Origin: Prochlorococcus sp. AG-363-N16
Lineage (GTDB): Bacteria; Cyanobacteriota; Cyanobacteriia; PCC-6307; Cyanobiaceae
Length of the DNA: 64,000 bases
NCBI GenBank assembly: GCA_003280135.1
Contig: QCFW01000003.1
Coordinates: 62,001 to 126,000 of the forward strand
Direction: 5' to 3'
Below, piece after piece: positions 1 through 64,000 of this stretch. Every line of letters begins with the position of its first letter. Position 1 is the first letter of the stretch. The translations under genes were made by a program, and so were the position numbers. Under the pieces are notes generated by a model. It did no database searches and was not told the DNA's origin. It saw only the letters and a list, made by a program, of their open reading frames with translations.

Positions 1-87
1 ACATCTCTACCGATTCTTGTTATCAAAATACAAATGAAGCATAGTTTAAAAACAGTCCTCGAGATCCATTGATATCAGAGAAATAAG

Positions 88-1077
88 ATGCAGTTTATTG
101 ACCACGCAAAAATCACAGTAAGAGCTGGCCGTGGTGGTGATGGTATTGCCTCATTTCGAAGGGAAAAATATGTTCCAGCAGGAGGTCCCTCAGGAGGTAA
201 TGGAGGGGATGGAGGAAAAGTTATTTTTTTGGCAGATAATAATTTGCAGACTTTATTGGATTTTAAATTTCATCAATTACTCTTCGCTCAAGATGGTCGT
301 AGAGGAGGTCCAAATAAATGCACAGGTGCTTCTGGTGAAGATCTTGTGCTGAAAGTACCTTGTGGTACTGAAATTAAACATTTACAAAGTGGAGTAATTT
401 TTGGGGATTTAACTTTTGATGGACAAAAACTTGTAATAGCTTTTGGAGGTAAAGGAGGGCTTGGGAATGCCCATTATTTAAGTAATCGAAATCGTGCTCC
501 GGAGAAGTATACGGAAGGAAGAGAAGGAGAAGAATGGCAACTAAGTCTTGAGCTTAAATTGTTAGCAGAGGTTGGAATTATTGGACTCCCTAATGCCGGT
601 AAAAGTACATTGATTTCCGTCTTGTCTTCTGCAAGGCCAAAAATAGCTAATTATCCATTTACAACTTTGATACCAAACTTAGGAGTTGTTCCTAAACCTA
701 GTGGAGATGGAGTGGTCTTTGCAGATATTCCTGGTTTAATTTCTGGAGCAGCTTCAGGTATAGGTCTTGGACATGAGTTCCTAAGACATATTGAACGTAC
801 TAAGTTGTTAATTCATCTTGTCGATGCATCTGCTTCAGATCCATTCGAAGATATTCAAATAATAGAAAAGGAGTTAATTGCTTATGGCCATGGTTTGATT
901 GACCGACCTAGGATTATAGTTTTTTCAAAAAAAGAGCTTCTAGAAGAAAAAAACTTGAATGATATCACTAAAGCTTTCGAGAGACTTAAGGAAGTTAATG
1001 TGTTATCTATCTCTGCAGTAATGAATGATGGTTTAGAAAAACTTTTGAATGAAATCTGGAGAAATCTTGAAATTTAA
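88..1077 (+). CDS. obgE: GTPase Obg/CgtA
   Basis: Glycine-rich Obg fold ([27 protein letters not shown]) and G1 motif [15 protein letters not shown]. Confidence 0.97.
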
Positions 1078-1158
1078 GCAATTTATGTGTTTTAGCTCAA
1101 ATTCTTACTTGTCGATATTTAAAGAATTGGTCATAACTAGGAAGAAGCTTTTGTAATT

Positions 1159-1341
1159 ATGAATTTCTACACTTGTTTTGATAACCAAGGTAAGGTGATT
1201 GCTAGATGTCAAACCTATCAGGAAATTGAGGCTTTAAAAAGAAGAGGTCGTCCTATTCGAGAAGTTCGAGAGATGAAAAAGGAAGAAGCAGTTGTTTGTT
1301 CTTTAACAAGCAGCCCCTCTGATTTTAATATGGATTATTAA
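1159..1341 (+). CDS. small conserved cyanobacterial hypothetical protein
   Basis: 60 aa ORF in a clean intergenic slot after obgE, followed by a terminator hairpin. Confidence 0.6.
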   Translation: MNFYTCFDNQGKVIARCQTYQEIEALKRRGRPIREVREMKKEEAVVCSLTSSPSDFNMDY

Positions 1342-1370
1342 TCAATACAGATTGATTGAATAATTGCATT

Positions 1371-1404
1371 AAAAAAAAGCAGGATTTTTTCCCGCTTTTT
1401 TTAA
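1371..1404. terminator. bidirectional Rho-independent-type terminator
   Basis: AAAAAAAAGCAGGATTTTTTCCCGCTTTTTTT between convergent genes. Confidence 0.75.
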
Positions 1405-1420
1405 TTTTTAGGAACCTAAT

Positions 1421-1639
1421 TTAGTCGTCATATACAAGACATTCTGGTTCGTCTGGATTTGCATCGCAAAATAATTCAAGCGCATTTGGATCATGCTTAT
1501 CTTCAGGATGATGCTCCTTATACTCTTCAAGAGAGTGAAGCTCATCAGTCAAGTGCCTAAGCTTAGGGGTGTTCCCCTCTGCTTCAGCTGAAAGGATCTC
1601 GTTTTGATCCTTTTGGATGTGCTCGTCAATAGTATTCAT
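1421..1639 (-). CDS. cp12: CP12 Calvin-cycle regulatory protein
   Basis: C-terminal LELFCDANPDEPECLVYDD cysteine pair typical of CP12. Confidence 0.9.
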   Translation of the reverse strand: MNTIDEHIQKDQNEILSAEAEGNTPKLRHLTDELHSLEEYKEHHPEDKHDPNALELFCDANPDEPECLVYDD

Positions 1640-1760
1640 GAAGAACTTACCTTAAGCTTTTTCAATCAACTTACATACATTAATTAGGTTCAGAGCTTGT
1701 GTCGAATATGTAAACCGTACTTCGTTTTATTTACAACACTTAAGCACCAGAAATGTAGTA

Positions 1761-2441
1761 CTAGATACCAGATCCGTTTGTTTGTTCAACATTTTTTAAG
1801 TATTCGAAAACACTTTTATCACCAATATCTAGAGCTGGATCCATTCCAAATTTACGAATACCAAGTATCAATAACAGAAGAGCTGAAAGACTTAGTAGAC
1901 TCATCGTAATTATTGGAGTAGTTAACTGAAAACAATGGCCTAAAAAGGTTGTTGGTAATAAAAGTGTTAAGCCTATAGCTTCGTTTTGACGAAAACAAAA
2001 GAATTCTTTGAAACCTAACCCAGTTAAGGCTGCAAAAAAAGGACCTAAAAATATACTTTGACCGTGATTCATTGCTAAATCAGATAGCAAATGACTTGGA
2101 TTCCCTTTGACAATAAAAACTATGATTGCAATTGCACCAAGAGTCCAAAAAACCTTTAGGACTTGATGGATGAGTTTTATATAAATATGAATCCATTGCA
2201 GAGCAAGACCTAAAGAAATAGCCATTGGTAATAACCAGATCCATGCATTGTTTGGGCCAAACACCAACCATTGCAATAGGCCAAGAGTAAAAGAGGTGCC
2301 GCAAATAAGAACGGAGATTCGATACCTTTTGACTTCAATTTTATCTTCTAGAGTTATTTTATACTTACCAAAACTACCTTCGAATTCTTGCGCTAAATCT
2401 TCTGATGATTTATTGATTTGGTTTAAATCTTTTTTAAGCAT
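1761..2441 (-). CDS. DUF2301-type integral membrane protein
   Basis: Multi-TM protein, cyanobacterial DUF2301-like motifs (GLGFKEFFCF). Confidence 0.7.
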   Translation of the reverse strand: MLKKDLNQINKSSEDLAQEFEGSFGKYKITLEDKIEVKRYRISVLICGTSFTLGLLQWLVFGPNNAWIWLLPMAISLGLALQWIHIYIKLIHQVLKVFWTLGAIAIIVFIVKGNPSHLLSDLAMNHGQSIFLGPFFAALTGLGFKEFFCFRQNEAIGLTLLLPTTFLGHCFQLTTPIITMSLLSLSALLLLILGIRKFGMDPALDIGDKSVFEYLKNVEQTNGSGI

Positions 2442-3429
2442 TATTGGTAGGTACTGAGCTATTAACTATTTTGCCTAGATTTGGACCTTTTGGGATTATG
2501 TTACTTGGATTTAAAGGGAACAAGGCACCAAAATAATCATTACGCCAATTCTTTGAATCACAGGTTTTTGAAACACTATAAAGATTAAAAAATTGCTTTC
2601 TCCATTCCCAAATATTTGGGAAACTCCAAAGCGGCTCTTTGCTACATCTAAATAATGGTGAATAGATAGATTCCCATCTAATTAAAGTTGGGAACAGTTT
2701 TATGTCTGCAAGAGTTACCTCTTCTCCGCATAACCATGGCCCTTTTAAAGTTAGTTTATTTTCAATTATTTTTAATGCATTAAAAAGCTGATCAACTGCC
2801 ATTTCATAAGCTTCTTGATTTCTTGCAAAACCGCATTTATAAACTCCATCATTTATGTTTGATTGAAGAATTTCTGATAATTCATAAAGTTCATCTTTAA
2901 ATTTTTCTGGCATCAGGTTAGGAACATTTGCTTCTGAAGGCCATCTATTAAGTACTTCTATTAATTGTGCACTTTCATTGCCAAGGATTGTTGGCTTTTT
3001 TTGTCTATTGGGTTTTGGATCAATTAAGACAGGAACTGTAGGTCTATATGAAGGAGGGCTATCACACAGATTGTATATTTCAAGTAGTGAATCGCATCCA
3101 AGAAAGGATGGTTCTAAAAGCCATTGACCTCCTTGTGAATCCGCTTTTGCGAAGATTAGATTGAGACTATTTTTTAATTCTCTAATTTCATAGACCAACC
3201 ACGTTCTATGAGCCCAAGGACAACTCCTACCAAGGATTAAAGTAGGTAAATCCTGTTTTTCTCTAAGTGACAAATTTTCGGTTTCAGGTAACTCAGCATT
3301 AGTTTTTTGACTAGGAACTCTTTGGAAGTTCCCGTCTTTGTCTGCTGGAGCAAGCCCTTTCATTAATTGCTTCCATTGCCATCCCCAGCTTTTTCTTGCT
3401 GCACAAACAATTGAAGGTGGTATTGACAT
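2434..3429 (-). CDS. glutathione S-transferase-like / glutathionyl-hydroquinone reductase-type protein
   Basis: CPWAHR active-site motif and GST C-terminal domain with WLCGEEVTLADIKLFPTL. Confidence 0.8.
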   Translation of the reverse strand: MSIPPSIVCAARKSWGWQWKQLMKGLAPADKDGNFQRVPSQKTNAELPETENLSLREKQDLPTLILGRSCPWAHRTWLVYEIRELKNSLNLIFAKADSQGGQWLLEPSFLGCDSLLEIYNLCDSPPSYRPTVPVLIDPKPNRQKKPTILGNESAQLIEVLNRWPSEANVPNLMPEKFKDELYELSEILQSNINDGVYKCGFARNQEAYEMAVDQLFNALKIIENKLTLKGPWLCGEEVTLADIKLFPTLIRWESIYSPLFRCSKEPLWSFPNIWEWRKQFFNLYSVSKTCDSKNWRNDYFGALFPLNPSNIIPKGPNLGKIVNSSVPTNNA

Positions 3430-3482
3430 TTTAAGAAGCCTTTTTCATTATTTTCAGGAAATAGAAATGTCGAGAACAGATC

Positions 3483-4409
3483 ATGTCATTAACTGAAGTT
3501 CTTCTTATTGCAGGTACTCATGGTAATGAAATAAATGCTGCTTGGTTATTTGATCAGTTTAAAGAAAACCCAGCACCCATCAATAGAAGGGGTTTAAATG
3601 TTTCCGCAGTTATTGGCAATCCATCTGCAAGAGAAAAATGCCTTAGATACATTGATCGAGATTTAAACCGTAGTTTTTCTTTAAAATTACTTTCTTCAGT
3701 GTCAAGTGAAAATGAATATGAAATCAAAAGAGCTAAAGAGTTATTAAATTCTTATGGTAAAAAATCGCAAAAACCTGCTTCTGTTGTTCTTGACTTTCAT
3801 AGCACAACAGCATCAATGGGCTCTTCTATTGTTATTTATGGACGCCGATTTCCTGATTTGGCTTTAGCTGGTTTGATTCAAAAACGCCTAGGTTGGCCAA
3901 TTTATTTGCATGAATGTGACAATTCACAGACAGGGTTTTTAGTTGAACAATGGCCTTGTGGCTTGGTAATAGAAATTGGACCTGTTCCTCAGGGTGTATT
4001 AAGAAAAAATATTATTAATCAAACTATGTTAGCAATACAAACTTGTCTTGATGAACTTGAAAAGATCAAATGTAGTAATTATACTTTTCCAAAAGAAATA
4101 GTTATTCACAGACATTTGAAAAGCATAGATTTTCCTAGAAGCTTAACTGGTCAAATAACTGCTTTTATTGATCAAAGTATTGAGGGTAAAGATTGGATAC
4201 CTATAAATCAAGGCGATGATATTTTTGATAATTTTAGGGGCGTTAAGTTAACCCTAGATGACCCAGATTTACCTAATAGTGTTGTCCCTATTTTTATTAA
4301 TGAAGCTGCTTATATGGAGAAAGGAATAGCTTTTAGCTTAACTACTAAGGAGTCTTGGAAATTTAATCAGTGCTGGTCTAATAGTTTAATTTCTTTGATT
4401 TCTCACTAG
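3483..4409 (+). CDS. aspartoacylase family protein
   Basis: GTHGNE zinc motif, DRDLNRSF, DFHSTTA. Confidence 0.88.
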   Translation: MSLTEVLLIAGTHGNEINAAWLFDQFKENPAPINRRGLNVSAVIGNPSAREKCLRYIDRDLNRSFSLKLLSSVSSENEYEIKRAKELLNSYGKKSQKPASVVLDFHSTTASMGSSIVIYGRRFPDLALAGLIQKRLGWPIYLHECDNSQTGFLVEQWPCGLVIEIGPVPQGVLRKNIINQTMLAIQTCLDELEKIKCSNYTFPKEIVIHRHLKSIDFPRSLTGQITAFIDQSIEGKDWIPINQGDDIFDNFRGVKLTLDDPDLPNSVVPIFINEAAYMEKGIAFSLTTKESWKFNQCWSNSLISLISH

Positions 4410-4649
4410 ATCTATAAAAAGAAACTTGTTAACCAAATAGCTATACTTTTCTTGACTAAATTAATTAAGTCTTTTATTACTAAATGCGAATCTAGATTCT
4501 TGTACAATTCTCCAATTAGAATATCAATTATTTATTGTGACTAGGTTTGATTTTGACTAGATGCTTCCGCTTAGCCATTTATTATTTCTTAATAAAGATA
4601 ATCTGGGTCTAGGTCGCATTTTTACGCATTTTCCTTTAGAGTCCTTCCG

Positions 4650-4690
4650 GCAGGGTAATACCTGCTCTTAATTAACCGTCCTTTACGGAC
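4650..4690 (+). promoter_or_regulatory. two hairpins in psbA 5' leader
   Basis: GCAGG-GTAATA-CCTGC (4650-4665) and GTCC-TTTAC-GGAC (4678-4690) directly before the psbA ATG. Confidence 0.5.
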
Positions 4691-4705
4691 TTATTTCTCG
4701 TCCTC

Positions 4706-5788
4706 ATGACAACCCTTCAGCAGCAGCGTTCATCGTTGCTCAAAGGTTGGCCTCAGTTTTGCGAGTGGGTTACTTCTACTAACAACCGCATTTATGTTGG
4801 TTGGTTTGGTGTATTGATGATCCCTTGCCTGTTGGCAGCAACCGCTTGCTTCATCGTTGCCTTCATTGCAGCTCCTCCAGTTGACATTGATGGTATTCGT
4901 GAGCCTGTGGCTGGTTCATTTATTTATGGAAACAACATCATTTCTGGTGCTGTTGTCCCTTCAAGTAATGCAATTGGTCTTCACTTCTACCCAATTTGGG
5001 AAGCCGCTACAGTTGATGAGTGGCTTTATAACGGTGGTCCATACCAGCTTGTAATCTTCCACTTCCTTATTGGTATCTCAGCATATATGGGACGTCAGTG
5101 GGAGCTTTCATACCGTTTAGGTATGCGCCCTTGGATCTGTGTTGCATACTCTGCACCTGTATCTGCTGCTTTTGCTGTTTTCCTTGTATACCCATTTGGT
5201 CAGGGTTCATTCTCTGATGGGATGCCTCTAGGAATTTCCGGAACATTTAACTTCATGTTTGTTTTCCAAGCAGAGCACAACATTCTTATGCACCCATTCC
5301 ATATGGCTGGTGTTGCTGGAATGTTTGGAGGCAGCTTGTTCTCCGCTATGCATGGTTCGTTGGTTACCTCTTCACTTATTCGTGAAACCACTGAGACAGA
5401 ATCTCAGAACTATGGTTATAAATTTGGACAAGAAGAAGAGACCTACAACATCGTTGCAGCTCATGGCTACTTCGGTAGATTGATCTTCCAATATGCAAGT
5501 TTCAATAACAGCCGTAGTCTTCACTTCTTCCTTGCTATTTTCCCAGTTGTTTGTGTTTGGTTGACATCTATGGGCATCTGCACCATGGCTTTCAACTTAA
5601 ATGGTTTCAACTTCAACCAATCTGTAGTTGATGCTAACGGTAAAGTTGTTCCTACATGGGGTGACGTTCTTAACCGTGCAAACCTAGGTATGGAAGTAAT
5701 GCATGAGCGTAATGCTCACAACTTCCCACTTGATCTAGCAGCTGCTGAATCAACTTCTGTTGCTTTAGTTGCTCCAGCTATTGGTTAG
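4706..5788 (+). CDS. psbA: photosystem II D1 protein
   Basis: Near full-length identity to D1 by eye ([10 protein letters not shown]...[21 protein letters not shown]). Confidence 0.99.
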
Positions 5789-5833
5789 TCTTTATTTAAT
5801 CAACTTGATTGATTAGATTTAGATGATTTTAGA

Positions 5834-5859
5834 AGCCTCCTCGTAAGAGGAGGCTTTTA
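5834..5859 (+). terminator. psbA terminator
   Basis: AGCCTCCTC-GTAA-GAGGAGGCT followed by TTTT. Confidence 0.9.
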
Positions 5860-5944
5860 TTATGTCTTAGATGATTAACTACTAGAATAAAATAATTATT
5901 AGTTTTTTCTTTGTAAGTTTTTCTATTAGGGAAGTGATTCTTTT

Positions 5945-7033
5945 ATGGGCAGTTGTTTTGGCGAGCTTTTTAAAATAAGCACTTTTGGCGAATCTCATGG
6001 TGGAGCAGTTGGAGTTGTATTAGAAGGATGTCCTCCAAGACTGGATATTGATGTTCAAGAAATTCAGAATGACCTTAATAGACGAAAACCAGGTCAAAGT
6101 AAAATTACGACTCCTCGCAAAGAACTTGATCAAGTAGAGATTCTGAGCGGTGTATCAGGTAATAAGACATTAGGCACTCCTATCTCAATGGTTGTTAGGA
6201 ATAAAGACCATCGCCCAGTGGATTATGGAAATATGCAAAACGTATATCGTCCATCACACGCTGATGGCACATATCACATCAAATATGGAATACAAGCATC
6301 AAGTGGAGGAGGTAGAGCTTCAGCAAGAGAAACTATTGGCAGAGTTGCTGCAGGCTCTATCGCTAAGCAATTGCTTAAAAAAGTCCAAAATACTGAGATA
6401 TTGGCTTGGGTAAAAAGGATCCATACCATTGAGGCGAAAGTGGATATGAATACGGTTAGCTATAAGGATGTTGAGGCTAATATTGTGCGTTGCCCTGATC
6501 AGATTGCAGCAAAAAGGATGATTGATAGGATTGAAGAAATCAGTCAAGAAGGGGATTCTTGTGGAGGTTTAGTGGAATGTGTTGTTCGCAACCCACCCAT
6601 TGGCCTAGGAATGCCTGTTTTTGACAAATTGGAAGCTGATCTAGCAAAAGCATTAATGTCTTTACCAGCTACCAAGGGTTTTGAAATTGGTTCTGGTTTT
6701 TCAGGAACTTTTTTAAAAGGTAGTGAACATAATGATCTTTTCTTACCTTCTGAGGATAATGCTCTTCGAACAGCTACTAATAATTCTGGAGGTATTCAAG
6801 GAGGTATTAGTAATGGAGAAGAAATAATACTTAGAGTTGGATTTAAACCTACTGCGACAATTAGAAAAGATCAGCAAACAATAGACTCTCAGGGAAATCA
6901 AACTGTTTTATCGGCAAAAGGAAGACATGATCCTTGTGTTTTGCCTCGAGCTATTCCAATGGTAGAAGCAATGGTCGCAATTGTTTTGGCAGATCATTTG
7001 TTAAGACAACAGGGTCAATGTGGTTTTTGGTAG
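5945..7033 (+). CDS. aroC: chorismate synthase
   Basis: [18 protein letters not shown] N-terminus, [11 protein letters not shown]. Confidence 0.97.
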
Positions 7034-7058
7034 TGTTACTTGAGTCTTATTAAGTACT

Positions 7059-7688
7059 TTATTTTTGAAGCCAACTTATTAGTTCAGGGTCAATTATGTC
7101 ATTTTTTAAGACACCTCTACCTAGGATGATTGCGTTGTAACCTGACTTCAGCCAGGGGTCCAAATCATTTGGTTTTAAACCTCCAGCGGCTAGAAGAAAT
7201 GGAAGTGAATGAAAGCTAGTTTTTAATTGATTTAAATAGTTAATACCGATAGTTTTTGCAGGAAAAACTTTCAATAACTTACATTTAAATTCGATAGCTT
7301 TGTGTATTTCTGATGGAGACATTACTCCAGGTATAAGTAACTGCCCAATCTTTTTGGCTTTTATAAGCATACTTTCATCATAGAAAGGTGACATTGCATA
7401 TTTAAAACCAATTTGATTGATTTGATTTAAGGCTCTATGGGTTGTAATTGATGCAACCCCAAAATTAATTTCTTTGACTCTTATAATTATTTTTTTTGCT
7501 AGTTTTTCCCAATTAAAATGAGAACACCATCCAATTTCAACATTTTTAACACCTTCTTTTACTAGCCTTAAAAGAAGATTTAATGTAGTGCTTAATTTGC
7601 ATTCATCTAATTCATCTTGAGAAATTCGAATTAATATTATTAGAGGCTGCTTTTTAAATAAGGCAATTATTTTTTCTTCTTCTAGCAT
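7059..7688 (-). CDS. eda: KDPG/KHG aldolase family protein
   Basis: Aldolase motifs (ISQDELDE, EIGWCSH, KVFPAKTIGINYLNQLK, AAGGLKPNDLDPWL). Start moved to Met15 of the ORF track because the longer start overlaps ftsH. Confidence 0.8.
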   Translation of the reverse strand: MLEEEKIIALFKKQPLIILIRISQDELDECKLSTTLNLLLRLVKEGVKNVEIGWCSHFNWEKLAKKIIIRVKEINFGVASITTHRALNQINQIGFKYAMSPFYDESMLIKAKKIGQLLIPGVMSPSEIHKAIEFKCKLLKVFPAKTIGINYLNQLKTSFHSLPFLLAAGGLKPNDLDPWLKSGYNAIILGRGVLKNDIIDPELISWLQK

Positions 7689-7713
7689 AGACAATATTTT
7701 ATTATTATTTGAC

Positions 7714-9558
7714 TTATGCGTACCCTGCAATTTTAACTTCTCTTTTAATTAAAAGCTCTTGTAACTCTTCTGAATTAATTGTTTCTTGTGCTATGAGCAT
7801 TTTTGCAAGTTCGTCTAAAATTAAACGATTCTCAACGAGGACTTTAGTGGCCCGTTTATAAGCTATAGAAACTAAATCTGATACCTCTTTATCAATTGTG
7901 GCAGCTGTGTCTTCAGAAAAGTCTCTATCTGAAGCTATATCTCTCCCAAGAAACATTCCACCTTGTGAACGTCCTAAGGCAACAGGTCCTAATGTCTCAC
8001 TCATTCCAAACTTTGTAATCATTTGGCGTGCTACTTGTGCAACTTGTTTTAAATCATTAGATGCACCAGTCGTTACTTCATCTTCTCCATATACTATTTC
8101 TTCTGCTACTCTTCCTCCAAGGGCAACAGCCATTTGGTTTTGAAGGTATGAACGCGAATATAAACCAGACTCCATTCTTTCTTCACTAGGAGTAAAGAAA
8201 GTTAGACCTCCTGCTTGCCCTCTAGGAATAATTGAGATTTTTTGAACGGGATCATAATCTGGCATCAAAGCACCTACTAGAGCATGTCCTGCTTCATGGT
8301 AAGCAACTAATTCCTTTCTTTTGTCGCTCATCACGCGATCTTTTTTCTCTGGTCCAGCCATTACTCGTTCAATGGCATCTGCTATTTCATAGTTTCCAAC
8401 TTCGCGAAGATCTCTTCTAGCAGCAAGAATTGCTGCTTCGTTAAGTAGATTGGCAAGATCTGCACCTGTAAACCCTGGAGTTCTTCTTGCTACTTGATCA
8501 AGGTCAACATCTTTTGCAAGAGTTTTTTCCTTTGCATGTACGCCTAAAATTTCTAATCTTCCTGAATAATCAGGTCTATCAACAACTACTTGTCTATCAA
8601 AACGTCCAGGACGCATGAGTGCTGCATCTAATACGTCTGGGCGATTGGTTGCTGCAACAATAATTATCCCTGTATTCCCTTCAAAGCCATCCATTTCAGT
8701 AAGCAATTGATTTAATGTTTGTTCTCTTTCATCGTTGCCACCCCCAAGGCCAGCGCCTCTTTGGCGACCAACTGCATCAATTTCATCTATAAAGACAATA
8801 CATGGTGCATTCTTTTTAGCTTGCTCAAAAAGATCTCTAACTCTGCTTGCTCCTACGCCTACAAACATTTCTACAAATTCAGATCCTGAAATTGAGAAAA
8901 AAGGTACTGCGGCTTCACCTGCGACTGCTTTTGCCAACAAAGTCTTACCAGTACCTGGTGGCCCAACAAGTAAAACACCTTTAGGGATTTTCGCTCCTAC
9001 GGCTGTAAATCGATCTGGGCTTTTTAGGAAATCAACAACTTCTGTAAGCTCTAGTTTTGCCCCTTCAATTCCTGCTACATCATTAAAAGTGATTTTAGTC
9101 GATGGTTCCATTTGTAAACGAGCTTTACTCTTACCGAAGCTCATTGCTGGATTACCTCCTGCACCTCCTTGTGATCTTCTGAAAAGAAAAAATAAACCTC
9201 CTAAAAGTAAAATAGGGAAAATGAGGCTTCCAATAGCTTGTTGCAATGGATTAGCTTGCTTGGTTGGTTGGACAGCAATATCTACATTGTGATCTGTAAG
9301 TAGCTTTAAGAGATCTTGATCAGGAGCTAATGTGACTTGAGCTCTTCCACCATCGTTTTCAACAATTTGTGCAGTTCCATTATCTGGTGAAATTAAAACT
9401 CTACTAATTTGGTCATCTTGAATTGCGTCTATAAAATCGCTATACCTTAAATTTGTTGAATCACTAGTAGTTGGCTTCTCAAGTAAAGAAGAACCAATAA
9501 AGATTACAGCTACCACTATTAGGAAGTAGAGAGCAATGTTTCGCCAGCGTTTGTTCAA
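7714..9558 (-). CDS. ftsH: ATP-dependent zinc metalloprotease FtsH
   Basis: AAA Walker motifs [18 protein letters not shown] and HEAGH. Confidence 0.98.
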
Positions 9559-9603
9559 GAGTTTTTTTTGTAATGATGCAATGTTAATAGGAATATGACC
9601 CGA

Positions 9604-10776
9604 TTAGGTTTTACGTAGGACTTCCACCACGCTTTTGAATGCAAACCATTCAGGAATCTCATCACCAGTTCTCAGCATTTTTCTAAATTCTGTTCCACTA
9701 AGTTTTTTAATATTTAATCCATTTTCTTCAGCATGGTCAGCTGATACATAGCCTTCTTCCTCAGTAAAGACGAGATTTAAAGAGGGTATTGTATCCATGC
9801 AAAGCTCTTTAGCACATTGTTTGGCAAAATTCTGAGCATCATAAGGGCCATAAAAATCTTTACCTGTAAGGTTGGATTTACAACCTGCCATGTCCCTTCC
9901 AATAATGAAATGGGTGCAACCATAGTTTCTTCTTATAATCATGTGCTGCAAGGCTTCTCTAGGTCCTGCCATATGCATTGAATAAGGGAGATAGGCCCAT
10001 CTGATCCTAGGGTTTTGAACTTCTGCCGCTAAACGTTCATATGTTTGAAATCTTACTGAGCCAGGTATGTCGTCCTCTTGAGTAGGACCACAAGTAGGGT
10101 GAACAAGAACCACAGCATTTTTGCTGACATTTTTGGCTTGTAAAGATCTAGTAAATAGCTCGTAATGAGCTCTATGTATTGGGTTTCTGCATTGAAAGGC
10201 AACAACATCTTCATTTGCTGGAAGTTCGGCTCTTACTTCTGCAGGAGTTTTACATGGGAAATCTCTACTTGGACGCTCTAGGCCTTCTATAGGTCCTCCT
10301 AAGTAAAATTTCTTACGTTCAGAAGTAATCATTCTGACTGCAGGATGTTCTAATGAAGTCGTCCCATAGCAATGTTGAGCTTCTATAGATTTATCGGGCT
10401 CCCATTTCTGTTCAATTGTTAGAACAGCAATATCCCTGCTTTGATATGTAATCAGAACCTTATCTCCAATAGCAAGGTCTTCTCTATCTGTATCTAGGAC
10501 TATTGGAAGCCCAAACAATTCTCCTTTTTTTGTTCTATTCGTTTTTACTACTGACTCATAATCATCTTTAAGCATGAATCCTTTATAAGGAGAAAAGCCA
10601 CCAACTATGAGAAGTTCTATATCACAAGCATTCCTATCTGAGCACTCTAATCTTTTAGTACATTTTTGCTTTAATTTTGCTTTCTCTTCTTCTTTCACCA
10701 TAAGATTAACTAGTTCATTCCCATAAGGAGCTATTACTCCAGAATGATTTGAGTCGAAAGAAGCTCTGGTTGGCAT
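9604..10776 (-). CDS. sat: sulfate adenylyltransferase (ATP sulfurylase)
   Basis: QCRNPIHRAHYEL, GRDMAG. Start probably Met16 of the 405 aa ORF. Confidence 0.95.
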   Translation of the reverse strand: MPTRASFDSNHSGVIAPYGNELVNLMVKEEEKAKLKQKCTKRLECSDRNACDIELLIVGGFSPYKGFMLKDDYESVVKTNRTKKGELFGLPIVLDTDREDLAIGDKVLITYQSRDIAVLTIEQKWEPDKSIEAQHCYGTTSLEHPAVRMITSERKKFYLGGPIEGLERPSRDFPCKTPAEVRAELPANEDVVAFQCRNPIHRAHYELFTRSLQAKNVSKNAVVLVHPTCGPTQEDDIPGSVRFQTYERLAAEVQNPRIRWAYLPYSMHMAGPREALQHMIIRRNYGCTHFIIGRDMAGCKSNLTGKDFYGPYDAQNFAKQCAKELCMDTIPSLNLVFTEEEGYVSADHAEENGLNIKKLSGTEFRKMLRTGDEIPEWFAFKSVVEVLRKT

Positions 10777-10849
10777 TTGGAATAGATTGCTATCGAGAGA
10801 TTCTCCCAGATAGAGATACAAAAGACTAGTTTTGGCTAAAAAACCTCAA

Positions 10850-10881
10850 GAAAAAAGGGCCTTTTTTCGGCCCTTTTTTTA
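10850..10881 (-). terminator. terminator downstream of psbO
   Basis: Minus strand GGGCC-GAAAAAA-GGCCC-TTTTTT. Confidence 0.85.
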
Positions 10882-10924
10882 ATTTTGGAAGTCTTTGTTC
10901 TTTTATTTAAAAAAGAAGACTTAC

Positions 10925-11719
10925 TTAGGCCTTTCGACCATATAGCTCTCCAACAATCTTCACATCAACTGGTTCTTTAGAACCAAGATCATTGTCTGAA
11001 GGCTGAATTGCAACAAATGAGCCAGAGAATTCTTCAGTATCAGAATCGACACTGTCTATTGAAAGAGTTATAACTCCTTTCCCTGAAAGGTCTCTTTTGA
11101 TGTTCTCTTTAGCAAGTTCTTCATCGTCACCGCCTAAGGCAACAAGGCCTTGAGCATATTCAACACCAGTGTCTTTTGCACGACTTTTTGGATCTAGAAA
11201 ATCGCCAGTACGATAACTAGGAGTGAAAGTCGTACCAGATGCTTCACTGCCAGCGCTGATTGATTTGTTTTTGAAATCAACAGACATATCCTTTGCTGAG
11301 AAAACAAATGGGAATTCTTCGCCATTTGGAGCAAGAACAGTAATTAGCTGAAAGTCAATACCACCTTTTTCATTAAAGGTGCTTCCAGAAACATCTCCAT
11401 AGACTTGTTCAACAGTTGTGTTGTTTCTAGGACTAATGATTTTTGCTGAAGCAAAATCAGTTGCCTTAGATCGCTTTGATTTTGCAACTTTTACATACAC
11501 CTCAGTTGGATGCATGCAAATGTCTGCAAGACCTCCTTCAAGACTGATTGATCCTTCAGATCCGTTAATTACAGATGGACAATCGTTAGCCTTGCCGGTA
11601 TTAACAATATCGGCAAATTTTGCATTACCCCTTTCTCCGGAGGCAGAGACACTACTTGGCGCAGCTATAAAGGTAAGACAGAAAGCAAGCACCAGGGCTA
11701 GCAAGGGACGAAATCTCAT
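10925..11719 (-). CDS. psbO: photosystem II manganese-stabilizing protein PsbO
   Basis: PsbO sequence with signal peptide MRFRPLLALVLAFCLTF. ORF track extends 37 aa further upstream, probably not translated. Confidence 0.96.
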   Translation of the reverse strand: MRFRPLLALVLAFCLTFIAAPSSVSASGERGNAKFADIVNTGKANDCPSVINGSEGSISLEGGLADICMHPTEVYVKVAKSKRSKATDFASAKIISPRNNTTVEQVYGDVSGSTFNEKGGIDFQLITVLAPNGEEFPFVFSAKDMSVDFKNKSISAGSEASGTTFTPSYRTGDFLDPKSRAKDTGVEYAQGLVALGGDDEELAKENIKRDLSGKGVITLSIDSVDSDTEEFSGSFVAIQPSDNDLGSKEPVDVKIVGELYGRKA

Positions 11720-11934
11720 GGGTGGGAAGACTAATGCCAGATAAATGCGGTATAAAACCGCCCTATTACTCAGTTGGGAGCTTACAGGGGGAAATGCTAC
11801 ATATGTAATGCCTTTTGAACCTCTCAACAACCCGTAGCTTATTAAAAATCTCTAAAACGCCTTTTTTTTGTTATAAAAACCTGTGGTACCAGTTAATTTT
11901 GGCCTTTTACCAATTCAGGAAAAATTTTAAGTAG

Positions 11935-13221
11935 TTACTTTTTTGTTGCGAAAGAATTATTTCTTAGTGCTTTTATTTCATCAATTAGTTGATTTGCAAC
12001 GGATAATTTTGAACCAATTTTTATTGGCTCAATGCTGCCATTTTTTTTTATGAGCCATCCTCCATTTAAATTTGACTCAAAACCTAGATGTTCTCTATCA
12101 ATAGGATTTGCCATTAGTAAATCACAGCCTTTTTTAATTTTTTTGGCTTTTGCTAGATTTTTTATTGCTTCGTCAGTTCCAGTTAATGCTGTAAATCCAA
12201 GAATCACTTGATTCTTAGAACGATTTTCAACCATATTTTTTAGTAAATCTGGGACTATCTCAAAAGAATTTTGTATTTCGGTGAAAAGCTCAGTTTTTTG
12301 CAACTTGTTTTCTTTTTGGCTATTTTTCTTTCTTAAATCAACTATTGCAGCGGCCATTGCAATGACATCTGATTTTGGTTGCAACTTTTCAATCATTGCT
12401 TTCATCTCGTTAGCATTTCGTACGTTATGACTGCTTAAACCTTCTAAGAAAGTTGATGGAATTTGAAGAGGACCATGAATTAATTCAACTTGAGCGCCTC
12501 TAAACTTGGCTGCTTGTCCAAGTAAAACACCCATTTTGCCGGAGCTTCTATTGCTAAAAAACCTTGCTGCATCAATATCTTCAATCGTTGCTCCTGCAGT
12601 AACCAGAAACTTTAATCCTTCTAGGTCTTGCTCAAAATTAAAATTTTTGTTTTGCATAAGAGCATGTTCTATGGCTAATAAAATTATTTCTTGATTGACC
12701 ATGCGACCGTCTCCAATGCGATCACAAGCAAGCAATCCTTCTTCAGGTTCTAAAGCAATTACATTTGAATATTGTTTAAGGAATTCCCAATTTTTTTGGA
12801 CTGCCTGATTACTCCACATTCCAGTATTCATTGCTGCAGCTGCAATAACAGGCTTTTCAAAAGCTAGTAAAACACTTGTAGCAAGACCTTCACCTAGGCC
12901 GTATATCCACCTTGAAAGTGAAGACGCGCTTAGTGGAGCCACAACTATTACATCGGCCCATTCAGCAAGTGAGATATGAAGTGGTTTGGTTTGCGTTGGG
13001 TCCCATTGATCTTGATCTTGAAAGCAAGGATTTCTACTTAGGGTAGAAAGAGATAATGCGCTAACAAGTTTGCTTGCACTTGGAGTTATTACGCACTTGA
13101 CTTCTGCACCTTCTTTAATTAATCGACTTACAAGAAGCGGAGTTTTTATTGCAGCAATGCTTCCAGTTGCAATAACAACTATTTTATGACCTTTAAAAGT
13201 AAATAATTCCTTAGTCTTCAT
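11935..13221 (-). CDS. coaBC: phosphopantothenoylcysteine decarboxylase/synthetase
   Basis: Dfp motifs (GSIAAIKTPLLVSRL, AAAMNTGMW, TAGATIEDIDAARFFSNRSSGKMG). Met7 start assumed. Confidence 0.95.
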   Translation of the reverse strand: MKTKELFTFKGHKIVVIATGSIAAIKTPLLVSRLIKEGAEVKCVITPSASKLVSALSLSTLSRNPCFQDQDQWDPTQTKPLHISLAEWADVIVVAPLSASSLSRWIYGLGEGLATSVLLAFEKPVIAAAAMNTGMWSNQAVQKNWEFLKQYSNVIALEPEEGLLACDRIGDGRMVNQEIILLAIEHALMQNKNFNFEQDLEGLKFLVTAGATIEDIDAARFFSNRSSGKMGVLLGQAAKFRGAQVELIHGPLQIPSTFLEGLSSHNVRNANEMKAMIEKLQPKSDVIAMAAAIVDLRKKNSQKENKLQKTELFTEIQNSFEIVPDLLKNMVENRSKNQVILGFTALTGTDEAIKNLAKAKKIKKGCDLLMANPIDREHLGFESNLNGGWLIKKNGSIEPIKIGSKLSVANQLIDEIKALRNNSFATKK

Positions 13222-13450
13222 CAAAAACTTCCTGATCAATTAAATGTAAATATGGAAGAGTTAAATCTGGACGATGAATTGCAAGTGCTCTAAGTATATG
13301 CCAGTCGCTTAAACCTTCAAAAGGTGTTTCGTAATCATCTTGATCAAGACGCTTTGCTAAAACCTCTGTGGACACTTCATCAAATGCTTCGATAAGTTCT
13401 CTTGTAATAGTTGGGCTAGCATTTCTGGAGTCATCTTTAGCTTCATTCAT
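13211..13450 (-). CDS. small cyanobacterial conserved protein (DUF2555-like)
   Basis: 79 aa ORF overlapping the coaBC start. Confidence 0.6.
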   Translation of the reverse strand: MNEAKDDSRNASPTITRELIEAFDEVSTEVLAKRLDQDDYETPFEGLSDWHILRALAIHRPDLTLPYLHLIDQEVFDED

Positions 13451-13702
13451 GAATTTTGTTTTTCCTTTTAAATGACTTTGAGATAGATTTTGATTTATTT
13501 AAGATTTAATTTTTAAATATTCTAGAGTACAGCCTAGGAGTTCATAGTGATTAAACTAATTAAGTAAACTTTTTTGTGTAATTTTCATGGATTTTTTAGA
13601 AGCGTTTTGAGTTTATGATTCACAATATGTTCAATTGCTAGGTTCTAAAAGCACTTTGTGTAGTAATGCAGTAAAACGCTATTAAGAAATGAATTTAAGT
13701 CT

Positions 13703-13900
13703 ATGTCTCAATCAAAAAGAGAGCAGGTGGTAAGTCATCTTCGATATATCAGACAAGAGCTACGTGAAATGCATCAAGGAGTTTTGGATGATGGTCTAGT
13801 TCCTGAACCTGGAGAGATACGAGGAGTTATGGCTCAGATGGAGGCATTGCTTGAATTACTTGAGGGCAAGTCAAAACAGAAGTTAAAGGTAGAAGGTTAA
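13703..13900 (+). CDS. small conserved cyanobacterial hypothetical protein
   Basis: 65 aa ORF in otherwise intergenic space. Confidence 0.55.
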   Translation: MSQSKREQVVSHLRYIRQELREMHQGVLDDGLVPEPGEIRGVMAQMEALLELLEGKSKQKLKVEG

Positions 13901-14006
13901 CTCCATATTTATATATTCTCAGAGTTTAAATTTGTTGACCTATTAATTTCAATTACTTTTCAAATGAGCAATCTTTATTATCTTTTAAAAGTAATTACTG
14001 ATTTAT

Positions 14007-14348
14007 ATGTCTGGTAAATATCAGTCAACAGGGCTAAATCGAAATATAATAAATATTGTTGAGAGAATAGAATTTTGGGCTGAAAATCCATGGAGAAGGT
14101 TTTCACTCTTACTGATCACTTTACTTGCTTCATTTGTCTTAGGTAGCTCAATCGGAATGATCAATGGAGTTTTAGCATTAATGGATCCAGTAGGGGCATT
14201 CTTTACAGTAATGATTATTGAAACTATGATCAGATTGCGAGGACCACTTTTGATTAGTAAAAAATCAAGAATTCTTCTTCAGACTCTTGATATGGTTAGA
14301 ATTGGTCTAATTTATGGGCTTTTTATGGAAGGATTTAAGTTGTTTTAA
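14007..14348 (+). CDS. DUF565 / Ycf20-like membrane protein
   Basis: ENPWRRFSLLLITLLASFVLGSSIG followed by TM helices. Confidence 0.75.
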   Translation: MSGKYQSTGLNRNIINIVERIEFWAENPWRRFSLLLITLLASFVLGSSIGMINGVLALMDPVGAFFTVMIIETMIRLRGPLLISKKSRILLQTLDMVRIGLIYGLFMEGFKLF

Positions 14349-14354
14349 TTAAAA

Positions 14355-15377
14355 TTATTCTATTTGGTTTCCTGCTATTAGAAGATATAAAAGTGCCATC
14401 CTAATAGGTATACCATTGGCAACTTGTTGATCAACTAAGCAAACTTTTCTGTCATTAAGAAGCTCACTACTTATTTCAATATCTCTATTTACTGGACCTG
14501 GGTGTAATACAGGTATGTTTTGTTTGCATGCCTTCAAGGATTCATGAGTAATACCAAATTCTCGGCTGTATGTAATGAGGTTTGAAAGAAGATTTTCATT
14601 CATACGTTCTTTTTGTAATCTCAAAGCTATAACTGCATCTGCTTGATACAAGGCATCTTTTAAAGACCAGCTAATTGAAACATTACCTCTTTTTTTTATT
14701 GGGTCTTTTTTTTGTCCTGGAGGAGGATCTTTGACAAAGTGGGAGAACTCTTTTGGAAGTAAACTAGGAGGACCGCATAGAATAACATTAGCCCCACAAC
14801 CCGTAAGACTCCATAAATTAGAACGAGCTACTCTTGAATGAAGAATATCTCCAACAATGACAATTGTTTTACCTTCTAAGATTTCTATTGTTGGGTTTTG
14901 GGGTTTAAAGAAGTTAGCTAATGTAAAGAGATCAAGAAGTGCTTGACTTGGATGACTATGCAGTCCATCGCCGCCATTAAGAATGGATGTATTTTTTCCT
15001 AATTTTTGAAGAGATTCAGCCAGTTGCTTTGGCACGCCAGTTGAACTATGGCGAACAATTAGAACATCTGCTCCCATGGCTACGTATGTAAGTGCAGTAT
15101 CTAATGGTGTTTCTCCTTTAGATAAAGAGCTACTAGAAGGAGAGAATGTTTGAACATCTGCTGATAATCTTTTAGCCGCTAGCTCAAAGCTGCTTCTTGT
15201 TCTTGTACTTGGTTCAAAAAATAAAGTTGCTACAAATCTTCCTTGTAATGCAGGAAGTTTTCTGGAACCTGATTGAGGCAGGGCTTTAAAGCGATTAGCT
15301 AAATCTAGAACTGTTTTATAGTCCTCTTTTGAGAACTCTGACAAATCAATTATGTGCTTATGATGCCAATTTGTCAT
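14355..15377 (-). CDS. pyrB: aspartate carbamoyltransferase catalytic subunit
   Basis: [30 protein letters not shown]. Confidence 0.97.
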
Positions 15378-15976
15378 GGACCTTGATTAAAAGAGGGTTG
15401 CCAAGCTTTTGAATATGAAGGACATAGATCGCCTTTTTCTCTTTTACTTATACTTCTACTATTGCGAAGATACCAACGCCATCGTAAATCTTTTCCTTTT
15501 GAGACTCCTATTCGTGTTGTTTGATGAATATTATCCATTGTCTTTATTGAGCTTCCTTTAGCAATCCAAAGCCCTTGCTCTAAAGATAGCTTTAAATTGT
15601 TATGTTCTCTTGTTAATCCAAATCTTTTAGCTAATAGACCTGGCCCAGAGGCAGTACGCTCATTTTCATCAGGTAAGGCTATTGATCTTAAAAGAACACC
15701 ATTCCCAAAATTAGTTTTATTAGTTACAACATTTACGCAATGATAGGTGCCATAAATTAGATAAATATATAAATGACCAGGTGGTCCAAACAAAACTTCA
15801 TTTTTTGGAGTTCTTTTTTTATATCCATGACAAGCAGGTTCAGATTGTGAATATGCCTCAGTTTCTACAATTACTCCCCAAAGCAATTGTTTTGATGATT
15901 CACGTTTAATCAATATGGAACCAATTAAATCTGGGGCAACTATCTCAGCAGGCCTAGAGAAAAATTTTTTTGAGAG
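15374..15976 (-). CDS. 3-methyladenine DNA glycosylase (AAG/MPG family); start unresolved, possible frameshift near 15960-15971
   Basis: [38 protein letters not shown]; conserved N-terminus [18 protein letters not shown] continues upstream of the TTG-start ORF (15374..15913). Confidence 0.85.
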
Positions 15977-16115
15977 AATTTGAATAGTTATTGGAGATTT
16001 TTAACACTATTTAATAGATAATCATTTTTTTCAATTAAGGCAATCACTTAATCTATGCAATTATTTATTAGATTGATAGTGTGATTTCTCTGCATTCTAT
16101 TTAGGAAAATAATCA

Positions 16116-16892
16116 TTGACTTATTCTGATCATCTTAAAACCCCTTTACGTTTAGATCTTTGTAGTTGGAAAGAAGTGGAAAGTTATTTGACTGTTTGTA
16201 AGGCCATAATTTTACCAATAGGATCTATAGAGCAACATGGACCTACTGGTGCAATAGGAACAGATGCAATGACCGCACAAGCTGTGGCTTTAGAGGTTTC
16301 CAAACGCAGCAAAGTGCTTGTGGCACCAGTTCAGCATTATGGAATGGCTGAACATCATTTAGGCTTCCCTGGGACAATGAGTATTAAACCATCAACTTTA
16401 TTAGTCTTGATGCATGACCTTTTATGTTCCCTTGCTAGACATGGTTTTCAAAGAGTCTTTGTTATAAATGGTCATGGTGGCAATATTGCAACATTGAAAG
16501 CTGCATTTGCAGAATCGTATAAAACAATTTTGAATTCAGATGAATTTCAAGAAAAAGATTTTCGCTGCAAATTAAAAAACTGGTTTATGGTCCCTGAAGT
16601 TTTTCAGAAAGCAAATGAGTTATATGGTGAAATGGAAGGTCAACATGCAACTCCCAGTGAAATTTCACTAACATTACATTTAGAACCTAGTTTGCAAGAC
16701 AAGCAAGTTCCTTTGCAAAAACCAGTTCCAGCAGGTCCTATCTATAGTTATAAAGATTTTCAAAAAAGATATCCTGATGGCAGAATGGGTTCAGATCCTT
16801 ATCTTGCTAAATCTACTCATGGAAAAGTTTTCCTAGAGAAGGCAGCATCTAACTTATCTAACGATTTATTGAATTTCTTAAAAGAATCATGA
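16116..16892 (+). CDS. creatininase / creatinine amidohydrolase family protein
   Basis: [25 protein letters not shown] metal-binding motifs. TTG start. Confidence 0.88.
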
Positions 16893-17182
16893 CAAAAATT
16901 AATGCTAATGACGTCAGGAAAGTTGCAAAGTTGGCACGTTTAGAATTATCTGATGATCTTATAGAAACTTATACATTGCAGCTAGAGAAAATTTTGGAAT
17001 ATGTTGCTCAACTAGAAAAAATAGATACAAAAAATATTCCTCCTACTACAAGAGCTGTAGAAGTAATTAATGCTTTTCGAGATGATATTAGTCAAAATAC
17101 TAATATTAGAGAAGAATTAATTGATCTAGCTCCTCATAGGGAAGGAGATTTTTTTAGGGTTCCTAAAATTCTTTCAGAATAA
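16889..17182 (+). CDS. gatC: Asp/Glu-tRNA amidotransferase subunit C
   Basis: [32 protein letters not shown]; 4-nt overlap with preceding gene. Confidence 0.94.
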
Positions 17183-17183
17183 T

Positions 17184-18221
17184 TTAGCTTTTATCTTTAT
17201 CAGGTATTACAGCTGTTTTATGCAATAAATAAAGCCAGCTCTTTCTTAATTTTTTTGTTGGAAGAACCATTGCCAAAGGACGCATCTTACTTCGACTTCT
17301 TTTATGACTTCTTATTCCTAAAATTACGTCATATATAAAATTTAAACCATCAGATTTAGACTCAAAAATACCTATTCTTTGAGGAGAACCTTTTAATTTT
17401 AGTAGTTCTTTTGTATCTTCATAAGCCGGTTTATATTCAAACCAAGGAATAGAAGGCCACAAATGATGGATGAGGTGATAATTTTGTCCCATTATTAAGA
17501 TGTTCATAACTTTGCTTGGATAAACTCTTGCATTTTTCCATTTATTTCTTGCTAAAAAAGGTCTATGTGGAAGATAATCAAAAAATATACCAAGAGTTAC
17601 TCCAACCATAAGAGCTGGTCCAAACCAAAGGTTATAAATTACATTCATAAAATTAAATTTAATTCCTGCAAGAATTATTGATAAGAAAAGCCCTCTTTCT
17701 AAGCCCCATTGCATTAGCTCATATTTTCTCCAAAGTTTTCTTTGAAAAAAGAAATATTCATGATAAAAGAACCTCGGTGCGATTAACCAGACAGGACCAA
17801 AGGTGCTAACAATATGATCAGGATCATTTTTGGGATCATTTACATGAGAGTGATGTTGAAGATGCACCCTTGTGAATACAGGAAAACTAAATCCCAATAA
17901 TATTGCCGCACCATGCCCCATTAATTGATTGATCCATTTGTTTGGATGTGCTGCTTTATGGCAGGCATCATGAATTACTGTCCCTTCCATATGAAGGGAC
18001 AAAAATGCTAAACCAACTAAAACAGGTAATGGCCAGTCACCTTGATACCACTCCCAAATACTTATAAATGCTAATAAGTATCCCCCAAAAAAGAGACCAA
18101 CTGTTGGATTGAGTCTATTGGGTGCATCAAGATAATTTTTTATCACCCCCTGCCAATAAGCAGAAGATTGAAATTTTTTCGAAACTTCTTTGTTAGATGA
18201 AGGATCAAAAATTTCTGTCAT
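17184..18221 (-). CDS. crtR: beta-carotene hydroxylase CrtR (fatty-acid desaturase-like)
   Basis: His boxes HDACHKAAH, HLQHHSHVND, HHLWP. Confidence 0.92.
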   Translation of the reverse strand: MTEIFDPSSNKEVSKKFQSSAYWQGVIKNYLDAPNRLNPTVGLFFGGYLLAFISIWEWYQGDWPLPVLVGLAFLSLHMEGTVIHDACHKAAHPNKWINQLMGHGAAILLGFSFPVFTRVHLQHHSHVNDPKNDPDHIVSTFGPVWLIAPRFFYHEYFFFQRKLWRKYELMQWGLERGLFLSIILAGIKFNFMNVIYNLWFGPALMVGVTLGIFFDYLPHRPFLARNKWKNARVYPSKVMNILIMGQNYHLIHHLWPSIPWFEYKPAYEDTKELLKLKGSPQRIGIFESKSDGLNFIYDVILGIRSHKRSRSKMRPLAMVLPTKKLRKSWLYLLHKTAVIPDKDKS

Positions 18222-18280
18222 TTCACTTTTGGTGCATTCAAAAAATTAATGATCATCCTTCAACAAGTTTAGAAATCAAT

Positions 18281-18361
18281 GCCCACCGGGAGACTTGAAC
18301 TCCCACGACCGAAGTCACTGGTACCTAAAACCAGCGCGTCTACCAATTCCGCCAGATGGGC
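18281..18361 (-). tRNA. tRNA-Leu (anticodon UAG)
   Basis: GCCCATCTGGCGGAATTGGTAGACGCGCTGGTTTTAGGTACCAG...GTTCAAGTCTCCCGGTGGGC with variable arm. Confidence 0.95.
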
Positions 18362-18564
18362 AAATGAATCTCAGTTGTTTTCTCAACCAAGGTACTTGTC
18401 AGGTTGATTTTACATTCTTAAAGATGCAACCGGGAAATTACTGCAAATTTTTTGTTAATGAAAAACACTTAAATCATTCAAATTAAAAACTATATTCTCT
18501 AGCTTCTGAGCTTTTTAGGAAATTTTAGACAGACTAAGAAGAAAGTCAGTTTTTTTAATACGTC

Positions 18565-19107
18565 ATGAGTGTAGTTTTTTTCGGCTGTTTTACAGTTTTT
18601 TTAGGTATGACAATCTTATTTTTACCATTGCTTTTTAAAGAGCTTAGTCGTCCCAGAGATTCAATTTGGGGAGCCCTCATGAGTATTCAAGGCTTAATAC
18701 TTATTACATCTTATGATCGTTTTAATGGATCTGCTGTTGCAGCTGTAATTTTTCAAGTATTAGTCTTTGCAAGATTGATATTAGAAATAGGCCAGCATCG
18801 ATGGCAAGTTTTATCCTTAGAAGAAAAGACAAGTCTCAAGTCAATTGATAGATTAAACATCAGTATTAGGGAGTCATTTTTTGCATTTGCAAAATTAGGT
18901 TCAATTTTGCTTGATTTAATTAAAGTTTTTCAGCCAAAAGAAAAAACTACTAGCAAAAAATGGATTAGACCTGATAAACCTTCAGAAGGAGATTCTTTAA
19001 AAGATGCAAAATTGCATTCAAATGATGAGAAAAAAACTGAAGAAACAATTCGCTCCCAGCAAATTCCCTTAATCAGTAAGGAGAATCTAGCTTCTAAGGA
19101 TGTCTAA
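18565..19107 (+). CDS. Ycf66 family protein
   Basis: N-terminal two-helix membrane region, Ycf66-like; charged C-terminus. Confidence 0.75.
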   Translation: MSVVFFGCFTVFLGMTILFLPLLFKELSRPRDSIWGALMSIQGLILITSYDRFNGSAVAAVIFQVLVFARLILEIGQHRWQVLSLEEKTSLKSIDRLNISIRESFFAFAKLGSILLDLIKVFQPKEKTTSKKWIRPDKPSEGDSLKDAKLHSNDEKKTEETIRSQQIPLISKENLASKDV

Positions 19108-19129
19108 TTTGCTCTAATTATTTTTCACC

Positions 19130-22045
19130 GTGACTCAGGATAAGAAGATGGATGGAGAAAACCATCCAAATTACAAGGAATCTCTCAACCTTTTGCAGAC
19201 AAGCTTTGGCATGCGTGCGAATGCAACAACTAGGGAGCCAGAAATTCAAAATTTTTGGCATGAAAATGGAGTTGACCTTGAACTTGGATTAGGAAATAAA
19301 GGGCCAATTTTTACTTTGCATGATGGGCCTCCATATGCGAATGGGGCCTTACATATGGGTCATGCACTTAATAAAGTTTTGAAAGATGTAATTAATAAAT
19401 TTAAGATAATGAGAGGTTTCAAAGTTAGGTTTGTTCCAGGATGGGATTGTCATGGGTTGCCAATTGAGTTAAAAGTTCTTCAAAAACTAAGCAAAACAGA
19501 ACGCGAGACTTTAACTCCTTTGGGCTTGCGAAAGAAAGCGACTATGTATGCTCTTGAACAGGTTGATAATCAAATGTCAGGGTTTAAGAGATGGGGGATT
19601 TGGGCTGATTGGGATAACCCTTATTTAACACTCCAGAAAGAATATGAAGCTGCGCAAATAAAACTTTTTGGCGAGATGGCATTAAAGGGATATATCTATA
19701 GAGGACTTAAGCCGGTTCATTGGAGCCCTAGTTCTAGAACTGCGCTAGCAGAAGCGGAATTGGAATACCCTCAAGGACATACTAGTAAGAGTGTTTATGT
19801 AGCTTTTTCAGTAACGCAGATTCCAGATGATTTATTCAATGGGTTAAATAGTCAAGGAGTAACTATTCCAACAGAACCAGAGCAATTAGGGAAGGTACTG
19901 AAATTAGCAATTTGGACCACTACACCATGGACAATCCCTGCAAATGTCGCTGTCGCTTTGAATGCAAATATTGATTATATTTTTGCTATCAATAAGAATA
20001 GAAAAATTTTAATTTTAGCAGCTGATCTTTTACAAGAAGTAAATGAAAATATAGGAGATTCCTATCAGGAAATTGCTCGCTTTAAAGGGAATTATTTGCA
20101 AGGAATTTCTTATAAAAATCCTTTGATAGATAGAGTGAGTCCAGTGGTTATTGGAGGAGATTATATTACAACTCAATCTGGTACTGGGTTAGTTCATACC
20201 GCACCTGGCCATGGAATTGATGATTTTAATACAGGAATTAAAAATAATCTTCCTATAGTTTGTCCAGTTGATGAAAAAGGTATCTTTACTTCTGAGGCTG
20301 GAAAATTTAAGGGTTTAAATGTCTTAAAAGATGCTAATGATGAGATCATAAAAGAACTTATTTCTTCAGGCTCGTTATTAAAAGAATTTCTATTTCAGCA
20401 TAAGTATCCATATGATTGGAGGACAAAAAAACCCACTATTTTTAGAGCAACGGAACAATGGTTTGCTTCTGTTGATGGTTTCCGAAATGAAGCTTTAGAG
20501 GAAATTGATAATGTTTCCTGGCTACCTAGTACAGGTAAAAATAGAATTTATTCTATGGTTAAGGAAAGAGGAGATTGGTGCATTTCCAGGCAGCGAACCT
20601 GGGGTGTTCCTATTCCTGTTTTTTATAGTAAAAAGAATACTAAAGATATTCTTTTAAATGAAGATACTCTTAGACATATTGAGAAACTTTTTGCTGAATA
20701 TGGTGCAGATATTTGGTGGGAACTTGAGGAGTCAAAGTTATTGCCTTCAAAATATTCACCTCAAGCAGATGAATGGCAAAAAGGAACTGATACTATGGAT
20801 GTTTGGTTTGATTCTGGATCAAGTTGGTCAGCGTTAGCCTCTTCTAGAGAGCCATTTAATTATCCTGCAGATTTATACTTAGAAGGCACAGATCAACATA
20901 GAGGTTGGTTTCAATCTTCTTTATTAACATCTGTAGCTGCTAATGGTAAAGCTCCATATAAAAAAGTTTTAACACATGGTTTTGCTTTGGATGAAAATGG
21001 CAGGAAAATGAGTAAATCTCTTGGTAATATTGTAGATCCTTTAGTCATCATTAATGGTGGAAATAATAAAAAGTTAGAGCCTGCATATGGAGCTGATGTT
21101 CTTAGGCTTTGGGTAAGCTCAGTTGACTACTCTGTTGATGTTCCAATAGGAACAAATATTTTAAGGCAGACATCAGATGTTTATAGGAAGGTAAGAAATA
21201 CTGCGAGATATCTACTTGGCAATATTCATGATTTTGACCCAACTTCTAATGGAATAGAATTTAATAAATTGCCTATTATTGATAGATGGATGTTGCATAG
21301 AACATCTGAGGTTATTGAAGAAATCTCTAAAGCATTTGAAAATTATGAGTTTTCTAAGTTTTTCCAAATATTACAAAGTTTTTGTGTAGTAGACCTTTCT
21401 AATTTCTATTTAGATATAGCAAAAGATAGGCTTTATATTAATGCACCAAATGATTTTAGAAGAAGATCATGTCAGACGGTAATGTCTCTGATAGTTGAGC
21501 GTTTAGCCGCTTTGATTGCACCGGTTTTATCTCATATAGCAGAAGATATTTGGCAAAATATTCCTTATTCATTAAAAGAGAAATCTGTTTTCCAAAGAGG
21601 ATGGCCAGAATCTCATTTGGAGTGGAAAAATGAATCTCTTGTTTTACCTATTTCACTGATCAGAAAATTAAGATCAGATGTTAATAGAATGATGGAGGAT
21701 TGCAGAACAAAAAAATTACTTGGATCATCTCTCGAAGCAAGTATTCGAATAGAAGTAGAAGATAATCAATTAAAAGAAGCAATTGCTTATATTGAAAAGT
21801 CTTCTTATAGAGATACTGACAATCTTAAGGATTGGTTGTTAGTATCTAATGTTCAAATTGATGGAGAACCATGGGCAGAAGTACTAGTTAGTCAAAACTT
21901 TGACTTTGGAACAATTGAAATCGCAAAATCACGAGGTCAAAAATGTGCCAGGTGTTGGCATTATAAGCAAGATATTGGTATTAGTAATCAATATCCTACT
22001 TTATGTGGAAGATGTATTGATATAATGTCTAGCATAAAGATCTAA
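19130..22045 (+). CDS. ileS: isoleucyl-tRNA synthetase
   Basis: [27 protein letters not shown]-terminal zinc motif CARCWHY...CGRC. GTG start. Confidence 0.98.
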
Positions 22046-22121
22046 TTTTATTTTAATTAATAGTTACTTACTTGACGTTTATAACTAGTTTATTTTCAAG
22101 ATAAATACTATAAGTTTTCTT

Positions 22122-22733
22122 TTAAAATCCTCCTGAAGTTCTTCCATATTTTGGTACTTTAATAAGAATTATCTGTAAAAGACCAATTAAATATGCTATT
22201 AAACATATATATCCAATAAAAGATGCAATTGGTTCTGTCCAGGTTGCACCAAATAGAAAGTTAAAGGTATTACCAATAATCCCGTGAAGGTCTTTTGGCC
22301 CTGCTACCCATGCTTGACAATACTCCCTACTTATTATTTTTATGCAAGATAGACTATTACTTGTAAGAATCAAATAAAAACATGAAAAGAAACTGATTGA
22401 CCAACGCCATATTTTTGTAGTAAATGCCAATGCTCTCCATGTTGGAAGTGCCCTTAACTCTTCGTTTAAATCAGACCAAAACCATATTGATAATAATATT
22501 AATATTGGAGATATAAATGAAGTTAGGTAACCAATAGGCCTATTACCTGTTAATAAAAGAATACTTATGCCTATTAGACTAGAGACTTTAAAATAAATTG
22601 ATAATAGCCTAACAATTGAATATTCTTGTTTTATGGTAGACCATAGCAATAAGACCAAGGGTACAGAAACACCAAATACAATTCCTAACCTGTAGGTGAG
22701 CCAAACAAGTGTGGTGAAAGATAGATCTGTCAT
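22122..22733 (-). CDS. DUF3177-type membrane protein
   Basis: Multi-TM cyanobacterial protein, GPKDLHGIIG motif. Confidence 0.7.
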   Translation of the reverse strand: MTDLSFTTLVWLTYRLGIVFGVSVPLVLLLWSTIKQEYSIVRLLSIYFKVSSLIGISILLLTGNRPIGYLTSFISPILILLSIWFWSDLNEELRALPTWRALAFTTKIWRWSISFFSCFYLILTSNSLSCIKIISREYCQAWVAGPKDLHGIIGNTFNFLFGATWTEPIASFIGYICLIAYLIGLLQIILIKVPKYGRTSGGF

Positions 22734-22816
22734 TTTCTTACTTTATACCTTTGTCATTTTGATTACTTTTTTACATCCCTATAAGCTAACGAAAGAAAAT
22801 CTGAATTATTTCAATA

Positions 22817-23476
22817 GTGCGTCAACATGTAAACCCTTTGAGTCGTTTTTATCAGAGTTATATTGATATTCCATGCCCAGAGGAAATTTTTGCAAATCCT
22901 ACATTCCCTATCCACTTAGATATAGGTTGTGCTAAGGGACAATTTCTTCTTGACTTTTCTTCTATTGAAAAAAAATGGAATTTTCTTGGACTTGACATTA
23001 GGAGTTCTTTAATTACTTTTGCTGAAATAGAAAGGAAGAAATTAGGAATAGATAATTTACACTTCTTTTTTTGCAATGCAAATGTGAGTATTGAAAACTG
23101 GCTTTTAAAGTTAAGAGATAATCAATTGCAAAGAGTTTCTATTCAATTCCCAGATCCATGGTTTAAAAAAAAGCATAGAAAAAGAAGAGTTTTACAACCA
23201 TCATTATTATTAGCAATTACATCTGCAATGAAACCTGGAGGTGAACTCTTTCTGCAAAGTGATGTCTTTAATGTTATTAAACCTATGGTTGATATGATTC
23301 AATTGACTGCATGCTATGACTTAAGAGTTGATGGAAAACTTTGGATTGAAGAAAACCCTTTTAATATCCCTACCGAAAGGGAGAGGTATGCTCAAGAAAG
23401 GGATTTGAAAATTTATAGATCCATTTTTTATAGAAATAAAAAAACTCTTTGTAGTTCTGTTTTAGAAAGTAATTAA
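22817..23476 (+). CDS. trmB: tRNA (guanine-N7)-methyltransferase
   Basis: LDIGCAKGQFLLD, FPDPWFKKKHRKRRVLQ. GTG start. Confidence 0.95.
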   Translation: MRQHVNPLSRFYQSYIDIPCPEEIFANPTFPIHLDIGCAKGQFLLDFSSIEKKWNFLGLDIRSSLITFAEIERKKLGIDNLHFFFCNANVSIENWLLKLRDNQLQRVSIQFPDPWFKKKHRKRRVLQPSLLLAITSAMKPGGELFLQSDVFNVIKPMVDMIQLTACYDLRVDGKLWIEENPFNIPTERERYAQERDLKIYRSIFYRNKKTLCSSVLESN

Positions 23477-23482
23477 GAGATT

Positions 23483-24880
23483 TTAGGCTGCATTAAAATT
23501 ATTTTTTGCAAATTTCTCTAAATTAATTCCCCATAAATCTACTAAACTTTTGTCTTCAGATTCAACCATTACTCTTAAAAGTGGTTCAGTACCACTTTCT
23601 CTAATCAAAATTCTACCTTTTTCACCTAGGGCTGATTCTGCTTTATTGATTAGATCGCTCAAAGGTTTATATGTTTCCCAGTTTAATTTGTTATTATTTT
23701 TACTAATAGGTACATTAATTAACTTTTGGGGGTAAGGAATAAAACTTTGATTTAGCCACTCAGAAAGTCTAAGGTTAATTGACTTACTAATAGAACATAA
23801 TTGCAATGAAGTAAGCAAACCATCTCCGCAAAGACCATTGATTGTTGAAAGAATATGTCCTGATTGCTCTCCTCCTAGACTTGCTTTGCTAGAAATCATC
23901 TTGGCATGAACATATTGGTCCCCAACCATTGTTCTTTCAAGTATGCCTCCTTGTGAGACCCAAGCCTCTTCAAAACCTAAATTAGACATAATTGTGGCAA
24001 CAAGCCTATTACCTTCAAGCTCTTTTTTCTTTTTCAGGTAAGTACCCCATAAATACAAAATATGATCACCATTAAGAATGCGCCCTTTTTCATCAACTGC
24101 TATTACACGATCCGCATCTCCATCAAAAGCAAATCCCATTTGAGCTTCGTTCTCAAGAACTGCCTCTATTAGTGGTTGAAGATTAGTAGAACCACAACCA
24201 ACATTAATTTTTCTCCCATCTGCTTCTCCATTAATTACAATTACTTCTGCCCCTAAAGATTGAAAGATTTTTTGCCCAAAAGCTGTCGCGGAGCCATGGC
24301 ATAGGTCTAAAACAACATTAATTTTTTGGAGATTTTTATTACCAATACTTGCGATTAGGCTTTGTTCATATTTTTCTAATAAATCATTTCTTATATACGA
24401 CTTTCCAAAACTTTTACAATCAAAATTTTGATTAGAAAGAATTGATTCAACTGCTATTTTTTCTTGTGAACTAATTTTGTTGCCATTTGAGCTAAACGCT
24501 TTGATTCCATTATCTTCTGGTTGATTATGACTAGCCGATACCATGATGCCACCAGAAGCATCTAGTTCTTTGATAAGTAATGGAACTGCGGGTGTGGGAC
24601 ATAGCCCTAATTTCCATACTTCTCTTCCCGCAAATGTTAGTCCTGCTTCCAAAGCTGCTGTTATCATCGAACAACTTTCTCTGGAGTCCTGACCAATTAG
24701 TATTGGTCCACTATTAGGAAGCACAAGTCCCAAGCTGTAGCCTATTTGGAAAACAGATTCAGGTTTAAATAGTTTTTTTGCGTTACCTCTGATTCCATCT
24801 GTTCCAAATATTGATTTCTTCTTGACACCCTTAAGACCAAAATTATGCATTGCATCTTTGGTCATCTCAAAATTAACCAA
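23483..24880 (-). CDS. glmM: phosphoglucosamine mutase
   Basis: FGTDGIRG, SASHNQPEDNGIK, FDGDADR, RESGTEPLLR. Confidence 0.97.
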   Translation of the reverse strand: MVNFEMTKDAMHNFGLKGVKKKSIFGTDGIRGNAKKLFKPESVFQIGYSLGLVLPNSGPILIGQDSRESCSMITAALEAGLTFAGREVWKLGLCPTPAVPLLIKELDASGGIMVSASHNQPEDNGIKAFSSNGNKISSQEKIAVESILSNQNFDCKSFGKSYIRNDLLEKYEQSLIASIGNKNLQKINVVLDLCHGSATAFGQKIFQSLGAEVIVINGEADGRKINVGCGSTNLQPLIEAVLENEAQMGFAFDGDADRVIAVDEKGRILNGDHILYLWGTYLKKKKELEGNRLVATIMSNLGFEEAWVSQGGILERTMVGDQYVHAKMISSKASLGGEQSGHILSTINGLCGDGLLTSLQLCSISKSINLRLSEWLNQSFIPYPQKLINVPISKNNNKLNWETYKPLSDLINKAESALGEKGRILIRESGTEPLLRVMVESEDKSLVDLWGINLEKFAKNNFNAA

Positions 24881-24963
24881 AACTCTATTGATATTCAGGC
24901 TAACTTACAAACATATAATTTCTTTTAGAAATAAGCCAAAGTCAATTTTGGACTATCTTCTTC

Positions 24964-25530
24964 ATGACAAATACCTCTAAAAAAGACCTATTAACACAAC
25001 TCCAGAAAGGCATTTTGGTATTAATTGCTATTGCAATGGCTATCTTTCTATTACTTTTTAGGCTTGGTAATTCTGGAAGCAAGCCCCTAGATGAGCTGGC
25101 ACGAAACTCACTTTCACCTGAGATTGCTTTAGCCAACAAAAAACCAACGATTTTTGAGTTTTATGCTGATTGGTGCGAGGTTTGCCAAGAAATGGCTCCG
25201 TCGATGCTATCTGTTGAGAAACTGAATGGTCACAAGCTAGATATTGTTTTATTAAATGTAGATAATCAAGAATGGCAAGATCTTTTGTCTATCTATCGAG
25301 TAAATGGCATACCTCAAATGAACTTTTTTGATGCATCAGGTAAACTTAGAGGAACTTCTTTAGGCTTTAGAAGCTTTGAAGAAATAATGGAAATAACTAA
25401 TGCATTAATAACTAATCAAGATATATCTAATCTTCAGGGTGTTAAACAATTGTCGAAAAAAAATAATGAGTTATCCTTCATTAAGGATGGTTCAATTGAT
25501 AAGGCTATTAATCCAAGAAGCCATGGTTAA
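24964..25530 (+). CDS. membrane-anchored thioredoxin-like protein (TxlA/HCF164-type)
   Basis: N-terminal TM helix then FYADWCEVCQEM. Confidence 0.88.
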   Translation: MTNTSKKDLLTQLQKGILVLIAIAMAIFLLLFRLGNSGSKPLDELARNSLSPEIALANKKPTIFEFYADWCEVCQEMAPSMLSVEKLNGHKLDIVLLNVDNQEWQDLLSIYRVNGIPQMNFFDASGKLRGTSLGFRSFEEIMEITNALITNQDISNLQGVKQLSKKNNELSFIKDGSIDKAINPRSHG

Positions 25531-25534
25531 TTAA

Positions 25535-26167
25535 TTACCAATCTAAAGCTTCTGAAACTATAGGGAATTGCTCTTTGAAAATCTTTTTGCATTGAGAGGC
25601 TACTAACATATGTTCTTTTTGTGTTCCATGAGATGATCTTAATTTAATATAATGAATCCATGATCTACATGATCCTGACATATAAATCCTTGTTGGAGTT
25701 GCTAATGGCAGAATAAATCTTGCACATTCCTTAGCTATACCTGCTTCAAGCATTTCTTTGTATAATTTTATGCTTTCTTCGAATTGAAGTTTAATTTTTG
25801 ATTCAAATTCATTGGTTAACTCAATTGGTAAGTCAGAAATTGAATTTTGCCTATTTTTCACATCTTGTCTACGTAAGTCTGGTAGAGGTATTGATCCTAA
25901 TTGAGAACTGTCTGCATATCTTTGAGAGAACTCTTGGAAAGTAAAGGATCTATGGCGAAGAATTTGAGCAGCAATTCCTCTATTGGTTTCAATTTGTAGT
26001 GTCATATATGCCTGCTCAAAGACACTCCAATGTTCATTCTTTATGCAATATTTTATTAATTTAGTATAATCTTGATTATTTTGATTAGTCGGATTGCTAA
26101 CTCTGGCTATGTAAGCCATCGTTTGTTCAGCATCGGGAGTATTTGTAATTAACTTTACATTATGCAT
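25535..26167 (-). CDS. thyX: flavin-dependent thymidylate synthase
   Basis: ThyX motif RHRSFTFQEFSQRY. Confidence 0.97.
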   Translation of the reverse strand: MHNVKLITNTPDAEQTMAYIARVSNPTNQNNQDYTKLIKYCIKNEHWSVFEQAYMTLQIETNRGIAAQILRHRSFTFQEFSQRYADSSQLGSIPLPDLRRQDVKNRQNSISDLPIELTNEFESKIKLQFEESIKLYKEMLEAGIAKECARFILPLATPTRIYMSGSCRSWIHYIKLRSSHGTQKEHMLVASQCKKIFKEQFPIVSEALDW

Positions 26168-26169
26168 AA

Positions 26170-26763
26170 TTAAATCTTAGCTAAAGTAACTTTCTCAGGT
26201 TGATCTTGATATTTCCCTTTTCTATCACTATATGTTGTCTCACAAGGATCACCTTCAAAGAATAATAATTGGCAAATACCTTCATTAGCATATATTCTAC
26301 AATCTGCACCTGAACTATTACTGAATTCAAGGGTTAAGTGGCCTTCCCAGCTGGCTTCTGCTGGTGTTGTATTTACAATGATCCCTAATCTTGCATATGT
26401 ACTTTTACCAAGGCAAATTACAGTTATATTACTAGGAACTTTCATTCTTTCTAAGGCAACACCTAACCCATAGGAGTGAGCAGGAAGTATGAAATATTGT
26501 CCATATTCGTCTTCATGTAATGGAGTGTTTTCTAAATTTTTAGGATTAAAACTTTTAGGATTCATTACAGTTCCAGGGACATGCCTGAAAATTAAGAATT
26601 CCTTTGAAGACAAGCGAAGGTCGTAGCCATAAGAGGAGCAGCCAAAACTTAAAACAGGACGAGTCTTGGAATCAGGCTCAAGATGCCTGATTAAGTTCTT
26701 TTCAAAAGGTTCAAGCATTCCTGCTTTTGCCTGGTTTGCAATCCAGCGATCGTTTTTAAGCAT
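26170..26763 (-). CDS. dcd: dCTP deaminase
   Basis: GCSSYGYDLRLS, GKSTYARLGI, TPAEASWEGHLTLE. Confidence 0.95.
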   Translation of the reverse strand: MLKNDRWIANQAKAGMLEPFEKNLIRHLEPDSKTRPVLSFGCSSYGYDLRLSSKEFLIFRHVPGTVMNPKSFNPKNLENTPLHEDEYGQYFILPAHSYGLGVALERMKVPSNITVICLGKSTYARLGIIVNTTPAEASWEGHLTLEFSNSSGADCRIYANEGICQLLFFEGDPCETTYSDRKGKYQDQPEKVTLAKI

Positions 26764-27371
26764 TATTTAGAGCAACGAAGTTCAGTTAATTGGTCAGCCA
26801 TTGCAATCACTTTAGGTGGTATTGATGAACCTGTAAGGATTACATCTATTGAATTAATGCGTTCTTCAAGCGCTGAAATTAATTCTTCTTCTTCAAGAAA
26901 ACCTAATTGTATTGCAAGTCCAATTTCATCTAAGACAAGTTTTTGTAAACCATTGGTTTTCAATCCTTCTTTACAAGTTTCCCAAACACTATTAATTGCC
27001 ATTTTTGCCTCTAAAAATTGGGATGAATCTTGTGTTGATTGAGAATCTGTGTGACCAAGGTAGAAAGGAATATTGGGCCTAATCCATGTAGTAAGTCCTC
27101 CACATAGGCTTACTCCTGCTGAAGGACCTTGATGGACACCACCCTTTAGGAATTGTGCTATGACAACTTTGCTCCCTAAACCTGCTGCCCTTAAAGCCTC
27201 ACTAAAAACATTTGGAAAACTACCTCTATAAGAGGCCATATGTACATGAACTTGTCCTTGTGGCTCTACAAGACGAAGTGTTCGTTCACCTTGAGAGCGC
27301 TGAATAGGCATCAAGTTTTTAATCTTTCCGATTTGAACTTGGCTATTTGTGTTGCTAGGACTTGCAGTCAA
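26763..27371 (-). CDS. cobO: cob(I)yrinic acid a,c-diamide adenosyltransferase
   Basis: Position between dcd and ntcA; VHMASYRGSFPNVFSEALRAAGLGSKVVIAQFLKGG. Confidence 0.88.
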   Translation of the reverse strand: MTASPSNTNSQVQIGKIKNLMPIQRSQGERTLRLVEPQGQVHVHMASYRGSFPNVFSEALRAAGLGSKVVIAQFLKGGVHQGPSAGVSLCGGLTTWIRPNIPFYLGHTDSQSTQDSSQFLEAKMAINSVWETCKEGLKTNGLQKLVLDEIGLAIQLGFLEEEELISALEERINSIDVILTGSSIPPKVIAMADQLTELRCSK

Positions 27372-27429
27372 AAATAAAAGAGCTCCTTGCTTAAATTTAG
27401 CGCTTTGAAATCAAAGTAAGTGAATTATG

Positions 27430-27545
27430 ACACTATCTATAGTGTTTTGAGTTTTATTTTAAGGTTTAACTCAACACAGTTGAGTGATTGACTTGTGGAA
27501 AAATAAAATTGAGTATTTCGTGGAAAAGAGTGTAAAAAGTTGTAA
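27430..27545 (+). promoter_or_regulatory. palindrome-rich ntcA upstream region with near-consensus NtcA box
   Basis: ACACTAT-CT-ATAGTGT (27430-27445), ACTCAAC-ACA-GTTGAGT (27469-27485), GTA-N8-TAA (27532-27545). Confidence 0.5.
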
Positions 27546-27601
27546 TTGCTACAAGTGTTTTTGTGATCTCTACCTAACTTCTCTTAAATTCTTTTGCCGA
27601 T

Positions 27602-28348
27602 ATGGCAACTGCTACTAGTAACTATAGAGGTCCCAATTACTATTCTATTGGGTCTCATATTCCGTCTCACAGCATTTCTTCTATTAAGGTGCAACAACCT
27701 ACAAAGACAACTCTTAAAGATGTTTTGCAATCTCTAGAGGGTTCCTCTAATGAGTTTGTAGAGCGTTCTAAGACAATCTTTTTCCCAGGAGATCCAGCTG
27801 AAAGGGTTTACTTGATAAGGAGAGGAGCTGTTCGCTTGTCTAGGGTGTACGAATCTGGGGAAGAAATAACAGTTGCTTTATTAAGAGAGAATAGTTTATT
27901 TGGGGTGCTCTCTCTCTTAACAGGAGATCGTTCTGACCGTTTTTATCATGCGGTTGCATTTACAAGAGTGGAAATGATTTCTGCACCTGCATTATCTGTT
28001 AGAAATGCAATTGAAGCTGACACAGGAGTTGGATTACTTTTGCTTCAAGGGCTTTCTAGTAGGGTTCTGCAAACTGAAACCATGATTGAGACTTTGACTC
28101 ATAGAGATATGTCATCTCGCTTGGTAAGTTTTTTATTGGTTCTATGTAGAGACTTTGGTGTCCCTAGTGACAAAGGAATTACTATTGATTTAAGACTTTC
28201 TCATCAATCAATTGCTGAAGCTATAGGTTCGACAAGAGTTACTATCACTCGTCTTCTTGGAGACTTACGTAATCTTGGGTTGCTTCAAATTGACCGAAAA
28301 AAAATTACCGTTTTTGACCCAATTGCACTTGCCAAGAGATTTAATTAG
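27602..28348 (+). CDS. ntcA: global nitrogen regulator NtcA (CRP family)
   Basis: cNMP fold and [27 protein letters not shown]. Confidence 0.98.
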
Positions 28349-28408
28349 AAATTTGCTTACAATTTAATAAGATACTTTTAAGTAACTACAAATTAATAAG
28401 GTTTTATT

Positions 28409-29374
28409 GTGACTGGTTGGCTATTAATTATTTTTCTGCTTGTTCTGGGCGGAGTACTAGCTACTTTAGGTGATTTTATTGGCACTAAGATAGGTAAGGC
28501 AAGATTAAGCATTTTTAAATTAAGACCAAGAACAACTGCAGTTTTAATAACTATTCTTACAGGAAGTTTTATTAGTTCTCTTTCGTTAAGTTTGATGCTC
28601 TTGGTTGACAGGCAATTAAGAGTTGGATTATTTAGATTAAATGATCTTCAAACTGAATTAAATAACAGTAGATTAGCTTTAGTCCCCTTAAAAAAACAAC
28701 GACAGCTTCTTGAAGAAAAAATTAGAAAAAGAGAAAAATATCTTGCTCAATCCGAGAAAATTCGTTTTGCTCTTAGAAAAAGACCTGTTGTTATAGCTAG
28801 TGGTGAGTCGTTAGCAACTGTTACTATTCAAGTAAATGACAACTCGAAAATAATAAAAGAAATAGATAAGATTCTTAGTAGAGCTAATTATAATGCTTAT
28901 AAGAAAATCAGGCCTAACGAAAAGCCTAATAGGAAACTATTGCAAATATCTAAGGATGATTTTAATCGAATAGAAAAAACGATTTCTGATAATAGAAAAT
29001 GGGTTGTGAATATACGTTCTGGTGGGAACGTTGTTTTAGGTGAAGAAGTTATTTTTGCTTATCCTGAGATTCTGCTTGATAAAAAGATAGTGGAAAAAGG
29101 AGAGATAATAGTTCAAAGGAAGTTTCTTGAAGCCCAAAAGGATCAAAAAATTGTAGATAGAGAGATTAAATTATTATTGACTTCTACATTAGCTGAGGTT
29201 AAGAGAAGAGGTTCTTTGGCCTATAAAATAAATGTAGATACTGAATCTGTTTCTGATGCTAGAAAAAGAATGATCAACAATAAAAAGTTTCTTTTAGAGG
29301 TTGTATCACTTAAAGATAGCCAGCTAGCAGATAGAATTTCCGTTAAACTTTCATTAAAGAAAATCTATAAATGA
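28409..29374 (+). CDS. DUF3084-type membrane/coiled-coil protein
   Basis: LGDFIGTKIGKARLSIFKLRPRTTAVLITILTG typical of DUF3084. Confidence 0.8.
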   Translation: MTGWLLIIFLLVLGGVLATLGDFIGTKIGKARLSIFKLRPRTTAVLITILTGSFISSLSLSLMLLVDRQLRVGLFRLNDLQTELNNSRLALVPLKKQRQLLEEKIRKREKYLAQSEKIRFALRKRPVVIASGESLATVTIQVNDNSKIIKEIDKILSRANYNAYKKIRPNEKPNRKLLQISKDDFNRIEKTISDNRKWVVNIRSGGNVVLGEEVIFAYPEILLDKKIVEKGEIIVQRKFLEAQKDQKIVDREIKLLLTSTLAEVKRRGSLAYKINVDTESVSDARKRMINNKKFLLEVVSLKDSQLADRISVKLSLKKIYK

Positions 29375-29384
29375 TATTTTAATT

Positions 29385-29801
29385 GTGAGCAAAGTATTAT
29401 CTATTGATCCAGGTAAAGCAAAATGTGGATTATTAGTTGCTGATATAGATAAAAAAATAGTTTTAGAGTCTATAGTTGTACAGACATCTAATGTTGTAGA
29501 TATTGTTTTATCTTTGTTTAAAACATATTCATTTAATTTAATCCTTATTGGTAATGGCACTAATAGTAAATATTTATATTCAGAAATAAATTCTTTAAAG
29601 CTTTCAGCAATAAAGCTTGTAGATGAAAAAGGCTCGACTCTAAGAGCCAGAAGAAGGTATTGGGAGCTTTACCCTCCAGGATGCTTGCTTCGTTTCATAC
29701 CTAAAGGAATGTTGTTCCCTCCAAAGCACTTAGATTCAATTGTCGCTTTAATTTTATTAGAAGATTACCTGAATAGAAAATTAGATATGCCAGGTAGATA
29801 A
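29385..29801 (+). CDS. RuvC/RNase H-fold resolvase-like protein
   Basis: VLSIDPGKAKCGLLV N-terminal RNase H-fold motif and C-terminal HLDSIVALILLE. Confidence 0.7.
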   Translation: MSKVLSIDPGKAKCGLLVADIDKKIVLESIVVQTSNVVDIVLSLFKTYSFNLILIGNGTNSKYLYSEINSLKLSAIKLVDEKGSTLRARRRYWELYPPGCLLRFIPKGMLFPPKHLDSIVALILLEDYLNRKLDMPGR

Positions 29802-29809
29802 AGATAATT

Positions 29810-30067
29810 TTAAATCTTAGCTCTAACAGTAAACATATAATCACCTCCTGGTTCTAATGTGTAGTCTGATTTTATTAAGAACCTGAGGAGTGCATCCTCT
29901 ATCAGAGCCCTTCCTAAAGGCGGGCTGACTAAAAGCTCTCCTTTATTGAACTTCCATATAAAATCCCATTTGAACCCACCTGCTAAAACTTCTCCTGCGA
30001 TTGATTGCTTAGGAAAGCTTTGGCTAAGAACTCTAAGATGAGCTTGAGTGGTTGGTTTTTGAATCAT
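29810..30067 (-). CDS. small conserved cyanobacterial protein (DUF3146-like)
   Basis: 85 aa ORF in tight array with pth. Confidence 0.55.
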   Translation of the reverse strand: MIQKPTTQAHLRVLSQSFPKQSIAGEVLAGGFKWDFIWKFNKGELLVSPPLGRALIEDALLRFLIKSDYTLEPGGDYMFTVRAKI

Positions 30068-30705
30068 TCTATTTGATTGGTTTCATTATTGTTAAAACCA
30101 TTTAAATGATTCATTCCAATTGCAAGTCCAGAATTTTGGATTAAGTCCAAACCTGTAATTACTTCTTCTAATATTTTTTCAATAGTTGCTTTTTCATTTG
30201 AATTAAACGATCCTAATACATGTGAAATAGTTTTATCTTTTCTATTTTTCGAGAAAGGTAAAGGATGGCCAATACCTATTTTTAACCTACAAAAATTTTC
30301 TGTTCCAAGAGTATTTATTATGCTTTTTAATCCATTGTGTCCTCCAGAGCTTCCTTTAGTACGAATTCTAATTTTTCCAACAGGAAGGTCAATATCGTCA
30401 ACAATAATAAGAATTTGATTGCTTTTAAGATTAAACCAATTCATAGCTGCATTAAGACTGCGTCCGCTTTCGTTCATATATGTAGAGGGCATAAGAAGTC
30501 TTTTTTTTGTTTCTCCAATTCCTATTTCAGCAATATGGCCAAAAAGTTTTTTGTTAAGTTTAAAGGGTGAAGAATTCCGACTGGCTAATTTCTCAAGAGC
30601 CATGAAACCAACATTGTGTCTTGTTTTTGTATATGAGGAGCCAGGATTACCTAGACCTACTAATAGTTTGAAATCATCCTTCGTCATTAAATTTTCTATT
30701 ATCAA
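30064..30705 (-). CDS. pth: peptidyl-tRNA hydrolase
   Basis: VGLGNPGSSYTKTRHNVGF, GSSGGHNGLKSI. Confidence 0.97.
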   Translation of the reverse strand: MIIENLMTKDDFKLLVGLGNPGSSYTKTRHNVGFMALEKLASRNSSPFKLNKKLFGHIAEIGIGETKKRLLMPSTYMNESGRSLNAAMNWFNLKSNQILIIVDDIDLPVGKIRIRTKGSSGGHNGLKSIINTLGTENFCRLKIGIGHPLPFSKNRKDKTISHVLGSFNSNEKATIEKILEEVITGLDLIQNSGLAIGMNHLNGFNNNETNQIE

Positions 30706-30768
30706 CTGTCTTAATTAGTCGTATTTTATTTCTAGGTAATCAAATGCAGGGATTTTTTTCATTACAAA

Positions 30769-30972
30769 TTATTTCTTTTCGCTTTCCTGAAAATCTTCTT
30801 CGGAAATGGCTTTTTGTATTTCACTTTCGAACTCTGAAGAAGCTTTTTGAAGGCTTTTCAGAGTTTTTCCAAGTTTTCTACCAAGATCAGGAAGACGTTT
30901 CGGTCCAAAAACTACCAGTGCAATAGCCGCTATGACAGCTATTTCAGGCAAGCCCACACCGAAAATATTCAT
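30769..30972 (-). CDS. tatA: Sec-independent translocase TatA/E-type protein
   Basis: MNIFGVGLPEIAVIAAIALVVFGPKRLPDLGRKLGKTL. Confidence 0.93.
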   Translation of the reverse strand: MNIFGVGLPEIAVIAAIALVVFGPKRLPDLGRKLGKTLKSLQKASSEFESEIQKAISEEDFQESEKK

Positions 30973-31004
30973 GTACGCCCTCCTTGGTTGATCTTTGGTT
31001 TAGT

Positions 31005-31208
31005 TTAGTTAATTCCGTTCCAATCTACTGAGAAGCCTTGAAGTAAAAGGGATTGGTTATAGATCTGTAGGAGTATTACTAGAAATACCAGGAGTAGACA
31101 TCCTACAAAAGCCATAACTGGTACTGCTCCCCATCCAGCTACAACCTTACCTTGGCCTGAATTGCCAATTGATTTTAGAAGAGAGCCAAGAGCTGTTTTT
31201 TGTCCCAT
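31005..31208 (-). CDS. psbH: photosystem II PsbH
   Basis: [32 protein letters not shown]. Confidence 0.95.
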
Positions 31209-31294
31209 TTTGAATGTTGTTCCTCAGTAAATGAACAATTTTGGATATTGTATTGGAAAGTCTCCCTAAGATTGACAACCTTTAGAAAGTTTTG

Positions 31295-31435
31295 ATGGAA
31301 ACTTCATCTCCAGCAATGTTAATTGCCATAACTTTGCTTGTAATTTTGTTTAGCCTGACTGGCTTCGGTGTATACACAGCCTTTGGCCCACCTGCAAAGA
31401 AGCTTGATGACCCTTGGGATGATCATGATGATTAA
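31295..31435 (+). CDS. psbN: PsbN
   Basis: Manual translation METSSPAMLIAITLLVILFSLTGFGVYTAFGPPAKKLDDPWDDHDD, divergent from psbH; absent from the ORF track because it is short. Confidence 0.95.
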   Translation: METSSPAMLIAITLLVILFSLTGFGVYTAFGPPAKKLDDPWDDHDD

Positions 31436-31565
31436 GAAAGCTGGAAATTATGGAAATATTTCTTCATTCAGCATCGAATCATTTCAATCCTGTTAATTAA
31501 TATGGGCAAATTGCACTCACATCCCCATAAGATATCTTTGTTTCTATAGAAGTGGTTCCTGATTC

Positions 31566-31694
31566 ATGCTTGCGCTAAAGATTTCCGTATACACGGTCGT
31601 CTTCTTTTTTGTTGGAGTATTTCTTTTTGGTTTCTTAGCTAGTGATCCATCCAGAACTCCTGCAAGGAAGGATTTAGAAGGTCCTCAGGACTAA
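31566..31694 (+). CDS. psbI: photosystem II PsbI
   Basis: Manual translation [42 protein letters not shown]; absent from the ORF track. Confidence 0.95.
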
Positions 31695-31763
31695 TTGATT
31701 GCAAACCATTAATCAAATCCAATACTGGCCCTGAGAGGCCTGGCATTAGGTTTTATATGTGGA

Positions 31764-31847
31764 AAAATACAGCGTCGACAAGATTTTGACGACGACAGGT
31801 TCTCATGCTTTGATTTTGAGCTAAAGAATTAACAGCTGCTGTATTTT
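31764..31847 (+). ncRNA. candidate structured RNA element downstream of psbI
   Basis: Perfect 10-nt arms AAAATACAGC (31764-31773) and GCTGTATTTT (31838-31847) enclosing hairpin CGTCGACAA-GATT-TTGACGACG (31773-31794); no ORF. Confidence 0.35.
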
Positions 31848-32076
31848 CTTTGTTGACTTTGGTGACTCTATTTAGGGTTGCTACGAGCAGCAAATATTTC
31901 CCGTTTGAGTTTGAAAGGAATAAGGCACATAAATGTGACTTATATATAAGCTGTGATTATTATTTATTATCTAAAAGTATAAAAATACCCTCACCAGATA
32001 AAGATATAAATTAATGTACTTATTCAAATAATTTTAATGATTCATTGGAAGGCGTCAATAAGAAAAAGTCTCTAAT

Positions 32077-32536
32077 GATAAAGCTCTTGACGAAATTGAA
32101 TTGGTTTAAGGTGAAAATTAAAGCGGAAATGGCAAAACATTACTATTAGATATTAGTGCTAGTCCTCGGCTCATATTTGGAAATTTTTTATCTCCAATTT
32201 TAGATTTTATAAGTATTTCGATAATGCCAGGATTAATAGTAAAATAAGGAAATAGCCCGTTTAGACTTGATAATGCTAATGATCTTAAGAAGTTATACTT
32301 TGATGCTAATCAAAGATTATTTTTTCCATTAATTTTAAATGCTAATTATGTTATTAATGTTGGCCTAAATCAGACTATTAAATTTATTCTATAAACTCTA
32401 AATTATCGATTTATTAGAAAGAAGATCCTATGGTTTTGGTATATTTTATGTCATGAAGAATCATGGTGGAGGAGTATTTTTAATATTAATAGGATTTAAT
32501 TTTTCCGCTCCTTCTAAAGATTTTTTATTTGATTAA
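32077..32536 (+). pseudogene. decayed protein-coding remnant, possibly C-terminal part of an LptD/DUF3769-like outer-membrane protein
   Basis: Frame starting 32122: SGNGKTLLLDISASPRLIFGNFLSPILDFISISIMPGLIVK*GNSPFRLDNANDLKKLYFDANQRLFFPLILNANYVINVGLNQTIKFIL*; then another frame YGFGIFYVMKNHGGGVFLILIGFNFSAPSKDFLFD*; multiple in-frame stops. Confidence 0.5.
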
Positions 32537-32581
32537 GATTCTGATTTACTAATTGAACAACCTTCATACATTATTATTTAT

Positions 32582-33208
32582 TTATTTCTTTATTTTAAAT
32601 TGATTTAAATAAGGCAAATTACTTTTAACTATATTAATTTCTTGATTTGCTTTAGTAAGAGTTGAGGTAGCATCCCAGTGACCAGATAAAAGCATTTGAG
32701 AAGCACCCTGATTAATTATTATTGGCCATGAATTTTGATGAGAAATAAGTATCTCTTTATTTAGATCAAGTTCACATCTGAATTGGTGAGAACTATTAAT
32801 TAGTTGTTCTAACTCAATTAAATTTTTTTCAATCATCTTTACACATGGAATTCCTAGACTTAAGCAGTTGCCATAAAAAATCTCTGCAAAGCTGAGGCCA
32901 ACTATTGCTCTAATGCCCCATCTCATAAGTGCTTGAGGGGCATGTTCTCGACTTGATCCACAACCAAAGTTTCTGTTAACCACAAGGATAGAAGCTTCTG
33001 AATTCTTTTTGATATCAAAAGGATGTAAGCCATTTTTTTCCTCTCTGTCATCAGCAAAAACTTGATTACCTAAACTTTCAAAATTGACACATTTTAGGTA
33101 TCTTGCTGGGATAATTCTGTCTGTATCTATATCGTCTCCTTTTAGCAAGATACAATTTCCTTCAACATTGTTTATCTTTCCTTTTGGGAACTCTTTGAAT
33201 TTCTGCAT
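32582..33208 (-). CDS. leuD: 3-isopropylmalate dehydratase small subunit
   Basis: DDIDTDRIIPARYLK, NFGCGSSREHAP. Confidence 0.96.
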   Translation of the reverse strand: MQKFKEFPKGKINNVEGNCILLKGDDIDTDRIIPARYLKCVNFESLGNQVFADDREEKNGLHPFDIKKNSEASILVVNRNFGCGSSREHAPQALMRWGIRAIVGLSFAEIFYGNCLSLGIPCVKMIEKNLIELEQLINSSHQFRCELDLNKEILISHQNSWPIIINQGASQMLLSGHWDATSTLTKANQEINIVKSNLPYLNQFKIKK

Positions 33209-33215
33209 GATTAAA

Positions 33216-34628
33216 TTATTGAATTGCTTTTAACTTTCTTACATCTGTAACATGTCCAGTTACAGCTGCGGCAGCAACCATTGCAGGGCTCATCAATAAT
33301 GTTCTTCCTTTAGCGGAACCTTGCCTTCCTTTAAAATTTCTATTGCTTGAACTTGCACTAATTTGTGTTCCTTCCAGTCTGTCAGGATTCATTGCAAGAC
33401 ACATTGAACATCCAGGCTCTCTCCATTCAAAGCCAGCATTAATAAAAATATTATCTAACCCTTCTCTTTTCGCTTCTTTTGAAACTTTTTCAGAGCCTGG
33501 AACTACAAAGGCTTTTATTCCTTTACAAACTTTTCTATCTTTTGCAATTTCCGCAGCTGCTTTGAGATCACTAAGTCGACCATTTGTGCAACTACCTATA
33601 AAGCAAACATCTACTGGTACTCCTTCAATAGATTGTCCAGGCTGGAGATTCATATATGCATAAGCTTCATCATAAATTTGATGGTCATTTATTTCTAAGG
33701 GGTTTTTTTCTGGGATACATTCATCAATTCCAACACTCTGGCCAGGTGTAATGCCCCAAGTAACGGTTGGAGAAATTGCGGAAGCTTCTAATTCAACTTC
33801 ATCGTCATATGTTGCATCTCTATTACTAGCCAATGATTCCCACCACTTTACGGCACGCTCCCAGGTCTCTCCTTTGGGTGAATATGTCTTGCCTTTTAAA
33901 TAATTAAAGGTTTTTGAGTCTGGATTAACATAGCCACACCTTGCGCCACCTTCTATAGCCATATTGCATATCGTCATTCTTTCTTCCATGGATAATTTGG
34001 AAATAGCAGGTCCTGCGAATTCATATGCATAGCCAACTCCGCCTTTTACCCCAAGCTTTTGGATTACATGCAGAATCAGGTCTTTTGCAAATACTCCATT
34101 GCTTAGCTCGCCATTTAGCCAGATGCGGCGAACTTTAAGTTTGTCAAGAGATAAAGTTTGACTAGCAAGTACATCTCTCACTTGGCTGGTTCCAATGCCA
34201 AAGGCAATTGCCCCGAAAGCACCATGAGTAGAGGTATGAGAGTCCCCACAGACGACTGTCATGCCAGGTTGGCTCAATCCTATTTCAGGAGCTATTACGT
34301 GAACGATTCCTTGATTACCAGAACCTATGTTAAAAAGTTTTATTTGATGTTGCTTACAATTTTTTTCTAATGTGTAAAGCATTTCTTCAGCTAATGGATC
34401 TGAGAAAGGCCTGTTTTGATTATGGGTTGGGACAATGTGGTCTACTGTGGCAAAAGTCCTTTCAGGGCATAGGACTGAAAGGTTTTTTTCTTGAAGTGCT
34501 GAAAAAGCTTGAGGACTAGTAACTTCATGAACTAAATGCAAACCTATAAAAAGTTGAGTTGAACCACCTTTAAGATCTTTGACCTTATGAAGGTCCCAAA
34601 CTTTGTCGAAGAGAGTACCAGAGCTCAC
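33216..34628 (-). CDS. leuC: 3-isopropylmalate dehydratase large subunit
   Basis: [26 protein letters not shown], aconitase-type Cys ligands. Confidence 0.97.
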
Positions 34629-34654
34629 TTTTAATTTCCTTAAATAGCTAGGCC

Positions 34655-35923
34655 TTAAGTTTGATTAATAAGAATTATACGCAGCTCGTTGAGAGCTCTC
34701 GCAACACTTAATTCTTGTATTTCAATTCTTTTCCTGTGAGAACCAAAGTTGATTGGGATTGTTTTGATAAAATTTGGCCCCGAAATTCCAATTTGTACAA
34801 AGCCAACAGGCTTGTCTTTTGTACCTCCTAAAGGCCCTGCTATTCCACTTATAGCAATGCTCCAGTCAGATGATAATTGTTTTTTTACTCCTTCTGCCAT
34901 TGCTTTTACTACTTCACTAGAAACAGCACCATGCTTTTCAATTAAATTCTTTTGGACATTGAGAACGTTTTCTTTTGTCAAGTTACTATATGCAATTATT
35001 CCACCTAAGAAGATTGAAGAAACTCCTGGAATTGAAGTTAAAGTAGCTCCGAGGCTTCCACCTGTACAAGACTCAGCTGTTGACAGAGTCTCTTTCCTGT
35101 CAACCAAAAGACTGACTATTTTTTTGGCCAAGCTTTCCTCGTTATATCCAAAAAAATAATTTCCTACTCTTTTCATTATTTCTTTTTCTATTGGATCAAG
35201 AAGGTCTTGTGCTGATGAGTTATCTTTGGCTTTAGCAGTTATACGTAATTTCACCAGACTTGATGAGGCATAAGGTGCAACTGTTGGATTTTTATTGGTT
35301 AATAAATCTTTTACTTTCTCAGATAAAAGTGATTCACTAACTCCACTGAAATTAAGTGTTCTACTCTTGAAAATTCCTTCATTATAAACATTTTCTTTAA
35401 GCCAATTTTTTACAGATTCTTTCCACATTTGCTTCATTTCCATAGGAACTCCTGGTAATGTGATTATCTTGAAATTTGGAATAGGCTCCCATATCATTCC
35501 TGGAGCAGTGCCACAAGGATTGCTAATTATTTTTGCTGAATATGGGAACAAAGCTTGTTTATAATTACATTCAGGAATAGGGTTTGAAGAGTATTTAAAC
35601 TTACTTTTAATTTCGATTAATGCTTCTTTAGATTGTAGAAGTGGTTCTTGAAATGTAAGTGCAATAGCCTCCTTAGTTAAATCATCAGAAGTTGGACCTA
35701 ATCCACCAGTTATTATTAGAATATTGCACCTTTTCGAAGATTCTTTAACAATTAATTGAATTTTTTCTAAATTATCACCAACAACAGATTGGCGAAAATG
35801 CGGTAATCCAATAGAAGCTAATTCCTTCGATATCCATTGAGCATTTCCATTTTTAATATTCCCCAATAATAACTCTGTACCTATGCAGAGAATTTCTACT
35901 AAATTATGATTTTGTCTTGACAA
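34655..35923 (-). CDS. cinA: competence/damage-inducible CinA-like protein (MoCF plus nicotinamide-nucleotide amidase domains)
   Basis: [61 protein letters not shown]. Confidence 0.94.
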
Positions 35924-35924
35924 T

Positions 35925-37178
35925 TTAATTCAATTTATAGAGTGGAAAAGATTTGCATAAGTTTAGAACTTTTTCTTTGCATTTTTTCTTTTTAGAGTCA
36001 TCTTTTGGGTTTAGTAATCTATCAGCAATTATTTCTGCTACTTGATGAAAAGCTGCTGTATCAAATCCTCGAGTTGTCAATGCAGCTGTTCCTAGTCTTA
36101 TTCCACTGGTTACAAAAGGGGATTCTGGATCGAATGGGACAGTGTTTTTGTTTGCAGTAATATTTACCTCACTAAGAAGTGAATCTGCTTCTTTGCCTGT
36201 CATTTGAATACTTCTTAAATCAAGAAGAACAATATGATTATCGGTTCCTTTGCTGACTATTTCAATTCCTCTTTCTTGAAGTCTTTTGGATAAGGCTTTA
36301 GCGTTTTCTATTATTTTTTTGCAATAAAATGAGAATTCAGGTTGAAGTGCTTCATGAAAAGCAACAGCTTTTGCAGCAATTACATGCTCTAAAGGTCCTC
36401 CTTGAGTTCCAGGAAAGACCGATTTATCAATTTTTTTACCTAATTCTGGATTATTGGAAAGAATTAATCCGCCTCTAGGCCCGCGAAGGGTTTTATGCGT
36501 AGTTGTTGTTACTACATCACAGTGAGAGATTGGATTTGGGTGAATCTTGCTTGCAACCAGACCTGCTATATGAGCGATATCAGCCATTAAGTATGCTCCG
36601 ATTTCGTCTGCTATTGAGCGAAATGCAGAAAAATCAATAATTCTTGGATAAGCCGAAAAACCGCAAATAATTAATTTTGGCTTATGTTGCAAAGCAATTT
36701 GACGGATATTTTCCATATTTAAAACGTTGGTTTTTTCATCAACTCCGTAATGAATTGCTTTAAACCATTTGCCACTTACGTTTACAGGTGAACCATGAGT
36801 TAAATGTCCACCATGGGAAAGATCCATTCCAAGAATTGAATCACCTGGTTCAAGGAGAGCTAGAAAAACAGCAAAATTAGCTTGAGCTCCACTATGAGGT
36901 TGAACATTTGCCCATTCAGAATTAAAAAGTTTTTTTGCTCTTTCTATTGCAAGTGTTTCGATAGCATCAATATGCTCACAACCTCCGTAATATCTTTTTT
37001 TTGGAAGACCTTCTGCATATTTATTGGTTAAAACCGATCCTTGAGCTTCCATAACAGCTTGTGATGCAAAGTTTTCACTTGCTATCAGCTCTAAATGTGT
37101 TTCTTGTCTATTGAGCTCTTGATTAATTAAATGAGCAATATCTTTGTCAGTCTTTTCAATGGATGCATTAATTGACAT
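35925..37178 (-). CDS. glyA: serine hydroxymethyltransferase
   Basis: [24 protein letters not shown]. Confidence 0.98.
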
Positions 37179-37300
37179 TAATCTAGAATCCCTGGGTGAA
37201 CTTCTGATTTGGGGATCGTAGTCAAAGTAATTGAAAGATGAGAAAAAACTTTCTCTTATTTCCCTTTTTAAGTTCTGATCTCAGCAAATTTGGTTTAAAC

Positions 37301-37373
37301 GCGCCTGGAGAGATTCGAACTCCCGACCCTCTGATCCGTAGTCAGATGCTCTAATCCGCTGAGCTACAGGCGC
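37301..37373 (-). tRNA. tRNA-Arg (anticodon ACG)
   Basis: GCGCCTGTAGCTCAGCGGATTAGAGCATCTGACTACGGATCAGAGGGTCGGGAGTTCGAATCTCTCCAGGCGC. Confidence 0.95.
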
Positions 37374-37461
37374 AATAAAGATTTAATAAGAGCTTATTTA
37401 GGGCCCCTAAGTCAACTATATTTCTTTTGGGGGTAAGAATTAAACAAAATCAGAATTTCTT

Positions 37462-37722
37462 ATGCCAATTCGGTGGTATGGAACAGGAGACAAAACAGAT
37501 CCTGTGTATTTACATTTCTCTCGAATAGTAAATTTTACTATTCACTTTATGGCGTTTGCTGCTGTGAACAGTGGTCTTTGGCTAGTAGAAAAAATTAAAC
37601 ACCAATGGCCAGAACTTCATTATTTTACTGGATTCTGGTTGGCCATGCTTTTATTTCATTTGATCTTTGTGATAAGCAAAAAACCTACGTCAGACAACGA
37701 AGCTCTTGCGAAAGAGAAATAG
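37462..37722 (+). CDS. small 2-TM conserved cyanobacterial hypothetical protein
   Basis: 86 aa, two hydrophobic segments. Confidence 0.65.
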   Translation: MPIRWYGTGDKTDPVYLHFSRIVNFTIHFMAFAAVNSGLWLVEKIKHQWPELHYFTGFWLAMLLFHLIFVISKKPTSDNEALAKEK

Positions 37723-37744
37723 AGATCTTGATATATTTTCTATG

Positions 37745-38032
37745 AACATGACAAACGAGCAGCTTCAGGAGCTTCAGAGAGCTATCTCAGATCAAATATA
37801 TATTCGTGTTGAAAAGTGGAATCTTTATTTAGGGGATGCAGGCCTTTCAGAAGCTTTGTCTGTGGAATGTGTTGCTAATTTAGAGCAAGGTTCCAAATTG
37901 GCAGCCAGGAAATCTTTGGAAAATGTTTTTGTTCGCTTGGGTGGTGGCGATTTCAAAGCACCATTAAGTAAATTGGTTTCTTCTGGACAAATTTTTGCTC
38001 TTGAAGAGATTTTGGAGCACTACTGCATATAA
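37745..38032 (+). CDS. DUF3181-like small protein
   Basis: NEQLQELQRAISDQIYIRVEKWNLYLGDAGL. Start moved to an internal Met (MTNEQL), shortening overlap with the preceding gene. Confidence 0.65.
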   Translation, partial: NMTNEQLQELQRAISDQIYIRVEKWNLYLGDAGLSEALSVECVANLEQGSKLAARKSLENVFVRLGGGDFKAPLSKLVSSGQIFALEEILEHYCI

Positions 38033-38056
38033 GGTTGACTTAATTACTTTTTTATT

Positions 38057-38317
38057 GTGTTGTTAATCGAGATTTCCAATGCTAGGGAAGTTGTTCGCAA
38101 ACGAGTTGGAAGACTAGGTGAACGACTTATAGGCAAAATTGTTGATGCTGATTCACAAGTAGAAAAAGCATTAATTCAAGAAATGGAAACAGCATTTCAG
38201 GAGTTTGGAATAGAAGCTAGAATTCTTTCAGTTCAAGGACCTAGTCTTGAAGGTTCAACCATTTTGCAGCTTCCATTAAATGTAAAAGAAGTCAGAGACG
38301 TTAAACTTCAGAATTGA
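38057..38317 (+). CDS. small conserved cyanobacterial hypothetical protein
   Basis: 86 aa ORF co-directional with the two preceding small genes. Confidence 0.6.
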   Translation: MLLIEISNAREVVRKRVGRLGERLIGKIVDADSQVEKALIQEMETAFQEFGIEARILSVQGPSLEGSTILQLPLNVKEVRDVKLQN

Positions 38318-39905
38318 TAGCTTTATTAGGAGATATTAATTCCTGAATTTCTTTGATTTTAAGTATTTTAGCTGTAAGGAAAAATGTTATGAAAAGTGTT
38401 GCTGAAGAGAAGATTATTTTGATAATTTGCAAAGTAAAATTACTTGGAAAATTAATAATCAAGTTTAATAAATAGCCTATTGTTCCAGATGTTAAACCAC
38501 ATATAATAAGTTTAATAAAATCTAGTGACAATTTTTTAATAGGGATTTGATAACCTAACTTATAGTTTAATTTGAATAATAATGCAGTGCATGTAAATAT
38601 ATTTACTCCAACAGTAGCTAAAATCAAACCTTTAGTGCCTAGATTTATTGGACTTTGGATTCCCCAGGCGAAGTTTCCTCCTACAAATAACCAGTCTAAT
38701 ATAACATTTAAAATTATCCCTATTGTAGCTAAATTAAAAGGAGTCAAACCATCACCATATGAATAGAAAACTCTCACAAGAAGATCTCTGCAAAGATAAA
38801 AAGGCATTCCTATTCCATACACAATAAGAAGGCCACTAACTACTTTGATTGCTTGATTATCAAATTCTCCCCTTCCATATATCAAGCTAACTATTGATGT
38901 TCCAAGTACAATAAATATTGTAGAAAGCATTATCATGCTACTTAGACAAACTATTAGAGAATTTTTGATTAACTTTACTAATCTATTATTGTCATTTGAA
39001 CTGATAGTCTTAGCAAATATAGGGATCATTGGCACTAATAATGAGCTGGATATTATGCCTAAAGGTGCTTGAACAAGGAAATTTGCATAACCTAGAGCTG
39101 CAGCTGCTCCAGTAATGCTAGAGGCAAAGAATAAGTCAGTAATGACGTTAAGCTGAAGCATGCTTGAAGAGAGAGATGCAGGCGCAAATATCTTCCATAC
39201 TTCTCTAAATCCTGAGTCATTTAAATCAAATTTAAACTTGAAGAGTTTTCTTTTTATTAGTGAAGGTATTTGAATAATAAACTGTAGTAAAGCACCTATT
39301 AATGTAGCTTTTGCAAGAATTATTCCTCCATTAATTGCAAGCATAGAAGAATCTATAGAAGAATTCTTAATTTCCATAAATATTAATACACCTAATATAA
39401 TTGAAATGCTAGAAATTATTGGTGAAATTGATGTTATAAAGAATATATTTCTAGAATTGAGTGATCCAAAGCTTATACCAATTAAGCCTGATAATAAAAT
39501 GATAGGTGACATTATTTGTAGTTGAATCACAGCAATATTATGTACATTTTCACTTAAACCAGGAGCAATGATACTTATAATAGGAGCAGAGAAAATAAAA
39601 ATAAAAATACTAATTACAAGCAAAAGTAAACTGACAGATGTATATATAGAGTGAATCACTTTTAACCCTTCTTTTTTATCTCTTTTACTAAGAACTGCAG
39701 TTACTGAATTATGGAGTGGACCATTAATTCCTCCAATAAGAATAAGAAAAAATCCAGGTATTACATAAGCATAATTGTAGGCATCATATGCTGAGCTGAT
39801 TCCAAAGGCGCTAGCAATTAGAAGTTCACGACTCATCCCTCCAAGCTTGCTTATAAAAGTTCCAAAGCTAATTATTAATGCCGATTTTCGAAGTGATTTC
39901 TTCAT
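38301..39905 (-). CDS. murJ: lipid II flippase MurJ/MviN
   Basis: Multi-TM MOP fold, SKLGGMSRELLIASAFG, APLGIISSSLLVPMIPIF. Confidence 0.92.
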   Translation of the reverse strand: MKKSLRKSALIISFGTFISKLGGMSRELLIASAFGISSAYDAYNYAYVIPGFFLILIGGINGPLHNSVTAVLSKRDKKEGLKVIHSIYTSVSLLLLVISIFIFIFSAPIISIIAPGLSENVHNIAVIQLQIMSPIILLSGLIGISFGSLNSRNIFFITSISPIISSISIILGVLIFMEIKNSSIDSSMLAINGGIILAKATLIGALLQFIIQIPSLIKRKLFKFKFDLNDSGFREVWKIFAPASLSSSMLQLNVITDLFFASSITGAAAALGYANFLVQAPLGIISSSLLVPMIPIFAKTISSNDNNRLVKLIKNSLIVCLSSMIMLSTIFIVLGTSIVSLIYGRGEFDNQAIKVVSGLLIVYGIGMPFYLCRDLLVRVFYSYGDGLTPFNLATIGIILNVILDWLFVGGNFAWGIQSPINLGTKGLILATVGVNIFTCTALLFKLNYKLGYQIPIKKLSLDFIKLIICGLTSGTIGYLLNLIINFPSNFTLQIIKIIFSSATLFITFFLTAKILKIKEIQELISPNKAINSEV

Positions 39906-39981
39906 TCTTTAATTTTTTGGAGAATTAATTAATCAGCGTGTTATTCATTACTTGAATTTATTGCATGATTAGGAATTTTTC

Positions 39982-40737
39982 ATGATTGGAATGACTCTCC
40001 TGACTTTTCCTCCTCTTGTAGAAGGGACTTTAATTAAGAGGTATAAACGTTTTTTGGCGGACATTCAGCTTGACAATGGCAAAATCGTTACAGCGCATTG
40101 TGCTAATACTGGTCCCATGACTGGTGTCCTCACCTTAGGTGGAAGAGTGAGACTTAGATATGTCGATTCACCATCTAGGAAACTTAAGTGGTCTTGGGAG
40201 CAAGCTCAGGTTGAGAATAGTCAGGGACAATCATGCTGGGTAGGAGTTAATACTTCATTGCCAAATAAAATAGTTAAAATTGCAATTGAAAAAGGTTTAC
40301 TAAATAAGGAATTAGGTCCCATTAAAGACATTAAAAAAGAAGTAAAATATGGTAGTGAAGGTAGAAGTAGAATTGATTTGTATGTGTATCCTGGTGAAGC
40401 AAATCTTGATCAAAGAAATATTTTTGTGGAAATAAAAAATACAACTTGGACCGAATGGGAAACAGCTCTTTTCCCAGATACTGTTACGAAAAGAGGACAG
40501 AAACATCTAAAGGAAATGATAGGTGTCTTGTCCGATTCAAGAGCTGTTCTTATTCCTTGCATTAGTAGACAAGACGCAACTTCTTTTGCTCCAGGGGATT
40601 CTGCTGATCGTCAATATGGAGAACTTTTTCGAATTGCATTGAGCAAAGGAGTTGAGGTGGTCCCATGCTCATTTGGTTTTTTTGCGGATAAAATTACTTG
40701 GCAAGGTATCAGACCTTTTCGCGAAAATCAGAATTAA
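39982..40737 (+). CDS. sfsA: sugar fermentation stimulation protein homolog SfsA
   Basis: VEGTLIKRYKRFLADIQL, HCANTGPM, FPDTVTKRGQKHLKE. Confidence 0.94.
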   Translation: MIGMTLLTFPPLVEGTLIKRYKRFLADIQLDNGKIVTAHCANTGPMTGVLTLGGRVRLRYVDSPSRKLKWSWEQAQVENSQGQSCWVGVNTSLPNKIVKIAIEKGLLNKELGPIKDIKKEVKYGSEGRSRIDLYVYPGEANLDQRNIFVEIKNTTWTEWETALFPDTVTKRGQKHLKEMIGVLSDSRAVLIPCISRQDATSFAPGDSADRQYGELFRIALSKGVEVVPCSFGFFADKITWQGIRPFRENQN

Positions 40738-40822
40738 TATGGGCTTTAACTAGAAATTAGGACCTTTTTAGAAGTTAAATCTCAGTATTTCTAGTAATTA
40801 TTTTAAACGAATAATTAAAATC

Positions 40823-40836
40823 GTATAAATGATTAC
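40823..40836 (+). promoter_or_regulatory. NtcA-binding box upstream of amt
   Basis: GTA-TAAATGAT-TAC, exact GTAN8TAC, 82 nt upstream of the amt start. Confidence 0.7.
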
Positions 40837-40917
40837 CAGACTGTTTTGCAATATTGACCATATTTGTATATGTACTATCTGAATTCATTGAATTCCGTTT
40901 TTGCAGTTCTGTAATTT

Positions 40918-42351
40918 ATGACCGCTGCTTTGCAAACCCCTCGAGGTCGTCGTCAAACTAAGCGACTCCAAGAGGCAAGCCTTATTGAAGGTCCAATGCT
41001 TCTTTTGAAGAGTATCAAAGGATTTAATTCTCAACGCTCTTTAATATGGCTTGCTTGCGTTCCTATTGCCTTACTTGGCTTAGGACTTTTCAACCTTTCA
41101 GCCCATGCTGAAGATTTTGCATTAACAACACAAGCTCTTGCTGACAACCTGTGGATTATGGTTGCTGCAGTTCTTGTCATTTTTATGAATGCTGGCTTCG
41201 CAATGGTTGAGGCTGGTATGTGCAGGCAAAAAAATGCAGTTAATATTCTTGCCAAAAACTTAATAGTCTTTACTCTTGCAGTCTCAGCTTATTGGTTGAT
41301 TGGATATAAGCTGATGTATACAGCCGATTGGATTATTCCTGGAGTAGTTAAATTTGGCGGACCATTTTTTGATCCAACTCCAACTGATTCTTCCGCTTTA
41401 GTTCCGAGTATTGATTTTCTTTTTCAAGCTGCCTTCGCTGGAACTGCTGCAACAATTGTTTCAGGTGTTGTTGCTGAGAGAATTAAATTTGGAGAATTTG
41501 TAGTTTTCTCAATTGTTTTAACTGCAATCATTTATCCAATTGCTGGATCTTGGCAATGGAATGGTGATGGTTGGTTAGCTAATCTTGGCTTTTATGATTT
41601 TGCTGGATCTACTTTGGTTCACTCTGTAGGTGCTTGGGCAGGTTTAGTTGGAGCTCTTGCATTAGGACCAAGAATTGGCAAATTTTCTGGTGGTAAAGCA
41701 CAAGCTTTGCCTGGCCATAATATGGCTATTGCCACTTTAGGAGCATTGATTCTTTGGATTGGTTGGTATGGATTTAATGGGGGTTCAGTTCTTGCCTTTA
41801 ATGAGGCTGTCCCTTATGTAGCTGTAACAACAACTTTAGGAGCTGCTGGAGGCGGTATAGCTGCCACTCTTCTTAGTCAGTTGAATACAGGTAAACCAGA
41901 TCTGACAATGACCATCAATGGCATCTTGGCAGGACTAGTTAGTGTCACAGCTGGAGCTGATGGCTTTAGTTTGTGGGCTGCTTGGGTTGTAGGTGCTATT
42001 GGAGGATTACTTGTTGTTTGGTCTGTAGCATTGGTGGATAGTCTTCAGATTGATGACCCTGTAGGAGCAGTGTCAGTCCACGGCACATGCGGAGTATGGG
42101 GAACTCTTGCAGTTGGAATTCTGTATCAAGGGAAAGGATTTTTAGCTGGTGGATCTGTTTCTCAGTTATTTACACAAGCGCTAGGATGCTTTAGTTACGC
42201 TGCTTTCACAATCATTACTTGTGCAATCGCTTGGTCAGTTATTGGAGGCCTTTTTGGAGGTATTCGTGTAACTGAAGAAGAAGAGATACAAGGTCTTGAT
42301 ATTGGTGAGCATGGTATGGAAGCTTATCCTGACTTTGCATCAGCTAAATAA
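40918..42351 (+). CDS. amt: ammonium transporter
   Basis: Amt/Rh fold: NAGFAMVEAGMCRQKNAVNIL, DFAGSTLVHSVGAWAGL, DDPVGAVSVHGTCGVWG. Confidence 0.97.
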   Translation: MTAALQTPRGRRQTKRLQEASLIEGPMLLLKSIKGFNSQRSLIWLACVPIALLGLGLFNLSAHAEDFALTTQALADNLWIMVAAVLVIFMNAGFAMVEAGMCRQKNAVNILAKNLIVFTLAVSAYWLIGYKLMYTADWIIPGVVKFGGPFFDPTPTDSSALVPSIDFLFQAAFAGTAATIVSGVVAERIKFGEFVVFSIVLTAIIYPIAGSWQWNGDGWLANLGFYDFAGSTLVHSVGAWAGLVGALALGPRIGKFSGGKAQALPGHNMAIATLGALILWIGWYGFNGGSVLAFNEAVPYVAVTTTLGAAGGGIAATLLSQLNTGKPDLTMTINGILAGLVSVTAGADGFSLWAAWVVGAIGGLLVVWSVALVDSLQIDDPVGAVSVHGTCGVWGTLAVGILYQGKGFLAGGSVSQLFTQALGCFSYAAFTIITCAIAWSVIGGLFGGIRVTEEEEIQGLDIGEHGMEAYPDFASAK

Positions 42352-42380
42352 TAATAATTCAATTATTGAAGTAGATTTTT

Positions 42381-42412
42381 AAAAAGCCTGGCTTTTTAGC
42401 CAGGCTTTTTTG
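42381..42412 (+). terminator. amt terminator
   Basis: AAAAAGCCTGGC-TTTTTA-GCCAGGCTTTTTT. Confidence 0.9.
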
Positions 42413-42459
42413 TGCTTTTTGAAATTACCTAATAGAGTCTTGTTGTAAAAAAGAGATTA

Positions 42460-43680
42460 ATGGTTATGGATACTCAAGCTTTTAAGAGATCGCTTCACCA
42501 TTCTGACAGATATAACAGAAGAGGTTTTGAGTCACCAACTAAACGAGCTCAAGCTTTGGAAAAAGCTTATCAAAGTAATTTGATTGCATCTATTCGTGAT
42601 AATGGATATTTATTAGAACATGGAAACTTAAGAGTAAGACTTGCCGAAGCCTTTGGCTTTTGTTGGGGAGTTGAAAGAGCTGTTGCAATGGCTTATGAGA
42701 CTAGAAGGCATTATCCAAAAGAAAATATCTGGATAACTAATGAAATTATTCATAACCCTTCAGTAAATGATCATTTGAGAAATATGAATGTTCGATTTAT
42801 ATCTGCTGAAAAAGGAATTAAGGACTTTTCTTTAATTAATGAAGGTGATGTTGTTATTTTGCCTGCTTTTGGGGCAACTGTTCAGGAGATGAAACTTCTA
42901 CATGAAAGGGGTTGCCATATCATTGACACTACTTGCCCTTGGGTCTCAAAGGTGTGGCACACAGTGGAGAAGCATAAAAAACATGAATTTACATCAATTA
43001 TTCATGGGAAGGTCAAACATGAGGAAACTCTTGCTACAAGCTCTTTTGCTGGTACATATTTAGTTGTCTTAGATCTTGAAGAAGCTCAGTATGTTGCTGA
43101 TTATATTTTAGGCAGAGGTAATAGGGATGAATTTTTAAAGAGGTTCTCAAGAGCATTTTCTCAGGGTTTTGATCCAGATAAGGATTTAAAAAGATTAGGA
43201 GTAGCTAATCAAACAACTATGTTGAAAAGCGAGACAGAAGAAATAGGCAGATTGTTTGAAAAAACTATGCTTCATAGATATGGACCAGCTGAATTAAATG
43301 AACACTTTTTAGCATTTAATACAATCTGTGATGCAACTGAAGAAAGGCAAGATGCTATGTTCTCACTAGTGGATGAACCTTTAGATATCTTGGTTGTGAT
43401 TGGTGGTTTTAATTCGTCAAATACTACCCACCTTCAGGAAATTGCTATTAGTAAAGGAATTAGATCATTTCATATAGATACTCCTGAGAGAATTGGTGAT
43501 GAAACTAATACCATCACTCATAAACCTCTTGGCGATGATTTAATTACTGAGAGTGATTTTTTGCCTTCAGGCAAGGTTAATGTGGGTATAACTTCAGGAG
43601 CATCTACTCCTGACAGAGTAGTAGAAGATGTTATTCAGAAACTGATTAAGTTAAGCAAAAGTAAGGTTCTTGTTAATTGA
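42460..43680 (+). CDS. ispH: 4-hydroxy-3-methylbut-2-enyl diphosphate reductase
   Basis: [19 protein letters not shown], cyanobacterial-type IspH. Confidence 0.95.
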
Positions 43681-43835
43681 AGTATTTGTGCCTTTGAGTT
43701 TGATTTTAATTCTTGTAATAATCAAAATTTTTATATATTAGTATTAGATTTAAGATGCCAGATAATTTTTTCACTACCAATTTGAGCTTGTAAGCAACTA
43801 ATATAGATAATTAATGCTTAGACAAGATTTCTGAT

Positions 43836-44378
43836 ATGACTTCCCAAGAATCACCATCATCGAAAAATAATCAACCACAAAAAGTAGAGGTGGTTGTAGC
43901 AAATCCATCCTCATCAAGTGAAGTGGATATTTTAGGTGAGCTCGCAATTTTTGTTTTGAGAGTTTCATTTAGCATATTTATGATTCACCATGGTTTGGAG
44001 AAACTTCAAGATCCAGAAGGGTTTGCGGAATTTGTAGTTGGTAAATATTTCAGTTTCCTACCAGGCGACCCCGTTATTTGGACATTCGCAGCAGGAGTAA
44101 CTCAAATTTTATGTCCTATCGGGCTAGCTTTAGGAGTGTTTGCAAGAATTTCTGCTTTGGGACTTTTCTCGACAATGGTATTTGCGATTTATTTTCATTT
44201 TTTAGATACTGGATTTGAAGGTTTTCCTTTCGCAGTTGTGGAAGCCCATAATTATGCCTTCGAATTATCTTCTATATATGCTGCAATATCTTTATATTTC
44301 GTATGTGCTGGACCAGGAAGATTATCTGCATTTAGGAAATCTAATAAAGTTACTTATTATCCAAAAGGAAAAGATTAG
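43836..44378 (+). CDS. DoxX family membrane protein
   Basis: LRVSFSIFMIHHGLEKL, four TM segments. Confidence 0.8.
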   Translation: MTSQESPSSKNNQPQKVEVVVANPSSSSEVDILGELAIFVLRVSFSIFMIHHGLEKLQDPEGFAEFVVGKYFSFLPGDPVIWTFAAGVTQILCPIGLALGVFARISALGLFSTMVFAIYFHFLDTGFEGFPFAVVEAHNYAFELSSIYAAISLYFVCAGPGRLSAFRKSNKVTYYPKGKD

Positions 44379-44408
44379 ATTAATCCCATATAATCTATAG
44401 CATTAAGA

Positions 44409-45965
44409 CTAATGTAAAAAATGCCTTTTCCCTGTGAATATCATAGACATATTTAGCTCATTACAGGCATTAATTGATTCATTGTCTCTAATACTTCCTC
44501 CCGGTTGAATAATAGCTTTTATTCCATATTCATAAGCTAAACGAATAGTATCTTCAAAAGGGAAGAATCCGTCACTAGCTAATACAGCTCCTTTTGCTTT
44601 ATCTGCTGCTAATTCTAAAGCTATTTTTGCTGAGCCAACACGATTCATTTGTCCTGCACCTATGCCAATTGTTTGTCCAGATGATGCGACTACAATTGCG
44701 TTTGACTTAACATGTCTCGAAACTTTCCATGCAAAAATTAGATCGTTAATTAGCATTTTATCTGGTTTGACTTTTGTTACCACTTCCCATTCTTTAGGAT
44801 CAATTACTTTGTGATCAGTTTCTTGGACTAATAAGCCACCAAATATGCTCCTAAAATTAATATTAGGACAATTACTTATTGACTCTTCTGCTATCTTTAA
44901 TAACCTTAAATTAGATTTGCTTTCAAGTATTTCTATTGCTTCAGATTCGAAGTCAGGAGCAACTATGCATTCTAAAAATAATTTTTTTAATTCTTTTGCT
45001 GTATCCATATCTAATGGAGAATTAAAAGCAACAATTCCTCCAAAAGCACTTACAGCGTCTCCATCTAATGCATTTTTAAAAGATGTTTTTAAATCTTTTG
45101 CAACGGCAACTCCACAAGGGTTCGTATGTTTAATAATAACGCATGCTTTTTCGAAATCTTTTTGACTACTTTTTTCTCCATAACCAAATTCTAAAATTGT
45201 CGATAATGCTGCTTCTAAATCTATTAAGTTATTTGCACTTAATTCTTTTCCTTGTATTTTTTGTGCCGCACCCCAACCTTGTTCGTGATGATTAAACCAC
45301 GTAGCTTTTTGATGTGGATTTTCTCCGTAGCGCAGTATTTGCTTTTGAGGTACTGATAATAAAAATGGTGACTCTTTTGAGTCAGATTGTTTGCTTAGCC
45401 AATTACTAATGGCAATATCATAACTTGCAGTATGTTGAAAAGCTTCTAAGGCAAATTTTTGCCTTAATTCTTTAGAAACTTGGTTGCTTTTTAATGCATT
45501 AAGTAGAACTTTGTATTGCTCAAAATTTGTAATTATAATTACAGAATCGTGGTTTTTTGCAGCGGCTCTTACCATTGTTGGCCCACCTATATCAATATTC
45601 TCTAAGGCTTCTTCAAATGTGACGTTTGGTTTTGAGATTGTTTCTTTGAAAGGATAAAGATTCACAACTACTAAATCAATATTTTTTATACCTTCTTTTT
45701 GTAGATCGCTTTTGTGAGAAGCACTATCTTTTTTGGCAAGAATTCCGCCATGGATTTTGGGATGGAGAGTTTTGACTCTTCCGCCCAGAATCTCTGGCGA
45801 ACCCGTGTATTCAGAAACTCTTTCGACTTTTATTCTTGCTTCTTCTAGAAGCTTTGCAGTGCCTCCACTAGAAATAATTTGAAAATCATGAACTTCACTT
45901 AAAGCCTTCGCGAAAGGTACTATTCCTGTTTTATTAGAGACGCTTATTAGAGCAATTGGGGTCAT
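44409..45965 (-). CDS. purH: bifunctional AICAR formyltransferase/IMP cyclohydrolase
   Basis: [42 protein letters not shown]. Confidence 0.98.
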
Positions 45966-46023
45966 GAGTCCAAAGATAGCAGACCATTAGATAGCTAACT
46001 TACGCATCAAACATACAAATTGC

Positions 46024-46629
46024 TTGATGAAAGACAAAATTATTAGCTTTTGCTCCCAAGAATCTTCTCACAGATTAATTTTGATTCACGGTTGGGGTGC
46101 AGATGCGCAAGATTTAATTCCCTTTGGCCAAGAATTACTTGAGGAAGTTGCCTTGCCATTTGATTTGATTTCATTGAATGCTCCTCAACTGCATCCAGAT
46201 GGCACAGGTCGGCAATGGTACAGTTTGTTCCCTCCAAATTGGTCTGAAGTTCCTGAAGCTATAAAAGATCTTAAAAGTAGGCTTAAAAGTACAGTCACTA
46301 ATCAAATACCTTTTCAGAAAACATTTCTACTGGGATTCTCTCAAGGAGGTGCTATGGCTCTGAGTGCCGGTTTGGGATTACCTCTGGCAGGATTAATTTG
46401 TTGCAGTGGTTATCCTCATCCAGGATGGGAACCAGAAGATCCTAATGCGAGAATCCTTCTTACTCATGGTAAGTTTGATGAAATTGTTCCTTTACATGCT
46501 ATTGACGAAATTTCGTATATTTTAGATAAGAAAAAAATCGATTATCAAACTCATTTATTCAATGGAGGCCATGAAATCTCCCAAGAAGTTATAAAAACAA
46601 TTAGTCTTTTTATAAGGGAATATGTTTAA
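46024..46629 (+). CDS. carboxylesterase/phospholipase family alpha/beta hydrolase
   Basis: LIHGWGAD, LGFSQGGAMAL, THGKFDEIVP. Confidence 0.88.
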   Translation: MMKDKIISFCSQESSHRLILIHGWGADAQDLIPFGQELLEEVALPFDLISLNAPQLHPDGTGRQWYSLFPPNWSEVPEAIKDLKSRLKSTVTNQIPFQKTFLLGFSQGGAMALSAGLGLPLAGLICCSGYPHPGWEPEDPNARILLTHGKFDEIVPLHAIDEISYILDKKKIDYQTHLFNGGHEISQEVIKTISLFIREYV

Positions 46630-46645
46630 GTAAAACGGAAAAACA

Positions 46646-47014
46646 TCAAACAAATGCGTATTCATATTCTTCTATTTCTTCCCAATCGTCCGCAGAAAGT
46701 TCTAAACCATTAAACATACTGTTTTCTCCTACGCAATCAACAATTGCTCGAAGAGATGGAAAAAGAAAATGATTTTCTTCAGCATACTGTGCACTAAATA
46801 AACCTTTCTCTCCCCAGAAAAATCTATCTGTAGTGTGCTCATTTCTTCTTACATTTACAATCGCAGGAGCGCAAAGAGCTTCTTCAGCTATGTATCTACG
46901 AGCTGCAGTAACTGGTTTGTGTTTTCCAGTTTCAAGGTGAAATGTTTGAACATGAGCCATAACTCTTTGGCCAGCCAAACGTCTACGGCTAATCCGCTTG
47001 CGCTTTTTAGACAT
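46646..47014 (-). CDS. DUF3155-like cyanobacterial protein
   Basis: Basic N-terminus KKRKRISRRRLAGQRVMAHVQTFHLETGKHKPVTAARRYI. Confidence 0.65.
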   Translation of the reverse strand: MSKKRKRISRRRLAGQRVMAHVQTFHLETGKHKPVTAARRYIAEEALCAPAIVNVRRNEHTTDRFFWGEKGLFSAQYAEENHFLFPSLRAIVDCVGENSMFNGLELSADDWEEIEEYEYAFV

Positions 47015-47387
47015 GAAATGAAATTCCTTGAGGAGTGAAAAATGAATTTAATTTTGGCGTGCCACTTTATGATTTAAATAAATCGCTAATCGATTTAGAT
47101 TAAATGCTTTAGGTAAGAGAAAGTTAAACAGAGAAGTAGTTTGCGAATAGCATTGCTAACTAAATTACTTCCGAACCTAACCTTGGCAAGCCAACTTCAG
47201 GGGACCCATCAACCTCTGATAAAGCTTTTGGCAGGACTTTTTTCTGTGAACCTTTTGCCAAAGAGACCTTTGAAGAGCTTGAATGAAATGCTCTTGATCA
47301 GTCTTTAACCATATCTTAATACTTTTTTCTGAATTATCAAGTGAAACTTACTTTCAAAACCCTGATAAACCTGTTGAATTAGAAATT

Positions 47388-48527
47388 ATGCAGTTTTCAG
47401 ATCGCTTTTTAAATCTAGTCCAACATGAATTGAGCGTGCTTGATTCATTAGGTGGATTAGAGAATGTAGTTATTTATTTTGCTCAGGCTAAGCAGGGAAA
47501 ACCTCCAATATTGAAGATTATTGGTGAAATGCCAGGCAATTCAACAAAGGCTCTAACTCCTATTGAAAATGACCCTGACTTAAGACTCCCCTCGCCGGAT
47601 AGAAGATGGTATCCATTACAAGACGGGTCAAAATTACTTGGCGTAATACGTGTAGAACGCTTTGCTTCAGATGAAGAATGGCCAGAAGAACTTGACCAAA
47701 AATTGCATTCCTGTTCTTTGGTTCTAGCCACCTCCCTTAGCTTGGAACTTGAAAGGAAAATAATCTCAGAACAATTTATTCAGCAGAAAGAGCAGATTCA
47801 AGTATTGATTCATCAGTTAAGAAATCCTTTAACTGCATTAAAGACTTATGCACAACTTTTGATGAGAAAGCTTGGTCCTGATAATAGTGAAAGGGATTTA
47901 ATAGAAGGGTTATTAAGTGAGCAAGATCAAGTTAATAAGTATTTACTGGCACTTGATAAGTTAAGCCAGCCAAAAGAAATATCACAGCAAATAATTCCTT
48001 CGCGATTATTATTACCCCCATTAATCCAGCATACAGAAAAATTAGAATTGTTCGAAATATTGAAGCCATTAATTGATCGTTCTGCAGCAACTGCTAAATT
48101 GCAAGATCGTCAATGGCTGGGACCAAAAGATTTGCCAGCTTGGCTTAAAAAAGAAAGTAATTTATCAAATCAAGTAATAGGAGAAATAGTTGCAAACTTA
48201 TTAGAGAATGCCTTTAAATATAGTCCTTCTGGATCTTCTATAGGACTTTGTTTTAATTCGTCAGGATTATGTGTATGGGATTCTGGTGACCCCATAGACA
48301 ATAGACTGAAGGAAAAGATTTTTATGGATGGTTTTAGAGCTAGTTCAGTTTCTAATATTCAAGGCTCTGGAATAGGTCTAACTCTTGCAAAAGAATTGGC
48401 TGAGCAATTAGGGGGTAATTTATATTTAAGCTCACAACCTAATCTTTTTGATCAAGCATTACCTTCTAATGGTAACGCTTTTGTTCTTACATTGCCGGTA
48501 GAATCAATGCAAGGCAAAACAACATAG
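47388..48527 (+). CDS. sensor histidine kinase
   Basis: H-box HQLRNPLTALKTYAQLL, N-box EIVANLLENAFKYSPSG, G-box GSGIGLTLAKELAEQLGG. Confidence 0.92.
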   Translation: MQFSDRFLNLVQHELSVLDSLGGLENVVIYFAQAKQGKPPILKIIGEMPGNSTKALTPIENDPDLRLPSPDRRWYPLQDGSKLLGVIRVERFASDEEWPEELDQKLHSCSLVLATSLSLELERKIISEQFIQQKEQIQVLIHQLRNPLTALKTYAQLLMRKLGPDNSERDLIEGLLSEQDQVNKYLLALDKLSQPKEISQQIIPSRLLLPPLIQHTEKLELFEILKPLIDRSAATAKLQDRQWLGPKDLPAWLKKESNLSNQVIGEIVANLLENAFKYSPSGSSIGLCFNSSGLCVWDSGDPIDNRLKEKIFMDGFRASSVSNIQGSGIGLTLAKELAEQLGGNLYLSSQPNLFDQALPSNGNAFVLTLPVESMQGKTT

Positions 48528-49278
48528 CAGTTTCTACTAATACAACTGATGCACCATAAGAGTCGCCGGTATGGCCTTTAAGAAAGTTTCCTAAACTATT
48601 TGTAACTAAAATAGAACTTAATAAACCAATAATATTTAAACTCAATAAACTTAACTTAAGACTATCTTTTAGTGGTAAAATAAATAATATTAGAGAATAG
48701 GCAATAATTATTGTAAACGATATTAATCCCTCATGCATTAAACCTTTCCAATGCTTTTTATGTGAAATTGAATTGCTTTCCTTATGCAAATATTGGAAAT
48801 TATTAATAGCTAATATTGATGAGAACTTACTCCAGAATGAGGCAATTATTATTGCAATTGGTGTGTATAGACCAAGCTTTAATAAGGAGCTAATTTGTAT
48901 TATTAGAAGAGTTATTAATGCCAGAACTCCAATAGAACCAATTCTGCTATCTTTCATTGCCTTTAATTGCTTTTCTTTTCCAGCGGCAATACCATCTGCT
49001 GTGTCTATAAGTCCGTCAAGATGCAAACCACCATTAATAAATATTCCAGAAGCTATAACTAAAAGGGCTAAAGACTCTTTGGGCCATCCAAAATTAAAAA
49101 ATATTATCCAAAGACTGCTCTGTATTAGGCTTGTAATAACTCCTATAAGAGGAGCAAAGCGAGCTATCCGAGTAAACCTTGGTTTAATCTTTGGTATTTT
49201 TGGGAGGACTGTGTAAAAGATCCATGCACCTGCAAAGTCTTTTAACAGGTTTAGATTAAGCAGAATTAATCGCCTCAT
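48487..49278 (-). CDS. cobS: adenosylcobinamide-GDP ribazoletransferase
   Basis: GGLHLDGLIDTADGIAAG; convergent with the histidine kinase. Confidence 0.93.
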   Translation of the reverse strand: MRRLILLNLNLLKDFAGAWIFYTVLPKIPKIKPRFTRIARFAPLIGVITSLIQSSLWIIFFNFGWPKESLALLVIASGIFINGGLHLDGLIDTADGIAAGKEKQLKAMKDSRIGSIGVLALITLLIIQISSLLKLGLYTPIAIIIASFWSKFSSILAINNFQYLHKESNSISHKKHWKGLMHEGLISFTIIIAYSLILFILPLKDSLKLSLLSLNIIGLLSSILVTNSLGNFLKGHTGDSYGASVVLVETAMLFCLALILPAM

Positions 49279-49352
49279 TGTTTAATTAGAGAACAAGTTA
49301 GGTGATTAGTATCTTCAAGCTTAAGGCTTTTGCCATATCTCTCGAGATAGAT

Positions 49353-50471
49353 ATGTTTAGTTTCCAAATCAAATCAAATTGTTTAAGCACAAAAGCAAGG
49401 GTTGGTTCTTTTAAGACTTTGCATGGAGCAATTAGAACGCCACAATTTATGCCTGTAGGTACAGCAGCTACGGTGAAAGGAGTAAGCCCATTACAGCTTG
49501 AGAAAACTGGAGCTCAAACAATTCTCGCAAATACATACCATCTACACTTACAGCCAGGCGAGGATGTTATCCATGCTGCAGGAGGAATTCATAAATTTAT
49601 GAGTTGGAATCAACCGATTTTGACTGACTCAGGTGGTTATCAAGTGTTTAGTTTAGGTAAATTGAACAAAATAGATGATTCAGGTGTTTTTTTTAAAAAT
49701 CCTAGAAATGGTAGGAATATTCATTTAAGTCCTGAAAATTCAATAGAGATCCAGATGGCATTAGGTTCCGATATTGCCATGGCCTTTGATCAATGTCCTC
49801 CCTATCCATCTACAGAAAATGATGTTGAAGAGGCTTGTAGGCGCACTCATCATTGGCTAGAGAGATGTGTTTTATCTCATACCAATTCCAATCAGGCATT
49901 GTTTGGGATAGTTCAAGGGGGTTGTTTTTTGAATCAGCGTATAAAAAGTGCAAGCATTGTTTCTAGTTTTAATTTACCCGGCATAGCAATCGGTGGAGTA
50001 AGTGTTGGAGAATCTAGTGATGCGATTAATAAAATTGTTAGCGAGGTTGCACCTCTTCTGCCAGAAGAGATTCCAAGATATTTAATGGGGATTGGAACTC
50101 TGCCAGAAATTTCAAAAGCAGTTGCAAGTGGAATAGATCTTTTTGATTGTGTTTTGCCAACACGTTTAGGCCGCCATGGAACTGCCTTGGTTAGAGGGGA
50201 ACGATGGAATCTTAGAAATGCATGCTTTAAAAATGATTACCAACCATTAGATGAAACTTGTAAATGTGAAGTGTGTCGAAGTCATAGCAGATCTTATTTA
50301 CATCATTTAATTCGGAGTGAGGAATTATTAGGTCTGACTCTTATAAGTATCCATAACCTCAGTCATATGAATCGTTTTATGCAATCAATCACTCGAGCAA
50401 TTGAGGATGGTTGTTTTTCAGAGGATTTCACTCCATGGCAGAAAGACGCCATTGCGCATTACACGTGGTAG
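49353..50471 (+). CDS. tgt: queuine tRNA-ribosyltransferase
   Basis: [24 protein letters not shown], zinc motif [17 protein letters not shown]. Start set to MFSFQIKS. Confidence 0.96.
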
Positions 50472-50483
50472 CTTCACTTGCAA

Positions 50484-50648
50484 ATGTCCATGAATTATTT
50501 AGGGATGGCATCGATTACCCTCGACTTGCTTGCTCAGTTGCCTGAGGCTTATAGGATCTACGCTCCTACGGTTGATGTGCTCCCATTGATACCGCTTCTT
50601 TTCTTCTTGCTTGTTTTTGTTTGGCAGGCAGCTGTAGGGTTTCGTTGA
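50484..50648 (+). CDS. psbK: photosystem II PsbK
   Basis: Manual translation [54 protein letters not shown]; absent from the ORF track. Confidence 0.95.
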
Positions 50649-50662
50649 TCTTTGTTTGATTA

Positions 50663-50751
50663 AGTTACTTTTTTAGTAACTGTCAAATATTCAGTTTTAC
50701 GAAATTGCTTGGGTCTATTCATGTTCCTATATGGTTTAACCATATGGGAAC
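50663..50751. terminator. tandem hairpins between convergent psbK and oxidoreductase gene
   Basis: AGTTACT-TTTTT-AGTAACT (50663-50681) and GTTCCTATATGG-TTTAA-CCATATGGGAAC (50723-50751). Confidence 0.5.
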
Positions 50752-50770
50752 AGGCTTCATTTGAGAATTT

Positions 50771-51778
50771 TTAAATTGCCTTTGCCAAGCTGATTTCTTT
50801 AGATGGATTTAACACTGCTCTTTCAATTAGATCGGCGAGAGTTAATGCTCTAGAGGCCTGGAGCCCGTCCACGGCTGGTGTTTCAAGTCCTCGCACACAT
50901 TGAAGGAAATGCTCTAATTCAGCATATAAAGGCTCAATTGAGGTTGTTGAGACTTCTTCAACAAAGCCATCGTTTCTGTATACCAATTCACCCTGTTCGG
51001 CAGAATATCTCTCATGAGATCTGCGATGTATATGCAAAGTGTGATTTAAGAAGTCGGTTTCGACCAGGCTTTTTTTGCAGTGAGCACTTAAATTACGTAT
51101 TTTTTTGTGGCTCATTTTACTGGCAGTGAGACTTGCAATTACCCCGTTTTTAAAACCAATAGTGGCATTTACATAATCCATTGGACCTTCTTTATCACTA
51201 CATCCGCCTACTGCAGCTAATTGAATAACAGGAGCATTTGCTAATTCAAGAACTAGATCAAGGTCATGAATCATTAAGTCAAGAACTACTGAAACATCAT
51301 TAGCTCTATCAGAATTTGGACTATGTCTTCTGGCTTCTAAAACCACTACTTCTTCATCTTTTACTACTTTGGTTAATTCTCTAAATGCAGGATTAAATCT
51401 TTCTATATGTCCTACTTGAAGTAAGCAATTAGTTTTTTTTGATGCCGCAATAAGTTCTGAAGCCTCTGTTTTGCTTGCGGCAATAGGCTTTTCGATTAGA
51501 ACATGTTTGTTTGCTTCTAAACATTTTAAACCAACTTTATGGTGAAGCAATGTTGGTACTGCTATACAAACTGCCTCAACTTCACTTATTAAATCTTCGT
51601 AGTCTTTGTACCATTTGCAATCGAATTGCTCAGTAGCTAAATTTCCTCTCTCTTCATTTGGATCAGCGACACCAATCAATTCAGCATCTTTTAATAGGCT
51701 TAAAACCCTTGCATGGTGCCAGCCCATGTTTCCAATTCCTATGACCCCAACCTTTACAGGGATTATATTGGGGGCCAT
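50771..51778 (-). CDS. Gfo/Idh/MocA family oxidoreductase
   Basis: VGVIGIGNMGWHHARVL Rossmann motif, HVLIEKPIAAS. Confidence 0.92.
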   Translation of the reverse strand: MAPNIIPVKVGVIGIGNMGWHHARVLSLLKDAELIGVADPNEERGNLATEQFDCKWYKDYEDLISEVEAVCIAVPTLLHHKVGLKCLEANKHVLIEKPIAASKTEASELIAASKKTNCLLQVGHIERFNPAFRELTKVVKDEEVVVLEARRHSPNSDRANDVSVVLDLMIHDLDLVLELANAPVIQLAAVGGCSDKEGPMDYVNATIGFKNGVIASLTASKMSHKKIRNLSAHCKKSLVETDFLNHTLHIHRRSHERYSAEQGELVYRNDGFVEEVSTTSIEPLYAELEHFLQCVRGLETPAVDGLQASRALTLADLIERAVLNPSKEISLAKAI

Positions 51779-51829
51779 TTGGAAGATTTCATTTGCTTAT
51801 TGAGATTATCGTTTATAGGGTGTATTGAG

Positions 51830-53098
51830 TTAGTTTTTTTTTAAGATTATTTTTACTTCATCGATTCTTGGCCCTTGCATGGAGATTATTTCGAAAATAA
51901 TTTCATGATTTATTAGGCTTTGTCCTGTGATAGGTACTTGTTGAAATTGTTCTAATAAAAATCCTGCAAGCGTATAGTAACTAGTGTTTTCTGGTAGTTG
52001 AAGATTTAATTGCCTGTTTAATTCCATTATTTCAATATCTCCATCTGCTATCCATATCCTTTTATTAAAATCTATTGCCTTAAGAATGGGCTCTTCTCTT
52101 GGAGGATCAATGTCTTCTCCAACTATTTCTCCAGTAAGGTCAGCAGCTGTTATAAGTCCTTCTGTCCCACCATGCTCATCGACAACCAGTAGAAAGGGGT
52201 TCCCTCCACGAATTAATGGAAGAAGTTTTTCCAAGGTACAGTTTTCAGATACTTTAGGTACAGGTTTTATGTATTTTTCTAATAAGGTATTAGGTTTTAA
52301 TTCTCCTTTTGAAAGTGGTTCGGCTAAATGTCTAAGGTCCAGGACACCTAAAACATTGTCTAATGAATCGCCAGTAACGATAAACCGTGCATGTCTTGTT
52401 AAGTGAACTTCTTTCATTAACTCTGAAAAAATAACACTTTTGGGAAGAGTGATCATTTTTGAGCGAGGGACCATTATTTCCCGTACTTGAGTATCTCGGA
52501 GTGCAAAAACTCCTTCCAAAATATTCTTCTCATCTGGATGAAGCCCTGTAACTCTTCCAGATTCAATAAGAGTTTCTAACTCACCTGCAGATAATGCGGA
52601 TACAAGGGATTCCCATTGATTGTTTAAACCAACAATTTTCAATAGAAAAGATGCAAGTTTTTCTAATAAGGAAAGCAGTGGTGTAAGAGTCTTCATTACC
52701 CCTTCCAGAAGAGGTGCAAGACTTAGGGCTGACTTTTCAGGTCTATTTAGAACTAAGGCTTTTGGTAAAAGACCAGCTATTAGCGTCGCGAACATAACTA
52801 TTGATAAGAAAAATATTAAATTAAATACTTGAAAGGATTGATTTTCCTTTGGCCATAATTCATTTGCTATTTGATTGGATAGCCAACCAATTGCAATGAA
52901 TGACATGGATAGGCCAAGTTGAGCAGCCATTAGGCTGCTTCTTAGTTTTTTTTGGAGCCTATGGATTGAAAGAGAACCTTTTTTCTTCTCTTTTATTAAT
53001 CTTTCTACTCTGCTTGGCCTTAATCGCAAAATAGAGAGTTCTCCCGCAGCAAAAAAAGCTGGGAAAGAAAAAAGTATGAAGATTAAAAAGAACTTCAT
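51830..53098 (-). CDS. CNNM/CorC-type (hemolysin-like) CBS-domain membrane protein
   Basis: DUF21 N-terminus, VREIMVPRSKMITL, DEHGGTEGLITAADLTGEIVGE. Confidence 0.9.
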   Translation of the reverse strand: MKFFLIFILFSFPAFFAAGELSILRLRPSRVERLIKEKKKGSLSIHRLQKKLRSSLMAAQLGLSMSFIAIGWLSNQIANELWPKENQSFQVFNLIFFLSIVMFATLIAGLLPKALVLNRPEKSALSLAPLLEGVMKTLTPLLSLLEKLASFLLKIVGLNNQWESLVSALSAGELETLIESGRVTGLHPDEKNILEGVFALRDTQVREIMVPRSKMITLPKSVIFSELMKEVHLTRHARFIVTGDSLDNVLGVLDLRHLAEPLSKGELKPNTLLEKYIKPVPKVSENCTLEKLLPLIRGGNPFLLVVDEHGGTEGLITAADLTGEIVGEDIDPPREEPILKAIDFNKRIWIADGDIEIMELNRQLNLQLPENTSYYTLAGFLLEQFQQVPITGQSLINHEIIFEIISMQGPRIDEVKIILKKN

Positions 53099-53112
53099 TT
53101 AAATTGTCATAT

Positions 53113-53184
53113 GGGGGTGGCGAGGATCGAACTCGCCTAAGGCGAATTATGAGTTCGCTGCATTCACCAGATTGCTACACCCCC
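53113..53184 (-). tRNA. tRNA with CAU anticodon (probably Met)
   Basis: GGGGGTGTAGCAATCTGGTGAATGCAGCGAACTCATAATTCGCCTTAGGCGAGTTCGATCCTCGCCACCCCC. Confidence 0.9.
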
Positions 53185-53302
53185 AATAAAGGGATCTTTT
53201 GTAAGATCTTTTTTCATTTTGAAGACCTTTACATGAATAATAATTTAGTAAGCAACAAGTTGAAGTAACTCAATGCTTCAAATAACACATTAGATTTTAA
53301 GA

Positions 53303-53887
53303 ATGAACCCTATCCCTCAGTCAAGAGAGGCTTGCAAAGACAAGCTTTTAAGCCTTCTTGCATCTCATGCTTATAGGCATGGAAATTTTACTTTGTCTTC
53401 AGGAAAAACAAGTCATCATTACGTGAATTGCAAACCAGTCACCTTAAGTAGTATTGGATTGGCTTTGACCAGCAATTTATTATTTGAAAATGTTGAACAT
53501 GATGCAATTGCTATAGCTGGGATGACGCTGGGGGCGGACCCTTTGGTTAGTGGAGTTGCTATTTCTGCGGCCTTGAGTGGCAGAGATCTTGATGCATTGA
53601 TAATTAGAAAAGAAGCAAAAGGGCATGGCACATCTGCTTGGATAGAAGGACCATTGCCTCCTAAAGGCTCGCTGATAACAGTTCTTGAAGATGTTGTTAC
53701 CACTGGCGGATCTTCTTTAAAAGCAGTTTCTTTACTGAGAGAAGCTGGCTATTTGGTTAACAGGGTTGTAACTATTGTTGATAGATTGGAAGGGGGGTTA
53801 GAAGCTATTGAGAATGAAGGTTTAGAAATGATTAACCTTTTCTCTATAGAAGAAATCTCTTCTAAATCAAATCAGATATTGAGATGA
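53303..53887 (+). CDS. pyrE: orotate phosphoribosyltransferase
   Basis: [22 protein letters not shown] motif, [17 protein letters not shown]. Confidence 0.96.
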
Positions 53888-53896
53888 TTTTCAAAA

Positions 53897-54724
53897 ATGA
53901 AGATTTGGGATGCAAGCTTTCCTCTTATTTCTTTAAAAGGAGAAGGCACTAGAAAATTTCTTCAAGGTCAAATATCTTCAGAAATTCTTTCTTTAAAAGA
54001 ACAAGAAATAATTCGTACCTGTTGGTTGTCTCCTCTAGGTAAGATCAGAGCATTATTTGAACTTCGTATAATTAATGATGGAGCAGAAATATTAATTATT
54101 TCTGGAAATGTAAAAGAAGTTTTTTATGGTTTAGACAGCGTCATTTTCCCTGTTGATAATGTAAGCATTAATCTTGCAGGGAAAATTAGAAGAGTTCAAA
54201 TGATGTCTTATTCAGAATCTTGGCGGAAGAGTTCGTTTAGATGGGTATTTCATCAAAACAAAGAACTTAAATATTTTGGAAATTATGAGATTGCTACTAA
54301 GTCTGAACTTGATAAATGGAGTATTCAACAAGGAATTATTTCTGACTTTTCTTTATTGAATTTAGAGACAAATCCGTTTGAATTAGGATTATCTGATTTG
54401 TTGAATCTAAACAAAGGATGTTTTTTAGGCCAAGAAATAATAGCTAAGTTAAATAGGATTGGTCACGTAAAACATGAATTAAGAGCATTTATTAGTTTGA
54501 GTGATCAAATGAAAGCTGGAGATACATTAATATCTCTAAATGATACAGATGAATTGAAAAATCAAACTGCGGGCTTTATTTCATATTCTTTTAAAACAGC
54601 AGAAAAACAGACTATAGGATTTGCTTTTATCAAAAGAAAGTATCTATTAGAAAGGGAACTAATTAATAAGAGTTCTATGATTCCATTGGAAATAAATAAA
54701 CCTATTGGATTTGTACCTATTTAG
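53897..54724 (+). CDS. ygfZ: YgfZ/GcvT-like folate-binding protein
   Basis: NKGCFLGQEIIAKLNRIGHVKHELRAF corresponds to the KGCYxGQE motif. Confidence 0.85.
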   Translation: MKIWDASFPLISLKGEGTRKFLQGQISSEILSLKEQEIIRTCWLSPLGKIRALFELRIINDGAEILIISGNVKEVFYGLDSVIFPVDNVSINLAGKIRRVQMMSYSESWRKSSFRWVFHQNKELKYFGNYEIATKSELDKWSIQQGIISDFSLLNLETNPFELGLSDLLNLNKGCFLGQEIIAKLNRIGHVKHELRAFISLSDQMKAGDTLISLNDTDELKNQTAGFISYSFKTAEKQTIGFAFIKRKYLLERELINKSSMIPLEINKPIGFVPI

Positions 54725-54736
54725 AATAAATTATTG

Positions 54737-56188
54737 TTAATTATTTAAAAGCCATTTGGTTATTTCTAATGTTGCCAGACAGTCATCTTTGTTATAGTTG
54801 AGTATTTTATTTAGACTTAATTCTTTTGCTTTGCTTGCTATTGATATGCTTTGATATTGTCTCCACCAAGACAATGCTTTCGCACCATCAACATTATCTT
54901 GACGCCAAGAAAAATCAAGCCATTTTGCTACCGTTTTTAGACTATAATTATTTAATGGCAGTATCCAATTATCTTTTATTCGCTTATGTATATCAATAAA
55001 TCTTATCTTTAAACCGTTTATATACTCTTCTTTCTCTCTTTGCTCTCTTGCCATTTTTGATATTGAAGATAATTCGGTTTCTCCATAGTGAATAATAGGC
55101 CAATCTTTGTATAAATCTAACTGATCTTTTATCCTTATCCAGGTATCAGCTTCGGATGACTTTTGAAAGGATATTATGTCTATATATTTAATATTATTTA
55201 TGTTTAGATTACCATCTTTTGATTTTGGTATACAAATAAATCCGTGAAGAAAGTCATGCTGAATATCAGGGTCTGACTCTATGTCGTAGATTAAAATTCC
55301 CTTCGCTTTTTCGATCTCAGGTAATACTTTATTATTTGTAATTCTTGATGGTTTATGGTTAATTTGGGCTTTAGCTTGGTTAATAAGTAAACTACTAATA
55401 ATTCCATGATCTTTTTTAAAAGATTCTAGTTTAAGATTTAAATCATCTGAATTATATGAGGCAAGCTGTTTAATATTTAAAATCCCTATTGAGTTGAGTA
55501 ATTCTTTCCGCTTACCTCCAATCCCGCTGACTTCACTAATCTCACCTTTTTCCAAAGCTTCCTTGTTACAGTATTCTTTCCAAGAACAGACTACGCATTT
55601 TTTCCTGTCAGAAACTATAGGAGGCATTTCAACAGTCTCGAGATCTCTTTTTAGCTTTCCTATTGACTCTTTGAGTTTATTTTTTAGGTTACTTGTTATT
55701 AATAACTTATCTATTTCTAGTTTATTACTGACAAGCGAGATTGCTATTCCTTCTTTTACAGGAGAGCCTTGAAATTGCTCCAGTAGGTATGCCAACATAG
55801 CTATTGAAAGTCTGTTTGCCCTAGTTAACTTTTTCCCTTGTCTGGCTATAACAGGTCTATATTTGAATTTTCCTAATCTGCTTTTACCATTGATTTTTTC
55901 TAGTAATAGTGGATGGGCTTCTAATGGATACCCTTCTTGCGAATTTCCTTTTAAACGGATTCCTATTACATTGCTAACTCCGTTTTGTGTAGCATTGATA
56001 CCTCGACCAACTTCTTTATTGCAATAAGCTAAAAAACTTTTGTATTGATGGTCTAGTTGCAAGCTTCTATGAGCTGACCATCTCCTGAATGCTTGAGATT
56101 CAAATTTATCTAGCCAAGCTTTCCTTTTGCAGCGAATCCAACTAATTAATAAACGATCGGTGATTAATATTTTTTTTGGATTTATCAT
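54737..56188 (-). CDS. TM0106-type RecB-like Fe-S nuclease fused to HhH and DEDD exonuclease domains
   Basis: Cas4-like cysteines (WIRCKRKAWL ... CVVCSWKEYC), HhH-like SGIGGKRKELLNSIGI, exonuclease motifs YDIESD and NYNKDDCLATLEI. Confidence 0.8.
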   Translation of the reverse strand: MINPKKILITDRLLISWIRCKRKAWLDKFESQAFRRWSAHRSLQLDHQYKSFLAYCNKEVGRGINATQNGVSNVIGIRLKGNSQEGYPLEAHPLLLEKINGKSRLGKFKYRPVIARQGKKLTRANRLSIAMLAYLLEQFQGSPVKEGIAISLVSNKLEIDKLLITSNLKNKLKESIGKLKRDLETVEMPPIVSDRKKCVVCSWKEYCNKEALEKGEISEVSGIGGKRKELLNSIGILNIKQLASYNSDDLNLKLESFKKDHGIISSLLINQAKAQINHKPSRITNNKVLPEIEKAKGILIYDIESDPDIQHDFLHGFICIPKSKDGNLNINNIKYIDIISFQKSSEADTWIRIKDQLDLYKDWPIIHYGETELSSISKMAREQREKEEYINGLKIRFIDIHKRIKDNWILPLNNYSLKTVAKWLDFSWRQDNVDGAKALSWWRQYQSISIASKAKELSLNKILNYNKDDCLATLEITKWLLNN

Positions 56189-56269
56189 ACTTTGACTATA
56201 GTCTGTTAATTCTGCCTTTCATTCAATTCAAGCCCTTATGTCTTGACTAATGAATTTTTATGTTATTGA

Positions 56270-56316
56270 AAGTGTTTAATATATATGAAATCATTAGAAC
56301 ACTTGCTTTCATATAT
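56270..56316. repeat. two interleaved inverted repeats
   Basis: AAGTGTT (56270-56276)/AACACTT (56298-56304) interleaved with ATATATGAAA (56281-56290)/TTTCATATAT (56307-56316). Confidence 0.6.
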
Positions 56317-56488
56317 GATATCCTTATCTTATTAATCAAGTTGCTTTCTTTTATTATTTAGTCTTCAGAAGAGAAGAACATATTCTTAAACTTCACTAGA
56401 TTTATAAAGTTTTGATTAGTTAACTTATAATTACTTTTAATAAAAATTTGATTACTCTTCCATTATAAAGATTAACCTAATTTTTATT

Positions 56489-57100
56489 ATGTTAGAGGAA
56501 ACTAGTAATTTTTCATCTTCATTAATTATAGCCAGCTCTAATCTTGGAAAAATTCAGGAGTTTAAGAAACTACTTTCTTTTCTACCTATAAATATTTTGT
56601 CACAACCTGAAGACTTAAATGTTATTGAAACGGGAAAAACATTTGCAGAAAATGCTCGTATTAAGGCTTTGTCTGTTGCAGGTTTGACAGGTGAAGTGTC
56701 CCTAGCCGATGATTCTGGATTAAGTGTTGAGGCTTTAGATGGTGCTCCTGGAATTTATTCTGCTAGGTATGCAGATACTGATTCAGAAAGAATCAAAAGA
56801 TTGCTCAAAGAAATTCAGCCTTTTGAGAATAGAAATGCGGTATTTATAGCAGCACTTTGCCTGGCTTCAAGCGAGGGAAAGGTTCTCCTTGAAGTAGAAG
56901 GTAAATGTGAAGGTGTTATAGCAAATAAAGCAAGAGGTATTAATGGTTTTGGCTATGATCCTATTTTTGAAGTTCAATCCATTGGTTTGACTTTTGCAGA
57001 AATGACTAAACATCAGAAAGAAAAATTTAGTCATAGAGGTAAAGCAGTTAAAGCTTTATTACCAGGAATAAAGAAGATTTTTCGCAACTCTAAATATTAA
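56489..57100 (+). CDS. rdgB: non-canonical purine NTP pyrophosphatase (RdgB/HAM1)
   Basis: ASSNLGKIQEFKKLL, ADDSGLSVEALDGAPGIYSARYA, GFGYDPIF. Confidence 0.96.
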   Translation: MLEETSNFSSSLIIASSNLGKIQEFKKLLSFLPINILSQPEDLNVIETGKTFAENARIKALSVAGLTGEVSLADDSGLSVEALDGAPGIYSARYADTDSERIKRLLKEIQPFENRNAVFIAALCLASSEGKVLLEVEGKCEGVIANKARGINGFGYDPIFEVQSIGLTFAEMTKHQKEKFSHRGKAVKALLPGIKKIFRNSKY

Positions 57101-57109
57101 TTATTTTCT

Positions 57110-58600
57110 TTAAGTTTTCTCAGCCCAACTACCATGTAAACCATGAGGAATCCCTATTGGAAGTTCTAAGATGGCTTCTTCATTTAGATTATTCGCATTT
57201 AAAATTACCAAGTCACTTCCGTTTCTTTCCCCATTCCAGATTAATACTAAGACCCAACCATCATCTTCTATGTTCGAAGTTTTATTTGGAATCATTATAG
57301 GTTCACTTACAAAGCCTCTTGGCGCAGCACTCCAGTAACAAGATTCTCCAGTAAGTAAATCTTGTTTCTTGACACATTGAAGGGGCGCATTTCCACTTTT
57401 TTGGAAACTAGTAGCCATCCAACTATATCGAGCAGCTAAGCCTTCTTTTAAAGGATTTACCATTGCAAACTCGCAACATTGCTCGCTTAATGTTTCTAAT
57501 TTATATGAATTTCTCTGTAAGTTAAGCCTACATCTTTTTAGTATTCCTTCCGGCAGATCATCAAAATTAATGTCTATGAAATTTTGATTTGGTTTTATTG
57601 ATGGGAAATCATTATAAAAAATACTTTCTATAACTACTTCATTAGAATCTTCCCATGCATTTAAATGATGAAAAACAAAACCCTCGGGCGCATCGAATAC
57701 TCTTGCTGGTTCTTTCGCATACTTACCAGACTCTCTTGGGATAAATAAGAATTTTGGGTTACCTTTTGGATTTGAAGATATACATTGAGCAGCACCTTTT
57801 TGCCCTAGAATAAAAGGTATTGGATTGAATCTGATTGCATTTTGTAGAAATATTGCCCAGTTTGGAGTGATTATAAAGTCGTGGAGAAAGGCAAAACCAT
57901 TAAAACTATCTTTTCTCTCATTAATTAGTTTTCCTGCATTATCTCCTGAAGTCGCAAACTCCATTAAACGGATAGTACTCTTTGGACCTGCATCCACTCC
58001 GTAAGTTACCATTCGAGGAATTGAGTGATGGCCAGGGTCAAAACGAGGATGTGCGCTGAATGCCTCACCTTTTTTAAGTACTTCGTTAAGATTCGATATT
58101 CCAATAGTGCTTAAATTATCTGGATTTAGTACATACGGATTTGCTGCTTCCCATAGTGCAAGTAAATCGTTGCCAATTTTTATAACATTTGTATTGGCAA
58201 TGTTTTTCAAGCGAATGTCAAATGCATTGGCTAGTACTCCACCTTCTTTTTGAGTCCCGAAAACTCCTCTGTAGAGAAATTTGTCAGCTTTTTCTTCTTC
58301 TTCCCATTCTTTGGTACGGACAAACTTATTAGTAAATTCAACTTCTCCATTGTCAAACTTCATTGCTGTAATCATTCCATCTCCATCAAAGGGATGATGA
58401 ACCCATTTGTTATTTCGTTCTATTCTGCCGGGACCATTTCTATAAAAGGTTCCTTTTAATTCATTAGGAACTTTCCCTTTTATAAGTTTTAATTTTGCAT
58501 TATTAAATTCTTTCTCAACATTGCAGTAAGCGCTAGCCCAGTCTTTTTTGTCGAAGATTGCTTGAATTGATGAAGGCTTAGAAGGTATAGAGTATTTCAT
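57110..58600 (-). CDS. carotenoid oxygenase (CCD/RPE65 family)
   Basis: GTFYRNGPGRIE, HPFDGDGMI, FLHDFIITPNW, FHHLNAWED. Confidence 0.94.
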   Translation of the reverse strand: MKYSIPSKPSSIQAIFDKKDWASAYCNVEKEFNNAKLKLIKGKVPNELKGTFYRNGPGRIERNNKWVHHPFDGDGMITAMKFDNGEVEFTNKFVRTKEWEEEEKADKFLYRGVFGTQKEGGVLANAFDIRLKNIANTNVIKIGNDLLALWEAANPYVLNPDNLSTIGISNLNEVLKKGEAFSAHPRFDPGHHSIPRMVTYGVDAGPKSTIRLMEFATSGDNAGKLINERKDSFNGFAFLHDFIITPNWAIFLQNAIRFNPIPFILGQKGAAQCISSNPKGNPKFLFIPRESGKYAKEPARVFDAPEGFVFHHLNAWEDSNEVVIESIFYNDFPSIKPNQNFIDINFDDLPEGILKRCRLNLQRNSYKLETLSEQCCEFAMVNPLKEGLAARYSWMATSFQKSGNAPLQCVKKQDLLTGESCYWSAAPRGFVSEPIMIPNKTSNIEDDGWVLVLIWNGERNGSDLVILNANNLNEEAILELPIGIPHGLHGSWAEKT

Positions 58601-58684
58601 GAATTTTGCTTAAGTACTAATTCGTCTAATACTCGCTAACTGAACTTAAAAACGCGAGTTTTTAGTTTTAGTAATTATATAGGG

Positions 58685-59302
58685 TTAGTTTTTCTTTCCA
58701 GCTTGTTCAAGAACTCCTTTGCTGCTTGGGATCTGTCCAGCTCTTCTTGGATCCAATTCAGTTGCCATTCTTAGAGCCCTAGCAAATGCTTTGAAACATG
58801 CTTCAACAATATGATGAGAATTTGTTCCTTCTACTTGATGAATATGCAATGTAAGGCCACTATTATTGACAACAGCTATAAAAAATTCTTTTACTAATTC
58901 AGTGTCATAAGTACCAATTCTTTGTGCAGGAATGTCTAGCTTATACGTTAGGTGAGGGCGACCAGAGCAATCCATTACAACACGTACTAATGCTTCATCC
59001 AAAGGTGCTAGAAAGTGCCCAAAACGATTAATTCCACTTCTATCTCCTAAAGCTTTTGATATTGCTTGACCAAGAGCAATGCCAACATCTTCATTTGTAT
59101 GGTGATCATCAATATGAGTATCGCCTTTTGCAATTACTTCTATATCAAATAGTCCATGGCTTGATAATTGATGCAGCATATGATCAAGAAAGGCAACTCC
59201 TGAAGATATTTTGCATTTGCCAGAGCCATCTAGGTTAATGCGAACTGAAACATTTGTTTCCTTCGTAACCCGATTAACTTCTCCTTGTCGTTTATATGTC
59301 AT
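58685..59302 (-). CDS. hisB: imidazoleglycerol-phosphate dehydratase
   Basis: [32 protein letters not shown]. Confidence 0.97.
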
Positions 59303-59337
59303 AACCCATTTGAACCAGAGGTTGATTAAAAGTCAAA

Positions 59338-60120
59338 TTACATGCCATTAATGCAATAACCAGCATCTACATAGATAGTCTGGCCGGAAATTCCACTAGA
59401 GAGGTTACTTAAGAGGAAAGCTGCTGTATTGCCTACTTCAGTTTGGGTAACTGTTCTTCTTAGGGGTGCTTTTTCTTCAACATTATGAATCATGTCAAGA
59501 ATGCCTCCAATAGCTGAACTCGCAAGAGTCCTAATGGGTCCAGCACTAATTGCATTTACTCTTACTTGTTTTTCTGGGCCAAGTTCAGCAGATAGATATC
59601 GCACTGAAGCTTCAAGAGCGGCTTTTGCTACGCCCATTACGTTGTAATTGGGGATTGCCCTTTCTGCTCCGAGATATGTAAGAGTCACAACCCCAGCATT
59701 TTTGCTAAAAAGAGGCTTGGCATATTTGCATAACGGTGCGAGTGAGAATGCACTTATTTCAAGAGCTCTAGCGAAACCCTCTGAAGTTGTTGCACTGTAA
59801 TCTCCAATTAATTCTTCTTTGCCAGCAAATGCAAGGCAATGAACAAGGCCATCAAGTTCTCCCCATTGATTTTTAACAGCTGAAAACACTTCTTCTATTT
59901 GATTATTGTCTTGAACATTTAAAGGTAGAAATAAACTTGGTTTTAGTGGTGAAGTGAGATCTCTAACTTTTCCTTCAAACCTTCCTTTGTCGTCTGGAAG
60001 GTATGTAATACCAAGTTCTGCTCCTGCCGCAGATAACTGTTGAGCGATACCCCATGCAATAGATCGGTTGTTCGCTATTCCAGTAACAAGGATTTTTTTG
60101 CCGCTTAGATCTAAAAGCAT
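59338..60120 (-). CDS. fabI: enoyl-[acyl-carrier-protein] reductase (NADH)
   Basis: GIANNRSIAWGIAQQL, YNVMGVAKAALEASVRYLSAELG. Confidence 0.97.
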   Translation of the reverse strand: MLLDLSGKKILVTGIANNRSIAWGIAQQLSAAGAELGITYLPDDKGRFEGKVRDLTSPLKPSLFLPLNVQDNNQIEEVFSAVKNQWGELDGLVHCLAFAGKEELIGDYSATTSEGFARALEISAFSLAPLCKYAKPLFSKNAGVVTLTYLGAERAIPNYNVMGVAKAALEASVRYLSAELGPEKQVRVNAISAGPIRTLASSAIGGILDMIHNVEEKAPLRRTVTQTEVGNTAAFLLSNLSSGISGQTIYVDAGYCINGM

Positions 60121-60228
60121 CTTTTCTTGAATTTTGAAAATTGATTATAATTCTCCCTTATTAAGGGGCATCATTTGCATTCTCTAGTCCAGTATTTTTA
60201 AAAGAATCACACTAGTGTTAATTAATTT

Positions 60229-60846
60229 ATGACTAAAACTGCATCTACAATGCTGCCTTTGGGAGTGTCATTACCATATTTTAATCTGCCAGTTATTAAT
60301 GCAGAGTCATTGGAAAGTGAGAACAATTATTTAGGTCAGACCTCTATAAGAGTGACTTCTAAGGAATTTAAAAATAAACCTCTTTTGCTAATGGTTATTT
60401 GTGCACATTGTCCATTTGTAAAGCATGTAGAAAAAGAAATAACGAATCTCCAAAATGATTATTTAAATTTGATTGAATTATTAGCAATATCAAGTAATAG
60501 CTTAAAAACTCACCCTCAGGATAATCCTCAAAACCTTTCTAATCAGGCAAAACAGAATTCTTGGTTTTTTCCCTATGCCTTTGATGAGGATCAGTCTTTA
60601 GCTAAAGCTTTAAATGCTGCCTGCACTCCTGATTTTTTTCTGTTTGCGCCTTCTTCAAAGGAAGAACAGCTATTAGTTTATCGAGGTCAATTAGATGACA
60701 GTAGGCCAGGTAATGATCTTTTAGTAACTGGTAGGGATATTAGAAATGCAATAGATGCACTCTTAAAGTTTCAACCTATTTCTTCAGTACAAAAACCTTC
60801 TATTGGTTGCAATATAAAATGGCATCCAGGCGAAGAGCCTAGTTGA
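60229..60846 (+). CDS. thioredoxin/AhpC-TSA family (redoxin) protein
   Basis: MVICAHCPFVKHVEKEI, CxxC redox motif. Confidence 0.87.
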   Translation: MTKTASTMLPLGVSLPYFNLPVINAESLESENNYLGQTSIRVTSKEFKNKPLLLMVICAHCPFVKHVEKEITNLQNDYLNLIELLAISSNSLKTHPQDNPQNLSNQAKQNSWFFPYAFDEDQSLAKALNAACTPDFFLFAPSSKEEQLLVYRGQLDDSRPGNDLLVTGRDIRNAIDALLKFQPISSVQKPSIGCNIKWHPGEEPS

Positions 60847-60897
60847 GTTGCTTGAGTTCTAAATTATTTTTTGAAGTGAGCTACTTAAAGCTTTAAG

Positions 60898-62106
60898 GTG
60901 ACTTTTATGCAAGTACCACCCTTTAGCCTAGAAAAGCAATTGTCTAATCTTGGACAAGAAATTAACTTGGCTGTCTCAAGAACTCTTCAGAGTGGGCAAT
61001 ATATTGGAGGAGAGGAAGTTAAATCTTTTGAAAGAGCTTTTGCAGAAAGTGTTTGTGTGCCTTATGCAGTATCCTGCAATAGTGGTACAGATGCTTTAAT
61101 TCTTGCATTAAGAGCTTTAGATATTGGCCCTGGCGATGAGGTTATAACTGTTTCTTTTAGTTTTTTTGCTACTGCTGAAGCTATAAGTAATGTTGGTGCA
61201 ACACCAGTGTTTGTAGATGTTGACTTTGATACTTTTTTGATAGATCACAAGTTAATTAAAGAAGCCATAACACCTTTTACTAAAGCAATTCTTCCAGTCC
61301 ATTTGTTTGGAAGTCCTGTTGATATGACAGCAATAACAGCTATTGCTCAAGAGTATGGCTTGAAAGTTATTGAGGACTGCGCTCAAGCGGCTGGGACTCT
61401 TTACAATAATCAGCCTGTAGGCAGCTTTGGTGATGTTGGATGTTTTAGCTTTTTCCCTACTAAAAATTTAGGTTCAGCAGGCGATGGTGGTGCAATTACA
61501 ACTCATGACTTTTCTATTGCAGAGCGCATTAGAGAACTTTCTGTTCATGGAATGCCAATGAGATATTTACATACTTCATTGGGCTATAACAGTAGATTAG
61601 ATGCGGTACAGGCGTCTGTTTTAAATGTGAAATTACCTTATCTACCAAAATGGATTAATCAAAGAATTGAAATTGCTAGTAGATATATAGATTCTTTGAA
61701 AGAAATTCCTTTTCTGAAAATGCCTATAGTTGAAAATACTAATAATTCTCTCCATTCCTATAATCAATTTGTTGTTAAAGTAAATAAGGACTTCATAGAT
61801 GAAAGTCTTAGTAAAGATTTGAACCCATTGCCAAATAATATCCTTAGTAATTTACCAGATAGTAGAAGTCGAGACTGGTTGAAAAATAATTTATCCAATA
61901 GAGGAGTTCACACTATTATTTATTACCCTATACCTATACATCTTCAACCGGCTTATCAGAATGATACTTTTGATATTCAATCATTAAAGAACTCAGAGAA
62001 ACTTTCTAGTCAAGTACTTAGTCTCCCTATGTTTCCTGAATTAAGCATAGATATGCAAGATTATGTAATTCAAAATATTCGAGAACTGCTTTTAAATATT
62101 AGTTAG
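60898..62106 (+). CDS. DegT/DnrJ/EryC1/StrS aminotransferase
   Basis: SGTDALILALRALDIGPGDEVITVSFSFFATAEA, FSFFPTKNLGSAGDGGAI (PLP Lys). Confidence 0.94.
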   Translation: MTFMQVPPFSLEKQLSNLGQEINLAVSRTLQSGQYIGGEEVKSFERAFAESVCVPYAVSCNSGTDALILALRALDIGPGDEVITVSFSFFATAEAISNVGATPVFVDVDFDTFLIDHKLIKEAITPFTKAILPVHLFGSPVDMTAITAIAQEYGLKVIEDCAQAAGTLYNNQPVGSFGDVGCFSFFPTKNLGSAGDGGAITTHDFSIAERIRELSVHGMPMRYLHTSLGYNSRLDAVQASVLNVKLPYLPKWINQRIEIASRYIDSLKEIPFLKMPIVENTNNSLHSYNQFVVKVNKDFIDESLSKDLNPLPNNILSNLPDSRSRDWLKNNLSNRGVHTIIYYPIPIHLQPAYQNDTFDIQSLKNSEKLSSQVLSLPMFPELSIDMQDYVIQNIRELLLNIS

Positions 62107-63598
62107 AAACCATGCTAATAAATTTTTTATATTTAGACTTAAACTTAGTAACTTGCCAGGAATGATTTATTATAGGCTTGGGATATTTTCCCCTTAAAGC
62201 ATCATTAATTGAACCTGAAAGCAATTGCTTGCTTGGTATATGCTTTAATTCTGGGATCCATTTTTTGATGAATTTAGCATCTTGATCAAATCTTTCAGCT
62301 TGTCTATAAGGGTTGAATATACGTAATGGCTTTGTATCCATTCCTGAACTTGCGCACCATTGCCAACCGCCATTATTTGAGGCTAAATCACCATCAACTA
62401 GATGTTTCATAAAGAAAATCTCTCCTAGCTGCCAATTAATAATTAAATCTTTTACAAGGAAAGAAGCTACAATCATTCTGCATCTGTTATGCATCCACCC
62501 AATTTCTTTTAATTGTCTAATTGATGCATCAACTATTGGGACACCAGTTAATCCATTTTCCCAGCTTTGAAGAAAGATTTCATTATCTTCCCAGGGGAAA
62601 TGGGACCATTTCTTTTTTAAGGGTCCTTTTGAAAGGCTAGGAAAGTGGAAAAGAGAATGCTGATAGAACTCCCTCCATATAAGTTCATTTTGCCAACTTT
62701 TAATAGATTTAATTTTTGAGAGATTCTTTGTAAAATAAGACGCTTTTTCCGCTCTTAGCCATAACTTTCTTATACTAATAGTACCTAAATTTATGGCTGC
62801 ACTTAAAGAAGAAGTTCCATCCTGGAATGGCTTATCTTTATTATATTCATAATTATTTAGATAATTTTCACTTATGAATTTATTCAGTTGTATTTTTGCA
62901 TTATCTTCTCCAGGCAAGCAAGGGCATAAATTATATTTTTGAAAATGATTTTTTTTTAATGAATTATTAATAAAATCATTGGCTTGAGTGTGCTCATCAG
63001 AAAAAATATTCTGATTACTTTTTACATATTTCAGAAACTTTTGCATGTAAGTGTTTTTTATATGTTCAAATTTTGTTTCATAGACTAGAATGTTTTTAGA
63101 TTCTAAGCTTTTTAATAAATTATTTTTAAAAGGTGTATATATCTTATATGGTGTATCACTTTGAGTTTTAATTTGATCTGGAACTACTAAAGTTTGGTCC
63201 CAGCTTTTTACCACGTTCACCCCTATCTTTTTTAAATTGATTTCTACTTCTATATCCCTTTTTATTTCATAAGGCTCTATATTTATATTCCAAAAAACTG
63301 TGTCTAATTTATTTACTTTAGCTAATTTTGGAATGATCAATAATGGATTTCCTTTTAGAATAATTAGATTACTTCCCCTCATCTTCCATTTTTCTTTTAG
63401 TTCTAATAGGCTTTTAATAAGAAACCATTCTTTAGCTGGCGAACAGGATTCATTTTTATCTGCAGAATTGATAATTTTCGGATCCAGAATATATAGACCT
63501 ATGACTAACTGATTGTTATCTAATGCTTTGCTAAGAGCAATATTGTCAATAATTCTTAAGTCTTTTCTATGCCAAAATAATCTCTTTGAAAATCCCAT
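62099..63598 (-). CDS. phrB: deoxyribodipyrimidine photolyase / cryptochrome family
   Basis: LFWHRKDLRIIDN, WREFYQHSLFHFP, NNGGWQWCASSGMDTKPLRIFNPYRQ. Confidence 0.95.
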   Translation of the reverse strand: MGFSKRLFWHRKDLRIIDNIALSKALDNNQLVIGLYILDPKIINSADKNESCSPAKEWFLIKSLLELKEKWKMRGSNLIILKGNPLLIIPKLAKVNKLDTVFWNINIEPYEIKRDIEVEINLKKIGVNVVKSWDQTLVVPDQIKTQSDTPYKIYTPFKNNLLKSLESKNILVYETKFEHIKNTYMQKFLKYVKSNQNIFSDEHTQANDFINNSLKKNHFQKYNLCPCLPGEDNAKIQLNKFISENYLNNYEYNKDKPFQDGTSSLSAAINLGTISIRKLWLRAEKASYFTKNLSKIKSIKSWQNELIWREFYQHSLFHFPSLSKGPLKKKWSHFPWEDNEIFLQSWENGLTGVPIVDASIRQLKEIGWMHNRCRMIVASFLVKDLIINWQLGEIFFMKHLVDGDLASNNGGWQWCASSGMDTKPLRIFNPYRQAERFDQDAKFIKKWIPELKHIPSKQLLSGSINDALRGKYPKPIINHSWQVTKFKSKYKKFISMVSN

Positions 63599-64000
63599 TA
63601 GAGATTCTTTAATAATTGCCTTGCTCTATGCCATGCTGTAATAGTTTTACCATCGAGAGCTTCATTACCTGAAGAAATGCATGCTTCTATTTCTTCAGGT
63701 TTCATTTCTAAAACTTCTATATCTTCATCTTCATCTCCTAAAGGTTTTGTTTTTAATTTCTTTAAATCTTGCGCTAAAAACATATGAATCTCTTCATCTG
63801 AATATCCGGGACAAGGAAGCATTATTCCCAAGGATTCCCATTTAAATGCCTTATAACCTGTTTCTTCTCCTAGTTCTCTTTGCATTGAGCTTAATGGATC
63901 TTCATTTTCTTCAAGTGTACCTGCAGGAAATTCAAGTATTCTTCTCGAAACTGCGAATCTATATTGCCTAAGGAGAATCACATTCCCATTATCTTTTATT
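63598..64000 (-). CDS. Nudix hydrolase, 5' end truncated by the window edge
   Basis: Nudix box LEFPAGTLEENEDPLSSMQRELGEETGY; frame continues open (IKDNGNVILLRQYRF) to the end of the window. Confidence 0.9.
   Translation of the reverse strand, partial: IKDNGNVILLRQYRFAVSRRILEFPAGTLEENEDPLSSMQRELGEETGYKAFKWESLGIMLPCPGYSDEEIHMFLAQDLKKLKTKPLGDEDEDIEVLEMKPEEIEACISSGNEALDGKTITAWHRARQLLKNL

Follow-up and report, generated by a model that had tools for sequence, protein, structure and literature searches.

A picocyanobacterial TM0106-family protein that couples a conserved DEDDy exonuclease domain to a Cas4/RecB-like Fe-S domain with a very probably lost nuclease site

Does a protein that profile searches label a RecB-like nuclease still carry a RecB-type nuclease site? 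The question arises from one gene in the window, the 64,000-nucleotide stretch of Prochlorococcus sp. AG-363-N16 DNA analyzed here. A first-pass annotation of the sequence had described a Cas4-like Fe-S/HhH/exonuclease fusion, gave no strand, and proposed that its RecB active site may be lost. The gene is a single open frame of 483 codons on the minus strand that starts with ATG and encodes 483 residues; stop codons run throughout the plus strand, and the ends proposed for the frame are exact (Table 1). The motifs cited for the protein are all in place: C20, C198-VV-C201-SWKEY-C207, an HhH-like segment at about 215-285, DIESD (D302, E304) and Y465-NKD-D469-C. The stretch KYRPVIARQGKKLTRANRLSIAMLAYLL, quoted as the place where the RecB motifs should lie, occupies residues 109-136. 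The gene is present in one copy in its own genome (assembly 1.4 Mb, 82% complete).

Table 1. Coordinates of the gene, its domains and motifs, and the convergent neighbor, numbered from the first letter of the window.
Feature	Position	Strand	Basis
YgfZ (CAF17-like Fe-S cluster protein), convergent, 12 bp away; context only	53897..54724	+	TIGR03317 48.5 bits, just below the cut-off of 49
Stand-alone TM0106/COG2251-family protein (P0001), 483 aa	54737..56188	-	Open frame; TIGR03491 end to end; single copy
Cas4/RecB-like domain, residues 1-208, bearing the Fe-S cysteines; fold retained, nuclease site very probably lost	55565..56188	-	Foldseek, model
Fe-S cysteine 1, C20	56129..56131	-	C in 73/73 picocyanobacteria, 101/103 other Cyanobacteriia (2 gaps), 7/7 melainabacteria
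Residues at the former RecB active site: L94 in place of D, I114 and R116 in place of D/E-x-K, S128 in place of Q, L132 in place of Y	55793..55909	-	Residue alignment
Basic motif replacing the active site, residues 116-126 (RQGKKLTRANR)	55811..55843	-	Column conservation
Fe-S cysteines 2-4, C198, C201, C207 (CVVCSWKEYC)	55568..55597	-	73/73, 103/103, 7/7 (groups as for C20)
Helix-hairpin-helix-like region, residues 215-285	55334..55546	-	Weak profile matches; helices in model
DEDDy exonuclease domain, residues 296-483	54740..55303	-	PF13482; Foldseek matches to PolC exo domain and RNase T
ExoI motif D302-I-E304	55277..55285	-	Invariant, 194/194
ExoII motif H367-YGET-E372	55073..55090	-	E372 invariant, 194/194; Glu for the usual Asp family-wide
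D399, conserved acid between ExoII and ExoIII	54992..54994	-	D in 73/73 and 103/103; N in melainabacteria
ExoIII motif Y465-NKD-D469	54782..54796	-	Y465 and D469 invariant, 194/194

TIGR03491 ('TM0106 family RecB-like putative nuclease') spans the protein with 454.3 bits against a curated cut-off of 97.45 (E = 5e-136, profile positions 1-462 of 462). This score over the full model and the presence of the four Fe-S cysteines assign the protein to the TM0106 family. PF01930 (Cas_Cas4) matches residues 116-207 (E 1.9e-5) and PF13482 (RNase_H_2) matches residues 300-480 (E 1.6e-20), and the domain order is a Cas4-like Fe-S domain, an HhH region and a PolB/DnaQ-type DEDDy domain. In published work COG2251 groups with exonuclease domains of the PolB type, and 3'-5' exonuclease activity was predicted for it (PMC3985635). 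The first-pass annotation treated the function of this family as unresolved; the family has a name, and the exonuclease prediction is in print (PMC3985635). Searches of the open-access literature for TM0106 and TIGR03491 returned no relevant paper, and no biochemistry of the family and no essentiality or expression data were found there.

Searching the PDB by sequence gave nothing beyond weak HhH matches, so fold searches were needed. AlphaFold2 models were made for the window protein (mean pLDDT 90.0, pTM 0.84) and for a melainabacterial member with an intact RecB site, L082 (mean pLDDT 92.9). The best PDB matches of the window protein model in Foldseek are Cas4 structures 8d3l and 8d3q (best E 3.5e-6, TM normalized to the target 0.66-0.71), followed by Dna2. 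The C-terminal half matches the PolC exonuclease domain and RNase T, and the L082 model matches Cas4, Dna2, DnaQ and PolB. The RecB-type core with its Fe-S staple that characterizes the Cas4 fold is thus present in the predicted model.

Catalytic residues were scored in an alignment of 194 distinct members: 73 picocyanobacteria (genomes placed in the same family as the window's genome), 103 other Cyanobacteriia, 7 melainabacteria and relatives, and 11 long or outgroup forms. The RecB set consisted of five residues, the motif II D, the D/E, the K, the Q and the Y. All five are intact in 7/7 melainabacteria and 9/11 outgroups, both small comparison sets. Other Cyanobacteriia never exceed three of the five, a score reached by 30 of 103. 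Sixty of the 73 picocyanobacteria have none of the five and 13 have one; the full set is kept by 0/73. The window protein has neither the motif II Asp and (D/E)xK of a catalytically competent PD-(D/E)XK enzyme nor its QxxxY, where S128 and L132 stand instead. Each intact residue of L082 (D108, D128, K130, Q142, Y146) lies 14 positions beyond its window counterpart, and the same offset relates the L082 strands 109-117 and 120-129 and helix 137-154 to strands 95-103 and 106-115 and helix 123-140 of the window protein. This constant offset in sequence and predicted secondary structure indicates that the core contains no indel and conceals no intact motif. A merely shifted QxxxY, suggested by a Q two residues earlier in other Cyanobacteriia, was rejected on the basis of a K-to-Q spacing of 10 instead of 12, a position on the wrong face of the helix and a core without an indel.

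The proposed RecB degeneracy is therefore borne out by 194 relatives, two structure models and the fold searches, and intact RecB residues, sought elsewhere in the domain as the first-pass annotation had advised, were not found; the equivalent positions are L94, I114, R116, S128 and L132. The claim needs one refinement: the loss is not peculiar to this protein, but is clade-wide, covering 73/73 picocyanobacteria and, in part, all other Cyanobacteriia. Judged from the sequence comparison, the Cas4-like domain of the window protein is very probably a pseudo-nuclease that has lost both the PD-(D/E)XK metal site and QxxxY.

The domain is not decaying with its active site. The dN values of the RecB core and the DEDD domain are 0.089 and 0.090 in one genus and 0.057 and 0.092 in another, the two genera with usable synonymous divergence. 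Approximate Nei-Gojobori dN/dS ratios of 0.29 and 0.09 in these genera (45 and 5 pairs) point to purifying selection on the very probably dead domain, which together with residue conservation rules out a gene in decay. A tree built by a quick method from only the HhH and DEDD part recovers picocyanobacteria, other Cyanobacteriia and melainabacteria as one clade each (SH-aLRT 100, 99 and 100). Broken and unbroken metal sites require at least 10 changes on this tree, a count without direction. Outgroups and melainabacteria hold the intact state, so loss is the natural reading: the Q would have gone in all sampled Cyanobacteriia, the metal site several times, and the whole set in the picocyanobacterial clade.

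The four cysteines are retained in picocyanobacteria, in melainabacteria and, apart from two gaps at the first, in other Cyanobacteriia, and a bound Fe-S cluster is predicted from them. The space vacated by the active site is occupied by a basic motif. The picocyanobacterial columns are 92% K/R at 116, 100% G at 118, 84% K/R at 119 and 120, 99% K/R at 123 and 89% K/R at 126. Other Cyanobacteriia read GKRPK at 118-122, with K/R in 99-100% at 119, 120 and 122. This conserved motif probably reflects reuse of the old site for DNA binding.

The exonuclease domain has the DxE of ExoI, an acid at ExoII and the Yx3D of ExoIII, the ExoII acid being E372. Loss of DEDD acids was the other weakness for which the protein had to be checked; none is missing, with D302, E304, E372 and D469 present in 194/194 members and N466 likewise invariant (194/194). 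Glu at ExoII is unusual among DEDD enzymes. The HhH profile matches between the two domains are to RadA/Rad51 and NusA HhH domains and are weak (E 0.004-0.03).

The best explanation, to which we assign a probability of roughly 0.7, is a chromosomal housekeeping DEDDy 3'-5' exonuclease whose Cas4/RecB-like Fe-S domain is a pseudo-nuclease that grips DNA. The Fe-S domain and HhH would bind a DNA end or a single-strand/double-strand junction, the basic motif would now line the former RecB active site, and the 3' strand would be fed from the Fe-S domain and HhH to the DEDD site. There, two metal ions would support the removal of nucleotides at DNA ends or flaps. What we infer for the protein is that it binds DNA, acts as an exonuclease with 3'-5' polarity, and serves in DNA repair or replication. 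Such reuse resembles AddB and RecC, in which dead helicase folds have turned to reading Chi (PMC4824097), and the Fe-S cluster of AddAB is essential for binding broken DNA according to a reference as cited in PMC4824097. The Glu at ExoII in all members, the weak HhH match, a substrate that could be RNA and a neighborhood with no linked partner other than the conserved YgfZ gene are points against this explanation.

The protein might instead have a chiefly structural or regulatory role, such as that of an Fe-S scaffold that senses redox state, in which neither nuclease site matters. The cysteines are kept as well as the DEDD acids, the convergent neighbor YgfZ is itself an Fe-S cluster protein, and the ExoII Asp has become Glu across the family. 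We regard this as unlikely, because the DIE motif, E372, and the Tyr and second Asp of YNxDD do not vary in 194/194 members, which is the pattern of a catalytic site. That the DEDD domain acts on RNA, making the protein an RNA 3'-end or R-loop processing enzyme, is improbable. DEDD domains act on either nucleic acid, RNase T is among the Foldseek matches and the HhH matches NusA, but its relatives Cas4, Dna2 and AddB all act on DNA, an AAA-type helicase is fused to the related long form in the Synechococcus-like member tested, and published work clusters the family with exonuclease domains of PolB (PMC3985635).

A protein with two active nuclease sites, in which the Cas4-like domain still cuts through a migrated or unusual site, is quite unlikely. 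The fold is intact, and picocyanobacteria have Glu at 90 in 82% and at 124 in 90%, with position 116 basic in 92%. Migrated PD-(D/E)XK active sites are known from other families. However, picocyanobacteria have no acidic position from 28 to 200 that reaches 95% conservation, the window protein has Ala at 124, and the Q and Y are lost as well.

Relatives were found in 140/151 genomes of the same family, including 92/94 of the high-quality ones, and in 155/292 genomes across the phylum. Nearly every sampled member of the class has one, with a gap in one small family (f19: G239, G319, G377 and G403, near-complete genomes of 2.5-3.3 Mb), where no match to the protein family was seen. A control search reports a TIGR03491 match in Synechococcus elongatus. 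No relative was found in phage records. Plasmid relatives (Rhizobium, Pseudomonas, Sphingomonas, Leisingera and others) are mostly about 1,100 residues long, and a shorter stand-alone relative occurs on the Pseudarthrobacter plasmid pACHL01. A divergently oriented gene for a WYL-domain protein adjoins the long form on alphaproteobacterial plasmids (L162, L166, L167); WYL-domain genes are frequent neighbors in defense islands.

The first-pass annotation saw no CRISPR or recombination partner nearby, and the ten neighbors examined agree: each has a housekeeping or metabolic role. The upstream neighbor is rdgB (XTP/dITP pyrophosphatase); on the downstream side come the convergent ygfZ and then pyrE; farther out are a corC-like gene, a Gfo-type oxidoreductase, a carotenoid-cleavage-type dioxygenase, hisB and fabI. 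The 300-base gap toward rdgB (56189-56488) holds a phosphoglucomutase/phosphomannomutase gene in two Prochlorococcus-like loci (L168, L171). That gene is missing from the gap here and in a sister genome (L187), and the assembly has only 29%-identical homologs elsewhere. The immediate 3' neighbor in 45/50 picocyanobacterial loci is ygfZ, convergent and within tens of bases; it was found near the gene in none of 83 other loci (about 4 kb of flank, by a blastp search that could miss distant YgfZ copies). Both products concern Fe-S clusters, but convergence in a clade with conserved gene order is weak evidence for a link. No other partner gene linked to the nuclease gene was found.

No CRISPR-like array was seen in the 44-64 kb part of the window and no Cas1 in the 82% complete assembly, so the linkage to cas1/cas2 or arrays that defines a CRISPR-associated Cas4 was not found in this incomplete genome. 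The same assembly yielded no RecJ and only part of RecB, but at 82% completeness it is too incomplete a basis for calling repair enzymes missing. A defense or solo-Cas4 protein acting against phage, or a supplier of CRISPR spacers, is favored by weak PADLOC Cas4 matches (best E 1e-9) and is extremely improbable given a core gene that is nearly universal, keeps its housekeeping synteny and has a clade-true tree, a genome without detected Cas1, no phage relative, and the absence of the catalytic residues that Cas4 proteins keep.

Neither the protein family nor its domain composition nor the exonuclease prediction is new. A RecB/Cas4 site that is dead clade-wide and weakened class-wide, beside an untouched cluster and DEDD domain, appears to be new; we found no prior report in the open-access literature, and one may exist. 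In Earth's most abundant photosynthetic cells the gene is nearly universal, its gene order is conserved and its tree follows the clades, and its annotation as a RecB-like nuclease rests on a domain that is very probably unable to cut there. If the pseudo-nuclease reading is right, the label is misleading, the activity to seek is 3'-5' exonucleolytic and belongs to the DEDD domain, and the protein becomes a clean case for learning what an Fe-S cluster domain contributes to DNA handling once its own cutting is removed. More tentatively, the whole class may have exchanged Cas4-like catalysis for DNA or redox sensing by stepwise loss, with a basic reader motif gating the DEDD exonuclease and a helicase-fused paralog as its mirror image.

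Among known systems, the window protein shares domain order, cysteines, DEDD acids and a full-length match with the TM0106 family (TIGR03491/COG2251; PF01930 + PF13482), within which outgroup (9/11) and melainabacterial members keep all five RecB residues whereas picocyanobacterial members keep 0-1. CRISPR-associated and solo Cas4 proteins match it in fold (8d3l, E 3.5e-6) and in the four-cysteine module; the window protein differs in lacking the catalytic residues and cas genes and in having a fused HhH-DEDD domain. Catalytic motifs are kept across Cas4 proper in a survey that lists one inactivated Cas4-like protein, from virus TTV1 (PMC5704561), so pseudo-nuclease Cas4 folds have a rare precedent. 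The long COG2251 paralog of some marine Synechococcus-like genomes (L074-L076) has the same nuclease-HhH-DEDD front end in the reverse state: its RecB residues are 5/5, its four cysteines are replaced by S, G, G and I, and a C-terminal AAA-type helicase was seen in the Synechococcus-like member tested. AddB and Dna2, the latter a Foldseek match, share the Fe-S-stapled RecB-type fold. They retain nuclease activity and bear helicase or helicase-like domains where the window protein has a DEDD exonuclease. PolB, DnaQ and RNase T exonucleases share its DIE, YxxxD and fold, and the window protein departs from them in its ExoII Glu and in its tether to a Cas4-like domain.
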